Shown here one piece after another: positions 1 through 46,134 of a DNA stretch of 46,134 nucleotides. Source of the stretch: Pseudomonadota bacterium (GTDB lineage Bacteria > Desulfobacterota > Desulfovibrionia > Desulfovibrionales > Desulfomicrobiaceae); NCBI GenBank assembly GCA_030529235.1, contig JAUMXF010000005.1, positions 1 to 46,134 on the forward strand, written 5' to 3'. How positions within the stretch are numbered: position 1 is the first letter of the stretch; the number at the start of each line of letters is the position of its first letter. The notes beneath the pieces are model-generated. The model saw only the letters and a program-made list of their open reading frames with translations, did no database searches and was not told the DNA's origin. The translations under genes were made by a program, and so were the position numbers.

Positions 1-75
1 TTTGTTGGAAGTGAATTCTAAGTAGTATTGTTGACTTATATTTTAATTAAAATAAGTTTTTTATTTTTCTAAAAA

Positions 76-407
76 ATGTATGGTCTCAACTCCAAGATAC
101 ATTTGATTGTGGATGTGCATGACATGCCGGTAAAAATATCTGCTACAGCAGAAATCACAGTTGATTATGTACAAGCTTGTAGATTCGTCAGAGGAATAGA
201 TAATTTTGATATATGGACGGTCAAATCGATGGAAGCTATCTGGAAGAAGTGCAACTCCCCCAGTATATGATAGATGTTTGGTCTACGGAATTTTTTGGTG
301 GAAATGTGTTCTTGGAATTGAAGGGCTGGCGAGGGATAGCGCTCGCTATACGAAGAATAATAGTAGAATTCTTGGGTGCTATACATATTAGATGCATCGC
401 CATTTAG
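76..407 (+). pseudogene. Decayed IS5-family transposase remnant
   Basis: Two separated stretches read like parts of an IS5-family DDE transposase. The first, in the frame starting at 76, reads GLNSKIHLIVDVHDMPV, which resembles the conserved (G)GxxTKIHxxxDxxGxPV block. The second, near 300-404, reads FLELKGWRGIA and then FLGAIHIRCIAI, like the family's C-terminal block (xLKxWRGIATRYxKN...FLAAVxIRCI). Between those two pieces the expected ARYTKN stretch sits in a different frame (about 338-360), so two compensating frameshifts are visible. The N-terminal part and much of the catalytic centre are missing. The stretch is AT-rich, unlike the rest of the window. It is a dead fragment; no convincing terminal inverted repeats were found. 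Confidence 0.6.
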
Positions 408-648
408 ACAAAAATTTATCGAGGATGCTGTCTACAATTGTCCTCTCCCTTAGGATAAACCCAGCTTACCAAGCTAGTAGCTGCATGATATCGTTGTCAT
501 AGTTTTTGCTAAGCTGATAGCTGTTAAGAGCAGGTGGGAAGAATATTCTTTTCCTTATCGCGGTTGAACGACCACTGTTTTGTCTGGTGTCCTGAAAAGC
601 ATCAAATTTTGACTATTTCCGGTAACAAGATGGCATGGGGAGTGAACG

Positions 649-2706
649 ATGATGTTTCAGATGGAGCGTGTAAAATTCACGACGAAGTTTTTTTTCGGGT
701 TCACAGCTATTCTCACGATCACGATATTGGCCATAATATTTTATTCTATCTTTGAAACAAGAAAGAATGCCTTCAATACAGGGAAGGATATCACTTCCTC
801 TTCCACTGCGTCTTTGTGGAATGTTTTCGCCATGAAGGAACGGGAGATCTCCAATAGCTTGCAGAAAGAGATGGCGGTACTCAAGGACCAGCTCGGCAGA
901 ATGGGGCAGGCCCGGATCGACGAGTATAGTATCCGGAAAACCCAGATAATAAATGGCTCCTCAAGTACTGCGAAAGAAATTGGCTCTCTTGTTTTCGGCG
1001 AGACAGTTATAAATGATAATACTGCTCTCATGGGAAGCATGAAAAAACTGTCCACTGGGGAGCTGACCGTCTTTCAAAGGGTCGGAGACACCTTGGTCAG
1101 AGTGGCTACCACCCTGACAGACGCGAGCGGTAAGCCCATGACGGGGACTTTTCTCGCAGGAGACAGTCCTGTGTACAAGGCTCTTGTCAATGGAGAGAGC
1201 TATCACGGTCGGGCGTGGGTCCTCGATGGCTGGTATTCCACTCGCTACGCGCCCATAAAAGGGCCGGAAGGAGCGGTCATTGGGGCGCTGTTTATCGGGC
1301 AGAGAATTCTCACCCCCGAACTTCGGGAACTCATCTCTTCAACGAGACTGCTGGGTGCTGGATATTTTTTTGTGTATGATTCCAATGGGCTGGTTCTTGT
1401 TCATCCCGCAACTGAAGGAGACAATATTTTTGAGGTCCCCGGGCTTGGGGACATGCTGAAAAACGGCAGGCAGGGTTTTGTGGAATATGTGCAGCGAGGA
1501 GAGCGCGAGACCATATATGTCCAATATTTCGAGCCTTGGGATTGGTACATAGCCGTTGGGTTGACAGATGAGCAGATGACTCAGGGCGTGGACGCCAAAT
1601 TGTTGCGCAGCGGCATTATTTTGGGACTGGTGGCTCTGGTTCTGGGCGTGTGTATTACGGCTTTGCTCATCCGGCTCATATCCAGGCCGATAAACGCCTT
1701 GGCGGACAACAGTCTGAAAGTCGCCGATGGGGACTACACTGTAAAGTTTACCTATATCGCCAGGGATGCTCTTGGGAATCTCGCTGAGGCTATGAATACC
1801 ATGGTTTCGCGGACCAAGGAAATGCTCGAGGCGATCAGTGTGTCCACCCGCGACCTGTCCGCATCCTCTTCTGAGCTTTCGGGGATTTCCGAACAGATGA
1901 CAGAAAGCTCTGGGCAGACGGCCAGCATGGCGGCATCTGTGGCGTCGTCGGCAACGAGCGTGGCAGATAACATTTACTCCGCGTCTGCAGCGATGGAGGA
2001 GGCTTCGGTTAATATGAGTACTGTGGCCGCTGCCGCCGAGGAAATGTCTGCTACCATCCAGGAAATCGCCCAGAATTCCGAACGGGCTAAAGACATCGCT
2101 TCCGGAGCGGTAGTCAAAGCCCGGGAGTCTTCGCGCAGCGTCCATGAACTGGGCGAGGCGGCCAGGGAAATCAACACCGTGACGGCCACCATTGCGGCCA
2201 TTTCTTCCCAGACCAACCTTCTGGCCCTGAACGCGACCATTGAAGCGGCCAGAGCTGGAGAGGCCGGGCGCGGGTTCGCCGTTGTGGCCAATGAGATCAA
2301 GGAACTGGCTCAGGAAACGGCTAAAGCCACGGAAGACATCCGGCAGCGGGTGCTGGGAATCCAGGCAGTCACGGGAAAGACTGTCAGCGAAATCAATCAG
2401 GTCAGCGCTGTGATTGGCGATATGAACGACATTGTCAGCACTATCGCCGCCGCCGTGGAAGAACAGTCCGCCACCACCCGTGAAATCGCCGAGAGTGTGG
2501 GACAGGCATCTTCCGGCATTACGGAACTGAACAGTAACGTGGCCAAAAGCTCCGGCCAGATCACGTCCATCAGCAAAGATATAGAATTGGTCCGCAATGC
2601 CTCGGACGAGATGACTTCCAACAGCCAGCATGTGCAGGATAGTGCCCGGGAACTGGAGCAGCTGGCGAAAAGGCTTCAGGAACTGGTGGGGCGGTTCATT
2701 ATTTAG
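649..2706 (+). CDS. Methyl-accepting chemotaxis protein with double-Cache sensor
   Basis: A membrane chemoreceptor that passes a ligand signal to the CheA/CheW array. The 685 residues contain a first membrane helix near 12-32, a periplasmic region of about 290 residues with two Cache-like parts ([20 protein letters not shown]; then [14 protein letters not shown] with WDWYIAVG), a second membrane helix near 328-350, a HAMP segment ([12 protein letters not shown]), and a long coiled-coil signalling domain. The kinase-control tip ([20 protein letters not shown]) is intact. No CheR-docking pentapeptide is visible at the C-terminus (GRFII). The start is supported by GGAG six bases upstream; ATG codons at 652 and 661 are alternatives. 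The sensor half looks less GC-rich than the signalling half and abuts transposon debris. The ligand cannot be told, though this Cache layout often binds small organic acids. Confidence 0.95.
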
Positions 2707-2730
2707 GGCCGGTGTACACTCGTCTGCCAT

Positions 2731-2770
2731 GCTTCCGGACACGCTCCTGATGTCCGGAAGCATTTTCTTT
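2731..2770 (+). terminator. Intrinsic terminator of the chemoreceptor gene
   Basis: A 10-bp perfect stem (GCTTCCGGAC at 2731-2740, GTCCGGAAGC at 2752-2761) with an 11-base loop is followed by ATTTTCTTT. It lies 25 bases after the chemoreceptor stop codon and between convergent genes. The T-rich tail is on the plus strand, so it serves the chemoreceptor rather than the aspartate kinase. Confidence 0.85.
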
Positions 2771-2785
2771 CCAATTCTTCATTTT

Positions 2786-4192
2786 CTAGCCGGAAACATC
2801 CGGGTTCTGAGGCATGCACAGGGTCGCGTGCAGGGCGATCTGGGCCTTAGCGAAATTTTTCCGCTCCACCACGAACTGCATGTTGGTCTGGCGCGCGGTC
2901 TGGGACACGGACAGGATGTTGATGTCGTTTTTGGCCAGTGCTCCAGCCGCCTTGGCCAGAATGCCCGGCTGTCCGATATTGGAACCAATGGCGCAGACAA
3001 TGGCCACGGGCCGGGTGCTGATGTGTTCGAACCGCTCTTCCAGATCGGCCACGAGCTCCGGCGTGCAGTCCCGCTCGTTCAGGATCATGCCGATGGTGTT
3101 GGCGTTGGTGGCCTTGCTGATGTAGGAAACCTGATGCGCGGCCAGAACCTGCAGAATACGCAGGTCAAAGCCCACCTCGCCGACCATGCGGGTGTCGTGG
3201 ATTTCCAGGCAGACCACCTTGTCCGAACCCGTGACGATCTCCACCATGGACTGTGGCGCGATGAAATCCTTGGTGATCAGAGTGCCGCTGTGGCCCGGGT
3301 CGAAGGCGTTTTTGATCCGGATGGGGATATTGTGGATTTCGAGCGGCTTGGATGCCTTGGGATGGATGGCCTCCATGCCCACGTCGGCCAGCTGGTCGGC
3401 CACGTCGAAATTGGTGTTGCAGACCGGGTGGCTCCTGTTCTCACCGATGAGTACCGGGTCCCCCGAGCACAGATGGTACTCCTTGTGGATGACGGCCTCG
3501 CTGGCTCCCATGAGCACGGCCACCTTGGAGAAAGTGACTTCGGAATAACCGCGGTCGAATTCGCGCATGATGCCTTCGGTGCCCTTGGTGTAGCCCGTGG
3601 CGAAGCAGATGGTGGAGAACGGATCGATATGTTCGAAGCTGTCCCTGATGCGTTCGTCGATGGTCAGCTGCCGGCTGTCTTCCCAGCCGCTCAGATCGAC
3701 AAAGGTGGCGTCGTAGCCCCGGTTTTGCAGGATATTGGCCGAATTGAAGGCGCTGTGCATTTCCCCCAGAGAGGCGAGCAGCTCGCGGGCCGCCAGCAGC
3801 AGGGCCTTGTGTGACACATAGCCCGAGGCCAGCACGTTATCCATGCTGCGCAGCACGTTGATGGCCAGATCGATGTGGTCGCCGATGAAATCGTTGGCCT
3901 CGTCCAGATCGAGCCCGGCCGGAACCAGCGCCTCGTTCAACTGAAACAGCCTGTCCCGCAGATCCAGCATTTTCCGCGAGTAATTCTGCTGCTCCCGGAA
4001 GAGCTGATAGATGCCGGGCTGTCCGGTCTTCTTGTGTTCCAGCAGCTCGTTGGTGATGCCGCCGTAGGCCGAAACGACATAAATCCGGCCGTACACGTCG
4101 TCAGGGTTGCGGAGAATGATATTGTCGATGATCTCCGGAAACCGGGACATGGAGGTCCCGCCGATTTTTTCGACGCGGGGTTGGGTTTTCAA
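2786..4192 (-). CDS. Aspartate kinase, ectoine-associated (Ask_Ect-like) type
   Basis: Phosphorylates L-aspartate, the first step to lysine, methionine, threonine and, in some bacteria, ectoine. I place the start at a TTG (4192-4190): it gives MKTQPRVEKIGGTSMSRF, matches the family N-terminus and has GGAGG 11 bases upstream; a longer ATG frame to 4297 adds 35 residues without family likeness. The protein has 468 residues: a kinase domain with KIGGTS and a central stretch with FATGYTKGTEG, then two ACT domains near 325-460 (VCLEIHDTRMVGEVGFD; IVCAIGSNIGQPGILAKAAG). VEKIGGTSM in place of the usual VxKFGGTS is, from memory, typical of the aspartokinases found with ectABC. No ect gene is in the window. 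It is divergent from yejA. Confidence 0.9.
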   Translation of the reverse strand: MKTQPRVEKIGGTSMSRFPEIIDNIILRNPDDVYGRIYVVSAYGGITNELLEHKKTGQPGIYQLFREQQNYSRKMLDLRDRLFQLNEALVPAGLDLDEANDFIGDHIDLAINVLRSMDNVLASGYVSHKALLLAARELLASLGEMHSAFNSANILQNRGYDATFVDLSGWEDSRQLTIDERIRDSFEHIDPFSTICFATGYTKGTEGIMREFDRGYSEVTFSKVAVLMGASEAVIHKEYHLCSGDPVLIGENRSHPVCNTNFDVADQLADVGMEAIHPKASKPLEIHNIPIRIKNAFDPGHSGTLITKDFIAPQSMVEIVTGSDKVVCLEIHDTRMVGEVGFDLRILQVLAAHQVSYISKATNANTIGMILNERDCTPELVADLEERFEHISTRPVAIVCAIGSNIGQPGILAKAAGALAKNDINILSVSQTARQTNMQFVVERKNFAKAQIALHATLCMPQNPDVSG

Positions 4193-4458
4193 GATTTTTC
4201 GCGCCTCCGTGCGTGAGGATCCGGCCGGGTGTCCGGCCGTCCGGATTCGATAGGTTTGATGGCTTCCGGCGTCAATACGGGCGGGAATCTTCTGCAATCT
4301 TCCAAAGCTTGGCTCATGCGGGTTTGACGCTCAAAAGCGGGGCGGATACAGAAGGCTGGCTCCTGAACCGGGGCGGAGTATCCGCTTTTCGGGACAGGAT
4401 GCGCCTTGTGTCGCGGATATTTCCGGTTTTGCGACTTGAGTCCTTAAGGGGTCCTCCG

Positions 4459-6267
4459 ATGAAATACCTTCTGACGCTTCTCCTTCTGCTTTGTTCCGTC
4501 CAGAGCTCCGCGGCGGCGGGCGTGCATGCTCTGTCCATGGACGGGGAGCCCCGCTACGGCCGGGATTTCGAGCATTTCGATTACGTCCGTCCCGACGCGC
4601 CCAAGGGCGGCCATGTAACGCTGTCGGCCATCGGCTCCTTCGACAGCTTTCATCCATACATTGTAAAGGGGCATCCCGCCGCCGGGGTGGGGTTGCTCTT
4701 CGACACCCTCACGACGCAATCAGGGGATGAGCCCTTCACGGAATACGGCCTCTTGGCCGAGAGCATGGAGCTTTCGCCGGACCGTTCTTCCATTACCTTT
4801 CACCTGCGCAAGGAGGCCCGTTTCCACGACGGCTCGCCGGTGCGGGCGGCGGATGTGGCCTTCACGTTCCACGCCCTGGTGGAAAAAGGCGATCCGCATT
4901 ACGCTCAGTATTACGCTGAAGTGGATCGGGTGGAGGTGTCCGGCCCTCTCTCCGTGACCTTTTTCTTCAAGCCCCAGGCCAGCAAGGAGCTGCCTCTCAT
5001 TCTCGGACAGCTGCCGGTACTGCCCGAAGCCTTCTGGAAGGACCGGGATTTCGCCGAATCCACCCTCGATATCCCCTTGGGCAGCGGGCCGTACCGCATC
5101 AAGGACTTCAGGCCCGGTCAGCGCGTGACCTACGAACGTGACCCCGGTTACTGGGGCCGCGATCTGCCCGTGAACCGGGGCCGCTACAATTTCGACACCG
5201 TTTCCTACGACTATTACCGTGATCTGAGCGTGACTCTGGAGGCCTTCAAGGCCGGAGCCTACGACTTCCGCCAGGAATACAGCGCCAAACAATGGTCCAC
5301 GGGATATGCGGGGCCCGCCCTCCGGGCCGGGCTGATCCGCACCGAAACCATACCGCACAAGCTTTCCCAGGGCATGCAGGCCTTCGTGTTCAATACCCGC
5401 CGTCCATTCTTCGCCGACGCGCGGGTGCGCGAGGCCTTCAATTATGCTTTCGACTTCGAGTGGACCAACAGAAACCTCTTTCATTCCCTCTACACCCGCT
5501 CCACGAGCTTTTTTTCCAATTCCGAGATGGCTTCGGGCGGCCTGCCCTCGCCCGCAGAACGCGCCCTGCTGGACGGCCTGGATTTGCCCGAGGCCGTGCG
5601 TGAGCGGGAATTTTTGCTGCCGGATACCGACGGATCGGGCAACAACCGGGAGAATCTGCGTGTGGCCGCGAATCTGCTGCGCGAGGCCGGATGGACCGTG
5701 CAGGACGGGCGGCTGATGAAGGATGGCCGATCTTTCGAGTTCGAGATACTTCTGGTGCAGCCGGACTTCGAGCGCGTCGTTCTGCCGCTGAGGCGCAGCC
5801 TGGCCCGGCTGGGCGTGACCATGAACGTGCGCATGGTGGATGTTTCCCAGTATCTGGAGCGGCTGAACCGGTTCGACTTCGACATGATCGTGGGCAGCTT
5901 TCCGCAGTCGCTCTCGCCGGGCAACGAGCAGCGTTCCTTCTGGCATTCTTCCTCGGCCCGGACTCCGGGCTCGCGCAACTACTGCGGCATCGAGAACCCG
6001 GCCATCGACAGGCTGGTGGACATGGTCATCGCGGCACCGGACCGGGCGGCCCTGATCACCCGCTGCAAGGCTCTGGACCGGGCGCTTCTGTGGGGATGGT
6101 ACGTCATTCCCCAGTGGCATGCGGGCGCGTGGCGCGTGGCCTTCTGGGACAGGTTCGGACAGCCGGAAAAGCGCCCCGGCTACGTTCTGGATTTTTATTC
6201 CTGGTGGGTGGACCCGGATAAGGACCGTGAGCTGGCGGCCCGGCGGCGCGGCTTGGAAGCCAGGTGA
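4459..6267 (+). CDS. yejA: YejA-type oligopeptide ABC transporter substrate-binding protein
   Basis: Periplasmic binding protein of the Yej peptide importer, which in E. coli takes up microcin C and other oligopeptides. The 602 residues match the usual YejA length (about 600). A signal peptide is clear ([20 protein letters not shown]), followed by a family-5 solute-binding domain with [24 protein letters not shown] and [15 protein letters not shown] chose the ATG at 4459 because it begins the signal peptide; the same frame is open from 4213 but the extra residues look non-coding. It is the first gene of yejABEF and overlaps yejB at TGATG. It is divergent from the aspartate kinase with about 270 bases between the starts. 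Confidence 0.95.
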
Positions 6268-7346
6268 TGCGCACCTACATCCTGCGGAGGCTGGCCCTTG
6301 TCCTGCCGACCCTGTGGGGCATTCTGACGCTCAATTTCTTCATCGTGCAGGCCGCTCCCGGCGGACCTGTGGAGCAGATGATGGCCCGGCTCCAGGGCCT
6401 GGATGTGGAGGCCACGGCGCGGATCGGCGGCTCCGGCGGGGAAACCTCCGATCCTTCGGACTACCGGGGAGCGCGGGGGCTGGATCCGGCTCTGGTGAAA
6501 CGCATTGAGAAAATGTACGGCTTCGACCGCCCCGTGTGGGAGCGCTATGTACGCATGCTTCGCGATTACGCCGCATTCGATCTGGGTCAGAGTTTTTTCC
6601 GCAGCAAGAGCGTTATAGCCCTCATCGCCGAGAAAATTCCCGTATCCCTTTCGCTGGGGCTTTGGAGCACGCTTGCCATCTACGCCCTGTCCATACCGCT
6701 CGGCATCGCCAAGGCCGTGCGCCACGGCTCGCGCTTCGATGTCTGGACCAGCACGGCCATGATCGTGGGCAACGCCATCCCGGTGTTTCTTTTCGCCATC
6801 CTGCTGGTGGTGCTCTTTGCCGGGGGCAGCTACCTGAGCTGGTTCCCCCTGCGCGGCCTGACCTCCCCCGGCTGGGAGAATTTTTCCCTGTGGGGCAGGA
6901 TCGCGGACTATTTCTGGCATCTGGCCCTGCCCGTCTCGGCCATGGTCATCGGCGGCTTCGCCACCCTGACCATGCTGACCAAGAATTCCTTTCTGGATGA
7001 AATCGGCAAGCAGTACGTCATGACGGCCCGGGCCAAAGGGCTGTCCGAGGGCCGCGTGCTCTACGGACACGTTTTCCGCAACGCCATGCTGCTCATCATC
7101 GCCGGGTTTCCGGCGGCCTTCGTCTCCATGTTCTTCACCGGCTCCCTGCTCATCGAGGTCATCTTTTCCCTGGACGGACTGGGACTTCTGGGCTTCGAGG
7201 CGACCATCAACCGGGACTATCCGGTCATGTTCGGCAGCCTGTACATCTTCACCCTGATCGGCCTGCTGACCAAGATCGTGTCCGACCTGACCTACATGCT
7301 GGTGGACCCGCGCATCGATTTCAGCGGGCGGGGCGGGGCTGCGTGA
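6267..7346 (+). CDS. yejB: YejB peptide ABC transporter permease
   Basis: Inner-membrane subunit of the Yej importer. It begins [18 protein letters not shown] and follows the E. coli YejB pattern closely: [15 protein letters not shown] near the start, the loop [19 protein letters not shown]-like [11 protein letters not shown], and the C-terminal [19 protein letters not shown] and [13 protein letters not shown]. The EAA coupling loop is present ([20 protein letters not shown]). The start is the ATG at 6267, overlapping the yejA stop as TGATG; a GTG one codon upstream is an alternative. Its length (359 residues) is normal for the family. Confidence 0.96.
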
Positions 7347-8353
7347 ATCCCGTCACCCGCCGCCGTCTGCGGGCTTTCCGGGCCAACAGGCGGGCCTTCT
7401 GGTCCCTTCTGGCGTTTCTGGCCATTTTCGCCGTCAGCATGTGCGCGGAACTGGTGGCCAACGACCGGCCGCTTTTGGTGCGTTTTCAGGGGCAGTTCTA
7501 TGCCCCGGTGTTCAGGACTTATCCGGAGACCGTCTTCGGCGGGGATTTTGAAACCGAGGCCGATTACCGCGACCCGCATATCCGGGACCTGATCCGCGCC
7601 GACGGCTGGATGCTCTGGCCCCCCGTGCCCTACAGCCACGCCACCATCAATTACGATCTGCCCGTGCCCGCTCCGGCTCCGCCTTCGGCCCGGAACTGGC
7701 TGGGCACCGACGACCAGGGCCGCGACGTGCTGGCCCGCATCATCTACGGCGTGCGGCTGTCCATCCTGTTCGGCCTCATCCTGGCCTCGTGCGGCTCCGC
7801 CATAGGCATCGCCGTGGGCGCGTTCCAGGGATATTACGGCGGCCTGATCGATCTGGCCGGGCAGCGCTTTCTGGAAATCTGGTCCGGCATGCCCGCCCTG
7901 TTCATCCTGATCATTCTGGCTTCGCTGGTCGCCCCCGGATTCTGGTGGCTTCTGGCCGTGACCCTGCTTTTCTCGTGGATGAGCCTGGTGGACGTCGTCC
8001 GGGCCGAATTCCTGCGCGGCCGCAATCTGGAGTATGTGCGCGCGGCCAGGGCTCTCGGACTTTCCGACAGGGCGGTCATGTTCCGGCATATCCTGCCTAA
8101 CGCCATGATCGCCACCATCACGTTCATGCCGTTCATCGTCAGCGGAGCCATCACCACCCTGACTTCCCTGGATTTTCTGGGCTTCGGCCTGCCGCCGGGT
8201 TCGCCCTCTCTGGGGGAGCTTCTGGCCCAGGGGAAGAACAATCTCCAGGCGCCTTGGCTGGGCATTTCCGCCTTTGTGACCCTGAGCCTTTTGCTGACCC
8301 TGCTGGTCTTTATCGGAGAAGGAGTGCGGGATGCCTTTGACCCCAGGGCGTGA
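7343..8353 (+). CDS. yejE: YejE peptide ABC transporter permease
   Basis: Second membrane subunit of the Yej importer, 336 residues. It starts with GTG overlapping the yejB stop (GTGA), then [18 protein letters not shown] and a membrane helix. The family signature [19 protein letters not shown] is present near residues 117-135, and the EAA loop [22 protein letters not shown] near 232-253. The C-terminus overlaps yejF by 23 bases. Together with yejB it forms the membrane channel that receives peptide from YejA. Confidence 0.96.
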
Positions 8354-9947
8354 ATCCGCGCCGCCGGAAGACCGGCCGATTTTGTCCGTCGAGAATCTGA
8401 ACGTGGATTTTCATGTGGACGGGCGGAGCATTCCCGCCGTGCGCGGGGTCAGTCTGCGCGTGCGCCGGGGTGAAACCTGCGCGCTGGTGGGCGAGAGCGG
8501 TTCGGGCAAGTCCGTGACCGCACTGTCCGTCCTCAGACTTCTGCCTGCCAGCGCCCGGGTTTCCGGGCGGATCGTGTTCGAGGACCGGGACATGTTGAGC
8601 CTGCCGGAATCCGGCCTGCGCGAAGTGCGCGGCGGCCGCGTGGGCATGGTTTTTCAGGAGCCCATGACTTCCCTCAACCCGCTGCACCCCGTGGGCAGGC
8701 AGATAGCCGAAAGCGTGGTTCTGCACCGCCCCGGCGTCGCGGTGCGGGAGCGGGTGCTGGAGCTTCTGCGTCTGGCGGGCATTCCGGATCCGGAATCGCG
8801 TTTTGACAGCTTTCCTCATCAGCTCTCCGGCGGCCAGCGCCAGCGGGTCATGATCGCCATGGCTCTGGCCAACGATCCGTCCCTGCTTATCGCCGACGAA
8901 CCGACCACGGCTCTGGATGTGACCACCCAGGCCCAGATTCTTGATCTGCTCAGAAGTCTTCAGGTCCGTCTGAACATGGCTATTCTGCTCATTTCCCACG
9001 ATCTGGGCGTGGTCCGGCACATGGCCGGCCGGGTATATGTCATGCGGCGCGGCGAGATCGTGGAGAGCGGGCCACGGGAGAAAATTTTTTCCGCTCCGGA
9101 GCATCCCTATACCAGGGAGCTGCTCCGGCCCCGGTCCGGCAGACGACCCGTGCCCGTGGCCGGGGACGCGCCGGTCCTGATTTCCGTCCGGAACCTGAAT
9201 GTGAGTTTTCCTGTGGGCCGTACCTTTCTGGGCCGGCCCGCAGGTCATGTCCGGGCCGTGCGGGATGTGTCCCTGGATATCCGTCAGGGCGAATCCCTGG
9301 GCGTGGTGGGCGAGAGCGGCTCGGGCAAGACCACCCTGGGCCTGGCTCTTTTGCGGTTGGTGCACAGCCGGGGAGATGTTTTTTTCGGGCCGCACCGTCT
9401 TTCGGCCATGAAGGAGCGGCGCATCCGACCCCTGCGCCGGGATTTCCAGATCGTGTTTCAGGATCCTTACGGGAGTCTCAGCCCGCGCATGACCGTGGGG
9501 CGGATCGTGGCCGAAGGGCTGGACGCCCACAGGCTGGCCGCGGGCCGGGAGCGGGAGAAACGCATCGCCGGGATTCTGGAGGCCGTGGAGCTCGATCCGG
9601 CGTCCATGCACCGCTATCCGCACGAGTTTTCCGGCGGCCAGCGTCAGCGCATCGCCATTGCCAGAGCGCTGGTGCTGCGGCCCGGATTCGTGATTCTGGA
9701 CGAACCCACTTCGGCCCTGGACCGGACCGTGCAGTTTCAGATCGTGGAACTGCTGCGCGGCCTGCAGAGCCGTTTCGGGCTGACGTACATGTTCATCACG
9801 CACGACCTCTCTCTGGTGCGGGAGCTGTGCCACCGGGTGGTCATCATGCGGGACGGGCGGATGGTGGAACAGGGCGAAACGGAGCGGATTTTCACCGCGC
9901 CCGGCGAGGACTACACCAGAACCCTGCTGGCCGCGGCCTTGGAATAG
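8331..9947 (+). CDS. yejF: YejF peptide ABC transporter ATP-binding protein
   Basis: Duplicated ATPase that powers the Yej importer, 538 residues with two complete nucleotide-binding domains. Domain one has Walker A GESGSGKS, signature LSGGQRQR and Walker [13 protein letters not shown]. Domain two has [16 protein letters not shown] and [11 protein letters not shown]; both H-loops (ISHDLG, ITHDLS) are present. Each half ends in the oligopeptide-type segment ([16 protein letters not shown]). The ATG at 8331 has GGAGAAGGAG upstream and lies inside yejE, implying translational coupling. A GCCGGG/CCCGGC hairpin (9951-9966) without a T-tract follows the stop, so transcription may continue into ktrB. 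Confidence 0.96.
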
Positions 9948-9983
9948 GGGCCGGGAAATCCCGGCGGGGCCTGAAGGGACATC

Positions 9984-11324
9984 GTGAAGCGCAACGGAAA
10001 GATGTTTTCACCGGTTTTTCTGCCGGTGTATTTTTTCGCTCTGGCCATTCTGGCGGGAGCGGCGCTTTTGCATTCGCCTCCGGCCCGCGCGGAGCAGGGC
10101 GTGTCCTGGCTGGACGCTTTTTTCACCTCCGTGTCCGCCACCTGCGTCACCGGACTGGCTACCGTGGATACGGCCTCGGCCTATACCGGGTTCGGGCAGA
10201 CGGTCATCGCCGCACTGATCCAGATCGGCGGCCTGGGCGTCATGACCTATTCAAGTCTCATTTTCTACATGCTCCGCCGGCGGGTCACCCTGACCGACCG
10301 TATCGCCGTGGGCCAGTTTCTACTGAATGATCCGGGCTTTCAGCTGGGACGCTTTCTGAAACGGATGGTCCTTGTCTGCCTGTGCATCGAAGGGGCCGGA
10401 GCCTTCGGGCTGCGGCTGGGGAGCCTGGGCGAGATGAGCTGGGGCGGCGCTTTTTTCCATGCCGTCTCGGCCTTCTGCAACGCGGGCTTTTCCCTGTATT
10501 CCGGCAGCATGACGCGGTATGCGGACAACCTTCCCGTCAACATCGTCCTGATGACGCTGATCATCTGCGGGGGGCTTGGCTTCTATGTGCTGGTGGAACT
10601 GCCGGGGTTTTTCGCCGGGCTGGTCCGCAAAGGGAAAGCCGCGGTTCTGAGCTGGCAGAGCATGGTGGTCATCCAGACCAGTCTGTATCTGATACTGGGA
10701 GGCTGGGTGGTGTTTTTCCTTCTGGAAAAATCTCCGGACGTGTGGTCCGGTCTCCTGACCGCCCTGTTTCAGTCGGTTTCGGCGCGCACGGCGGGTTTCA
10801 ACACCGTGGATATAGGGGCGATGACCGACGCCTCCCTGTTCGTGCTCATCCTGCTCATGCTCGTGGGCGGATCGCCGGGGTCCTGCGCCGGGGGCATCAA
10901 GACGACCACCCTGCGCGTGCTGCTGGCCTTCGGCGTGTCTCAGGTCAAGGGCCGGGAGCAGGTGGTGGTGCGCGGCTGCGCCATGGATTCGCCGACCATC
11001 AGCAAGGCCATGACCGTGCTCATTCTGGCCGCCGTGCTCATTCTGGGATCGGTATTCGTTCTGAGCATGACCGAGGGCGCGGATATTTCGCATCAGCTGG
11101 TCCGGGGAAAATTCATCGAGATTTTTTTCGAGGCCGTGTCCGCTTTCGGCACCGTGGGGCTGAGCACCGGGCTCACGCCGAGACTTTCCGACGCGGGCAA
11201 GATCGTGATCATGGCGCTCATGTTCGTGGGGCGGCTGGGGCCCATTGTCTTTCTGATCATCCTGCAGTCCTGGCAGGATCGGGAGCTGTTCCGGCGGCCC
11301 GAGCGGAGCATGCTCATCGGGTGA
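9984..11324 (+). CDS. ktrB: KtrB/TrkH-family potassium uptake channel subunit
   Basis: Membrane subunit of a K+ uptake system of the Trk/Ktr/HKT superfamily, 446 residues. The four pore loops with their selectivity glycines can be read in order: ATCVTGLATVD, AFCNAGFSLYS, ARTAGFNTVD and FGTVGLSTGL. Hydrophobic helices flank each loop. The start is a GTG at 9984 with only a weak purine-rich site upstream (GAAGGGAC). The short N-terminus fits KtrB better than TrkH. The matching regulatory subunit is encoded next, so the pair should form a complete transporter; Ktr systems are commonly sodium-linked, which cannot be read from the sequence. Confidence 0.93.
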   Translation: MKRNGKMFSPVFLPVYFFALAILAGAALLHSPPARAEQGVSWLDAFFTSVSATCVTGLATVDTASAYTGFGQTVIAALIQIGGLGVMTYSSLIFYMLRRRVTLTDRIAVGQFLLNDPGFQLGRFLKRMVLVCLCIEGAGAFGLRLGSLGEMSWGGAFFHAVSAFCNAGFSLYSGSMTRYADNLPVNIVLMTLIICGGLGFYVLVELPGFFAGLVRKGKAAVLSWQSMVVIQTSLYLILGGWVVFFLLEKSPDVWSGLLTALFQSVSARTAGFNTVDIGAMTDASLFVLILLMLVGGSPGSCAGGIKTTTLRVLLAFGVSQVKGREQVVVRGCAMDSPTISKAMTVLILAAVLILGSVFVLSMTEGADISHQLVRGKFIEIFFEAVSAFGTVGLSTGLTPRLSDAGKIVIMALMFVGRLGPIVFLIILQSWQDRELFRRPERSMLIG

Positions 11325-11389
11325 CGCCGGGATGAGTAAATGACGGGCGCAAGACAGCGTTCTGCGGGCGGCGCAAATGGAGTGAACCG

Positions 11390-12043
11390 GTGAAGCGCAA
11401 GGAATTCGGCATAGTGGGATTGGGGAAATTCGGCCTGAGTCTGGGGCAGGCGCTGCGCGGGCACGGCCAGACAGTGATTGGCGTGGATTCCGATCATGAA
11501 AAGGTCAAGGAAGCCGCCGAAATACTGGACCAGGTCTACCAGGCCGACGCCATGCACAAGGCGGCCCTGCAGCAGCTGGGCTTCGGGGAGCTGCCGGAGG
11601 TCGTCGTCAGCACCGGACATTCCATGGAGGCCAGCATCCTCATCGTCATGTTCCTGAAAGAGCTGGGATGCCGGCGGGTCACGGTGAAGGCCATCAGTCT
11701 GGACCATGAGAAGGTGCTGAAAAAGGTCGGCGCGGACAAGATCATTTTCCCCGAGAGGTACGCGGCCGAACAGCTGGCGGCCCGGCTGGCCGTGCCGGGC
11801 CTGGTCGATTACCTGCCGCTTGGGCGCAACGTGGTGCTGAGAGAGTTCGTGGTGGAAAAATGGGAGGGACAGACTCTGCGGAACCTGAATCTGACCAATG
11901 TGTACGGCATGCAGGTGGTGGCAATGCGGTCGCGGGACGCCAAGGAGTTCGGATTTGTGCCCAGGGCCGATACGGTGCTGCAAAAAGGCGACGTGCTGGC
12001 CGCCATCGGCCGGGCCGAAAACCTGGAGAAGCTGGAGTCCTGA
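11390..12043 (+). CDS. ktrA: KtrA/TrkA-family potassium channel regulatory subunit
   Basis: Cytoplasmic RCK protein that binds nucleotides and gates KtrB. The 217 residues hold an RCK_N Rossmann domain (FGIVGLGKFGLSLGQAL with the GxGxxG turn; VIGVDSD ending strand two with the ribose-binding acid) and an RCK_C domain from about residue 135 (LREFVVEKWEGQTLRNLNL to GDVLAAIG). The start is a GTG with GGAG eight bases upstream. The length fits a single-RCK KtrA rather than the doubled TrkA of enterobacteria. Its stop codon overlaps the ATG of a 19-codon ORF (TGATG). Confidence 0.94.
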   Translation: MKRKEFGIVGLGKFGLSLGQALRGHGQTVIGVDSDHEKVKEAAEILDQVYQADAMHKAALQQLGFGELPEVVVSTGHSMEASILIVMFLKELGCRRVTVKAISLDHEKVLKKVGADKIIFPERYAAEQLAARLAVPGLVDYLPLGRNVVLREFVVEKWEGQTLRNLNLTNVYGMQVVAMRSRDAKEFGFVPRADTVLQKGDVLAAIGRAENLEKLES

Positions 12044-12102
12044 TGTCTGCTCTCCTGATCGTAACCCGGCTGCCGTGGGGCGCGGGCATTTTTTCCGCCT
12101 GA
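12043..12102 (+). CDS. 19-codon coupling ORF between ktrA and the helicase gene
   Basis: A tiny reading frame, MSALLIVTRLPWGAGIFSA, exactly fills the gap between ktrA and the helicase. Its ATG overlaps the ktrA stop as TGATG and has GGAG five bases upstream. Its TGA overlaps the helicase ATG, again as TGATG. The helicase start has no Shine-Dalgarno of its own. The arrangement suggests that ribosomes translate this ORF and restart at the helicase, so it may act only as a coupling device; the peptide resembles nothing I recognise. It could also be a chance frame. Confidence 0.45.
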   Translation: MSALLIVTRLPWGAGIFSA

Positions 12103-13481
12103 TGCTTTGCCGGATCAGCCATAAGCTTTTTCTTTCGGACGTGCCCGAGCAGGTCAAAAGCCGGGTCATGGCCGAACTGACTCTGGAAAATCCCAGGTGG
12201 CTCGAAAATCTGAAGATGGGCCGCCGCAACTACAGGGTTTCCCGGCATCTGAAGCTGTACTCCACGCGCACCTGCGGGGGGCTGATTCTGCCCCGGGGCT
12301 ACGGCGGACGGCTGGCCCGGATTTGCGCCGAATGCGGCGAAGAGGTGGAGTACCGGGACGAGCGCCGGACCCTGCCCGAAGTGGATTTCCATTTTCACGG
12401 GGAGTTGCGGTCCTATCAGAGCGAAGCCTGCGCGGTCATGCTCCGGCGGCGGTTCGGAACCCTGTGCGCGCCCACCGGAGCGGGCAAGACCGTGTGCGGG
12501 CTGTACCTCATCGCCCGGCGGCGGCAGCCGGCGCTTGTCGTGGTGCATACCAGAGATCTGGCCATGCAGTGGGTGGAGCGCGTCGAGGAATTTCTGGGAA
12601 TCCCCGGACGCGAAGTGGGCATGATCGGCGGCGGCCGGGACAAGGTGGGGCAGGCCGTGACCGTGGCCACGGTGCAGTCCGTGTACAGCCGGGCCAGAGA
12701 ACTGAAGAAACGCATCGGGCATCTGGTGGTGGACGAGTGCCACCGCGCGCCCAGCCGGACCTTCACGGCGGCCGTGACCGCCTTCGACTGCGCCTATTCC
12801 CTCGGCCTCTCGGCCACGCCGTACCGGCGCGACGGCCTGACCCCGCTCATCTTCTGGCATCTGGGTGAAATGCACGCCCGCATCGACAGCACGGCCCTCA
12901 TGGACAGCGGGGCCATCCTGCGGCCGGAAATCCGGATTCACCAGACCATGTTTCATTCGGAGCGCGATCCGGTGGAGGAATACGCCGGAATCATCGCCGA
13001 TCTCACTCTGGACGCGGACAGAAACGCGCTCATCGTGGACGAGCTGGCCGGGGAAATCCGCTCCGGCCGGGGCGTGAGCCTGGTGCTGTCCTACCGCAAA
13101 GGGCATTGCCACGCCCTGCGAGAGCTGCTGCTGGCGCGGCATGGGCTGGACGGGATGGTGCTGACCGGCGACACCCCGCTTCCCGAGCGCAGAAAGATGG
13201 CCGCGTGTATTCAGGCGGGGAGTGTGCCGGTTGTTTTCGCCACGGGGCAGCTCATCGGCGAGGGGTTCGACGCCAGCAATCTGGGCTCGCTTTTCCTGGC
13301 CACGCCGGTCAAGTTCAGCGGGCGGCTCATTCAGTATCTGGGCCGGATTCTGCGTCCTTCATCCGGAAAAACGCGGGCCACGGTGCATGATTTCGTGGAT
13401 GGCCGGGTCGGCGTGCTGGAGGCTGCGGCCAGAGCCAGGGCCGAGGTGTATGCGGATATGGCGGGCGAGGGGCCGGAATAG
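12102..13481 (+). CDS. XPB/UvsW-like superfamily 2 DNA helicase
   Basis: ATP-dependent helicase, 459 residues, of the COG1061 type that includes archaeal/eukaryotic XPB and phage-like helicases. Motifs in order: I (APTGAGKT), Ia (VVHTRDLAMQW), II (DECH), III (SATPYR), IV-V (VFATGQLIGEGFD) and VI (QYLGRILR). Before the motor lies a region of about 105 residues with a partial zinc-binding look (a single CxxC, ICAEC) that is typical of this subgroup. The ATG at 12102 is where family likeness begins (KLFLSDVPEQVKSR). It has no ribosome-binding site and probably depends on translation of the preceding 19-codon ORF. The role is likely DNA repair or recombination; the substrate is unknown. Confidence 0.88.
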   Translation: MLCRISHKLFLSDVPEQVKSRVMAELTLENPRWLENLKMGRRNYRVSRHLKLYSTRTCGGLILPRGYGGRLARICAECGEEVEYRDERRTLPEVDFHFHGELRSYQSEACAVMLRRRFGTLCAPTGAGKTVCGLYLIARRRQPALVVVHTRDLAMQWVERVEEFLGIPGREVGMIGGGRDKVGQAVTVATVQSVYSRARELKKRIGHLVVDECHRAPSRTFTAAVTAFDCAYSLGLSATPYRRDGLTPLIFWHLGEMHARIDSTALMDSGAILRPEIRIHQTMFHSERDPVEEYAGIIADLTLDADRNALIVDELAGEIRSGRGVSLVLSYRKGHCHALRELLLARHGLDGMVLTGDTPLPERRKMAACIQAGSVPVVFATGQLIGEGFDASNLGSLFLATPVKFSGRLIQYLGRILRPSSGKTRATVHDFVDGRVGVLEAAARARAEVYADMAGEGPE

Positions 13482-13513
13482 AACCGGCGCATGGAATGAA
13501 AGGGAGCGGCGTC

Positions 13514-13535
13514 CGGGCATGTTCGCACATGCCCG
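13514..13535. other. Hairpin between convergent genes, possible weak terminator
   Basis: A 9-bp perfect stem (CGGGCATGT / ACATGCCCG) closed by a TCGC tetraloop lies between the convergent helicase and ABC ATPase stops. There is no T-tract on either strand, so it is not a standard intrinsic terminator. It could stabilise 3' ends or assist termination in both directions. Confidence 0.45.
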
Positions 13536-13540
13536 AAATG

Positions 13541-14265
<725 letters not shown>

Positions 14266-14269
<4 letters not shown>

Positions 14270-14943
14270 TTCTTGGTCCTGTTGTGCAGGCGCAGTTCGA
14301 GAATGTGCAGGGCCTTGGCGATGCTCATGGTCATGGCCAGATAGATCAGGGCCACGGCGATATAGACCTCGAAGGCGCGGAAGTTCACGGCCACGATTTC
14401 CTGTCCCGTGCGCAGCAGCTCGCCCACGCCGATGACCATCAGAAGGGAGGTGTCCTTCAGGCTGATGATGAACTGGTTGCCCAGAGGCGGGATCATGCGC
14501 CGGAAAGCCTGGGGCCAGATGATGTAGCGCAGGGTCTGGGGGCCGGTCAGGCCGATGGATCGCCCGGCTTCGGTCTGTCCCACGTTGATGGACTGAATGG
14601 CCCCGCGCACGATTTCGGCGATATAGGCTCCGGAGTTGACCGCGATGACGATGATGCCCGCCGTCAGGGGAGGAATGCGCAGGCCCATGGCCATGGGCAC
14701 GCCGTAATACAGGAACATGGCCTGGACCAGCATGGGCGTGCCCCGGATGAGCTCCACGTAAAATCCGGCCGCCTTGCGGAAGAAAATTCTTCTGGACAGC
14801 TTCATCAGCCCGGCGGCCACGCCCAGGATGAACCCGAAAAAGAGGCCGCCGACGGTCAGGTAGATGGTGTACCATACGCCGCGCATGAGCATGGGCATGG
14901 TGGAAACGATGACGGATGGTTCAAACTGAAAGGCCATGAACAT
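14266..14943 (-). CDS. Polar amino-acid ABC transporter permease (GlnP-like)
   Basis: Integral membrane subunit of the His/Glu/Gln/Arg/opine permease family, 225 residues. It has a first helix with [20 protein letters not shown], then [19 protein letters not shown], the coupling-loop region [21 protein letters not shown], and [15 protein letters not shown], all typical of this family. A single permease gene implies a homodimer. It follows an intrinsic terminator placed between the binding-protein gene and itself, so it should be made in smaller amounts than the binding protein. Confidence 0.95.
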
Positions 14944-14992
14944 TCCAGGGGAGAACGCCGTCTCCCGGTTGAGATTGCCCGCCGCGCCGGTT

Positions 14993-15018
14993 CAAAAAAG
15001 GCCGGGAGATGCCCGGCC
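14993..15018 (-). terminator. Intra-operon terminator after the binding-protein gene
   Basis: Read on the minus strand, GGCCGGG, a five-base loop and CCCGGCC are followed directly by TTTTTTG. It lies about 20 bases after the binding-protein stop and about 50 bases before the permease start. This is a textbook partial terminator that lets the periplasmic binding protein be made in excess over the membrane subunits. Confidence 0.85.
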
Positions 15019-15036
15019 CTGAATGCGGATGCGGGA

Positions 15037-15777
15037 TTACTTCGGCTCCGTGCCGAACCATTTCATGTACAGTTCGCGGTATTCGCCGCTGTCCTTGAGC
15101 TTTTTCAGCGCGGCGTTGGTTTTGCCCACCAGTTCACTGCCTTTGGGGAATCCGATACCGTAGGCCTGGCCCATGTACAGCGGCCCGACGACCTTGACCT
15201 TGCCTTTGCCGGCCGTACGCATGAAGTCGGAGACGACGGGGGAATCGAAGATGACGGCGTCGGCACCGCCAGCCAGGAGCTCCATGAACATGGCGTCGTT
15301 GTTGGGGAAGAGCTTGACTTCCCTGGCCTTGGCCTCCCGCTTGGCGAAATCTTCACTGGTGGTGCCGAGCTTGGTGGCCACGATTTTGCCTTCCAGGCTG
15401 GTCACATCCGTGGTGGTCGAATCGTCGGTCCGGACCAGAATGAGCAGGCCCGCGTTGTAGTAGGGGTCGGAAAAATCCACGACCTGGGTCCGCTCGGGCT
15501 TGATGGTCATGCCGGCGATGCCCACGTCGATCTGGCCGGACTGCAGGCCGGGAATGATGCCGTTGAAATCCATGGGCTGCAGGGTGTATTCCGCTCCCAT
15601 TTCCCGGGCGATGGCGTTCCAGAGTTCAACATCGAAACCGGTGTGTTTCCCTGTCTGCGGGTCCTTGAACTCGAAGGGCGGAAAATTGGTATCCGTGGCG
15701 ACCACCAGTTTCTTGGCCGTCGCGGCCGTGGCGCACAGCATCAGGATGAACAGGGTCAAAAATGCGATACGTTCCAT
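15037..15777 (-). CDS. Polar amino-acid ABC transporter substrate-binding protein (GlnH-like)
   Basis: Periplasmic family-3 solute-binding protein, 246 residues. The signal peptide is MERIAFLTLFILMLCATAATA, followed by KKLVVATDTNFPPFEFKD and the family signature GFDVELWNAIAREMG. The ligand-site arginine region MTIKPERTQVVDFSDPYY is intact. The ATG at 15777 has a very strong GGAGGAGG six bases upstream; the frame stays open to 16026 but the extra residues carry no family likeness. It heads the operon and is separated from the permease by a terminator. The pattern fits glutamine or another polar amino acid, without proof. Confidence 0.95.
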   Translation of the reverse strand: MERIAFLTLFILMLCATAATAKKLVVATDTNFPPFEFKDPQTGKHTGFDVELWNAIAREMGAEYTLQPMDFNGIIPGLQSGQIDVGIAGMTIKPERTQVVDFSDPYYNAGLLILVRTDDSTTTDVTSLEGKIVATKLGTTSEDFAKREAKAREVKLFPNNDAMFMELLAGGADAVIFDSPVVSDFMRTAGKGKVKVVGPLYMGQAYGIGFPKGSELVGKTNAALKKLKDSGEYRELYMKWFGTEPK

Positions 15778-16326
15778 GAAGCCTCCTCCGGGCATATGGT
15801 TTTGATCTGCGGAGTTCTGTCCCCGCCGGAAGGTGGTCGGGGGCCCTCCCCGGCTGAAAAAGCGTGCCGCAGCATGGTGGGAAAAAAAAGAAAAGGCAAG
15901 CGGCGCATCCGCCCCATGCCGGAAGAGAGGGTGCCTTTTCTCTGGTGCTTCAAGGGGTGAGCCGTAAACTTTGTCACATCCGGGACCCCGAATCCCGGTC
16001 AAGCCCGGACAGCAACTGGACGCCATTATGGATGGGCGGTCCTCCTTATTATTTTGATATATTATGGAGTAATTTTTTAATAACAGCTATTATTAATCAG
16101 CTCATAGCCTTCTTCAAAAAGCTCATGTATAGACACTGCACAAACGAATAAAATCTTGCGTCCCTGTGTGAAAGAAAGTACAGATCAAAACCATGTATCA
16201 GTTGCAGAAGTGCGGGTTGATACGAGGCGTGAGGGGACGGGACAGGAGCTGACCCGTGGGGTGACGGAGACCATGGGAAAGCCCGGCCCGGGTTGTTCAG
16301 TTTTTTTAAGGAGATGAGTGTTGATT
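15778..16326. other. 549-base intergenic region with AT-rich core
   Basis: This divergent region separates the amino-acid ABC operon from the RRM gene. It holds an AT-rich core (about 16040-16150) that contrasts with the GC-rich surroundings, a plausible minus-strand promoter in that core, and a T7 tract just before the RRM ribosome-binding site. Short frames here (for example 15864-16151 plus) look spurious: no good ribosome-binding site, odd composition and no recognisable domain. If the promoter is correct, the binding-protein mRNA has a leader of roughly 300 bases. No riboswitch that I recognise was found. Confidence 0.5.
16089..16117 (-). promoter_or_regulatory. Candidate sigma-70 promoter for the amino-acid ABC operon
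   Basis: Read on the minus strand, TTGAAG (-35), a 17-base spacer and AATAAT (-10, five of six matches) sit in the AT-rich core upstream of the binding-protein gene. Transcription would start near 16082. This rests on consensus matching only. Confidence 0.4.
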
Positions 16327-16596
16327 ATGGCGAAGAACATTTATGTTGGAAACCTGCCTTGGAGTGCTACCGAACAGGATGTGGAGACTCTGTTTGCCAC
16401 CTATGGGCAGGTTACGAGTGTCAAACTGATTTCTGACCGTGAGACCGGCCGGGCTCGCGGCTTTGGCTTTGTTGAGATGGAAAGCGGTGCGGACGAGGCC
16501 ATCGCGGCGCTGGATGGCTCCGAGTATGGCGGGCGTTCCCTGAAGGTCAACGAAGCCCGTCCCCGTCCCGAACGGGACCGCTCCCCCAGATGGTAA
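16327..16596 (+). CDS. RRM-domain RNA-binding protein
   Basis: Small single-RRM protein (89 residues) of the kind found in cyanobacteria and many Proteobacteria, often cold-induced and thought to act on RNA folding or stability. RNP2 (IYVGNLPW) and RNP1 (RGFGFVEM) are intact, and a short basic tail (RPRPERDRSPRW) follows. The ATG at 16327 gives the common MAKNIYVGNL start; AAGGAG lies 13 bases upstream, which is long, and a GTG at 16318 is an alternative. The gene stands alone and is followed by a very strong terminator. Confidence 0.93.
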   Translation: MAKNIYVGNLPWSATEQDVETLFATYGQVTSVKLISDRETGRARGFGFVEMESGADEAIAALDGSEYGGRSLKVNEARPRPERDRSPRW

Positions 16597-16623
16597 CACT
16601 CTGATTTACCGCGTATATTCCAG

Positions 16624-16657
16624 GGAAAGGCTCTCGAAAACGAGAGCCTTTCCTTTT
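16624..16657 (+). terminator. Strong intrinsic terminator of the RRM gene
   Basis: A 13-bp perfect stem (GGAAAGGCTCTCG / CGAGAGCCTTTCC) with an AAAA loop is followed by TTTT. It begins 28 bases after the RRM stop codon. Confidence 0.92.
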
Positions 16658-16681
16658 GGTACTTCCAGAGGACCGGAATAT

Positions 16682-16704
16682 CCTCTTCATCGACCCTGAA
16701 GAGG
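16682..16704. other. Second hairpin downstream of the RRM gene
   Basis: An 8-bp perfect stem (CCTCTTCA / TGAAGAGG) with a seven-base loop sits between two terminators. It has no T-tract of its own. Confidence 0.5.
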
Positions 16705-16714
16705 GCGACCTTTC

Positions 16715-16754
16715 AGAGCCGGCGTTGGGAAAACCCCATCGCCGGTCTCTTTTT
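16715..16754 (+). terminator. Third hairpin, terminator-like, between RRM and MFS genes
   Basis: A composite stem (AGAG plus CCGGCG pairing with CGCCGG plus CTCT, with an inner GGG/CCC and an AAAA loop) ends in TTTTT on the plus strand. It would back up the RRM terminator. On the minus strand it lies just past the MFS stop but has no T-tract there. Confidence 0.65.
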
Positions 16755-16758
16755 CCGG

Positions 16759-18027
16759 TCAGGCTTTTTCGGGTGTTGTCGTCAGCGGCAGGCTTGATGC
16801 GAGGAGCATGGACGCCACGAATGCGCCCAGGGCGAAGATGATGGAATAGGTGTAACTTCCGGAGACGTCCTTCAGATATCCGCCGATGAACGCTCCGGCA
16901 AAGGGTCCGATCCCCATGACGATAAGCGTGGCCAACCCCCATATTCTGCCTAGGGTGGCCCGGCCGTACACCGCGCCGGCGTATCCGACCACGCCTCCGG
17001 GGACCACGGCCCAGTATATGGCGAAAACCACGCACGACAGGGCGCCGAGAATGCTGCTTTCCGGAGTCTGCATGAGCAGCAGTGCGCAGGCCGCGGCGCC
17101 GGTCAGAGGGCCGAAGATGAGCATCTTTTTCCGTCCCGAGGCCTCGCTTGCCGAGCGCTGTACCACTTTATCCGCCACGACGCCCATTATGGGCATGGAA
17201 AAAATGCCGACTATGCCGATGATGATGTACAGATGAGCGGCGGACTCCAGCGGTATGCCGAGATCCGTGTGCCAGTAGCTGACCGCCTGGGTCCAGATCA
17301 TGAATTCCCCCAGAACGCTGGTCAGAAAAGTCAGTATCACGCCCCAGATCGGGTAGGTCGTAAAAGTTTCCCGGATGCTCCAGACGTGCTGGGGCGCGCC
17401 GACCGCGCCGGGCATCCCGCCGAAGGGCTCCATGCCGTACCGTTCCGGCGGTTTTCTGGCCAGAAGCGCGGCAGCGGCCAGACAGATCAGGGTCAGACCG
17501 CCGAGCATCTGCATGGCGTCGCGCCAGGCGTCTCCCTCCGATCCGGCGAGGGCCTGCTTCACAAAAAGATTCATTATCACCTGGGAAATGGGCGCTCCGG
17601 TGAAGGCGATGCCGAACATCTTCGAATAGGAAAGACCCACATACCATCTGCGCACGGAAATGACGGACGAGACCCAGAGCATGCCCGTGGCCGTGCCGGT
17701 CAGGATGCCGTACGCGGCGTAATAGGCGTAGAGGGTGTGCGCGTTGCTGGTCACATAGAAGCCCGCCCCGCCGAGGACGGCCCCCAGAAAATACGCGGGC
17801 CGGGTGCCCCACTTGTCGAGTATCAGGCCGCTGCCGAAAGCCGCGAGGGCATAGCAGGTCATCATGAAGGAATATCCCAGTGTGACCTGGGCCTGCGTCC
17901 AGCCCATGTCGGCGCTCATGGGCACCTTGAGAATGGCGAACGTCGCGCGGCAGCCGAACAGACAGAACAGGGCCAGCCAGGATGCGGCGATAACCGACCA
18001 GCCGTAAAATTTTCTCGTGTCGCTCAT
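16759..18027 (-). CDS. MFS transporter, OFA (oxalate/formate antiporter)-like
   Basis: Twelve-helix major facilitator, 422 residues. The N-terminus (FYGWSVIAASWLALFC), the early loop PMSADMGWTQAQVTLGYS and the MFS signature LILDKWGTRP after helix two fit the monocarboxylate/OFA group. Helix pairs and a central loop near 200-220 (ARKPPERYGMEPFGG) separate the two six-helix halves. The ATG has GAGGTAG eight bases upstream. OFA members move small carboxylates such as oxalate, formate or lactate; the substrate here is unknown. It stands alone, about 240 bases after the DEAD-box helicase gene on the same strand. Confidence 0.88.
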   Translation of the reverse strand: MSDTRKFYGWSVIAASWLALFCLFGCRATFAILKVPMSADMGWTQAQVTLGYSFMMTCYALAAFGSGLILDKWGTRPAYFLGAVLGGAGFYVTSNAHTLYAYYAAYGILTGTATGMLWVSSVISVRRWYVGLSYSKMFGIAFTGAPISQVIMNLFVKQALAGSEGDAWRDAMQMLGGLTLICLAAAALLARKPPERYGMEPFGGMPGAVGAPQHVWSIRETFTTYPIWGVILTFLTSVLGEFMIWTQAVSYWHTDLGIPLESAAHLYIIIGIVGIFSMPIMGVVADKVVQRSASEASGRKKMLIFGPLTGAAACALLLMQTPESSILGALSCVVFAIYWAVVPGGVVGYAGAVYGRATLGRIWGLATLIVMGIGPFAGAFIGGYLKDVSGSYTYSIIFALGAFVASMLLASSLPLTTTPEKA

Positions 18028-18269
18028 TGGTGTCTACCTCGTACCTGCTCTTATTGATTGTCCGCAGCCGGGGCACACCGGTTCATAAGGCTTTCGGGCC
18101 GTCAAAAAACCGGTCCGGCTGGAATTTCCCCGGCCGGACCGCCTGTCGCAGATAGCCCGGAATATTTCAATATGCTGATACAGCCACATTGCCGCCCGCC
18201 GGAGATTTCGGCTCCCGAGTTGAGCGGTCCGGATGTCCGAGCCCTGTCTGCACATTTGTATGCCGACAG

Positions 18270-19460
18270 TCAGGGATGCCTTGGCCGGGGCGGCTTCGCC
18301 GGTGTCGCAGGCCGCGTCCGTTCCCGGCCGGAAGGGGCGGCCGCCAGGGTGCCGCGCACCAGACGCACCTCCTCCAGCGATATGCCCAGTTCCCCGGCAT
18401 ACCGCCTGGCCAGACGGATTTCGGGCCCGGCCAGCAGGGAGACGACCAGACCTTCCCGCCCGGCGCGGCCCGTGCGGCCGGCCCGGTGCAGATAGTCCCG
18501 GCTCTGGCTCGGGGCGTCCAGATTGATGATCAGATCCACTCCGGCAATGTCCAGTCCCCGCGCGGCGATATCCGATGCGATGAGCACCCGCGCCTCGCCC
18601 TTGCGAAAGCGTTCCAGAGCGGCCTGCCGGGCCAGCTTGTCCCGCGCGCCGTGCAGATCGGCAACGGGCAGGCCGTGATAGTTCAGGCGTTCGGCCACGC
18701 GTTCGGCGGTGCTGCCGCGATGGACGAAGATCAGTGTCCGGGGCGCTTCCAGACCGCGCACGATTCTGCGCGCCCAGTCGATTTTTTCCCGTTCTTCGCA
18801 GACCAGATAGACGTGCCGGATGGCCGGATTGATCCGCTCTTCCCGTACCTTGAGAAGCTCCATGTCCGGGGCCAGTTCGCGGGCCGCCCTGACCGCGCCC
18901 GGTCCTTCCGTGGCCGAGACGAAGACGTGGCACGGCGTTTTTTCCGGAGCGGCGGCAATGCGGCGGATATGGGCCATGCTTTCTTCCGCCAGCAGACGGT
19001 CGGCCTCGTCGAAAATCATCCATCGCACGCGGCGCGGCTTCAGCTTGCCCAGATCCATCAGATGCGCGATCCGTCCGGCCGAGCCTATGACCATGTGCGG
19101 CTTTTTTTTGAGCCCCTCGATCTGCCGGGACACGGCCACGCCGCCGATGAGCGGCTGGATGCGCGTGTCCAGGCCCGATTCCCGCGCAAGCTCCGAGGCC
19201 ACGCGGTAAATCTGCATGGCCAGTTCATGAGTGGGGGCCAGAATGACGGCCTGAATATCCGGTCTTTCCGGCTCGATCCGGGACAGGACGGGCAGGAGAT
19301 AGGCCAGGGTCTTGCCGGAACCGGTGCGTGAGACGATCCAGCCCGGCCGGCCCTGCAGAAGAGCGGGGACGGCCAGTTCCTGCACGGGCAGGGGCGTCAT
19401 GCCCTGTTTTTCCAGTGTCCGGGCCAGAGGGGGCAATATGCCCAGTTCGTCAAAAGTCAT
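18270..19460 (-). CDS. DEAD-box RNA helicase with divergent motifs
   Basis: ATP-dependent RNA helicase, 396 residues. Visible motifs: a Q-motif region (MTFDELG...PLPVQELAVPALL), I (SRTGSGKT), Ia (APTHELAMQ), GG, II (FDEAD), III (SAT), V (ASDIAARGLDIAGVD) and VI (HRAGRTGRAG). Several differ from the norm: SRTGSGKT for AxTGSGKT, GSAGRI where TPGR is usual, and HRAGR for HRIGR. The tail is short, basic and proline-rich, with no extra RNA-binding domain. I chose the ATG at 19460, which has GGAG eleven bases upstream; an ATG at 19505 would add 15 residues with no ribosome-binding site. A role in ribosome assembly or RNA decay is likely. Confidence 0.9.
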   Translation of the reverse strand: MTFDELGILPPLARTLEKQGMTPLPVQELAVPALLQGRPGWIVSRTGSGKTLAYLLPVLSRIEPERPDIQAVILAPTHELAMQIYRVASELARESGLDTRIQPLIGGVAVSRQIEGLKKKPHMVIGSAGRIAHLMDLGKLKPRRVRWMIFDEADRLLAEESMAHIRRIAAAPEKTPCHVFVSATEGPGAVRAARELAPDMELLKVREERINPAIRHVYLVCEEREKIDWARRIVRGLEAPRTLIFVHRGSTAERVAERLNYHGLPVADLHGARDKLARQAALERFRKGEARVLIASDIAARGLDIAGVDLIINLDAPSQSRDYLHRAGRTGRAGREGLVVSLLAGPEIRLARRYAGELGISLEEVRLVRGTLAAAPSGRERTRPATPAKPPRPRHP

Positions 19461-19622
19461 GCTCTTTTTCTCCGCGTGAGTCAGGGCGGACGCATCCACA
19501 CTCATTTTTTACAAACAACAGACACATCACAAGCACGCTGCCGGAGTCTTGGCCGCTGGCGTCGATGTTCTTGCCAGGAAGCGGTGGGCATTGGTAGTCC
19601 CCTGCAAGCCCCGATAACCAGC

Positions 19623-19639
19623 CCGAGATGAAATCTCGG
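19623..19639 (+). promoter_or_regulatory. Hairpin enclosing the start codon of the DMT exporter
   Basis: CCGAGAT (19623-19629), loop GAA and ATCTCGG (19633-19639) form a 7-bp perfect stem. The ATG (19628-19630) straddles the stem and loop. No clear ribosome-binding site lies upstream. This could lower or regulate translation. Confidence 0.35.
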
Positions 19640-20497
19640 TGGGAGGAGCCGACGAAACCCTATCTGTACGCGCTGGGCGCGATTCTGTGTTGGGCCAGCC
19701 TGCCGGCTGCTACGGGTGGCGGCCTGGACGGCCTTTCCGTGCCGGAACTGCTTTTTTTCAGCTTTGTTCCGGCGGCGGCGTATCTATCCGTGCAGGAAAT
19801 GCTGCTTGCCCGGCGGCCGCGTATTCCCTGGCCGGACATGAGGCTTACACTGCTCGGTCTGGCGGGCATTTTCGGCTATCACGCCATCTATTTTCTGGCC
19901 ATGGACCGCGCGCCGTTGGTGGAAGGAGCCATTCTCACCACCACCTGGTCCTTTTGGATCGTGGTTTTTTCTTCGGCGTTGACCAGAAAGCGGTTTTCCC
20001 TGCCGGTACTGGGCGCGGCCCTGTTGGGTCTGGCCGGAGCGGGGCTGGTGATTTCCGGTGGAAAGAGTCTCGATTTTTCTTTCAGATATCTACCCGGATA
20101 CGCGCTGGCGCTGACTTGCGGTCTTATCTGGAGTGGATTTTCCGTGGCGCTGTCCCGTCTGCGTCCGGGTCGTGACTACATGCCGGCCTTCACGGTACTG
20201 GCGGGGGTCTGCTCCACTCTGGTCTATATCGCGAGCGGGCCGGAAGGGTTGCCTCCGACCGGAGCTCTGCTTTCGGCCCTGTATCTGGGTCTTGTGCCTT
20301 TGAGCCTGTCTTTTTCTCTTTGGAACCGGGCCGTGACCACGGGCAATATGACGACCATCGGCTGTCTGACCTACCTTACACCGCCTCTGGCCGTGTTTCT
20401 TACGGCTCTCATCAGAGGTGAGGCCGTCACGGCGCAGGCCGTATGGGGCCTCGCCCTCATTCTGACGGCGGCCGTTTTAGGCCGGCGCGTGGGCTGA
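19628..20497 (+). CDS. DMT-superfamily (EamA) transporter
   Basis: Ten-helix membrane transporter, 289 residues, made of two EamA repeats. Each repeat shows the family pattern: PYLYALGAILCWASLPAA opens the first, and YALALTCGLIWSGFSVALSR the second. The middle helix pair includes AIYFLAMDRAPLVEGAIL and the C-terminal repeat SLWNRAVTTGNMTTIGCL. Members export amino acids or other metabolites, but this one cannot be assigned. The start codon lies in a hairpin and lacks a clear Shine-Dalgarno, although no better start exists downstream. The gene is monocistronic and convergent with tcdA, with a long palindrome between them. Confidence 0.88.
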   Translation: MKSRWEEPTKPYLYALGAILCWASLPAATGGGLDGLSVPELLFFSFVPAAAYLSVQEMLLARRPRIPWPDMRLTLLGLAGIFGYHAIYFLAMDRAPLVEGAILTTTWSFWIVVFSSALTRKRFSLPVLGAALLGLAGAGLVISGGKSLDFSFRYLPGYALALTCGLIWSGFSVALSRLRPGRDYMPAFTVLAGVCSTLVYIASGPEGLPPTGALLSALYLGLVPLSLSFSLWNRAVTTGNMTTIGCLTYLTPPLAVFLTALIRGEAVTAQAVWGLALILTAAVLGRRVG

Positions 20498-20538
20498 AGC
20501 GGTCAAGGGTCGCTCCACTTCGAAATATTTCCGACCTT

Positions 20539-20578
20539 CCTGTTCGGCCGCGAGGACATGTCCTCGCGGCCGAACAGG
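20539..20578. repeat. 40-base perfect palindrome between convergent genes
   Basis: Each arm is 20 bases (CCTGTTCGGCCGCGAGGACA and its exact reverse complement), with no spacer. It lies between the DMT exporter and tcdA stops. Neither strand has a T-tract after it, so it is not a normal intrinsic terminator, though the transcript would form a very stable hairpin from either direction. Confidence 0.9.
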
Positions 20579-20680
20579 CAAAAGGGTCCAGGGGGTGCAG
20601 GGCGGCGCCCCGTTCGTTCACGTCAAACGCAGTTTTCCTGCTCGCTCCTTGCGGAGTGGTTCGTCCACTGCATTCGCGCC

Positions 20681-21448
20681 CTATTCCTTTTCCCACTTCT
20701 CGTCCCGGCCCAGCAGCAGACGTATGGTTTCTCCGGCCACATGCAGACCGAACATGCCTGTCAGATAGGAGATGGACCCGATGGGCGCGCGCGGCCGCCC
20801 CGGCCGGTTCTGTTCCGGGGCTTCCTCCAGAACAGGGGTGTTTTTGTTCTGAGCCTGCTCCACGGAAAACACGCAGCGCACGCCGGAAGAGATGTTGCGG
20901 TGGCGCAGGCTCTTGCGGATGATCTGAGCCAGCGGGCACATGAAGGATTTGGAAATGTCGGCGGTACGGATGCGGGAAGGGTCCAGTTTGGCCGCCGCGC
21001 CCATGCTGGACACCACCGGCAGACCCATGCCGCGGGCCGCCACAATCAGGTTCACCTTGGAATTGACGCCGTCGATGGCGTCCACCACCACGTTGAACCC
21101 GGGCGAAAGAAGCGCCGCCGCGTTGTCGCCGTTCACGAATTCCACGCGGGCGTCCACCCGGCAGGACGGATTGATGTCCATGATCCGTTCGCAGGCCACA
21201 TGGGCCTTGAACCTGCCCACGGTGGATTCCAGAGCCAGCAGCTGGCGGTTGATGTTGGAACGGCTCACGGTGTCGTGATCGAACAGGGCAAGGCCGCCCA
21301 CTCCGGCCCTGGCCAGACTTTCCACCACGTAGGAACCCACCGCGCCCAGACCGAACACGGCCACCGTGGCTGCTTGCAGGCGGTCCAGTTCCTCTTCGCC
21401 GATGAGTTGCAGGGTGCGGGCAAAGCGCGTCAGGGTATCGGTGCTCAT
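20681..21448 (-). CDS. tcdA: tRNA t6A37 dehydratase TcdA (CsdL), ThiF/MoeB-like E1
   Basis: ATP-dependent enzyme of the E1-like family that converts t6A at tRNA position 37 to its cyclic form. The 255 residues show the nucleotide site (VFGLGAVGSYVVESLARAGVG), the metal/ATP motif DHDTVSRSNINRQLLAL, and DAIDGVNSKVNLI, and the C-terminal part (SISYLTGMFGLHVAGETIRLLLG) fits TcdA rather than ThiF or MoeB. The ATG at 21448 overlaps the TatD gene stop by four bases, so the two are co-translated. From the family, the product is membrane-associated in E. coli. A sulfur-carrier role cannot be excluded but is less likely. Confidence 0.88.
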   Translation of the reverse strand: MSTDTLTRFARTLQLIGEEELDRLQAATVAVFGLGAVGSYVVESLARAGVGGLALFDHDTVSRSNINRQLLALESTVGRFKAHVACERIMDINPSCRVDARVEFVNGDNAAALLSPGFNVVVDAIDGVNSKVNLIVAARGMGLPVVSSMGAAAKLDPSRIRTADISKSFMCPLAQIIRKSLRHRNISSGVRCVFSVEQAQNKNTPVLEEAPEQNRPGRPRAPIGSISYLTGMFGLHVAGETIRLLLGRDEKWEKE

Positions 21449-22251
21449 CGGCCGTCCTCTCCGTTGCAGGCGAAAAAACGGCGGGCGTTGGCCGCCGTGT
21501 ACCGGGCCAGTTCCTTGGGATCCTCGCCGCGCAGACCGGCCAGGGTTTCCACCACGAGAGGCAGGTAGGCCGGTTCGTTGCGCTCGAAAGGTACGCCGGG
21601 CGGCGCGATGGCCGGACTGTCGGATTCCACCAGCAGACGGCCGGGCGAGATGCGTATGCAGGCCGTGCGGGCCTTGCGGTTGGCCGGGCGGGTGATGGAC
21701 GCGCACACGGAAATGTGAAAGCCGAGCTTTTCGAATACCGGAACCATCTCGTGGGAACCGGCATAGGCGTGGAGCATCATGCGCGGCGGCCGCTCGGGCA
21801 TGTCCCGGATCAGGTCCGCCAGACGGCCGAAGGCCTTGCGGCAGTGGATGCTCACGGGGCGGGCGTATTTTGCGGCCAGGGCCATCTGGGCCAGGAATAC
21901 GCGCTCCTGTTCGGCGTCGTTGCGTTCGGGCAGGGCGTTGTCCAGACCGATTTCCCCCACGGCCACGGGATGCGCGGCCACCAGTTCCTCCAGACGGTCC
22001 AGCCAGTGCGGCGAACGTCCGCCCACATACCACGGATGCAGGCCCAGGGAGACATGCACGTCCTTGTGGGTGCGGCCAAGGCCGAGCACATAGTCCCAGT
22101 CGTCCTCGCCGGTGCCGTTGCAGCACATCAGGGCCACTCCGGCCGCTCTGGCCCGGATCAGGGCCGGAGCCAGACCGTGGCGCAGAAAGCCGTCCTGCAG
22201 ATGGCAGTGCGCGTCCACAAGACCGGCATACATCCCGTTGTCCGGGTTCAT
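21445..22251 (-). CDS. TatD-family metal-dependent hydrolase (DNase)
   Basis: TIM-barrel metallohydrolase, 268 residues, of the TatD/YcfH group, whose members act as 3'-5' exonucleases or D-aminoacyl-tRNA-like hydrolases. The metal ligands are visible: DAHCHL near the start, GEIGLD in the middle, SIHCRKAFG, MLHAY and the final VESDSPAI. The usual GLDY is GLDN here. The ATG at 22251 is divergent from the sirtuin gene, with 72 bases between the starts. It shares an operon with tcdA through an ATGA overlap. The substrate is not predicted. Confidence 0.92.
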   Translation of the reverse strand: MNPDNGMYAGLVDAHCHLQDGFLRHGLAPALIRARAAGVALMCCNGTGEDDWDYVLGLGRTHKDVHVSLGLHPWYVGGRSPHWLDRLEELVAAHPVAVGEIGLDNALPERNDAEQERVFLAQMALAAKYARPVSIHCRKAFGRLADLIRDMPERPPRMMLHAYAGSHEMVPVFEKLGFHISVCASITRPANRKARTACIRISPGRLLVESDSPAIAPPGVPFERNEPAYLPLVVETLAGLRGEDPKELARYTAANARRFFACNGEDGR

Positions 22252-22323
22252 GAAAACTCCGTTGTTTTTCCTTTTGCCGCGCGGTTCCGGTCTGTGCTAC
22301 CCCAGTCGGAAAGAGGGAACGCC

Positions 22324-23016
22324 ATGGAAAGAAAACATGTTGTGGCTCTGACCGGGGCGGGCATCAGCGCCGAGAGCGGCCTGTCCACTTTCCGGGATGA
22401 AGACGGCCTGTGGAGCAAATTCCGCGTGGAAGACGTGGCCACACCCCAGGCCTTTGCCCGCAATCCCGGCCGGGTGCTCGAATTTTACAATCAGCGCCGG
22501 CGTCAGTTGCGGGATGCCGCTCCCAACGCGGCCCATACGGCCCTTGCCCGGCTGGAGCAAGGGTACAGGGTGAGCATTGTCACCCAGAACGTGGACGACC
22601 TGCACGAAAGGGCCGGGTCGTCCAGCATTCTGCATCTGCACGGACAGCTCAGGTTGGCGTGCAGCACGCTGGACCCGGACTACGTGGTGGACATCGGCTA
22701 CGAGCCCATCGCTCTGGGCGATCTTTGCCCCGGAGGCGGACAGCTGCGTCCGGCCATCGTCTGGTTCGGCGAACCCGTGCCCATGATGGACCGCGCCCGC
22801 GAGATCGTGGCTTCGGCGGATGTGCTCATGGTCATCGGAACGTCTCTGGCCGTGTACCCGGCTGCCTTTCTGGCCCACGAGGCGCCGTCCGGCGCGTCCG
22901 TTCTGGTTGTCGATCCGAAAGCCGAACCCGGCCGGGTGGCCGGTGCCGTGGTCCATCGGGAAAAGGCCGCCCGGTGCGTGCCCCGGTTGGTGGAAGAACT
23001 GCTGCAAAAGAGGTGA
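22324..23016 (+). CDS. cobB: Sirtuin-type NAD-dependent protein deacylase, zinc-less
   Basis: Removes acyl groups from lysines using NAD+. The 230 residues show the NAD site (GAGISAESGLSTFRDEDGLW), QNVDDLHERAG and the catalytic His in HLHG (residue 106). Tyr55 and Arg58 (FYNQR) match the Y-x-x-R pair that gives SIRT5 and E. coli CobB desuccinylase activity. The four-cysteine zinc site is absent: only two cysteines lie in that region, which reads DIGYEPIALGDLCPGGGQLRP. That wording, together with FRDEDGLW, resembles Bacteroidetes sirtuins, so transfer is possible. The start (ATG 22324) is chosen where likeness begins. A tiny membrane ORF follows after three bases. Confidence 0.9.
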   Translation: MERKHVVALTGAGISAESGLSTFRDEDGLWSKFRVEDVATPQAFARNPGRVLEFYNQRRRQLRDAAPNAAHTALARLEQGYRVSIVTQNVDDLHERAGSSSILHLHGQLRLACSTLDPDYVVDIGYEPIALGDLCPGGGQLRPAIVWFGEPVPMMDRAREIVASADVLMVIGTSLAVYPAAFLAHEAPSGASVLVVDPKAEPGRVAGAVVHREKAARCVPRLVEELLQKR

Positions 23017-23019
23017 ACG

Positions 23020-23178
23020 ATGGAAAATCTGCTTTACGTGCTGCTTTTCGTGGCGGCCTGGGTACTGCTGGTCAAAATTGTCTTTCCCAGGCTCGGCATT
23101 CACGGTTGAGACCCGGAACCCGGGGGCTGCGGTCGGCAGCCCGAAGAACGTCCGGAGAATCAGGAACATCAGTCATGA
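23020..23178 (+). CDS. Small membrane protein, candidate selenoprotein (in-frame UGA)
   Basis: ATG 23020 follows the sirtuin stop by three bases, with a strong GAGGTGA. The first 29 codons encode one membrane helix (NLLYVLLFVAAWVLLVKIVF) and PRLGIHG, then TGA (23107-23109). If that TGA is read as selenocysteine, the frame continues with DPEPGGCGRQPEERPENQEH and ends at TGA 23176-23178, giving 52 residues. A hairpin with a GGUCG loop lies 14 bases after the TGA, at the distance and with the loop expected of a bacterial SECIS. From memory, small single-helix deltaproteobacterial proteins have LGVxTC...GxC at this place, so Sec would pair with the downstream Cys. If there is no recoding, it is a 29-residue protein ending at 23109. 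Confidence 0.5.
23124..23142 (+). promoter_or_regulatory. Candidate bacterial SECIS hairpin
   Basis: GGGCTGC (23124-23130), loop GGTCG (23131-23135) and GCAGCCC (23136-23142) form a 7-bp perfect stem. The loop starts 21 bases after the in-frame TGA. GGUC in the apical loop is the feature SelB recognises in the E. coli fdhF element. The bulged U of fdhF is not seen, so this is a candidate only. Confidence 0.45.
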
Positions 23179-23580
23179 TGCAGACAGCTCGGTCATGATG
23201 AGCCCCACGAAGCCGGAGGCCTGGTGCCGGAACTCCCACCCCAGATGTGCGTGGCACTCCGCGCACAGGGCGAATCTCCAGGCATAGCCGGGAAACCAGG
23301 TGAAGGCCTCGGTGAATTCTCCTTCAAAGCGGCAGCCCGGCGCGGCCGTGAAGCATGTCATTTCAAACAGAATGCCCGCCGGGTTGAACAGATTGTGCCG
23401 GTACCGGCCGTCCATGGCGATCCTGTCCCGGGTTTTGGTCACAGGCCGGGAACAGGTCCGGCACAGGAGCCAGTCCTCCGGCTCCGGAGCCTGATGCTCC
23501 TGCCGGGCGGGAGCTGGGGCGTATTCGGGATTCTCCCGGAACAGGAAATGGCGGGTCGAGTCCATGGGGGAGTGAGGCAT
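23173..23580 (-). CDS. Cereblon-like CULT-domain protein
   Basis: A stand-alone CULT domain, the thalidomide-binding fold of human cereblon. With the ATG at 23580 it has 135 residues. Zinc ligands are Cys40/Cys43 (CRTC) and Cys106/Cys109 (CAEC). The tri-tryptophan pocket is complete: Trp95 and Trp101 in WFPGYAW, Trp115 in HLGWEF, with Phe117 matching human Phe402. Asn66-Pro67 matches human Asn351-Pro352; human His378 is replaced by Phe93. An ATG at 23565 is an alternative start. It follows the GH57 gene by eight bases. Its stop overlaps that of the candidate selenoprotein in the palindrome TCATGA. Bacterial CULT proteins bind cyclic imides and uridine-like ligands in vitro; the cellular role is unknown. 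Confidence 0.9.
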   Translation of the reverse strand: MPHSPMDSTRHFLFRENPEYAPAPARQEHQAPEPEDWLLCRTCSRPVTKTRDRIAMDGRYRHNLFNPAGILFEMTCFTAAPGCRFEGEFTEAFTWFPGYAWRFALCAECHAHLGWEFRHQASGFVGLIMTELSAS

Positions 23581-23588
23581 TCGTTCGC

Positions 23589-25703
23589 TCAGTCGGGCCG
23601 GACGGCCAGCCCCAGCAACTGGCACAGCTCGGCGTGCACGTCCCGGCCGGGCAGCTCCATGACCATGTTCTGAACCTGCCAGAACCAGACGCGCAGGCCG
23701 AGCTTGCGCGCCCGCACGATGAGCCCGCTCAGGTCGTGGGCGCTCCGGGGCAGTTCCTGAGCCAGACGTACGCCGTGAGCCTCGGTTTCGCGTTCGAGCA
23801 TGGCTCGTGCGGCCTCGTTTTTTTCCAGAGTTCTCCGCAGCCAGACCACCGTGTCTTCGGACAGATTCATTTCTCCGGACAGCCAGTTCCAGCTCAGGCC
23901 GGGCAGCAGCAGGGCCAGCCTGCCCCGCGCGCGGTCTTCGGACGCGCCGTTCAGAAAGGGGGCCAGCGCCAGAGCCAGAGATGCAGACTGGCGCAGCAGG
24001 CCATCCTCATTCCGCGCGGACAGGCGCAGGCTCATTTCAGCGGCATGGCGCGCCGGCGGAGGAGCTGGTTCGGCGATCCGCATCCGGACGCTCTCTTCTT
24101 CCAGTGTGGCCGGCCAGAAAGCCTGAAGCGCCAGCTCCGGGCCTTCGGTTTGTGCCCGCAGCCGAAGGCCCGGCCAGGATATTTCGTGCGGGCCGCCGGG
24201 AGGAAAATAGAGAGCCAGGCTCCGCAGCGAAGGCCGGCGTGGATTGATCATGGTTTCCCACAGCGCCGCGCCGTCCCATTTATCGTCCACGTTGGATTGG
24301 GCCTCGGACAGGATGCGCACGAAGCCGTCCTCCACATCGGGTCCGCCGCAAGCGCGCAGCAGATCGAGCGTCCGCCGGGCCGAGGTCAGGGCGTTGAGCG
24401 GCTCCAGACCCGAAATGTCGTCGAAGAACCAGGCGCAGCTGGCGAAACTGGCCAGCGCCAGACGCTGCATGAGCAGGAGCCTGCAGGCGCTGGTTTTTTC
24501 CGCGCCAGCCAGCTTTTTCCGGCCGTGGCGGTCCAGAAAGGATTCCAGAGTCTCCGTCCCGGCCAGCGTCAGGCCGTATCCCCGCAGGGCCAGATTCGGA
24601 TCGGTGAAAAACTCCGCGCCGCGCCGGAAAAAATGTTCATCCGCGTAATACTTCAGATAATTGAGGCAGCGGCGCAGGGGCCGTCTCCAGTCCTGGGTCC
24701 AGTCCGGGTGTCCGTTCCCGGAGCAGCCGCAATGCGTTTTCCATCTTTCCAGGCCGTGGGCGCAGCTCCAGGACGTGTTTTCGTGCAGGAGGACCTCGTG
24801 TTCGGCCGGGTGCGCCGCCAGGTACGCGGCGTAATTGGTCAGGGCCAGATTGTCGCGTCCCTGCCGGGCCTGGTCCACCACATAGGCCAGAGCCATTTCG
24901 CCGAAGGGAAAATGATGGCCGTAGGATTCGCCGTCCGTGGCGATGTTCCGCAGGCCGCCGGAAAAGGAGGCCGCGAGCCTGTTCCAGAAGTTTTCCCCGT
25001 TTTCCAGCAGCCGCTCGAAGGCCACGGCCTGGGACGTGGGGCCGTGGTAGAAAAACACGGTTATGGACTTGCCTTGGGACAGGCGGACCAGATAGGGCCG
25101 CGTGGTGTCGAGGGTGTCGGCGGAAACGGGGCGGAATCCGGCTTCTCCGGGGCGGCGCACGGAGGCCGCCTGCCGGGGCGCCAGAATGGTGAAGGCTATT
25201 CCGGCGTCGGCCAGCGTTTCCAGAGTGGGCAGATCCACGGCGGTTTCGGCCAGCCACATGCCTTCGGGATCGCGGCCGAAGCGCTGCCTGAAATCCTGAA
25301 CAGCCCACTGCACTTCCAGAGTTTTGTCCAGTTCCGTGGCCAGCGGCATGATGGGATGGTGATAGACTTGGGCCAGAGCGTTGCCGTGTCCCCAGCGGGC
25401 GAGGCTTTCGGCGTCCGCCGCCAGAATGCGGGCGTAGGTTTCGGGCGCGTGCCGTTCCATCCAGGACAGGAGCGTCGGCCCGAAATTGAAGCTCATCCAG
25501 GCATAGCAGTTGATCATCTCCCGGATCAGGCCCTGACTGTCCAGCCTGCGTGCCGCGCCGAGGGGCGCGTAGCACTGCCGGGTGATGCGCGCGTTCCAGT
25601 CGTGGTCCGGTCCGGCCCCGTTTTCGGGCAGGACGTCCTCGATCCAGGGGTCGAGGCGCGGAGGCTGGTAAAAGTGGCCGTGGATGCACAGAAATCTGGT
25701 CAT
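23589..25703 (-). CDS. GH57-family glycoside hydrolase with DUF3536-like C-terminus
   Basis: Large cytoplasmic glycoside hydrolase, 704 residues, no signal peptide. The N-terminal (beta/alpha)7 barrel opens with LCIHGHFYQPPRLDPW, the GH57 motif 1, and contains MWLAETAVD, the motif 3 region with the probable catalytic Glu, and TDGESYGHHFPFGEMAL, which carries the acid Asp. The C-terminal half (from about residue 300: LHENTSWSCAHGLERWKTHCGC) matches the DUF3536-type extension. GH57 enzymes act on alpha-glucans (amylase, branching, glucanotransferase). I chose ATG 25703 because GGAG lies six bases before it. The CULT gene follows after eight bases, so the two are probably co-transcribed. Confidence 0.9.
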   Translation of the reverse strand: MTRFLCIHGHFYQPPRLDPWIEDVLPENGAGPDHDWNARITRQCYAPLGAARRLDSQGLIREMINCYAWMSFNFGPTLLSWMERHAPETYARILAADAESLARWGHGNALAQVYHHPIMPLATELDKTLEVQWAVQDFRQRFGRDPEGMWLAETAVDLPTLETLADAGIAFTILAPRQAASVRRPGEAGFRPVSADTLDTTRPYLVRLSQGKSITVFFYHGPTSQAVAFERLLENGENFWNRLAASFSGGLRNIATDGESYGHHFPFGEMALAYVVDQARQGRDNLALTNYAAYLAAHPAEHEVLLHENTSWSCAHGLERWKTHCGCSGNGHPDWTQDWRRPLRRCLNYLKYYADEHFFRRGAEFFTDPNLALRGYGLTLAGTETLESFLDRHGRKKLAGAEKTSACRLLLMQRLALASFASCAWFFDDISGLEPLNALTSARRTLDLLRACGGPDVEDGFVRILSEAQSNVDDKWDGAALWETMINPRRPSLRSLALYFPPGGPHEISWPGLRLRAQTEGPELALQAFWPATLEEESVRMRIAEPAPPPARHAAEMSLRLSARNEDGLLRQSASLALALAPFLNGASEDRARGRLALLLPGLSWNWLSGEMNLSEDTVVWLRRTLEKNEAARAMLERETEAHGVRLAQELPRSAHDLSGLIVRARKLGLRVWFWQVQNMVMELPGRDVHAELCQLLGLAVRPD

Positions 25704-25773
25704 GAATGGCTCCGGATGCGGATTTTTCACGGGATGCCTCTCCGCCGGAGGCGGGGACGGGAGACTGCTAGCA

Positions 25774-25791
25774 ACGGGCCGGGCGGCCCGT
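25774..25791. other. Inverted repeat in the GH57/rdgC divergent region
   Basis: ACGGGCC, spacer GGGC and GGCCCGT form a 7-bp perfect inverted repeat between divergent genes. It could be an operator for either promoter; nothing more can be said from one copy. Confidence 0.3.
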
Positions 25792-25912
25792 CAAAGCGCA
25801 ATTTGACGCCATCCGGACGGAAACAGCAAGCGAGAGTCCTGAATCCGTCCCGCGAGAGGATGGTTTCAGGCGGAAAATATCTGGCGGAGTGAACGCCGCC
25901 AAGGAGGATGTC

Positions 25913-26542
25913 TTGGGATTCATGTCGGCAAGCGTGGGACTGACCCGCTATCGCATTGTGGAAAAGGACATCGACCCGTCCCTGTGGGCGGAAATAGAAG
26001 ACCGGCTGAAAGGGCGGGCCTTCCGGGACATCGACGCCAGCGCCGAGGAACGCAGTTTCGGCTGGGTGTCCTTCGACAACATGCTCGATCCGGAATTCGC
26101 GCTGTGTCCGCCGGAAAAGGGGCCGTATCTGGCCTTTACCCTCCGTCTGGACACCAGAAGGGTCCCCCCGGCGGTGATGAAGAAGCATGTGGCCGTGGCC
26201 CTGAACGAGGCGTTGCAGGCCATGCGCGAACAGGGACGCAAGTTTCTGACCAAGGAGCAGAAAACGGAAATCCGGGAGCAGGTGGCGCTGCGGCTGCGGG
26301 CGCGGACCCTGCCCATTCCTGCCTGCTTCGACGTGATCTGGGACACGGAGCGCGGGCAGGTCTGGATCGCCTCCACCCAGTCCAGGCTGACGGAACTGTT
26401 CGAGGAACTCTTCACCCAGACCTTCGGTCTGCATCTGGAGCCCATGACGCCCTATTTTCAGGCTCTGGCCGCTCTGGGCGAAGACGGCCGCGCCGCGCTG
26501 GACACCCTGGAACCCACCATTTTCGCCGGAGAGAACGTATGA
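25913..26542 (+). CDS. rdgC: RdgC-like recombination-associated protein
   Basis: Homologue of RdgC, a DNA-binding ring protein that in E. coli restrains RecA. It starts at a TTG (25913) with a perfect AAGGAGG five bases upstream, giving MGFMSASVGLTRYRI, the usual opening in this group; an in-frame frame from 25889 and an ATG at 25922 fit less well. With 209 residues it is about two-thirds of the E. coli protein, so part of the ring architecture may differ. Family features include VPPAVMKKHVAVALNEAL and the stretch KEQKTEIREQVALRLRARTLP. It overlaps the next gene at ATGA. Confidence 0.85.
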   Translation: MGFMSASVGLTRYRIVEKDIDPSLWAEIEDRLKGRAFRDIDASAEERSFGWVSFDNMLDPEFALCPPEKGPYLAFTLRLDTRRVPPAVMKKHVAVALNEALQAMREQGRKFLTKEQKTEIREQVALRLRARTLPIPACFDVIWDTERGQVWIASTQSRLTELFEELFTQTFGLHLEPMTPYFQALAALGEDGRAALDTLEPTIFAGENV

Positions 26543-27069
26543 TGGAGATTGATCTTGAACGAGCCGAAACCGTGAGTCTGGCCTTGGGTCAGGAATTTCT
26601 GACCTGGCTGTGGTTTGCCAGCGAAACGCAGAACGGTTTGTTCCGCACGGCTGACGGCGAGGTGTTTTCTCTGCTGGTGGAGCAGAAGGTGTCCGTGCAG
26701 GGCGGCGAGGGCGAAGCCCGCGAGACGGCCGTGTGCAGCGGCCCCATGGCCGAACTGCGCGAAGCCCGGATGGGGCTGCGCACGGGCAAGAAGGTGAACA
26801 AGGCCAAGCTGCGCATCGAAAAGGACGAGACCGGCTGGCAGGTGCTTGTCGATGCGGCCGATTTCACCCTTCAGGGACTCAAAACGCCCAAGGTGGACAT
26901 GCGTCTGGAGGAAGGCGAGGAGCCCGACGCCCGGATTCTGGAGAAAATCTACCTGTTGGAAAAATGCATGAGCTATGTGGACGCGGTTTTTGCCCGTTTT
27001 GTGAGCCTGCGCTTCGGCCCGGACTGGGAAACCGAAAGGCGGCGGGTCTGGGCCTGGATGCGGGAGTGA
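26539..27069 (+). CDS. Conserved rdgC-partner protein of unknown function
   Basis: I do not recognise a characterised family. The 176-residue protein is soluble and acidic with alternating charge, without a signal peptide or membrane helix. Segments that look structured are ALGQEFLTWLWFASE near the start and RILEKIYLLEKCMSYVDAVFARFVSLR near the end. The ATG overlaps the rdgC stop by four bases (ATGA), and a terminator follows directly, so the pair forms a two-gene operon. The tight coupling suggests that it works with RdgC, for example by modifying its binding to DNA; this is inference from position only. Confidence 0.75.
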   Translation: MMEIDLERAETVSLALGQEFLTWLWFASETQNGLFRTADGEVFSLLVEQKVSVQGGEGEARETAVCSGPMAELREARMGLRTGKKVNKAKLRIEKDETGWQVLVDAADFTLQGLKTPKVDMRLEEGEEPDARILEKIYLLEKCMSYVDAVFARFVSLRFGPDWETERRRVWAWMRE

Positions 27070-27075
27070 CCGCCG

Positions 27076-27116
27076 GGCGGGCCGTGTTTCCGGGCTGAAC
27101 GAGCCCGCCGCTTTTT
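27076..27116 (+). terminator. Intrinsic terminator of the rdgC operon
   Basis: GGCGGGC (27076-27082) pairs with GCCCGCC (27103-27109) around a 20-base loop; CTTTTT follows. It begins seven bases after the stop of the rdgC partner gene and overlaps the space before the convergent PilZ gene. Confidence 0.75.
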
Positions 27117-27129
27117 GCGGCCGCGCACC

Positions 27130-27609
27130 TCAGGACAGATAGCCGAGCAGGGTCTGATAGCTGTCCGGGTCGGCGTCGTGGAAAACGGCCCCGATCTGCA
27201 GGACGTCGGACGCCGGAGCCGCCCAGGATATCTGGCAGTGGATGGTCACGGGGCGTCTGCCCCTCGGCAGAGAGAAGACCACGTCGAACTGCCGGCCCGG
27301 ACTGAACTCGCCGGGATCGGCCTCGCCGGACAGAGTCAGACTGACGCCGCCCAGGGACAGGGAGGTGATTCTCGCCGCCAGGGGCGCGTCCGGACCCCGT
27401 TCCACCAGGGCCGGGATGTTTTCGTTCTGGCGCGAGAATTTCCGCCTGTCCTGATCCAGAATTTTCCGGGCCGCCGGCGAATTCAGGTATTCGTCCAGCA
27501 CGGTATCGATGAACCCGGACAGGGTGGTGCCGTTCTGCGCGGCCATTTTTTTCAGGGACGCGCTCAACCGGACGGTGGTCCGGAAGCTGATCATGGTGTC
27601 TTTGGACAT
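27130..27609 (-). CDS. Ribbon-helix-helix / PilZ domain fusion protein
   Basis: A 159-residue protein with two parts. Residues 5-45 (MISFRTTVRLSASLKKMAAQ to FIDTVLDEYLNS) look like a ribbon-helix-helix DNA-binding unit. Residues about 55-159 look like a PilZ domain: RRKFSRQ carries the RxxxR element and SLSLGG stands where (D/N)xSxxG is usual. Canonical PilZ domains bind cyclic di-GMP; here Ser replaces the Asp/Asn, so binding is uncertain. The ATG at 27609 has GGAG five bases upstream; a longer frame to 27810 has no support. A c-di-GMP-responsive transcription factor is a fair hypothesis. The gene is divergent from the BMP importer operon. Confidence 0.75.
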   Translation of the reverse strand: MSKDTMISFRTTVRLSASLKKMAAQNGTTLSGFIDTVLDEYLNSPAARKILDQDRRKFSRQNENIPALVERGPDAPLAARITSLSLGGVSLTLSGEADPGEFSPGRQFDVVFSLPRGRRPVTIHCQISWAAPASDVLQIGAVFHDADPDSYQTLLGYLS

Positions 27610-27831
27610 GGGCGCTCCATGGCGGGTTTTCTGGGCCGGAATGCCCGGCTTGTTCGGTTTTTTGGCCGTCATGTCAACGCGCTGTGTGTTTTCCGCTCCG
27701 GGGCGCGTCCGCTTCCCCGCCTGCGGCTGTTGCCAGCGCGTGGAGGATGGATTAGGCTGCTTCCCTTGCTGCGGCAACCTTTCCGGACCGTTTCTGTCCG
27801 CGTCCGGCAACTATTCCGTAACGGAGGAAGG

Positions 27832-28890
27832 ATGATGCGAACGTCTGCGTTTTTGACCCTTGCGGTGCTTCTGATGCTGGGCGCTCCCTGTTTCGCCAAG
27901 GACATGAAGGTCGGATTCGTCTATGTGTCGCCGGTGGGGGATGCCGGGTATTCCTATGCTCACGATCAGGGCCGCCTGGCTGTGGAAGCCATGGACGGGG
28001 TGAGCACGTCCTTTGTGGAATCCGTGGCCGAGGGTCAGGATTCCGAACGGGTCATTCTGAACATGGCCCGCAAAGGTTATTCCGTCATTTTCGGCACCAG
28101 CTACGGGTATATGGATCCCATGCTGAAAGTGGCCAAGGATTTTCCCGATGTGAAATTCCTGCACTGCTCCGGTTACAAAAACGGGCCGAACATGGCCAAT
28201 TATTTTGGCCGCATTTATCAGGCCCGCTATCTGACGGGCATGGTGGCCGCGTCCATGACCAAATCCGGAAAGCTGGGTTACGTGGCCGCTTTCCCCATTC
28301 CCGAAGTCATCCGGGGCATCAACGCCTTCACTCTGGGCGCCCAGTCCGTCAGGCCGGATGCGGAAGTGCGCGTGGTCTGGACCAAGACCTGGTACGATCC
28401 GGCCACGGAAAAGGAAGCGGCCAAATCCCTGCTGGACGTGGGCTGCGATGTCATCGCCCAGCATCAGGATTCTCCCGGTCCGCAGGAGGCGGCCCAGGAA
28501 CGCGGGGTCTACTCCGTGGGCTACAATTCGGACATGAAGGCCTTTGCGCCCAAGTCCCACCTGACCGCCGCCGTCTGGAACTGGGCTCCGTTCTACACGG
28601 AAATGGTGCAGCAGATCAAAGACGGCTCGTGGAAGAGCGGCTCCTACTGGCATGGTCTGGACAAGGGCATTGTAGACATCGCCCCCTTCGGCGACATGGT
28701 GCCCGAAGACGTGCGCGCCGCAGTCCTGGCCAAAAAGGCGGACATCGCTTCGGGCGCGTACAAGGTCTTCAGCGGTCCCATCGCCGACCAGACCGGCACG
28801 GAAAAGGTCCCGGCCGGAGCGGTCATGACGGATGAAGAACTGCTCGGCTTCAACTGGTTCGTGAAAGGCGTCGTGGGCACCCTGCAGTAG
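27832..28890 (+). CDS. BMP-family ABC transporter substrate-binding protein
   Basis: Periplasmic binding protein of the BMP/Med (PnrA-like) group, which binds purine nucleosides in studied cases. The 352 residues begin with a signal peptide (RTSAFLTLAVLLMLGAPCFA); LGAPC is not a good lipobox, so a soluble protein is likely. Family landmarks are KVGFVYVSPVGDAGYSYAHD, SYGYMDPMLKVAKDFPDVKF, GYVAAFPIPEVIRGINAF and VGYNSDMKAFAPKSHLTAAV. GGAGG lies upstream of twin ATGs (27832, 27835). A weak -35/-10 pair (TTGCCA 27730, TAGGCT 27753) precedes it. It heads an operon with two permeases, gpt and the ATPase. Confidence 0.93.
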   Translation: MMRTSAFLTLAVLLMLGAPCFAKDMKVGFVYVSPVGDAGYSYAHDQGRLAVEAMDGVSTSFVESVAEGQDSERVILNMARKGYSVIFGTSYGYMDPMLKVAKDFPDVKFLHCSGYKNGPNMANYFGRIYQARYLTGMVAASMTKSGKLGYVAAFPIPEVIRGINAFTLGAQSVRPDAEVRVVWTKTWYDPATEKEAAKSLLDVGCDVIAQHQDSPGPQEAAQERGVYSVGYNSDMKAFAPKSHLTAAVWNWAPFYTEMVQQIKDGSWKSGSYWHGLDKGIVDIAPFGDMVPEDVRAAVLAKKADIASGAYKVFSGPIADQTGTEKVPAGAVMTDEELLGFNWFVKGVVGTLQ

Positions 28891-28895
28891 GCCGC

Positions 28896-29954
28896 ATGCC
28901 CGTGTTTCGCGTCATCAAACGGCAGGAGCCTCTGGGTTGGGGCTCCTGCTTTGTTTTTTTTCTGGCTCTGCTCCTGGCCCTGACCGCGAGCGGCGCGCTG
29001 CTGGCCATGCAGGGCAAGCCCGCACTGGAGGGCCTGTGGCTTCTGGCCGAGAGCGCCTTCGGTTCCCGGCACGCTCTGGAAGACTGCCTGATCAAGGCCG
29101 TGCCCATTTTTCTGTGTTCCGTGGGTGTGGGACTGACGTTTCGTCTGCAAATCTGGAACATCGGCGCGGAAGGGCAGTTCGCCCTGGGCGCTGTGGGCGC
29201 GACCTGGGCCGCCCTGACCTTTCCGGGCTGGCCGTGGTACCTGCTGCTGCCGTTTATGCTGCTCTGCGCTTCTCTGGCGGGGGCCCTGTGGGCGGCTGTC
29301 CCGGCCGTGCTGCGTCTGTCCCTGCGGGCCAATGAGATCATCGTCAGTCTCATGCTCAACTATGTGGGCATTCTGATGCTCGAATATCTGGTTTACGGCC
29401 CGTGGAAGGATCCGGGCAGTTTCGGCTTTCCCATGACCAGCGAGTTCGCGGCCGGAGCCGTGGTCGGACGTATCCCCGGCACCCGCCTCAACTGGGGGCT
29501 TGCGCTGTGTCTGCTGGCCGGAGCGGGTATGAGCGTGTTCCTGCGCTGCACCCGGCTGGGCTACGAACTGCGGGCCTGCGGGGAGAACGCCCGCGCCGCG
29601 CGCTACGCCCGCATGCCGTACGCCTTTCTGGTGATGCTGGTCATGACCGTGAGCGGCGCTCTGGCGGGCTGGGCCGGATTTCTGGAATCCTCGGCCATTC
29701 TGGGGCGGCTGCAACCGACCATCATGTCCGGCTACGGATACACGGCCATCGTGGTGGCCTGGCTCGCGCATCTGAATCCCTTTTACATCGCCGTGGCCTC
29801 TTTTCTGCTGGCGGGTCTGCGCGTGGGCATGGAGAGTCTGCAGCTGGATATGCAGGTTCCGGCGGCCTTCGGCGGAATCATGGAAGGGCTCGTGCTGCTC
29901 GCGGTGCTGGCCGGAGGATTTTTCTCCCGCTACCGGCTTCGGAGGCGGCCATGA
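28896..29954 (+). CDS. ABC transporter permease (nucleoside/BMP type), subunit 1
   Basis: Integral membrane subunit of the BPD_transp_2 family, 352 residues. It has eight or more hydrophobic helices. The landmarks are FRLQIWNIGAEGQFALGAVGA and RANEIIVSLMLNYVG, followed by TRLGYELRACGENARAARYA, the loop that contacts the ATPase. The gene begins five bases after the binding-protein stop and overlaps the second permease by four bases (ATGA). The two permeases differ in length and sequence and should form a heterodimer. Confidence 0.93.
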   Translation: MPVFRVIKRQEPLGWGSCFVFFLALLLALTASGALLAMQGKPALEGLWLLAESAFGSRHALEDCLIKAVPIFLCSVGVGLTFRLQIWNIGAEGQFALGAVGATWAALTFPGWPWYLLLPFMLLCASLAGALWAAVPAVLRLSLRANEIIVSLMLNYVGILMLEYLVYGPWKDPGSFGFPMTSEFAAGAVVGRIPGTRLNWGLALCLLAGAGMSVFLRCTRLGYELRACGENARAARYARMPYAFLVMLVMTVSGALAGWAGFLESSAILGRLQPTIMSGYGYTAIVVAWLAHLNPFYIAVASFLLAGLRVGMESLQLDMQVPAAFGGIMEGLVLLAVLAGGFFSRYRLRRRP

Positions 29955-30871
29955 CGCCGGAAATTTTCCTGTCCCTTCTGGCCGCCACGGTGCAGTCGGG
30001 CACACCTATCCTTTACGCCACCCTGGGTGAAATGCTGACCGAAAAGGGCGGCATCCTGAATCTGGGCGTGGAGGGCATCATGCTGGTGGGCGCTCTGGCC
30101 GCCTTTCTGACGGCCCTGCACACGGGCTCGCCGACGCTGGCCTTCGCGGCCGGGGGCCTGGCCGGAGCTCTGCTGGCCGCCGTGCACGGCGTGGTCTGCA
30201 TCTGGTTTCTGGGCAACCAGATCGTCTCGGGGCTGGCTCTGACCATCCTCGGAGCGGGCCTGTCCGGGTTTTTTGGTACGCCCTACATCGGCCGCACCGC
30301 CCCCGGTTTCGACAAGTTCTCTCTGCCCCTGCTCGGCGACATCCCCGTTCTCGGTCCTGTTTTTTTTCAGCAGGACGCCCTGGTTTATGTCTCGTTTCTG
30401 CTGCCGCCGCTCATGTGGGCCTTTTTCCGGTACACCCGCTGGGGGTTGGCCGTGACCGCAAGCGGGGAGTGTCCGGCCGCGGGCCGCGCCGCCGGGCTGA
30501 ACATGGCCGCTTACCGCTGGGGTTCCCTGCTCGGCGGCGGCGTTCTGGCGGGCTTTGGCGGTGCGTATCTGAGCCTGGCCTACACACACCTGTGGACCAA
30601 CGGACTGACTTCGGGCCGGGGCTGGATCGCCGTGGCCCTGGTCATTTTCGCCTTCTGGCGGCCTCAGCGGGCCGTCATCGGGGCCTATCTTTTCGGCGGC
30701 GTCATGGCCTTTCAGCTGCGTCTTCAGGCTATGGGGACGGCGGTACCGTCGTCCATCCTGCTCATGCTGCCCTACGTCCTGACCGTCGCGGCTCTGGCCT
30801 TTTCCTCCCGGCGCAGCCGGAGGACCGCCGCACCGGCCGCCCTGGGCGTCAATGTCGAACCTTCCGAATAG
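29951..30871 (+). CDS. ABC transporter permease (nucleoside/BMP type), subunit 2
   Basis: Second BPD_transp_2 permease, 306 residues. The opening LLAATVQSGTPILYATLGEMLTEKGGILNLGVEG is diagnostic of this subunit. NQIVSGLALTILGAGLSG and the cytoplasmic loop RWGLAVTASGECPAAGRAAGLN follow. The C-terminal tail is short and basic. ATG 29951 overlaps the first permease. The gpt gene begins ten bases after the stop. Confidence 0.93.
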   Translation: MTPEIFLSLLAATVQSGTPILYATLGEMLTEKGGILNLGVEGIMLVGALAAFLTALHTGSPTLAFAAGGLAGALLAAVHGVVCIWFLGNQIVSGLALTILGAGLSGFFGTPYIGRTAPGFDKFSLPLLGDIPVLGPVFFQQDALVYVSFLLPPLMWAFFRYTRWGLAVTASGECPAAGRAAGLNMAAYRWGSLLGGGVLAGFGGAYLSLAYTHLWTNGLTSGRGWIAVALVIFAFWRPQRAVIGAYLFGGVMAFQLRLQAMGTAVPSSILLMLPYVLTVAALAFSSRRSRRTAAPAALGVNVEPSE

Positions 30872-30880
30872 GACTCTGCC

Positions 30881-31372
30881 ATGACTGAAAACAGATACCA
30901 GCGCACCTATCCCATTTCCTGGGACCAGCTGCACCGCGACGCCAAGGCCCTGTCCTGGCGTCTTCTGGACAAGGACTTCTTCAACGGCATCATCGCCGTG
31001 ACCCGCGGCGGGCTGGTGCCCGCGGCCATCATCGCCAGAGAGCTGGACATCCGGCTGGTGGATACGGTCTGCGTGGCCAGCTACGACTGGCAGGACCAGA
31101 AGGGCGAGGTGAAGCTCCTCAAGGGGGTGAACGGCGACGGCGAGGGCTGGCTCATCATCGACGATCTGGTGGACACGGGGCGGACGGCCAAGCTCATCCG
31201 GGAGCTTCTGCCCAAGGCCCATTTCGCCTCCGTCTACGCCAAGCCCGCCGGGCGGCCTCTGGTGGACACCTATGTGACCGAAGTCAGCCAGGACACGTGG
31301 ATTCTCTTCCCCTGGGACACGGAATCGCAGTTCGTGCAGCCTCTGGCCGGGCGGCGGCAGGGACAGCCGTGA
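30881..31372 (+). CDS. gpt: Xanthine phosphoribosyltransferase (xanthine-guanine PRT)
   Basis: Transfers phosphoribose from PRPP to xanthine or guanine. The 163 residues align along their length with E. coli Gpt: [43 protein letters not shown], the PRPP loop [13 protein letters not shown] and [23 protein letters not shown]. The ATG at 30881 is preceded by only a weak site (AGGACTC). The gene lies inside a BMP-type importer operon, between the second permease and the ATPase, and its stop overlaps the ATPase GTG (GTGA). This strongly suggests that the transporter brings in purines that Gpt then traps as nucleotides. Confidence 0.95.
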
Positions 31373-32859
31373 CCGTGGCTCCGGCGGCGGTGGCCCTGCG
31401 GGGCATCACCAAGGTTTTCGGGACGGTGCGGGCCAACGGGGATATCAGCCTGGATATCCATCCGGGCCGGATCAAGGCCCTGCTCGGCGAGAACGGCGCG
31501 GGCAAGAGCACCCTCATGTCCATTCTGGCCGGGCATTACCGCCCTGACGCGGGAGAAATTCTGGTGGACGGCGAACCCCGCGTGTTCCGCTCCACCCGCG
31601 ACGCCATCCGGGCGGGCATTGGCATGGTCTATCAGCACTTCATGCTGGTGGAGGCCATGACCGTGGCCGAAAATGTTTTTCTGGGCCAGGAGCCCGGGTT
31701 TTTCCTCTCCCCGGCGGATTTGGAGAAGCGCGTGCGCGAGCTGGCGGAGTCGTACGGTCTGGAGGTGGACCCCGCCGCACGCGTGGCCGATCTGTCCATG
31801 GGCGAGCGGCAACGGGTGGAAATCCTGCGTCTGCTGGAACGCCGCAGCCGGGTGCTCATTTTTGACGAACCCACGGCCGTGCTCACGCCCCAGGAGGGCG
31901 AACAGCTTTTCCAGGCCCTGCGGAACATGGCCGCCCAGGGCAAGGCCATCGTCTATATTTCCCACAAGCTGCACGAGGTCATGGCTCTGGCCGACGAAGT
32001 GGCCATTCTGCGCAAGGGACAGGTGGTGGATGAAATCGCGGCCGCCGATGTTCGCTCCCAGGCCGATCTGGCCCGGCGCATGGTGGGCCGGGAAGTGCTC
32101 CTCGATGTGCGCCGTAAGCCCCGCGAGCCGCGCCAGAACGTGCTGCGCCTGGAGGATGTGCATGCCGGGATGCTGCGCGGCGTGTCTTTGTCCTTGCGCC
32201 AGGGGGAAATCCTGGCTGTGGTCGGCGTGGCGGGCAACGGTCAGCGCGATCTGGCCGAAACCGTCTGCGGGCTGCGCCGTCCGGACGCGGGCGAGGCCGT
32301 CGTGCTGGGCAGGCCCTGGTCCGCGTTTTTCGCCGATCCGCCCTGGCAGGGAGGGCTGAGCTACATCCCCGAGGATCGCATGGGGCTGGCCGTGTGCCGG
32401 AACATGGACCTGGTAGACAATTTCCTGCTCACCACCCGTCAGGGCTATGCCTCCTCCGTATGGCTGAAGCGCGCGGAGGCCCGCACCGCCGCCAGAAGCC
32501 TGATCACACAGTTTCATGTTTCTCCCCCCGACGAGTCCTGCCGGGCCTGGCAGCTTTCGGGCGGGAATCTCCAGAAAATGGTGCTGGCCCGGGAGTTTCA
32601 TCGCCGCCCCCGGCTTATTGTGGCGGAACAGCCCACTCAGGGACTGGACGTGTCGGCCATCGAGGAGGTCTGGAAGACTCTGCTGGCCGCCCGGGAGGAA
32701 GCGGGCATTCTGCTCATCACCGGCGACCTGTCCGAGGCTCTGGCCCTGGCCGACCGTATCGCGGTCATGTTCGAGGGCCGCATCGTGGATGTCTTCCCGG
32801 CGGAGGACAGGGGCAAAACCGGCAACATCGGCCTGATGATGGCGGGCGTGAAGGCATAG
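31369..32859 (+). CDS. ABC transporter ATP-binding protein (nucleoside/BMP type)
   Basis: Duplicated ATPase of the BMP/sugar-type importers, 496 residues. The first domain has Walker [10 protein letters not shown], a signature [11 protein letters not shown] and Walker [14 protein letters not shown]. The second has a degenerate Walker A (GVAGNGQRD), [14 protein letters not shown] and [12 protein letters not shown], as is usual for this group. The GTG start (31369) overlaps gpt by four bases and gives [18 protein letters not shown]; a GTG two codons on is an alternative. It closes the operon. Confidence 0.94.
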
Positions 32860-32901
32860 GAGCGGATGTCCCGGCGTTTTGGAAGATGCGGCGTTCTGTC
32901 C

Positions 32902-32939
32902 GGCCGGAGGCGGTATTTCCCGGATAGGCCGGAGGCGGT
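32902..32939 (+). repeat. 13-base tandem direct repeat carrying a duplicated ribosome-binding site
   Basis: GGCCGGAGGCGGT occurs at 32902-32914 and again at 32927-32939. Each copy includes GGAGG. Only the second is close enough to the methyltransferase GTG (32945) to act in translation. It may reflect a small duplication. Confidence 0.6.
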
Positions 32940-32944
32940 CCGCC

Positions 32945-33622
32945 GTGGAGAATAACGCGCCGGAAAAAAGCTTCCAGCGGCTGCGGGTTCAGGCCGCCGG
33001 GCGGAGCTGGAGTCTGGCGCGTCCGGCGGATCTGGAGTCCCTCTGGCAGGAAATGGATGACAGCGCCCCCGGGGCCGAAGACAATATCCCCTACTGGGTG
33101 GAGCTGTGGCCCGCGACCGTGGCCCTGTGCGGCTGGCTGGCCGGGCGGGATCTGTCCGGCCGGACCTGTCTGGACCTGGGCTGCGGCCTGGGCCTGTCCG
33201 CCCTGGCAGCGTCCATGCGCGGCGCGCACGTGGTGGGTATGGATCACCAGCACGAGGCGCTTTGCTTTGCGGCCCTGAACGCACGGGAAAACGCGGCGCC
33301 TTCGCCGCTGTGGATCTGCGCCGACTGGAACCGTCCGGCCCTTGCCGCGGGAGTCTTCGATCATATCTGGGGCGGAGATGTCTTCTACGAGCAGCGTTTT
33401 TTCGAGCCGCTGGAGAAACTGCTGCTGCGCTGCCTGAAACCCGATGGCCGGGCCTGGTTCGCGGATCCGGAACGGACCGTTTCCCGCGATGTCTGGAGCA
33501 GGTTCGCCCGCAGGGGCTGGAAAGTGGTGGACCGGGGGCACGAACGGGTGCCCTCGGATCAGACCGCCGTGGCCGTCACCCTCTGGGAGCTGTCCCGGCC
33601 CCGCCTTCGGCCCTCAGCCTGA
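32945..33622 (+). CDS. Class I SAM-dependent methyltransferase (methyltransf_16-like)
   Basis: A 225-residue methyltransferase. Motif I is CLDLGCGLGLSALAAS, preceded by IPYWVELWPATVALCGWLAG, an arrangement typical of the METTL/lysine-methyltransferase-like family 16. The acidic motif II is VVGMDHQHEAL and a later GGDVFYEQRFFEPLEKLL stands at motif IV. The substrate is unknown; relatives methylate protein lysines or small amines. The start is a GTG with GGAGG nine bases upstream; the frame is open further to 32879 without family likeness. It follows the ABC operon by 85 bases and precedes nikR by 67. Confidence 0.85.
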   Translation: MENNAPEKSFQRLRVQAAGRSWSLARPADLESLWQEMDDSAPGAEDNIPYWVELWPATVALCGWLAGRDLSGRTCLDLGCGLGLSALAASMRGAHVVGMDHQHEALCFAALNARENAAPSPLWICADWNRPALAAGVFDHIWGGDVFYEQRFFEPLEKLLLRCLKPDGRAWFADPERTVSRDVWSRFARRGWKVVDRGHERVPSDQTAVAVTLWELSRPRLRPSA

Positions 33623-33689
33623 CTCTGGAGCCGGGCAGGGTTTGCGGCGTTGTCCCGAATAACCGGCGAAGAGCCGCAAGGAGGAATGC

Positions 33690-34109
33690 ATGGGGGAAAC
33701 AATACGCTTCGGAGTATCGCTGGATTCGGATCTGCTGGAGAAATTCGACGCCCTGTGCGAGGAGCGTTGCTACCAGACCCGGTCCGAAGCCATCCGCGAC
33801 CTCATCCGTAACGCCCTGGTGCAGAAGGAATGGGAGAATCCCGGCAAGGAGATGGTCGGCACCCTGACTCTGGTCTATGACCATCACCAGTCGGATCTGG
33901 CCCAGAAAATAACCGAAATCCAGCATGCCGCCCTGGATGTCATCGTCACGTCCCTGCATATCCATCTGGATCACCACAACTGCCTGGAAGTGCTGGTTTT
34001 GCGCGGCCCGGGCGAGACCATAAAAGCCACGGCCGAGCGCCTCATGTCCACCAAGGGAGTCAAGCACGGCAAGGTCAGTCTGGCCACCACCGGGCAGGAT
34101 CTGTCCTGA
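33690..34109 (+). CDS. nikR: Nickel-responsive regulator NikR
   Basis: Ribbon-helix-helix repressor with a nickel-binding ACT domain, 139 residues. The DNA-binding strand is [16 protein letters not shown]. The square-planar nickel ligands are all present: His79, His90, His92 and Cys98 ([10 protein letters not shown]). GCAAGGAGG lies just upstream of the ATG. The stop overlaps the folE2 ATG by one base (TGATG). Likely targets are nickel uptake or hydrogenase genes; hypAB lie about 5 kb downstream in this window. No clear NikR palindrome (GTATGA-N16-TCATAC) was seen here. Confidence 0.96.
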
Positions 34110-34882
34110 TGCGCGATGTACAGAGCGGCCCGGCCGACGTTCCCCTGCGCATCGACCGCGTGGGCGTGAAAAGCCTGAGCATTCCCCTGACCGTGCGCGA
34201 CAGGGCCAGGGGAGAGCAGCGGACCGTGGCCCGCGTGGATCTGAGCGTGGACCTTCCGTCCCGGTTCAAGGGCACGCACATGAGCCGCTTTCTGGAAGCC
34301 CTGCGGGATATGGACAAGACTCTGGATATATCCAGCTGCGCCCGCTTGCTGCACGACTTGCGGGACCGGCTGCAGGCGCGCAGCGCGCACCTGTGCTTCC
34401 AGTTCTCCTACTTTCTGGAGCACCGGGCCCCGGCCACGGGAATTCCCGCCCTTGTGGACTACGCCTGCTTTTTGCGGGGCACCATGCGGGATGCGGAGGC
34501 GGAGCTGGCCCTGGGCGTGGAGGTACCGGTCATGACCGTGTGCCCCTGCTCCAAGGCCATTTCCCGCGAGGGCGCGCACAGCCAGCGGGCCATGGTCCGC
34601 ATGGAGGCCGGATGCTCCGGCATGCTCTGGCTGGAAGATCTCATCGACATCGGCCGGGAATCGGGCTCTTCGCCGGTGTATGCCCTGCTCAAGCGCGAGG
34701 ATGAAAAGTTCGTGACCGAGGCGGCTTTTGCGGCTCCGGCCTTCGTGGAGGATGTGGTCAGAAACGCGGCCGCCCGGCTGGCCGCGCATCCCAGAGTCCG
34801 GGGGTTCCGGGTGGAAGTTGAGTCGATGGAATCCATCCACAATCACAGCGCCTATGCCTGCATTGATCAGATGGATGGATAG
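34109..34882 (+). CDS. folE2: GTP cyclohydrolase FolE2 (type IB)
   Basis: Converts GTP to dihydroneopterin triphosphate, the first step of folate and queuosine-type pathways, without strict need for zinc. The 257 residues carry family landmarks: [29 protein letters not shown], the active-site [17 protein letters not shown] and [13 protein letters not shown] at the end. The ATG overlaps the nikR stop (TGATG) and nothing else separates them, so the two are translated together. FolE2 is the metal-flexible form and is often placed under zinc control; coupling to a nickel regulator is uncommon. Confidence 0.95.
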
Positions 34883-35037
34883 GCCGCCGCGGGCAGGCGG
34901 GAAATTTTGTCTGAATGGCGGGCGGAAGCCTTTTCCGTTTCCGGGATGAATAATGGAATGCCGGTGCCATGCTGCGTGTTTGACGGGATGGATAAGCAAC
35001 GAGTAGGAAAACTGGTATTGAACCAGCGGAGGTCCTC

Positions 35038-35580
35038 ATGACGCCGAACATTCAGGCTCTGCATGCCGTGGGCATGGCCCAGCGGGTTTCGGCCAACAAC
35101 GTGGCCAATGTGAACACCGACGGATTTCTGCCCAGCCGGGTGGATTTTGAAACCGGTCCCGACGGTGAGGGTGTGCGCGTGCAGCGCATTGTGCGGGAAG
35201 GCGCGCATGAAGCACAGCGGCGGGAGCGCCGCCGTGAGGCTTTGCGTCGCGAGGAAAGGGAAGAACGCCGTCTGGAAGAGGAAACGGCCGCTGGCCGCCG
35301 CGTGCGGGAACGCCATGCGGAAGAAGGTCTGCGTCGGGCCGGAGAAAACCGCAGGCGGGAAGAGGGTCTTCGCGCCGAGGACGAGCGCATCCGCCGGGCC
35401 GACGAAGCCTATTTTGCGGAGAAAGCCCTCCAGGAGGAATGGCTGGCCGAAGCTTCGGCCACGGACCTGGCCGCGGAAATGGTCCGGATGATCGAAAACG
35501 AACAGGTTTTCGCGGCTAATGCCGCCGCCTTGCACACGCAGATGAACATGCAGGGTGTGTTGATCGATACCCTGGTGTAG
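35038..35580 (+). CDS. Flagellar rod-like protein with Arg/Glu-rich central helix
   Basis: The 180-residue protein has flagellar axial-protein ends. Residues 1-40 (NIQALHAVGMAQRVSANNVANVNTDGF) carry the rod/hook SANNxANVxTxGF motif. Residues 139-180 (TDLAAEMVRMIENEQVFAANAAALHTQMN) match the C-terminal D0 helix. Between them, instead of the usual beta domain, lie about 85 residues dominated by Arg and Glu (for example RRERRREALRREEREERRLE), predicted to form one long charged helix. Six bases before the ATG is GGAGG. No other flagellar gene is near. FlgC-like rod proteins are about 140-150 residues, so this is a related but unusual form; export by the flagellar apparatus is inferred. Confidence 0.75.
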   Translation: MTPNIQALHAVGMAQRVSANNVANVNTDGFLPSRVDFETGPDGEGVRVQRIVREGAHEAQRRERRREALRREEREERRLEEETAAGRRVRERHAEEGLRRAGENRRREEGLRAEDERIRRADEAYFAEKALQEEWLAEASATDLAAEMVRMIENEQVFAANAAALHTQMNMQGVLIDTLV

Positions 35581-35779
35581 CCCGCTTTGCGTCGGCAATC
35601 TCTTTATCTCTGTTTTCAATGTGGCGGTTTTTATGTATCCCTCTGGAAAAAGAGGATGGTATAGACGATGCACCGTCAGCATGACATCAGAGTATGGGAA
35701 GTCCCCTGCTTTTGTTGAATATCGGGAATAGCGCGGTTCGGGCAAAATTCATTGACGATACCATCTGGTCGGAAAAAAC

Positions 35780-37159
35780 ATGGATGGATTGAAATCTGCT
35801 TCCAGGCCGGAACAGGACGCCCACAGGACGGCCATTTCCAGTTACGCCGCATCGGGCGGGCGTTTCGCCGTATTGACGGACGACGGCATCTTTGCGGATC
35901 TGGTGGAGAGCGCTCTGTTCCGCATTCTGGGGTCTTCCATCGCCATGTCCCGGTTTGCCTCGCTCGCCGATCTGCTCGCCGCGCTGCATCGGGACATGCA
36001 TGCGGGGTACATCGTTCTGCTGGACAGAAACGTGGCCGGAACCCGTGTGGATCAGGTGCTGGGAAGCATTCTGCGCGCTGGCTCCGGCATACGGATCATC
36101 ATGGTGACACAGGACGTGGATCAGTATTCCGCTGTACTTCTGGTGGAACACGGCGCACACAACATCATCACCAAACCCGCCTCCATCGCTTCCGTCACCG
36201 AAAAACTGGCGTTCACCATCGGCCCCCAGGGGCGGTTCGGCAGACTTGTGGACAGAGGCAAAAGACTCCTCGAGGCCGGATGCTGGGAGGAAGCCCTTCA
36301 GGTCGGCGACGAGGTTCTGGGCTGCAAGCCTTGCAGCGCGGCCGCATACATGCTCCGGGGCGACGCTTTCATGGGCCTTGGGATGCTGGAAAGAGCCGAA
36401 GTCATGTTCCTGCGGGCGGCGGAAAGCGAAAAATTGTATCTGGCCCCGCTTAAGCGCCTGGCCGAGCTGTACGGACAGACGGGAAGGACAGACAAGCAGC
36501 TGGAGTATCTGCGCCGCCTGCACGCCATCAGTCCGCTCAATACCGAACGCATGCTGCGCATCGGCGAACTGGAGATCGAGCGGGGCGGCAGTGCCGCCGC
36601 CGGCGCGATGTTCGAAGACGCCCTTGATCTGGCTAGGCGGGAAGCCGCGGATCACGAGGCCGCCCTGTCCGGGAAGATCGCGGATATCTGCGCGGATTCC
36701 AACCCCGACATGGCTGTCCGCTATTCCAGAAAATCGCTGGCCCTCAGGCGGGGAGTGCTTTCGGCCAAGGACATCGCCACGGTCAACACTCTGGGCATCG
36801 TCCTGCGCAAACAGGGCAAATGGCGCGAGGCCATGGAAGAATACCAGCGTATTCTCGATGTGGCGCCGGACAATGCCGGCCTCATCTACAACATGGCGCT
36901 GGCGTGCAGCGAGGGCGGGGACATGGCTCAGGCCCACTCCTGGGTGCTCAAGGCTCTGGATCTGGAGCCGGACCTGCCCGCGTCGTCGAAAAATGTGGCT
37001 TTCAACATCGGCATAATATTTCAGAAAGCGGGTTTCGACGGGGCGCCTTTTTTCCAGAAGGCCCACGAACTGGACCCGGAGGACGAGCGGATACTGGAAG
37101 CTCTGAGGCGCGTTCAGCGCACCCGGCAACCGGTGGAAGGAGAAGCCGCAGATTCGTAG
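35780..37159 (+). CDS. Receiver-domain / TPR-repeat protein
   Basis: A 459-residue cytoplasmic protein. Residues about 28-145 form a CheY-like receiver with all key positions: Asp34/Asp35 (LTDDG), the phosphoacceptor Asp82 (LLDRN), Thr110 and Lys132 (TKP). From about 150 to 450 there are tandem TPR-like helix pairs (AYMLRGDAFMGLGMLERAEVMFLRAAE; NTLGIVLRKQGKWREAMEEYQRILD; IYNMALACSEGGDMAQAHSWVLKALD). No DNA-binding output is present, so phosphorylation would control protein-protein contacts. The ribosome-binding site is weak (GGAAAA). No histidine kinase lies nearby. Confidence 0.85.
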   Translation: MDGLKSASRPEQDAHRTAISSYAASGGRFAVLTDDGIFADLVESALFRILGSSIAMSRFASLADLLAALHRDMHAGYIVLLDRNVAGTRVDQVLGSILRAGSGIRIIMVTQDVDQYSAVLLVEHGAHNIITKPASIASVTEKLAFTIGPQGRFGRLVDRGKRLLEAGCWEEALQVGDEVLGCKPCSAAAYMLRGDAFMGLGMLERAEVMFLRAAESEKLYLAPLKRLAELYGQTGRTDKQLEYLRRLHAISPLNTERMLRIGELEIERGGSAAAGAMFEDALDLARREAADHEAALSGKIADICADSNPDMAVRYSRKSLALRRGVLSAKDIATVNTLGIVLRKQGKWREAMEEYQRILDVAPDNAGLIYNMALACSEGGDMAQAHSWVLKALDLEPDLPASSKNVAFNIGIIFQKAGFDGAPFFQKAHELDPEDERILEALRRVQRTRQPVEGEAADS

Positions 37160-37174
37160 CCGCAAGGAGGAACA

Positions 37175-38812
37175 ATGTCCGCACATCCCCTGGCCGGACA
37201 GGCCGTGCCCGAATCCCTGCGCGTCAACGTGCCCCGGCTCGTGGCCGATTACTATACCGTGACGCCCGATCCCGCCGTGCCGGATCAGGCCGTGTCTTTC
37301 GGCACGTCGGGGCATCGGGGCTCGTCCTTTCGCGCGTCCTTCAACGAGGCCCACATCTTGGCCATCACCCGCGCCGTCTGCGAGTTCAGGCGGTCCAAAG
37401 GCATCGACGGGCCGCTTTTCGTAGGCATGGATTCCCACGCTCTGTCCGAACCGGCCATGCGTACGGTGTTGGAGGTGCTGGCCGCGGACGGCGTTTCGGC
37501 CCGATTCCAGAAAGGTTTCGGTTACACGCCGACGCCGGTCATTTCCCATGCCATTCTTACCCATAACAAGGGCCGGGCTTCGGGCCTTGCGGACGGCATG
37601 GTCATCACGCCGTCTCACAATCCGCCCGAGGACGGCGGCATCAAGTACAATCCGCCTCACGGCGGCCCCGCCGGAACGGACGTGACCGCCTGGATAGAGA
37701 AACGGGCCAACGAACTGCTGGCCTCGCCGGGGGCGATAGCCCGGGTGCCGCTGGCCAGAGCCCTGAAACTGTGCGGGGAGCACGACTACATCGAACCCTA
37801 TGTGCGGGACCTGGCGCAGGCCATCGACATGGAGGCCATTGCCCGCGCGGGCGTCCGCATCGGCGTGGATCCTCTGGGCGGAGCCGGATTGCCCTTCTGG
37901 GAACCCATCGCCGGAATGTACGGCTTGGATATCAACGTGGCCAACGCGGCCGTGGATCCGGCCTTCATGTTCATGAGCCTGGACAAGGACGGCAAAATCC
38001 GCATGGACTGCTCCTCTTCCTCGGCCATGGCCAAGCTCATCGCCCTGAAGGACTCTTTTTCCGTGGCCTTTGCCAACGACCCCGACGCGGACCGGCACGG
38101 CATTGTCACGGCCCGGCACGGGCTCATGAATCCGAACCATTATCTGGCCGTGGCCATCGACTATCTGCTCGGGCACCGGCCCGGCTGGAACCGGGGGAGC
38201 CGGATCGGCAAGACTTTGGTCACCAGCTCCATGGTGGACCGGATCGCGGCCGCTCACGGCCGTCAGGTGCGGGAAGTGCCTGTCGGATTCAAATGGTTTG
38301 TGGATGATCTTTTGTCCGGAGCCTGCTGCTTCGGCGGCGAGGAGAGCGCCGGAGCGTCTTTCCTGCGCCGGGACGGCGGAGTGTGGACCACGGACAAGGA
38401 CGGCATTCTGCTGAATTTGCTGGCCGCGGAAATCACCGCCGTGACCGGCAGGGATCTGGGCGACATCTACCTGGAACTGGAGGCGCGGCACGGTTCGCCC
38501 CTGTACGAGCGTCTCCAGGCTCCGGCCGGCAGGAAGCAGCGCGAGCTTCTGGCCAGCCTGACGCCCGGTCAGGTCCCTTCTTCGGAACTGGCCGGAGAGC
38601 CCATTCTGGCCAAGCTGACCCATGCGCCGGGAAACGGCGCGGCCATCGGCGGTCTGAAGGTGGTCACGGAGAACGGCTGGTTCGCGGCGCGCCCTTCGGG
38701 CACCGAGGACATGTACAAGATTTATGTGGAGAGTTTCCGGGGCCGGGACCATCTGGACCGGATCAAGGCCGAGGCCCAGGCCATGGTGGACGGAGTGCTT
38801 TCGGAAGCGTGA
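37175..38812 (+). CDS. pgm: Phosphoglucomutase (alpha-D-glucose phosphate-specific)
   Basis: Interconverts glucose 1-phosphate and glucose 6-phosphate, linking glycolysis with glycogen and cell-wall sugar synthesis. The 545 residues match the E. coli Pgm length. It has [20 protein letters not shown], the phosphoserine loop [20 protein letters not shown], the metal loop DPDADRHG, the sugar loop GGEESAGAS and the phosphate loop [22 protein letters not shown] precedes the ATG. It follows the receiver-TPR gene by 15 bases and is probably co-transcribed. It converges on hypB. Confidence 0.96.
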
Positions 38813-38814
38813 CG

Positions 38815-38842
38815 GGCGCGGGGCTGGTGGGTTTCCCGCGCC
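38815..38842. other. GC-rich hairpin between convergent pgm and hypB
   Basis: GGCGCGGG (38815-38822) pairs with CCCGCGCC (38835-38842) around a 12-base loop. It lies between the two stop codons. No T-tract follows on either strand, so it may be a bidirectional but non-canonical terminator. Confidence 0.5.
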
Positions 38843-38853
38843 GTGCGAGGAAT

Positions 38854-39510
38854 TCAGCGCAGCTTTCCGGCCCGCTCCCGGCGCAGCCAGTCGTACCATG
38901 CCTCCATGCCCTCTCCGGTGGCGGCCGAAAGGGGAAAGATTTCCATATCCTTGTTCAGAGCCCGGGCAAAGGCGCTGGCTTTTTCCACATCGAAGCGGAC
39001 ATAGGGCAGCAGGTCGATCTTGTTCAGGATCATGACCCGCGATTCGGCGAAAATGAACGGATATTTCTCGGGTTTGTCGTCACCCTCGGTCACGCTCAGA
39101 ATGGTCACCTTGTAGTCCTCGCCCACGCTGAATTCCGCCGGGCAGACCAGATTGCCGACATTTTCCACCACCAGGATGTCGGTACCCTCCAGACCGAGTT
39201 TCCGGCAGGCATCGCGCACCATCTCGCTGTCCAGATGGCAGCCGCCGTTGGTATTGATCTGCACGGCGCGGGCCCCTGTGGCGGCCACGCGGCGGGCGTC
39301 GTTCTCGGTCTGGCAGTCGCCTTCGATGACCGCCATGGAAAATTCGTCCCGAAGATCGGTCAGGGTGCGTTCCAGCAGGGTGGTCTTCCCCGATCCAGGA
39401 GAACTCATCAGGTTCAGGGCCAGAATGCCTCTGGCCGAAAAATCGGCGTTCAGTGCCGCGGCCACCTGATCGTTGGCTTCAAGAATATCGCGCACCACAT
39501 CCACTTTCAT
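38854..39510 (-). CDS. hypB: Hydrogenase nickel-incorporation GTPase HypB
   Basis: GTPase that delivers nickel to [NiFe]-hydrogenase together with HypA. The 218 residues show Walker A SSPGSGKT, the switch region EGDCQTENDARR, the metal-site motif GGCHLD, and the guanine-specificity ILNKIDLLPY. There is no histidine-rich N-terminal stretch and no CxxCGC motif, so it is the minimal form. GGAGGAG lies upstream of ATG 39510. The gene follows hypA by 23 bases and should be in one operon with it. Confidence 0.96.
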   Translation of the reverse strand: MKVDVVRDILEANDQVAAALNADFSARGILALNLMSSPGSGKTTLLERTLTDLRDEFSMAVIEGDCQTENDARRVAATGARAVQINTNGGCHLDSEMVRDACRKLGLEGTDILVVENVGNLVCPAEFSVGEDYKVTILSVTEGDDKPEKYPFIFAESRVMILNKIDLLPYVRFDVEKASAFARALNKDMEIFPLSAATGEGMEAWYDWLRRERAGKLR

Positions 39511-39533
39511 GTTTTTCTCCTCCGGCCGACGGG

Positions 39534-39887
39534 CTATTCGGCCTCGATGTGTTCGATATACAGTTCCCGGCCGGCGATGATGGCATGTCCCGTCTCCGCG
39601 GCGCAGCGCGGGCAGGGCATGCGGACCACATCCTCTCTGGCCGGGGTGAATTCATGGCCGCACCGGCGGCAGCGGACCGCCATGGGTTTTTGCTCCAGCT
39701 CCATGACGGCTCCGGCCAGGGGCGTGCCGAGGGTCAGCACCTCGAAGGCCGTGTCCAGAGCCTCGGGCACGATGGCCGAGAGCTGTCCGTACACCACCTT
39801 GACCTTGAGCAGTTTGTCCAGATTGTGCTTGGCCATTTCTTCGGTGATGATTTTGATCAGGCTTTCGGCTACGGAAAGTTCGTGCAT
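39534..39887 (-). CDS. hypA: Hydrogenase maturation factor HypA
   Basis: Nickel chaperone acting with HypB, 117 residues. The N-terminal MHELSVAESLI supplies the nickel-binding His2. The zinc site is built from CRRCGHEF and CPRC. It lies 12 bases after the upstream 110-residue gene and 23 before hypB. Hydrogenase structural genes are not in the window. Confidence 0.96.
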   Translation of the reverse strand: MHELSVAESLIKIITEEMAKHNLDKLLKVKVVYGQLSAIVPEALDTAFEVLTLGTPLAGAVMELEQKPMAVRCRRCGHEFTPAREDVVRMPCPRCAAETGHAIIAGRELYIEHIEAE

Positions 39888-39899
39888 GGTGTGTCCTGG

Positions 39900-40232
39900 C
39901 TACCGGGAGCGGGGCATTTCGGAGGCGTATGCCGTGTCCAGGGCGTTGTCCAGAGCGATGGCCGCCCGGCTCAGGTGCCCCCGGCTCAGGGTGCAGCGGA
40001 ACATTTTCCAGTCCTGACGGTCGATGATGTCGATGACGCCGCGCGCCGCCGGACTCAGCATGGAGGGCAGGACGTCCAGAACGGAATCGATATCCACGAA
40101 TCCGCCTTCATGGACGAAATCCAGCACATCGCCCTGAACTTCGCACTCGTATCCGCCAAGCAGCGCCGTGCAGGCCCGGATTTCCTCTTCGGTCAGGCCG
40201 GCGAGATGACCGTAGACGCCGAAAGCATGCAT
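39900..40232 (-). CDS. Conserved protein of unknown function upstream of hypA
   Basis: I do not recognise a family. The 110 residues are soluble, mixed helical and acidic, starting MHAFGVYGHLAGLTEEEIRA and including GGFVDIDSVLDVLPSMLSP and DRQDWKMFRCTLSRGHLSRAA. It has GGAG six bases before ATG 40232. It sits 11 bases after the LysM gene and 12 before hypA, so it is in the middle of a four-gene run. Its placement hints at hydrogenase maturation, but a link to the LysM protein is equally possible. Confidence 0.7.
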   Translation of the reverse strand: MHAFGVYGHLAGLTEEEIRACTALLGGYECEVQGDVLDFVHEGGFVDIDSVLDVLPSMLSPAARGVIDIIDRQDWKMFRCTLSRGHLSRAAIALDNALDTAYASEMPRSR

Positions 40233-40243
40233 GCGGTTCTCCG

Positions 40244-41929
40244 TCAGTTGGGCAGGACGAAGCAGGTGTATCCGGCCTGGGTGAGGATGGAAATCAGGGA
40301 TTCGTCGCTGAAGCGGCTGTCCAGCAGGATGATCTTGCCGCTCTCGGGGGACACAAGCCAGGCCGGGACCTGAACGGCCAGACTCTTGGGGCCGGAGTAC
40401 CATGCCGCCCTGGCCATGCCCTGATGCAGCATGTCCTTGCCTTGCAGCATGCGCAGCAGTTCGGCCAGGTTCTGGGGCTCCCGGCCGTCCAGCTTTTTCA
40501 GGCGCATGGCCTGGAGCAGATCCGTATGTGTGGCTATGGGGATGTAGACCGATCCCCTCGGGCGGGAGGGCAGGCGGGAGGGCTTGTTGTAGGCATCGAG
40601 CTCGATGACCTTTATCCGCCCCTGCGAGAGCACTTCGGGAAGCCCTTGGGGCAGGGCCGGTTCCGTGGGCGTCTGTCTGGGCCAGAGCATGTACACGGCC
40701 TTTTCGGAAAGCCGCCGCTCGATGACGACCATCTGCGGCCCTTTCAGCGTGATGCTCATGCCGTCCTTGAACCGCACCAGATCCCGATCCTTGGCCCACA
40801 GCCGGAACGCCTGGGGATAGGTCTCGGTCAGTTTTTCCAGCACTTCCTGCAGGGACCAGTCGGGCGAAACGGGGCACACCCGCATGCCCAGAGCCTCGGC
40901 GTTGTCGATCCATTCCTGGTTTTTCGGGGTCAGGGCGAAAATGACCTTTTCGCCCCACGGAGTGTCGAAGATAGGGCTGTCGACCAGGTCGACATGCAGC
41001 CAGCCGCCCTTGGGCAGGGGATAGAGGGCTTCCTGTCCGGGGGTGAAGCGAAAGCGCATCTGCTCCAGAACCGAGCGGACGAAAGGCAGTCCCGTGACGG
41101 GCTTTTTTTCTTCCTCTTTTTCCTCGGTGGCATTGACGGGTTTTTCCGCTACCGGAGGCTTGGGCTTGACGGTCTGCACCGGCAGCTTGGTCTGGGTGCC
41201 GGACGGAGCCGCGCCGTGTCCGCCGCGGCCCTGGGTTGGGCCTCCTGGCCCTGCCGTACCGCCGCCCGTGGCATTTAGGCTTCCCGTTCCATTTGTCCCG
41301 CCCGGTGAGCCGCCTTGTCCCGCCGATGTCGGTACGGCCACGGCAGTCGCGTTGACCGGAGCTTTATCGGGTACTGCCGGAACAGCGGCGGCGGGCGCGG
41401 AGCCGGGCACGGGCAGAACGATTTCCTGACCTACACGCAGTTTGTTGATATCGGATATCTGGGGGTTCAGTTCGAGGAAAAGGCCCAGATAATCCTTGAA
41501 GATCAGTTCCTGGGGCACGCCTTCCCGTTTGAGTATGGATACCAGCGTATCTCCGGACTTGACCGTGTAGGTTTTCTTTTTGGACTCCGGCGGGATGGCG
41601 GGGCGGATTTTCAGGGTGGCGGGAGGCTCGTCGGGGAGCTGCAGAGTCTGCCCGGGCAGGAGTTTGTTCAGATCCGTGATGTCGGGGTTGAGTTCCTTCA
41701 CAACGGGAAGAAGTTCCCGGATTTCCTGTCTGGTGTACCCTTTTTCTTCGAGGATGCGGATCAGCCATTCGCCCTCGCGGACCGTATGCGTCTGCGGTTC
41801 GGGGCGTTTGGCCGTCTCGATGTTTTTCTCGAAAAAAAGACGCAAGGGTTTTTCCGCGAATCCCGGCCGGGTGGCGCTTGTCAGGAGGCCTGCAGCGAGA
41901 ATAAGGAAAACCAGGCGTTTGGAAACCAT
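40244..41929 (-). CDS. Secreted protein with two LysM domains
   Basis: Envelope protein, 561 residues from the ATG at 41929. A signal peptide (SKRLVFLILAAGLLTSATRP) precedes two LysM domains, at about 47-100 (HTVREGEWLIRILEEKG...LLPGQTLQLP) and 120-172 (YTVKSGDTLVSILKREG...LRVGQEIVLP), which bind peptidoglycan. A Gly/Thr/Pro-rich linker of about 100 residues follows, then a C-terminal domain (about 285-560) that I do not recognise, with VEIRR-like strands and WPRQTPTEP. A GTG at 41953 would extend the start by eight residues. It heads the run LysM - unknown - hypA - hypB. A periplasmic wall-anchored role is likely; its link with hypA is unclear. Confidence 0.85.
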   Translation of the reverse strand: MVSKRLVFLILAAGLLTSATRPGFAEKPLRLFFEKNIETAKRPEPQTHTVREGEWLIRILEEKGYTRQEIRELLPVVKELNPDITDLNKLLPGQTLQLPDEPPATLKIRPAIPPESKKKTYTVKSGDTLVSILKREGVPQELIFKDYLGLFLELNPQISDINKLRVGQEIVLPVPGSAPAAAVPAVPDKAPVNATAVAVPTSAGQGGSPGGTNGTGSLNATGGGTAGPGGPTQGRGGHGAAPSGTQTKLPVQTVKPKPPVAEKPVNATEEKEEEKKPVTGLPFVRSVLEQMRFRFTPGQEALYPLPKGGWLHVDLVDSPIFDTPWGEKVIFALTPKNQEWIDNAEALGMRVCPVSPDWSLQEVLEKLTETYPQAFRLWAKDRDLVRFKDGMSITLKGPQMVVIERRLSEKAVYMLWPRQTPTEPALPQGLPEVLSQGRIKVIELDAYNKPSRLPSRPRGSVYIPIATHTDLLQAMRLKKLDGREPQNLAELLRMLQGKDMLHQGMARAAWYSGPKSLAVQVPAWLVSPESGKIILLDSRFSDESLISILTQAGYTCFVLPN

Positions 41930-42051
41930 GTATTGAGCCGGAAATTTTGTCACAAACTGGGGATTCTCCGGTTAATGGAAACCGGAGGCGAGCACAAGCA
42001 TTTCGGGATTGTCCTCCAGATTCTGCGGATATTTTATCAAAGGAGTCAAGT

Positions 42052-42705
42052 ATGTATGTTGGCCTTGCCATGCGGAAGCACGTTCCCACCATTACGTCTG
42101 AAACCCTGCTGACCAAAGCCGACCAGATGATGGAGGAGAACAAGCTGTGGATCCTGCTGGTGGTGGAGGACGGCATCCTGAAGGGCAGCGTTTCCAAGGA
42201 GGATGTCCGCTCCGCCCTGCCTTCCGGAGCGACCACGTTCAGCAGGCACGAGCTGAGCTATCTGCTGTCCAGGATGACGGTCAAAGATCTGATCCGGAGG
42301 GACATTCCCACCGTCACTCCGGAAATGGAAATCGAGGTCGCGGCCAGAATCATGTACGAGCGCCATCTGGACGGACTGGCCGTGGTGGACGGAAAAAACC
42401 GCCTCAAGGGCTACATCAGCCGCAGGATCATGCTTTCCGTTCTGGTGGAAGGACTGGGGCTCGATCTGGGCGGCTGCCGCATCGCGGTGGAAGCTGAGGA
42501 CCGCAAGGGAGTGATGGCCGAGATATGCGGAATTTTCTTCGACCGCGGCGTGAACATCCTGTCCACGGCGACCTTTTTCCACGACAGCAAACGGATGCTC
42601 ATTTTCCGCATTCAGACGGACAACGGGCAGGACATGGAGCAGGCGCTGCGCGAAGCCGGATACGCGATCGTCGGCCCGGAACGCTTCGAACGCGAGTGGG
42701 CGTAA
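42052..42705 (+). CDS. CBS-pair / ACT domain protein
   Basis: A 217-residue cytoplasmic regulatory protein. Two CBS motifs span about 1-140 (TITSETLLTKADQMMEENKL to GSVSKEDVRSAL; TVTPEMEIEVAARIMYERHLDGLAVVD). An ACT domain follows at about 146-212 (CRIAVEAEDRKGVMAEICGIFFDRGVNI). AAAGGAG lies eight bases before the ATG. The layout is like AcuB-type proteins, which sense adenine nucleotides and amino acids, but the ligand is unknown. The gene is monocistronic, divergent from the LysM gene and convergent with sbcC. Confidence 0.9.
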   Translation: MYVGLAMRKHVPTITSETLLTKADQMMEENKLWILLVVEDGILKGSVSKEDVRSALPSGATTFSRHELSYLLSRMTVKDLIRRDIPTVTPEMEIEVAARIMYERHLDGLAVVDGKNRLKGYISRRIMLSVLVEGLGLDLGGCRIAVEAEDRKGVMAEICGIFFDRGVNILSTATFFHDSKRMLIFRIQTDNGQDMEQALREAGYAIVGPERFEREWA

Positions 42706-42716
42706 GATAACCGCCG

Positions 42717-42737
42717 CCGGACCCTTTGCGGGTTCGG
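42717..42737. other. Hairpin between convergent CBS-ACT and sbcC genes
   Basis: An 8-bp stem with one G-T pair (CCGGACCC / GGGTTCGG) and a TTTGC loop lies 11 bases past the CBS-ACT stop. No T-tract follows. A weak terminator at best. Confidence 0.35.
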
Positions 42738-42754
42738 GAGCGGTCAGCAAGGCA

Positions 42755-45700
42755 CTACGTTTTCTGTTTGCATCCCGGCCCGGATATGCCGCTTTTTCCC
42801 CCGGCGCGGGGGGTGACCCGGATGCGGGCGGCGATGCGTTCTCTCAGGGCCGGAACGTGGGAGATAATCCCGATCAGTTTGCCGTCCCGGCGCAGACCGG
42901 CCAGGGTTTCCAGGGCGGTATCCAGGGCTTCGTCGTCCAGCGTGCCGAAGCCCTCGTCCAGAAACAGGGAATCCACACGGACGTTCCGGCTGGTCATCTG
43001 GGACAGGCCCAGCGCCAAGGCCAGACTGACGATGAAGCTCTCGCCGCCGGAAAGATTCTTGGTGGAGCGGATTTCTCCGGCCTGGTAGCTGTCGATGACG
43101 TTGAGTTCCAGAGGCTGGGCGCTGTCGCGGACCAGTGCGTAGCGGTCGGTCATGCGCCTAAGCTGCCGGTTGGCGTGGCCGACCATCAGCTCGAAGGTCA
43201 GTCCTTGGGCGAAATTGCGGTATTTCTTGCCGTCGGCGGAACCGATCAGCTCGTGCAGATCGCCCCACCGGCGGCACTCTTTTTTCCGGGCTTCGATAGC
43301 CGTCTGCTTTTCCTTTATCCACTCTTTTGCAGCCGTATTCTCACTTAGCTTGTGTTTGAGACCGGCAATGATGTCCCGCAGCTCTTTCAGAGCATCATCT
43401 TGCTCCTTGAATTGGGGCTCGAGCTCTTCCAGCGACTTGTCGGTGATCTTACGGGCCATCTCCGTGGCCAAGCGCGTTTCCCGATCCTTCTGTCTGGCTT
43501 TCAGAGCTGTTTGACGCTCATCTAGATCCTTGGCCGTAGCCGCCAGCTCAGCCTTCCGTTCAGAGGGAAGCCTAGCCGCCAGGAATTGTTCTTCATTTGA
43601 AAAACCAATGGGTGCAAGTGCTGCGGCGAATGCATTTTCAAGCCTTGTCAGTTCCGGCTCTCGCAGGTCGATGCGTTGCCGCAGAGATTCGACATGGGCT
43701 TTTGCGGTATTCCACTTTTGCTGAAGTACATCGTGCCGTTCTCTGGCCTGCCTTTCGGCACCTTCGGCATCGGAAACCGTCTTGTTGAAACGGCGCTCCT
43801 CATCGTCCGGATTCTTGTCGCCGTACAGAGCCTTACGCTCATCACTTCCGGCGGCGAGTTCCTGTTTCAAGGCCGCCAGGCGTTCCAGCTTTTCGGCCAG
43901 AGCGGTACTGTGCGTATCGATCACCGCATCCAGCCGCTTCAATTCGCTGTCGATGTCGGCAATCCACTTTTCGGCGTCCGCCTTGTTCTTGACCTGGGCC
44001 TGCCACGCCTTCAGCCGCGCTCTGAGCGATTCGATCAGTGATGCAATGGCCGTTTCAGGGATGTCCGCAATACCAAGCGGCTGGAGCTTGGCAGTAACGG
44101 CCTGCCTGCGTTCGGCAAAATCGGCACGGAGTTTCACCAGGCCGTCCTTCAACTCGGCCAGGGATTTCTCTGCGGCCTTCTTGTCATTGGCCCCTGCCGA
44201 CTCCAGCTTTTCGGCTTCTACCAGATTCTTGCGGGCCAGCCTTTCAGCCTCTTCGAGTTTCCTGATGGCGGCTTCCTGATCCTCGGCTTTGCCAATCAGT
44301 CTGGTCAGGGCGTCGATCTTCTGTTCGGTTTCATCGGAAACCGGAACATTCCCTTCTGCAAACGGATGTTCGGTTGCACCGCAGAGTGGACAGGGCTTGC
44401 CGTCTTCCAGTTTTGCCCGGTGATCTTCAAGCTCCGCAATTTTTGTCAGGAAGGCCATTTCACGCAGCAGGGTTTCCTTCTCGGTGCGGTATTCCCGTAA
44501 CAAGCGATCTCCCAGCAACCGGCTCAATACATCTTTGCCCTGCTGGAGCTGTGTTGAGGCGTTCTCCAGTTTCTGCTTCCGAATGCCGGATTGCTTCCGA
44601 CAGTCGTCGAGCGCCTTTGCCGCCAGTTCCAGAGCGGCCGTGGCCGTTTCCCAAGCCGCCTCTTTCTGGAGGATTTCTTTTCGCTTAAAGAGCAGGCCGC
44701 TCAACTGTTCTTCAACACCAGCCAGACCGCCGATCAGCCATTCATCCTGTGAGTGTTCCTTGAGGTAGCCGCCCACAAGTTCCAGCGTCTCATGGGCCTT
44801 AGATCGTTTTTCCTGCTCTTCGAGTCGAGCTTTTTTGTCTGCATCAATCTTTGCCGCCTCCTTCTTGCAGCCCTCATAACCTTCCGAAACGGCCTTTTTC
44901 TGATCGGCAAGTTTCTGGTCGAGGGAGCGAATCTTCTGCAATGTAGGCGTGGCCGATTTCAGCTCTTCTTTTGCCCGAGCGGTTTGTTGCTCAGCCGATT
45001 TCAGAACTCCGGCCTGCGCTCCGGCGGAAGATTCAAGACCGGGCAGACAGGCTTCCCCGGTTTTCAGGGCCTCTCCATCCACCGCCTGCTGTTTGCGGAC
45101 TTGGGTGAGCGTTGCGTACGCCCCGTCCAGCGCGGCCGCATTCAGGGCCCGGTCGAGCCGCTCCCGTTCCGGCCTGAAGGCCTCGGTTTCGCCGCGCAGC
45201 CGGTCCGCTTCTTCGGCCAGATCGCCCAGTTCCTTTCGCAGGCCGTTTATGGCGGTGAGCCAGGCGATGGCCCGAGCGGTTTCCTCCACCCTGTCCGCCA
45301 GAACGGCTTCTTCTTTCATCCCGGCTTCCAGTGCCCGGACTGTCTCCGCTTCCTCTTCCGGAGCGAGCAGGGCGATGCCCGCCGTCTCGGCCTGGAGCAG
45401 GCGCAGGTTTTCCTGTTCGGACCGATGGCGCTCATGGACGCGCACGGATATGCGGCTGTAGATCTCTGTGCCCGTTATCTGCTCCAGGATCGGAGCCCGA
45501 TCATCCGGTGCCGCCTGAAGGAACGCGGCGAATCCGCCCTGGGCCAGCAGCATGGAACGGGTGAAACGGTCGAAATCCATGCCGGTGGCCGACTCGATCC
45601 GGTCGGCAACCCCTCTGATCCTGGATTCGAAAAGTTCGCCGGAATCGGCATTGGCGATCTCATGCTTCGGGGCCTGGAGTTCACCGTCCGGCTTCTTGCG

Positions 45701-46003
45701 CGCCCGGCGCTGGCTCCAGTGGGCGCGAAAGCGTCCTGCCTGAGTCTCGAAGGTGACCTCGGCGAAGCACTCGCCGGTCTGGCGGGACATGATTTCGTTG
45801 CCGCTTTTGGTGACTCTGGGCAGACGCGGTGTCCGCCCGTAAAGAGCCAGACAGACGGCGTCGAGGATCGTGGTCTTTCCCGCGCCGGTGGGGCCGGTGA
45901 TGGCAAAGATGCCGTCAGACGCGAAGGCCGGGTGCGTCAGGTCGATCTCCCATTCCCCGGCCAGGGAATTCAGGTTCTGAAAGCGGATGTGGAGTATGCG
46001 CAT
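42755..46003 (-). CDS. sbcC: Exonuclease SbcC (Rad50-like ATPase subunit)
   Basis: Large subunit of the SbcCD nuclease, which cuts hairpins and palindromes in DNA. The 1082 residues start MRILHIRFQNLNSLAGEW and carry Walker A GPTGAGKTTI, the zinc hook CPLCGA near residue 535 between two long coiled coils, the ABC signature LSGGESF, and Walker B SLFLDEGFGTLD. The ATG follows the sbcD stop by three bases. Parts of the coiled-coil coding region (about 43300-45000) look less GC-rich than the two ATPase halves. The gene ends convergently with the CBS-ACT gene. Confidence 0.96.
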   Translation of the reverse strand: MRILHIRFQNLNSLAGEWEIDLTHPAFASDGIFAITGPTGAGKTTILDAVCLALYGRTPRLPRVTKSGNEIMSRQTGECFAEVTFETQAGRFRAHWSQRRARKKPDGELQAPKHEIANADSGELFESRIRGVADRIESATGMDFDRFTRSMLLAQGGFAAFLQAAPDDRAPILEQITGTEIYSRISVRVHERHRSEQENLRLLQAETAGIALLAPEEEAETVRALEAGMKEEAVLADRVEETARAIAWLTAINGLRKELGDLAEEADRLRGETEAFRPERERLDRALNAAALDGAYATLTQVRKQQAVDGEALKTGEACLPGLESSAGAQAGVLKSAEQQTARAKEELKSATPTLQKIRSLDQKLADQKKAVSEGYEGCKKEAAKIDADKKARLEEQEKRSKAHETLELVGGYLKEHSQDEWLIGGLAGVEEQLSGLLFKRKEILQKEAAWETATAALELAAKALDDCRKQSGIRKQKLENASTQLQQGKDVLSRLLGDRLLREYRTEKETLLREMAFLTKIAELEDHRAKLEDGKPCPLCGATEHPFAEGNVPVSDETEQKIDALTRLIGKAEDQEAAIRKLEEAERLARKNLVEAEKLESAGANDKKAAEKSLAELKDGLVKLRADFAERRQAVTAKLQPLGIADIPETAIASLIESLRARLKAWQAQVKNKADAEKWIADIDSELKRLDAVIDTHSTALAEKLERLAALKQELAAGSDERKALYGDKNPDDEERRFNKTVSDAEGAERQARERHDVLQQKWNTAKAHVESLRQRIDLREPELTRLENAFAAALAPIGFSNEEQFLAARLPSERKAELAATAKDLDERQTALKARQKDRETRLATEMARKITDKSLEELEPQFKEQDDALKELRDIIAGLKHKLSENTAAKEWIKEKQTAIEARKKECRRWGDLHELIGSADGKKYRNFAQGLTFELMVGHANRQLRRMTDRYALVRDSAQPLELNVIDSYQAGEIRSTKNLSGGESFIVSLALALGLSQMTSRNVRVDSLFLDEGFGTLDDEALDTALETLAGLRRDGKLIGIISHVPALRERIAARIRVTPRAGGKSGISGPGCKQKT

Positions 46004-46006
46004 CTT

Positions 46007-46134
46007 TTATTCCGCTTGGTCCTCGTGAAGGGACAGAAGCGTTTCCCGGTAGGCGCGCAGCAGCTTAGGCCGTTCTTCCTCGGGCACGCCGCGGGCGTCC
46101 AGACAGCGTCTGAACACGTCCTCCACGCTCAGAT
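46007..46134 (-). CDS. sbcD: Exonuclease SbcD, C-terminal end only
   Basis: The frame runs off the right edge. The visible 41 residues end ...LSVEDVFRRCLDARGVPEE then ERPKLLRAYRETLLSLHED and QAE, closing with TAA. This matches the C-terminal tail of SbcD, the Mre11-like nuclease subunit, and it directly precedes sbcC as expected. Nothing of the phosphoesterase domain is in the window. Confidence 0.85.
   Translation of the reverse strand, partial: LSVEDVFRRCLDARGVPEEERPKLLRAYRETLLSLHEDQAE

Follow-up and report, generated by a model that had tools for sequence, protein, structure and literature searches.

Positions 23020-23178 of the window, by which we mean the whole 46,134-nucleotide stretch of DNA analysed here, very probably encode a member of an unlisted, Desulfobacterota-wide family of predicted single-span membrane micro-selenoproteins. 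The same in-frame UGA is present in relatives from roughly two-fifths of the phylum genomes sampled, and in the Desulfobacterota the family appears to be among the selenoproteins with the widest spread (121/297 genomes in the order, 172/395 in the phylum). That it was overlooked can be put down to a gene of only about 50 codons, of which a standard gene caller sees at most a 29-codon ORF, and to selenoprotein finders that need Cys homologues.

A predicted selenoprotein gene behind a Sir2 gene

Read through on the plus strand, 23020-23178 gives the predicted product MENLLYVLLFVAAWVLLVKIVFPRLGIHG-U-DPEPGGCGRQPEERPENQEHQS, which consists of one N-terminal membrane helix, the in-frame TGA and a hydrophilic tail with a single Cys (Table 1). 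Under the standard code, translation from the ATG would stop after 29 residues at TGA 23107, while with this TGA read as selenocysteine (Sec) it would continue to 52 residues and end at TGA 23176. A preliminary description, made from the sequence alone, had pointed to a 29-codon frame with a strong ribosome-binding site, ended by TGA 23107 and followed by 22 further codons including a Cys, to a 7-bp hairpin with loop GGTCG starting 14 nt after the TGA, and to a TCATGA end that supplies the stop of a convergent gene. We found each of these elements in place, the loop of the hairpin beginning 21 nt past the UGA. The frame of 22 sense codons downstream of TGA 23107-23109 closes with TCA TGA (23173-23178), and this TCA is the minus-strand stop (TGA) of the convergent ORF at 23173-23625. 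The name "CULT" that had been attached to the convergent gene was not borne out, as Pfam gives no match to the ORF at E<=0.001. The Sir2 gene and the selenoprotein gene are probably co-transcribed.

SelB carrying Sec-tRNA-Sec binds hairpins of this type and decodes the UGA as Sec, and SelB with Sec-tRNA-Sec at the hairpin would likewise decode UGA 23107. The preliminary description had named lack of this machinery as grounds for refutation; selA, selB, selD and tRNA-Sec were sought in the genome and all are present (Table 1). The selD gene itself looks like an ordinary Sec-containing selD. A search of the window against Rfam returned no match, as is expected of a SECIS element.

Table 1. Features of the locus and Sec machinery genes of the same genome (C, contig)
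Feature	Position	Strand	Details and basis
Selenoprotein gene (predicted)	23020-23178	+	52 residues plus stop, one Sec codon; read-through translation and homologues with the same in-frame TGA
Shine-Dalgarno sequence GAGGTGA	23010-23016	+	sequence; overlaps Sir2 stop codon 23014-23016
Start codon ATG	23020	+	sequence
Single predicted membrane helix, residues 2-24	23023-23091	+	AlphaFold2; positive charges on C-terminal side
In-frame TGA, predicted selenocysteine U30	23107-23109	+	189/190 distinct members have TGA at this column, the other TGC
Hydrophilic tail with Cys37 (TGC 23128-23130), U-x6-C	23110-23175	+	pN/pS and family motif
SECIS hairpin (predicted)	23124-23142	+	7-bp stem GGGCTGC (23124-23130) / GCAGCCC (23136-23142), loop GGTCG (23131-23135)
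True stop TGA of the selenoprotein gene (predicted)	23176-23178	+	sequence
Sir2 (NAD-dependent deacylase family) gene, upstream	22324-23016	+	PF02146, 143.6 bits; 3 nt before the ATG
Convergent ORF, shares the TCATGA end	23173-23625	-	ORF list; no Pfam match
selA	C66:7728-8825		554.5 bits
tRNA-Sec	C18:11054-11143		78.4 bits
selB	C27:14203-16092		361 bits
selD	C145:15009-15929		327 bits; one in-frame TGA

The family and the probable decoding of its UGA

Six-frame translations with stops read through were searched in 22 genomes of the same taxonomic family, and the protein was found in 16 of them at E<=6e-4 (genome G005, for example, carries member L003). All 16 matches span one in-frame TGA at the same column, and the aligned consensus of these relatives reads M..LLYLLL.VGVW.VLV..VFPKIGIHG-U-GPA..SCSWQPKDKDK. 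The order-wide count given above was obtained with a profile of 13 members; one of its 121 matched genomes (G204, locus L137) was dropped as spurious, the match being 12 residues long and lacking a helix. The phylum-wide count, obtained with a profile of 50 members, represents 115 of 246 genera, a spread beyond what the preliminary description foresaw. The DNA was read at 224 loci, which correspond to 190 distinct members and to 134 representatives of less than 70% identity. Family members are 44-80 residues long, with the UGA 5-8 residues past the helix and the consensus [KR]-h-G-h-x-[GT]-U-x(4-6)-C around Sec. An SD-like motif lies upstream of 97 of the 108 representatives that start with M, and the final stops of the full set of representatives are mixed (TAA 50, TAG 43, TGA 41). 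The pattern LG[VI]xx[CU]...C given in the preliminary description came near the real consensus, but the Cys versions it anticipated are nearly absent rather than common. No tblastn match to a phylum-type member was found in plasmid records. In one large genus of the order search (g12), almost no genome carries the family although most have selA, which indicates that the loss is lineage-specific and does not go with loss of Sec.

Of the 190 distinct members, 189 have TGA at the Sec column and one has TGC (Cys), with no instance of TAA or TAG; the stops of neighbouring long ORFs are TAA in 267 cases, TGA in 241 and TAG in 155 (TGA 36%, 241/663). Several members first listed without a stop (L206-L211) had matches that ended short of the column, and their DNA has TGA there. 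As the search profile carried Cys at this position and would favour Cys forms, their near absence is real within the Desulfobacterota. Past the UGA, all 134 representatives have 13 or more open codons in frame 0, compared with 103 and 71 representatives in the other two frames. In 50 disjoint close pairs, pN/pS was 0.218 before and 0.354 after the UGA, and pS fell from 0.443 to 0.275, a decrease that fits RNA structure in this region. Tail length varies by whole codons, as in KDKDKS, KDKDKDKS and KDKDKDKDKS. The frame past the TGA is thus under purifying selection; the preliminary description would have been undone by homologues that lacked conservation beyond the TGA and had no Cys at that column, and what we found was conservation past it, with TGA at the column in all members except the one with Cys.

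This sole Cys form found, L081 (minus strand 3436-3627 of genome G213), has a TGC codon in a 64-residue open frame and retains the second Cys, as seen in LGIKNCGSLPGSCKW. It has no stem of at least 4 bp and a fold z of +0.93, and its host genome has selA, selB, selD and tRNA-Sec. At the other extreme, two members from one genus (L225 and L231; g200 of the phylum search) have a double UGA, corresponding to U30 and U56/57. The second UGA falls near the C-terminus in the motif PxPTUDGP[ST]C, and each UGA is followed by its own hairpin at 18-23 nt (7, 7, 8 and 9 bp).

The hairpin recurs throughout the family. A stem of at least 5 bp is present in 125 of 134 representatives, compared to 43 after codon shuffling, and one of at least 6 bp in 99, compared to 17. 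The bacterial SECIS consensus places G in the first two positions of the loop and spaces the loop 16-37 nt from the UGA (PMC13188914). In our set, 124 of 132 representatives have this G, and the apical loop, typically about 16-27 nt past the UGA, lies within 16-37 nt in 129 of 132. Across the family, the hairpin satisfies the published bacterial SECIS rules, which bears out the reading given in the preliminary description. Stem positions show compensating changes in fixed registers (at one pair, A-T 19, G-C 9, G-T 2, C-G 1 and T-G 1 among 32 members); since the members used for these pair counts were picked for having the stem, the shuffled control is the fair comparison. Relative to synonymous-codon variants drawn from local codon usage, the sequence after the UGA folds more stably (mean z -1.56, n=133), with a value of -0.06 for the N-terminal control. 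The z of the locus in the window is -0.47, not clearly more stable than its synonymous variants, because its GC-rich tail folds easily regardless. Taken alone, therefore, the hairpin in the window could be chance, while the family-wide signal is far beyond it.

The family also follows the Sec machinery across genomes. In the order, selA was found in 115 of 120 family-positive and 132 of 177 family-negative genomes (odds ratio 7.8, p 4.6e-7), and in the phylum in 165 of 172 and 191 of 223, respectively (odds ratio 3.9, p 6e-4), the counts having been taken by hand from the listed genomes and the statistics ignoring relatedness. The family-positive genomes without detected selA, 5 in the order search and 7 in the phylum search, are MAG-like; tRNA-Sec is present in 11 of these 12, and selB in the remaining one (G072, 82% complete).

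These data allow two other readings of the TGA to be weighed against Sec. If it were an ordinary stop, the gene would encode a 29-residue single-helix peptide with a conserved 3' RNA element, in keeping with a hairpin that lies past the stop and with a 29-residue frame that is complete in itself, behind a good ribosome-binding site. We consider this highly improbable given that only TGA is used at the column, never TAA or TAG, that the single TGC opens a 64-residue Cys form, and that the stretch beyond the TGA shows protein-like evolution, changes length by whole codons and is open in frame 0 only. Slightly less probable again is readthrough of the UGA by a near-cognate tRNA (such as that for Trp) with no Sec involved. 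UGA is leaky in bacteria, but leakiness would not call for a SECIS-rule hairpin after nearly every UGA that is lost in the Cys form, nor for the co-occurrence with selA (relatedness being ignored in both odds ratios), and the one replacement seen is Cys rather than Trp. Decoding of the UGA as Sec is the reading we retain in what follows.

Relation to known selenoproteins

Bacterial selenoproteins with a SECIS are a kind already known, and members of the present family share with them the in-frame UGA, the G of the SECIS loop, the standard distance, the machinery and a Sec near Cys. A Sec site is usually proved by Cys homologues, and in this family these are almost absent (L081 only). What is new is the combination of a single membrane span, a length of about 50 residues and practically exclusive use of Sec. 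In outline, the predicted protein is also like selenoproteins K and S, which have a single membrane helix and a disordered cytoplasmic tail that carries Sec; this is a likeness of architecture, for which we claim no homology. Selenoproteins K and S are eukaryotic ER proteins that have their SECIS in the 3'UTR and Sec near the C-terminus.

By the inventories compared, the family is new. Against Pfam and NCBIfam (June 2026), no member scored over a curated cut-off, and the best E values (0.0049-0.1) were scattered over unrelated membrane-helix models. Two NCBIfam models of small selenoproteins were the main candidates to exclude. NF041197 (dual CXXC motif small selenoprotein OS_HP3, or protein DW) is likewise short, a 53-position model, and finds nothing in the window's genome at E<=1. 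NF049953 (selenoprotein DG) likewise describes a small uncharacterised protein, with the motif GUxG, but is a 172-position ribbon protein; at the locus it has no match, its only one in the genome being a chance match of 10.9 bits at another site. None of 119 bacterial selenoprotein families catalogued in 2026 fits by description or motif (PMC13188914), and the open-access main texts on selenoprotein mining that we compared do not describe the family (PMC1914089, PMC12013277, PMC13188914, PMC9312934, PMC8318568). For Desulfomicrobium orale, the main text of the 2025 deep-Sep study gives six known selenoproteins, not itemised there, and no new ones, and its authors state that families without Cys homologues were filtered out (PMC12013277). 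If our reading is right, a class of small Sec-only proteins is absent from the catalogues, and it would be well suited to finding out what selenium can do and sulfur cannot.

Topology, possible role and gene context

AlphaFold2 predicts one helix in the product, with pLDDT of about 90 over residues 1-20 and of 48-58 in the tail. Across the 134 representatives, residues 1-6 contain on average 0.25 K+R and the 12 residues that precede Sec 2.08, and the C-terminal flank of the helix has more K+R than the N-terminal one in 127 representatives and fewer in none. By the positive-inside rule, the Sec-bearing tail is probably cytoplasmic, with an N-out/C-in orientation in the inner membrane. A Cys follows Sec as U-x4-6-C in 115 of 134 representatives and as U-x(4-9)-C in 120; in the other 14 there is no Cys close by. 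Subgroups without the usual post-Sec Cys comprise L105, L129, L143 and L151 as well as L117, L123, L146 and L147; the latter four end in GGCGG[NK], so that the C-terminus may supply the Cys. The codon of the downstream Cys lies wholly inside the hairpin in 60 of 117 cases and partly in 23, so that 83 of the 117 have at least part of it in the 5' arm; in 28 it lies upstream of and outside the hairpin. RNA constraint may account for part of the Cys conservation, and only for part.

Anchoring in the inner membrane in this orientation would place the selenol on the cytoplasmic face, a few residues from the membrane, where Sec and the nearby Cys (U-x4-6-C) could form a reversible selenenyl-sulfide. 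The protein might then act as a membrane-tethered redox factor or as a factor that handles soft metals or selenium. We give a free redox role about an even chance. The main alternative is a small accessory subunit of a larger respiratory or biosynthetic membrane complex, in which Sec would bind a metal centre and not serve as a free redox carrier. Small single-helix subunits are common in such complexes, and the fact that Cys almost never replaces Sec would suit this role; there is, however, no constant neighbour gene, the gene upstream being Sir2, PurC, FabI, GltX or an FmdB-type zinc ribbon depending on the clade, and we hold a subunit role to be possible, at clearly less than even weight. 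A selenium switch is unlikely. In such a switch, low selenium would yield the 29-residue helix and high selenium the full protein, both with roles of their own, and since the UGA stands right behind a complete membrane helix both products could insert, but a short product is expected from any inefficient decoding of Sec. The same placement of the UGA makes a selenium sensor conceivable within a wider, tentative view of the family as a phylum-wide micro-selenoprotein with a job beyond the reach of Cys (selenium-specific redox chemistry or handling), in which Sec is held in 189 of 190 members and doubled in one genus.

Upstream of the gene there is usually a housekeeping gene in the same direction, which differs from clade to clade: Sir2 in Desulfomicrobium, and elsewhere PurC (31 loci), FabI (13), an FmdB-type zinc ribbon (13) or GltX (9). 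Because the neighbours differ by clade, the context marks orthology within clades and not function. We accordingly rejected operon context as a guide to function, as no partner gene is named by it, and we discarded a family-wide role for the convergent gene on account of the same variation among neighbours.

In many Desulfovibrionales loci, a tRNA-Ser gene lies about 200-300 nt downstream. Same-strand tRNA-Ser genes at ~190-320 nt past the gene start were seen in several families of the order (L015, L033, L036, L058-L060, L063-L065, L069, L071, L073, L081, L082, L085, L090, L109 and L116), and downstream of L081 there are two. In distant clades, an FmdB-type zinc-ribbon gene ends less than 700 nt upstream (L178, L179, L189, L194, L198, L204, L212, L220, L227, L230, L233, L261 and L265); FmdB-like proteins are listed as a selenoprotein family in a 2026 review (PMC13188914).

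Follow-up and report, generated by a model that had tools for sequence, protein, structure and literature searches.

The gene at the centre of the window (the whole 46,134-nucleotide stretch of DNA that was analysed) very probably encodes a zinc-stabilised CULT protein of the Desulfomicrobium type, a predicted soluble binder of ring-shaped ligands that was placed after a GH57 gene by chromosomal rearrangement. Among bacterial CULT genes it is genuine but unremarkable, and proteins like it were already known from this group of sulfate reducers. Features of the window are listed in Table 1.

Table 1. Features of the window around the CULT gene, with the evidence for each assignment.
Feature	Position	Strand	Basis and remarks
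ThiF-family protein nearest TcdA; part of the ancestral gene order downstream of CULT in the genus	20681..21448	-	Pfam; NCBIfam below cut-off
TatD-type hydrolase; lay downstream of CULT in the ancestral gene order of the genus	21445..22251	-	Pfam; congener neighbourhoods
SIR2-family NAD-dependent deacylase	22342..23016	+	Pfam; convergent with CULT in a subset of congeners
CULT (cereblon-like, beta-tent) single-domain protein, 135 aa	23173..23580	-	Translation; phmmer; AlphaFold2 (pLDDT 87); Foldseek/VIA-align; conservation
Junction of 8 nt, GH57 stop to CULT start; meeting point of two ancestral syntenic blocks	23581..23588		Blocks about 77 kb apart in six congeners; former upstream genes of CULT on contig C139
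GH57 + DUF3536 protein	23589..25730	-	Pfam; synteny; brought beside CULT by rearrangement, no conserved unit

Identity, predicted fold and binding pocket

The open reading frame begins with an ATG at 23580 on the minus strand and terminates with a TGA at 23175-23173, yielding 135 residues. Translation may instead start at Met6 (23565), since the sister species does not retain Met1. Comparison with solved structures using phmmer gave as top match MsCI4 (cereblon isoform 4, MGR_0879, of Magnetospirillum gryphiswaldense; PDB 4v2y among numerous entries) at an E-value of 4e-22 over residues 38-132, and human cereblon matched at about 1e-9; judged by sequence comparison, the relationship lies far above chance. 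No NCBIfam model matched the protein. The sole Pfam match was a sub-threshold hit to Yippee-Mis18 (PF03226) across residues 38-119 (E 0.003), and at 18 bits against a curated cut-off of 26.6 membership of that family was rejected; Yippee and Mis18 are distant beta-tent relatives of the protein. No relatives were found in searches of phages, plasmids and viral contigs, with no sign of mobile carriage, and the best match of the predicted model in a viral fold library reached only E 0.014.

An AlphaFold2 model built from 63 sequences, comprising the window protein and 62 relatives, had a mean pLDDT of 87, with most of the core exceeding 90 and the first 30 residues at 64-67. The predicted CULT fold occupies approximately residues 36-135, preceded only by a short tail of low confidence. 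The model superposed on the best MsCI4 chains with an rmsd of 1.0-1.2 Å over about 100 residues (Z 19.5-19.8, Foldseek/VIA-align) and on human CRBN with an rmsd of 1.2-1.9 Å (Z 17-18, VIA-align). Its closest superposition (Z 19.8, 1.0 Å over 100 residues of MsCI4) assigns the predicted model to the beta-tent fold of the CULT family. The overlay on CULT structures proposed in the first-pass annotation was therefore successful, and its identification of a CULT protein is borne out by both the phmmer and the fold matches. From the superposition and the invariance of the residues concerned, we infer the geometry of a tri-Trp cage. Neither a LON domain nor a DDB1-binding segment lies N-terminal to the CULT fold in the 135-residue protein (Pfam; AlphaFold2 model). 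Without the LON part of cereblon, the protein is therefore not a ubiquitin-ligase receptor. It is probably cytoplasmic, the N-terminus not being signal-like.

The zinc site is formed by two CxxC pairs, Cys40/43 and Cys106/109, both invariant in the 62 relatives, as is the hairpin Asn66-Pro67. The complete set of positions that never vary among these relatives comprises Cys40/43/106/109, His62, Asn66, Pro67, Gly69, Phe72, Glu73, Trp95, Phe96, Trp101 and Trp115. The cage residues Trp95, Trp101 and Trp115 align with Trp79, Trp85 and Trp99 of MsCI4 and with Trp380, Trp386 and Trp400 of human CRBN. MsCI4 is also a single CULT domain with two CxxC pairs, the tri-Trp cage and the Asn-Pro hairpin, and it shares Phe at the position of human His378 and Ala at that of His353 (Ala68 in the window protein). 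The two proteins are about 36% identical and differ at the cage base, where Phe117 replaces Tyr101, and at Ala92, which replaces Glu76. Of the 62 relatives, 38 carry Phe at position 117 and 24 carry Tyr; the Y101F mutant of MsCI4, in the same state as the window protein, bound thalidomide in the crystal (entry 4v32). The thalidomide-binding domain of human CRBN has the fold, the zinc site, the tri-Trp cage and the Phe at the cage base (Phe402) in common with the window protein, which differs in having no LON domain or DDB1-binding region and in carrying Phe93 for His378, Ala68 for His353 and Ala92 for Glu377.

The residue numbers of the first-pass annotation (the Cys pairs, Trp95/101/115, position 117, Asn66-Pro67 and Phe93) were all exact; the strand is corrected to minus. 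Its statement that all pocket features are present was confirmed for each of these residues but was slightly too strong, the Ala at the position of Glu377 having been missed. Phe93 had been singled out as a deviation from human His378. This did not hold, and Phe93 was rejected as a special feature: MsCI4 has the same residue (Phe77) and contacts glutarimide at this position through the backbone (PMC8900816), and Phe is the normal bacterial state, found in 55 of the 62 relatives with Tyr or Trp in the rest. At position 92 the relatives carry Glu (49 of 62), Asp (8) or Ala (2), and Ala also occurs in the intact, strongly conserved congener copies L034 and L035. In MsCI4, Glu76 touches the portion of the drug outside the ring (PMC8900816); ring binding should therefore survive the substitution. 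With Ala92 the rim of the pocket nevertheless lacks its customary acidic side chain, and affinity or ligand choice could differ.

A rearranged locus

The GH57 gene ends 8 nt upstream of the CULT open reading frame on the same strand, and co-transcription of the two genes in this genome is plausible from their arrangement. The first-pass annotation regarded this as a new context for a CULT protein and recommended that the linkage be checked in related genomes. Adjacency was found in two of 110 distinct CULT loci (window included), those of the window and of its sister species G011, and was not kept across species; among the 80 loci drawn from the genome contig collection, GH57 was near CULT in none. 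Across 108 loci, 57 different gene families were found directly upstream of CULT. GH57 itself is present in 43 of the 61 genomes of the order-level set and in 14 of 15 congeners. In six of these (G015, G009, G013, G002, G001 and G006) both genes are on one contig with 77-79 kb between them, and GH57 is embedded in the same gene order as the 25889-32859 side of the window. A short RdgC-like gene at 25889-26542 on the plus strand (217 aa, matching about half of PF04381) heads this long conserved block adjoining GH57.

The CULT block of these six congeners has the order M48 peptidase, MscS channel, divergent ATC-hydrolase-family gene, CULT, TatD and ThiF/TcdA-like gene. The ATC-hydrolase-family gene (PF14196) is divergent from CULT in ten Desulfomicrobium loci (L032-L040 and L070), separated by a gap that is mostly 44-54 nt and 152 nt in one; these values derive from our own gene calls with a simple codon-usage caller, for which start sites and gaps are approximate. 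No PF14196 gene was found in either of the genomes that carry the GH57 junction, the window genome and G011. The M48-MscS pair resides on contig C139 in the former and not beside CULT, and in G011 it is located at 720-724 kb on the opposite strand, 390 kb from CULT at 330 kb. Since the GH57 and CULT blocks are separate in congeners and the M48-MscS pair has been displaced, the junction in the window is the site at which two old gene blocks were joined by a chromosomal rearrangement.

Several further observations concern the remaining CULT-side genes. The apparent conservation of a 433-aa 'SIR2' open reading frame and of another at 22297-23169 was partly an antisense shadow; the real genes here are SIR2 on the plus strand and TatD and ThiF on the minus strand. 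The ThiF-family protein, found near CULT throughout the genus, is nearest to TcdA (cyclic t6A synthase), but its score falls well short of the curated threshold. TcdA yields a cyclic modified base that has a hydantoin form. As a clue to the ligand this neighbour was set aside, because it accompanies CULT in a single genus only and the linkage between the two genes is not tight.

The single-contig genome of G011 (2.78 Mb) carries a CULT gene (L047:8062-8307) with an in-frame loss of 46-48 residues, corresponding to about residues 33-78. The deletion removes the first CxxC and the Asn-Pro hairpin, and the Trp half remains open. Comparison of the window and sister copies over the surviving part gave a dN/dS of 0.28-0.35, whereas six neighbouring genes, GH57 among them, ranged from 0.11 to 0.29; the CULT value is not neutral, but is higher than that of most of its neighbours. 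The presence of an intact copy in the window and a deleted one in its sister suggests a relaxed need for CULT, and with the sister copy broken the window gene may itself be drifting.

Two alternative explanations of the locus can be weighed against these data. A functional operon, in which CULT would sense or aid alpha-glucan metabolism, draws on the short same-strand spacing and on the lack of any promoter-like site found in 22950-26000; it is nevertheless highly improbable and was rejected on synteny, given an adjacency in only two loci, one with a broken CULT, its absence from the contig collection, and congeners in which both genes are present but apart. With the adjacency confined to two sister species, at a breakpoint, and the CULT gene internally deleted in one of them, GH57 is therefore uninformative on the function of CULT, any co-transcription is incidental, and the new context proposed for it is not borne out as functionally meaningful. 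That the window gene is a decaying remnant, losing function since its promoter-side neighbour was lost, is unlikely. The sister deletion, the Ala in place of Glu377, the missing divergent ATC-hydrolase neighbour and the absence of CULT from the near-complete congeners G004 and G005 all speak for decay, whereas the window reading frame is intact with all zinc and cage residues kept, the dN/dS of the surviving part is about 0.3, and the same Ala is carried by L034 and L035.

Distribution and recurring neighbours

The CULT gene was detected in 40 of 61 order-level relatives and in 39 of 395 genomes sampled evenly across the phylum; it was not found in G004 and G005. Recovery of CULT loci from the genome contig collection needed an alignment query, a single-protein query having given no match. 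Outside the order, the record titles of CULT matches were mainly of Desulfobulbaceae type and Desulfobacterales. This distribution is consistent with the description in 2015 of bacterial CULT proteins, mainly in delta-proteobacteria (PMC4287342). The statement in the first-pass annotation that only a few bacterial versions have been studied is a fair one, except that these proteins had by then been described as typical of the delta-proteobacteria. Identity of CULT within the genus is mostly 57-64%. The window protein resembles the delta-proteobacterial proteins (group I of Lupas et al. 2015, PMC4287342) in being a stand-alone CULT from the same bacterial group, and differs from them in the GH57 adjacency, which is unique to the window and its sister species.

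In 17 loci of Desulfobulbales type, CULT lies downstream of a cobA/hemD fusion (tetrapyrrole methylase and uroporphyrinogen-III synthase), with adenylate kinase (adk) on the same strand in 16 of them; in 14 of the 17, CULT overlaps the fusion or begins within 60 nt of it. This arrangement is the better context lead and far better supported than GH57, although the synteny may be positional only. The overlap often amounts to 11-20 nt, and a convergent SNF2 helicase gene follows CULT. Loci of this organisation include L074, L075, L077, L083, L088-L090, L094, L099, L102, L108, L109, L116 and L120, along with others.

Candidate ligands and function

By analogy with characterised relatives, the window protein most likely binds, in soluble form, ring-shaped molecules of the imide, uracil or lactam type. 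The small zinc-stabilised beta-tent domain would accept a flat ring with an imide, ureide or lactam edge. As in MsCI4, this ring would be stacked among the tryptophans at 95, 101 and 115 with Phe117 beneath it, and would hydrogen-bond to the main chain at positions 93 and 95. The most likely role of the protein is to bind or sequester such ligands in solution. The rearrangement that put CULT after GH57 also removed its original promoter-side neighbour.

Ligands of the uracil or uridine type and C-terminal cyclic imides are both possible for bacterial CULT proteins. A role as sensor or buffer of a small metabolite (uracil, uridine, dihydropyrimidine, hydantoin or lactam) is a tentative reading that falls somewhat short of an even chance. 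MsCI4 binds uracil and uridine (PMC4287342) and, according to structure entries matched by Foldseek, was crystallised with deoxyuridine and valerolactam; the divergent ATC-hydrolase-family gene of Desulfomicrobium and the position of CULT downstream of cobA/hemD in Desulfobulbales also favour it. Neighbours vary between lineages, however, those identified include no gene of pyrimidine or hydantoin pathways, and the protein has no effector domain. Alternatively, bacterial CULT may read damage, binding the C-terminal cyclic imides (aspartimide or glutarimide ends) of aged or cleaved proteins and masking them or passing them to a protease, which would make it the bacterial counterpart of the natural degron recognition of cereblon. 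The fold and invariant residues are common to human CRBN, which recognises C-terminal cyclic imide degrons (PMC12117711), and entry 9nr3, CRBN-DDB1 with GLUL-cN, was among the structures matched. This role is rather unlikely: the diversity of genes directly upstream includes no consistent protease or chaperone neighbour, and a protein found in only 39 of 395 phylum genomes is therefore not a core quality-control factor. Its more specific form, in which the stand-alone CULT proteins of sulfate reducers would recognise C-terminal cyclic-imide damage without ubiquitin and with partners that differ by lineage (the adk-cobA/hemD group in Desulfobulbales, for example), is more doubtful still.

Loss of the core of the CULT gene in one species suggests that the protein is dispensable there. 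A misleading clue is removed, the link to GH57 being no guide to the role of bacterial CULT proteins. The 110 distinct loci instead reveal the true recurring neighbours of CULT, namely cobA/hemD downstream of adk in Desulfobulbales and the divergent ATC-hydrolase-family gene in Desulfomicrobium.

Follow-up and report, generated by a model that had tools for sequence, protein, structure and literature searches.

The closest described counterparts of the protein analyzed here are axial components of the bacterial flagellum, above all FlgC, which is represented by the TIGR01395 model and by the Salmonella structures 7cg0 and 7bin. The likeness to FlgC lies in size, in ends of the FlgEFG type and, in a short homologue, in end helices that flank a small beta region. 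However, the family falls below the FlgC cut-off, is encoded by its own gene away from the FlgC gene of the genome and, in the protein under study, has an Arg/Glu helix at the site where a hairpin would be. The axial proteins FlgF, FlgG and FlgE (TIGR03506) share the N- and C-terminal motifs of this protein, which in contrast possesses no D1 domain. The helix can be compared with the single alpha-helix (SAH) domains portrayed in the excerpted text of PMC5347031: Arg/Glu richness, opposite charges three or four residues apart and the absence of a hydrophobic seam are common to both and the 86 residues fall within the 40–200 residue range of SAH domains, but five glycines, an Arg:Lys ratio of 24:1 and attachment to an axial protein set the segment apart. 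Designed Arg-only or Arg-rich single helices aggregated according to the same excerpt (PMC5347031).

A further counterpart is found in Desulfovibrio vulgaris. A table entry gives the DVU2893 product as 'Flagellar basal-body rod protein' and supplies this name without a function (excerpt of PMC3114432). The adjacent number, DVU2894, denotes an FlrA/FleQ-like activator that is co-expressed with flagellar genes, carries the motif GAFTHA and is devoid of an N-terminal domain such that it perhaps needs a partner protein (PMC4641369, in part). Evolution of D. vulgaris in syntrophic lines selected for loss-of-function mutations in DVU2894, as stated in an excerpt of PMC8319347. DVU2893 and DVU2894 are likely orthologues of the rod-like gene described below and of a sigma-54 activator gene that accompanies it in some relatives, an assignment drawn from names, adjacent numbers and one motif and not from comparison of the sequences. 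DVU2956 was considered as the linked regulator and was set aside because the papers on it concern another regulator.

The rod-like gene and its surroundings

The window, which is the entire 46,134-nucleotide stretch of Desulfovibrionales DNA that was analyzed, includes an ORF on the forward strand at positions 35038–35580 that commences with ATG and specifies 180 residues plus a stop codon. The Shine-Dalgarno sequence GGAGGT (35028–35033, forward strand) that precedes the ORF is also present ahead of the homologues of the genus in an alignment of 13 upstream regions. The same alignment revealed a TTGACG element (34980–34985, forward strand), a weak candidate for a −35 box, that is common to most copies in the genus. 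Sigma-54 and sigma-28 promoter patterns were not found in the 158 bases between positions 34883 and 35040. Nor was an FlrA-type repeat patterned on the excerpt of PMC4641369 found in these 158 bases.

The ribosome-binding site, the Pfam matches at the ends and purifying selection on both ends establish that the ORF is a real gene, and it is the sole copy of the family in this genome. It did not arise by chance since a 93% identical copy occurs in a second genome (G005) and the ends align in 12 further genomes of the genus. An origin as a frameshift or annotation artifact was rejected because the ends and center are read in one frame and the product has the same length in both genomes with the 180-residue form. 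The preliminary description had allowed that homologues with a normal D1 domain might expose the central segment as a local frameshift; the relatives that were recovered are without D1. A decaying orphan gene was ruled out by the purifying selection on both ends.

Three genes upstream on the same strand are conserved neighbors: folE2, for a GTP cyclohydrolase (34109–34882; PF02649), nikR (33690–34109; PF08753) and a SAM methyltransferase gene whose start codon is uncertain (32879–33622; PF08241, PF10294). In 106 family loci, FolE2 is encoded upstream in at least 77 (same strand), NikR in at least 76 and the SAM methyltransferase in at least 61, the counts being lower bounds because the flanks mostly extended 1.5–2 kb. 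The methyltransferase also matches the lysine methyltransferase family Methyltransf_16 in Pfam. The isolation of the gene from other flagellar genes, which had been remarked upon at the outset, was borne out: a Pfam scan of the 26 window ORFs uncovered no further flagellar domain and, among seven Flg_bbr_C matches in the genome, that of the rod-like protein is the only one on the window contig.

Two additional observations concern gene order and another ORF. In Sulfurimonas and Sulfuricurvum (L041, L054 around 6000) a 101-residue homologue is located directly 3′ of a conserved gene which we take, by eye, to be dapD, and a flagellar operon was not found in the flanks read around these homologues. 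Elsewhere in the window, the ORF at 21715–23016 encodes 433 residues and has a Sir2 domain (E = 3.8e-41) as its second half; the ~210 residues before this domain received no Pfam assignment at 1e-6.

Family assignment, distribution and fold

The ends of the protein are of the axial flagellar type, as first proposed. The Flg_bb_rod match at residues 14–30 scored 22.4 bits (cut-off 20.7) and the Flg_bbr_C match at residues 138–176 scored 26.0 bits (cut-off 23), both therefore exceeding the Pfam thresholds. The protein matched many rod and hook models in an NCBIfam scan, all below the cut-off among the matches listed (25 of 29), including FlgB (TIGR01396; 28.7 bits, cut-off 59.05) and FlgE/F/G (TIGR03506; 37.4 bits, cut-off 70.25). 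No match of the ORF to the FlgC model TIGR01395 (cut-off 102.1 bits) was detected at E ≤ 0.001, and the short homologues L035 and L037 attained 26.2 and 34.1 bits, respectively, with this model, compared to 161.1 bits for the canonical FlgC that the same genome encodes on another contig (C125). A profile built from 15 homologues matched structures of FlgG, FlgC and FlgE.

Within the genus the gene is present in 14 of 16 genomes, and completeness is 63 and 88% for the two genomes that gave no match. Of the 14 copies, 12 specify 116–123 residues with the same ends and without the charged segment, the position of which is occupied in these homologues by 22–29 residues; the 180-residue form is confined to the genome of the window and G005. 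The homologue L035 resides on a contig that matches G014 and was counted once. Across the order, the 15-row profile produced full-length or near-full-length matches in 104 of 150 genomes (E ≤ 3.2e-18), the two 180-residue forms appearing as split matches, and weaker hits in longer frames resembled hook and other axial proteins. When a FliG_C match at E < 1e-30 was used to define flagellate genomes (133 of the 150), 104 of these flagellate genomes and none of the other 17 possessed a family member (Fisher P = 1.6e-10, phylogeny ignored), with a single weak match (8.7e-6) in one of the latter, G108. The co-occurrence with flagella on which the initial proposal had been staked thus is evident. 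Among the 29 flagellate genomes without a full-length match are each of the ten members listed for genus g26, and therefore the protein is not required for flagella everywhere.

The 106 members that were extracted comprise these 104 plus the divergent copies from G052 and G130, the last of which is cut by a contig end. When this truncated copy and both 180-residue forms are excluded, 103 complete relatives range from 101 to 138 residues. Total lengths were used in this survey as the linker is not delimitable in some rows; L162 (G028), which by eye we took to be an ordinary FlgC, was dropped, and L161, cut by a contig end, is outside the length range. The lengths of the relatives imply that the family is without a FlgG-type D1 domain and that the Arg/Glu segment reflects the alteration of a variable linker in one clade. 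Thus, whereas the charged segment described initially is real, the suggestion that it replaces an expected central beta domain is valid solely in comparison with FlgE/F/G and is not supported for a family that has no D1. Sulfurimonas and Nitrospira records also hold relatives at roughly 30–60% identity. These proteins appear to form a second FlgC-like family that is conserved in the Desulfovibrionales outside flagellar operons and has relatives in Campylobacterota and Nitrospirota.

An AlphaFold model of L035, a homologue of 123 residues, was generated with a 15-row alignment (mean pLDDT 84, pTM 0.66) and consists of a helix at residues 2–23, four strands within residues 33–81 that make two small beta-hairpins, and a helix at residues 87–122. 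The best Foldseek matches of this model in the PDB were proximal-rod chains of Salmonella (7cg0, E = 5e-8, TM 0.81). VIA-align superimposed 114 residues on 7cg0_h with a Z of 14.5 and an rmsd of 2.4; the first 17 rows were all flagellar chains, and other rod and hook chains were tied at Z values of 13–15. Entry 7cg0 and chain 7bin_V, the sequence of which also is in 7cg0, bear the FlgC name. The ties indicate that the L035 fold is of the axial type in general, with FlgC nearest in size.

The Arg/Glu-rich segment

The 180-residue protein can be divided into three parts. Residues 1–52 (35038–35193, forward strand) comprise the N-terminal axial helix (3–23), the ANNVANVNT motif and a beta-hairpin (33–50), residues 53–138 (35194–35451, forward strand) constitute the Arg/Glu-rich segment, a predicted helix that is not in other homologues, and residues 139–180 (35452–35577, forward strand) form the C-terminal axial helix of Flg_bbr_C type. 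AlphaFold predicted a helix at 3–23, strands at 33–40 and 43–50 and a single helix at 54–179, with pLDDT values of 94–98 in blocks between residues 61 and 130, 95–98 over most of the charged part, and a pTM of 0.44. The model thus retains the first hairpin, whereas helix appears to take the place of the second. Its alignment with rod and hook chains was concentrated in residues 1–54 (Z up to 5.7) and Foldseek returned no match for it at E ≤ 0.001. The restriction of the alignment to this region and the pTM of 0.44 mean that paired end helices are not reproduced.

The end helices pair in an assembled axial protein, and both ends of the charged segment should then lie close together, an arrangement with which a straight helix of 126 residues would be hard to reconcile. 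A helical hairpin with a turn near Gly97–Gly102 would be one way to pair the end helices.

The segment is 59% charged, with 24 Arg, 24 Glu, two Asp and one Lys for a net charge of −1, and includes five glycines and no proline. The excess of opposite over like charge pairs at i+3 and i+4 gave a score of 20 compared to a shuffle mean of 1.1 (P = 0.007). Taken singly, base-to-acid pairs at i+3 were the one class of four with a P below 0.05 (P = 0.017), the i+4 counts not being significant individually (P = 0.28 and 0.12). Acidic and basic residues both had their greatest power at period 7 among those tried. The hydrophobic moment was not significant in residues 55–108 (P = 0.28) or 109–138 (P = 0.41), leaving an amphipathic helical hairpin or coiled coil conceivable but unsupported. 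The high Glu/Arg content, opposite charges at i+3/i+4 and lack of a hydrophobic seam that characterize SAH domain sequences thus are all present, and the charge spacing fits a single alpha-helix. These data, together with the predicted helix at 54–179, uphold the earlier description of a spacer like a single alpha-helix. A tandem-repeat origin was not detected by Tandem Repeats Finder; direct repeats at a spacing of 84–87 nt were weak and the best self-offset of the protein had a P of 0.051.

Comparison of the two long forms revealed a dN/dS of 0.06 for residues 1–52, 0.72 for residues 53–138 and 0.02 for residues 139–180. The segment has 11 replacement and 5 silent changes, compared to 2 replacement and 16 silent changes for the ends (Fisher P = 0.001). 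The length of the segment is identical at 4.5% DNA divergence and none of its 26 acidic residues is altered (P = 0.014, post hoc). These figures represent small numbers from one genome pair. The glycines, the excess of Arg and a substitution pattern close to neutral are more in keeping with a spacer that is tolerated than with an exact ruler. Linkers elsewhere in the family differ in character: in another genus of the order (L128:1980–2354 and L133:1986–2360) the linker is a short, helical-looking Ala/Glu/Arg/Gln stretch, apparently an independent move from hairpin to helix.

Possible roles of the protein and its arm

The interpretation that we favor, with a probability of approximately 0.55, is that the gene specifies a minor rod-like axial protein which is FlgC-sized, additional to canonical FlgC and, in one clade, equipped with a charged helical arm. 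Export most likely would proceed through the flagellar type III apparatus, and the protein may become part of the rod or rod-hook region, or cap it, by pairing of its N- and C-terminal helices. The surface beta-hairpin that lies between the ends would, in this clade, have given way to about 86 Arg/Glu-rich residues that may form a largely monomeric, salt-bridged helix and thereby a solvent-exposed, semi-rigid arm. As the identity of the arm residues seems to be loosely constrained, any action of the arm would depend on its length, helicity and charge. The points against placement in the rod are that no NCBIfam cut-off is reached among the matches listed, that the gene lies outside any flagellar operon, that flagellate genomes without a full-length match exist (29 of 133), that the model of the 180-residue form lacks paired end helices and that the upstream region yielded no flagellar-type promoter. 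The five glycines, the aggregation of designed Arg-only helices and the non-significant i+4 counts speak against the helical arm.

The surplus of replacement changes in the segment also would be expected if it were a low-complexity stretch that expanded neutrally in a surface loop tolerant of additions, without function of its own, while the remainder of the protein acts as its relatives do. The variable length and character of the loop in the family, exemplified by the short charged linkers of L128 and L133, agree with such drift, but the retention of exact length despite the DNA divergence, the lack of a helix-breaking proline and the unchanged acidic residues do not, and an arm without function is judged unlikely. 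The constancy of the acidic residues instead would suit a helix that operates as a periplasmic strut, ruler or adaptor between the rod and another part of the envelope, as would its confident prediction in the model and the ~12.9 nm that 86 helical residues would span. Nevertheless, a rod subunit's end helices should share a starting place such that a straight helix could not rejoin its partner, and the segment is restricted to two genomes in the length survey and evolves almost neutrally (dN/dS 0.72), for which reasons the ruler raised in the preliminary description is not supported. A periplasmic strut or ruler thus is possible but unsupported, and we consider it distinctly improbable.

A different role is conceivable in which the rod-like protein partners an FlrA/FleQ-like sigma-54 activator and is retained in the cytoplasm pending the opening of the flagellar export gate, thereby coupling regulation to export. 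At least 23 of the 106 family loci encode, downstream and on the same strand, a sigma-54 activator >60% identical to the copy at locus L037, and the activators of five loci that were read possess GAFTHA (two) or GAFTSA (three), which recalls the motif of DVU2894 (PMC4641369, in part); the rod-protein name of its numerical neighbor DVU2893 points the same way (excerpt of PMC3114432). In the window, however, a response-regulator/TPR gene and not an activator gene comes next, the flanks read of Sulfurimonas and Nitrospira homologues contain no activator neighbor, and the D. vulgaris orthology does not derive from the sequences. A regulatory partnership accordingly is doubtful. With regard to the rod-like axial protein that is preferred here, a bolder and rather speculative extension is that a second FlgC-like protein encoded beside folE2 is a missing rod part or checkpoint and that one clade gained an arm of ~13 nm, either straight or bent into a helical hairpin, that alters contact between rod and envelope.

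The open-access literature provided no recognizable description of an orphan FlgC-like family or of a flagellar single-helix rod protein. Should the family prove to be a genuine component of the rod, it would be a widespread part of the flagellum that lies below every curated NCBIfam cut-off that it matched, among the matches listed, and for which no function is reported in the open-access literature that was found. The conserved, uncharacterized rod-like family is more notable than its charged-helix variant. The long variant in turn offers an example of a single helix replacing a beta-hairpin, and a natural test of the loop bulk that is tolerated through the export channel and on the surface of the rod.
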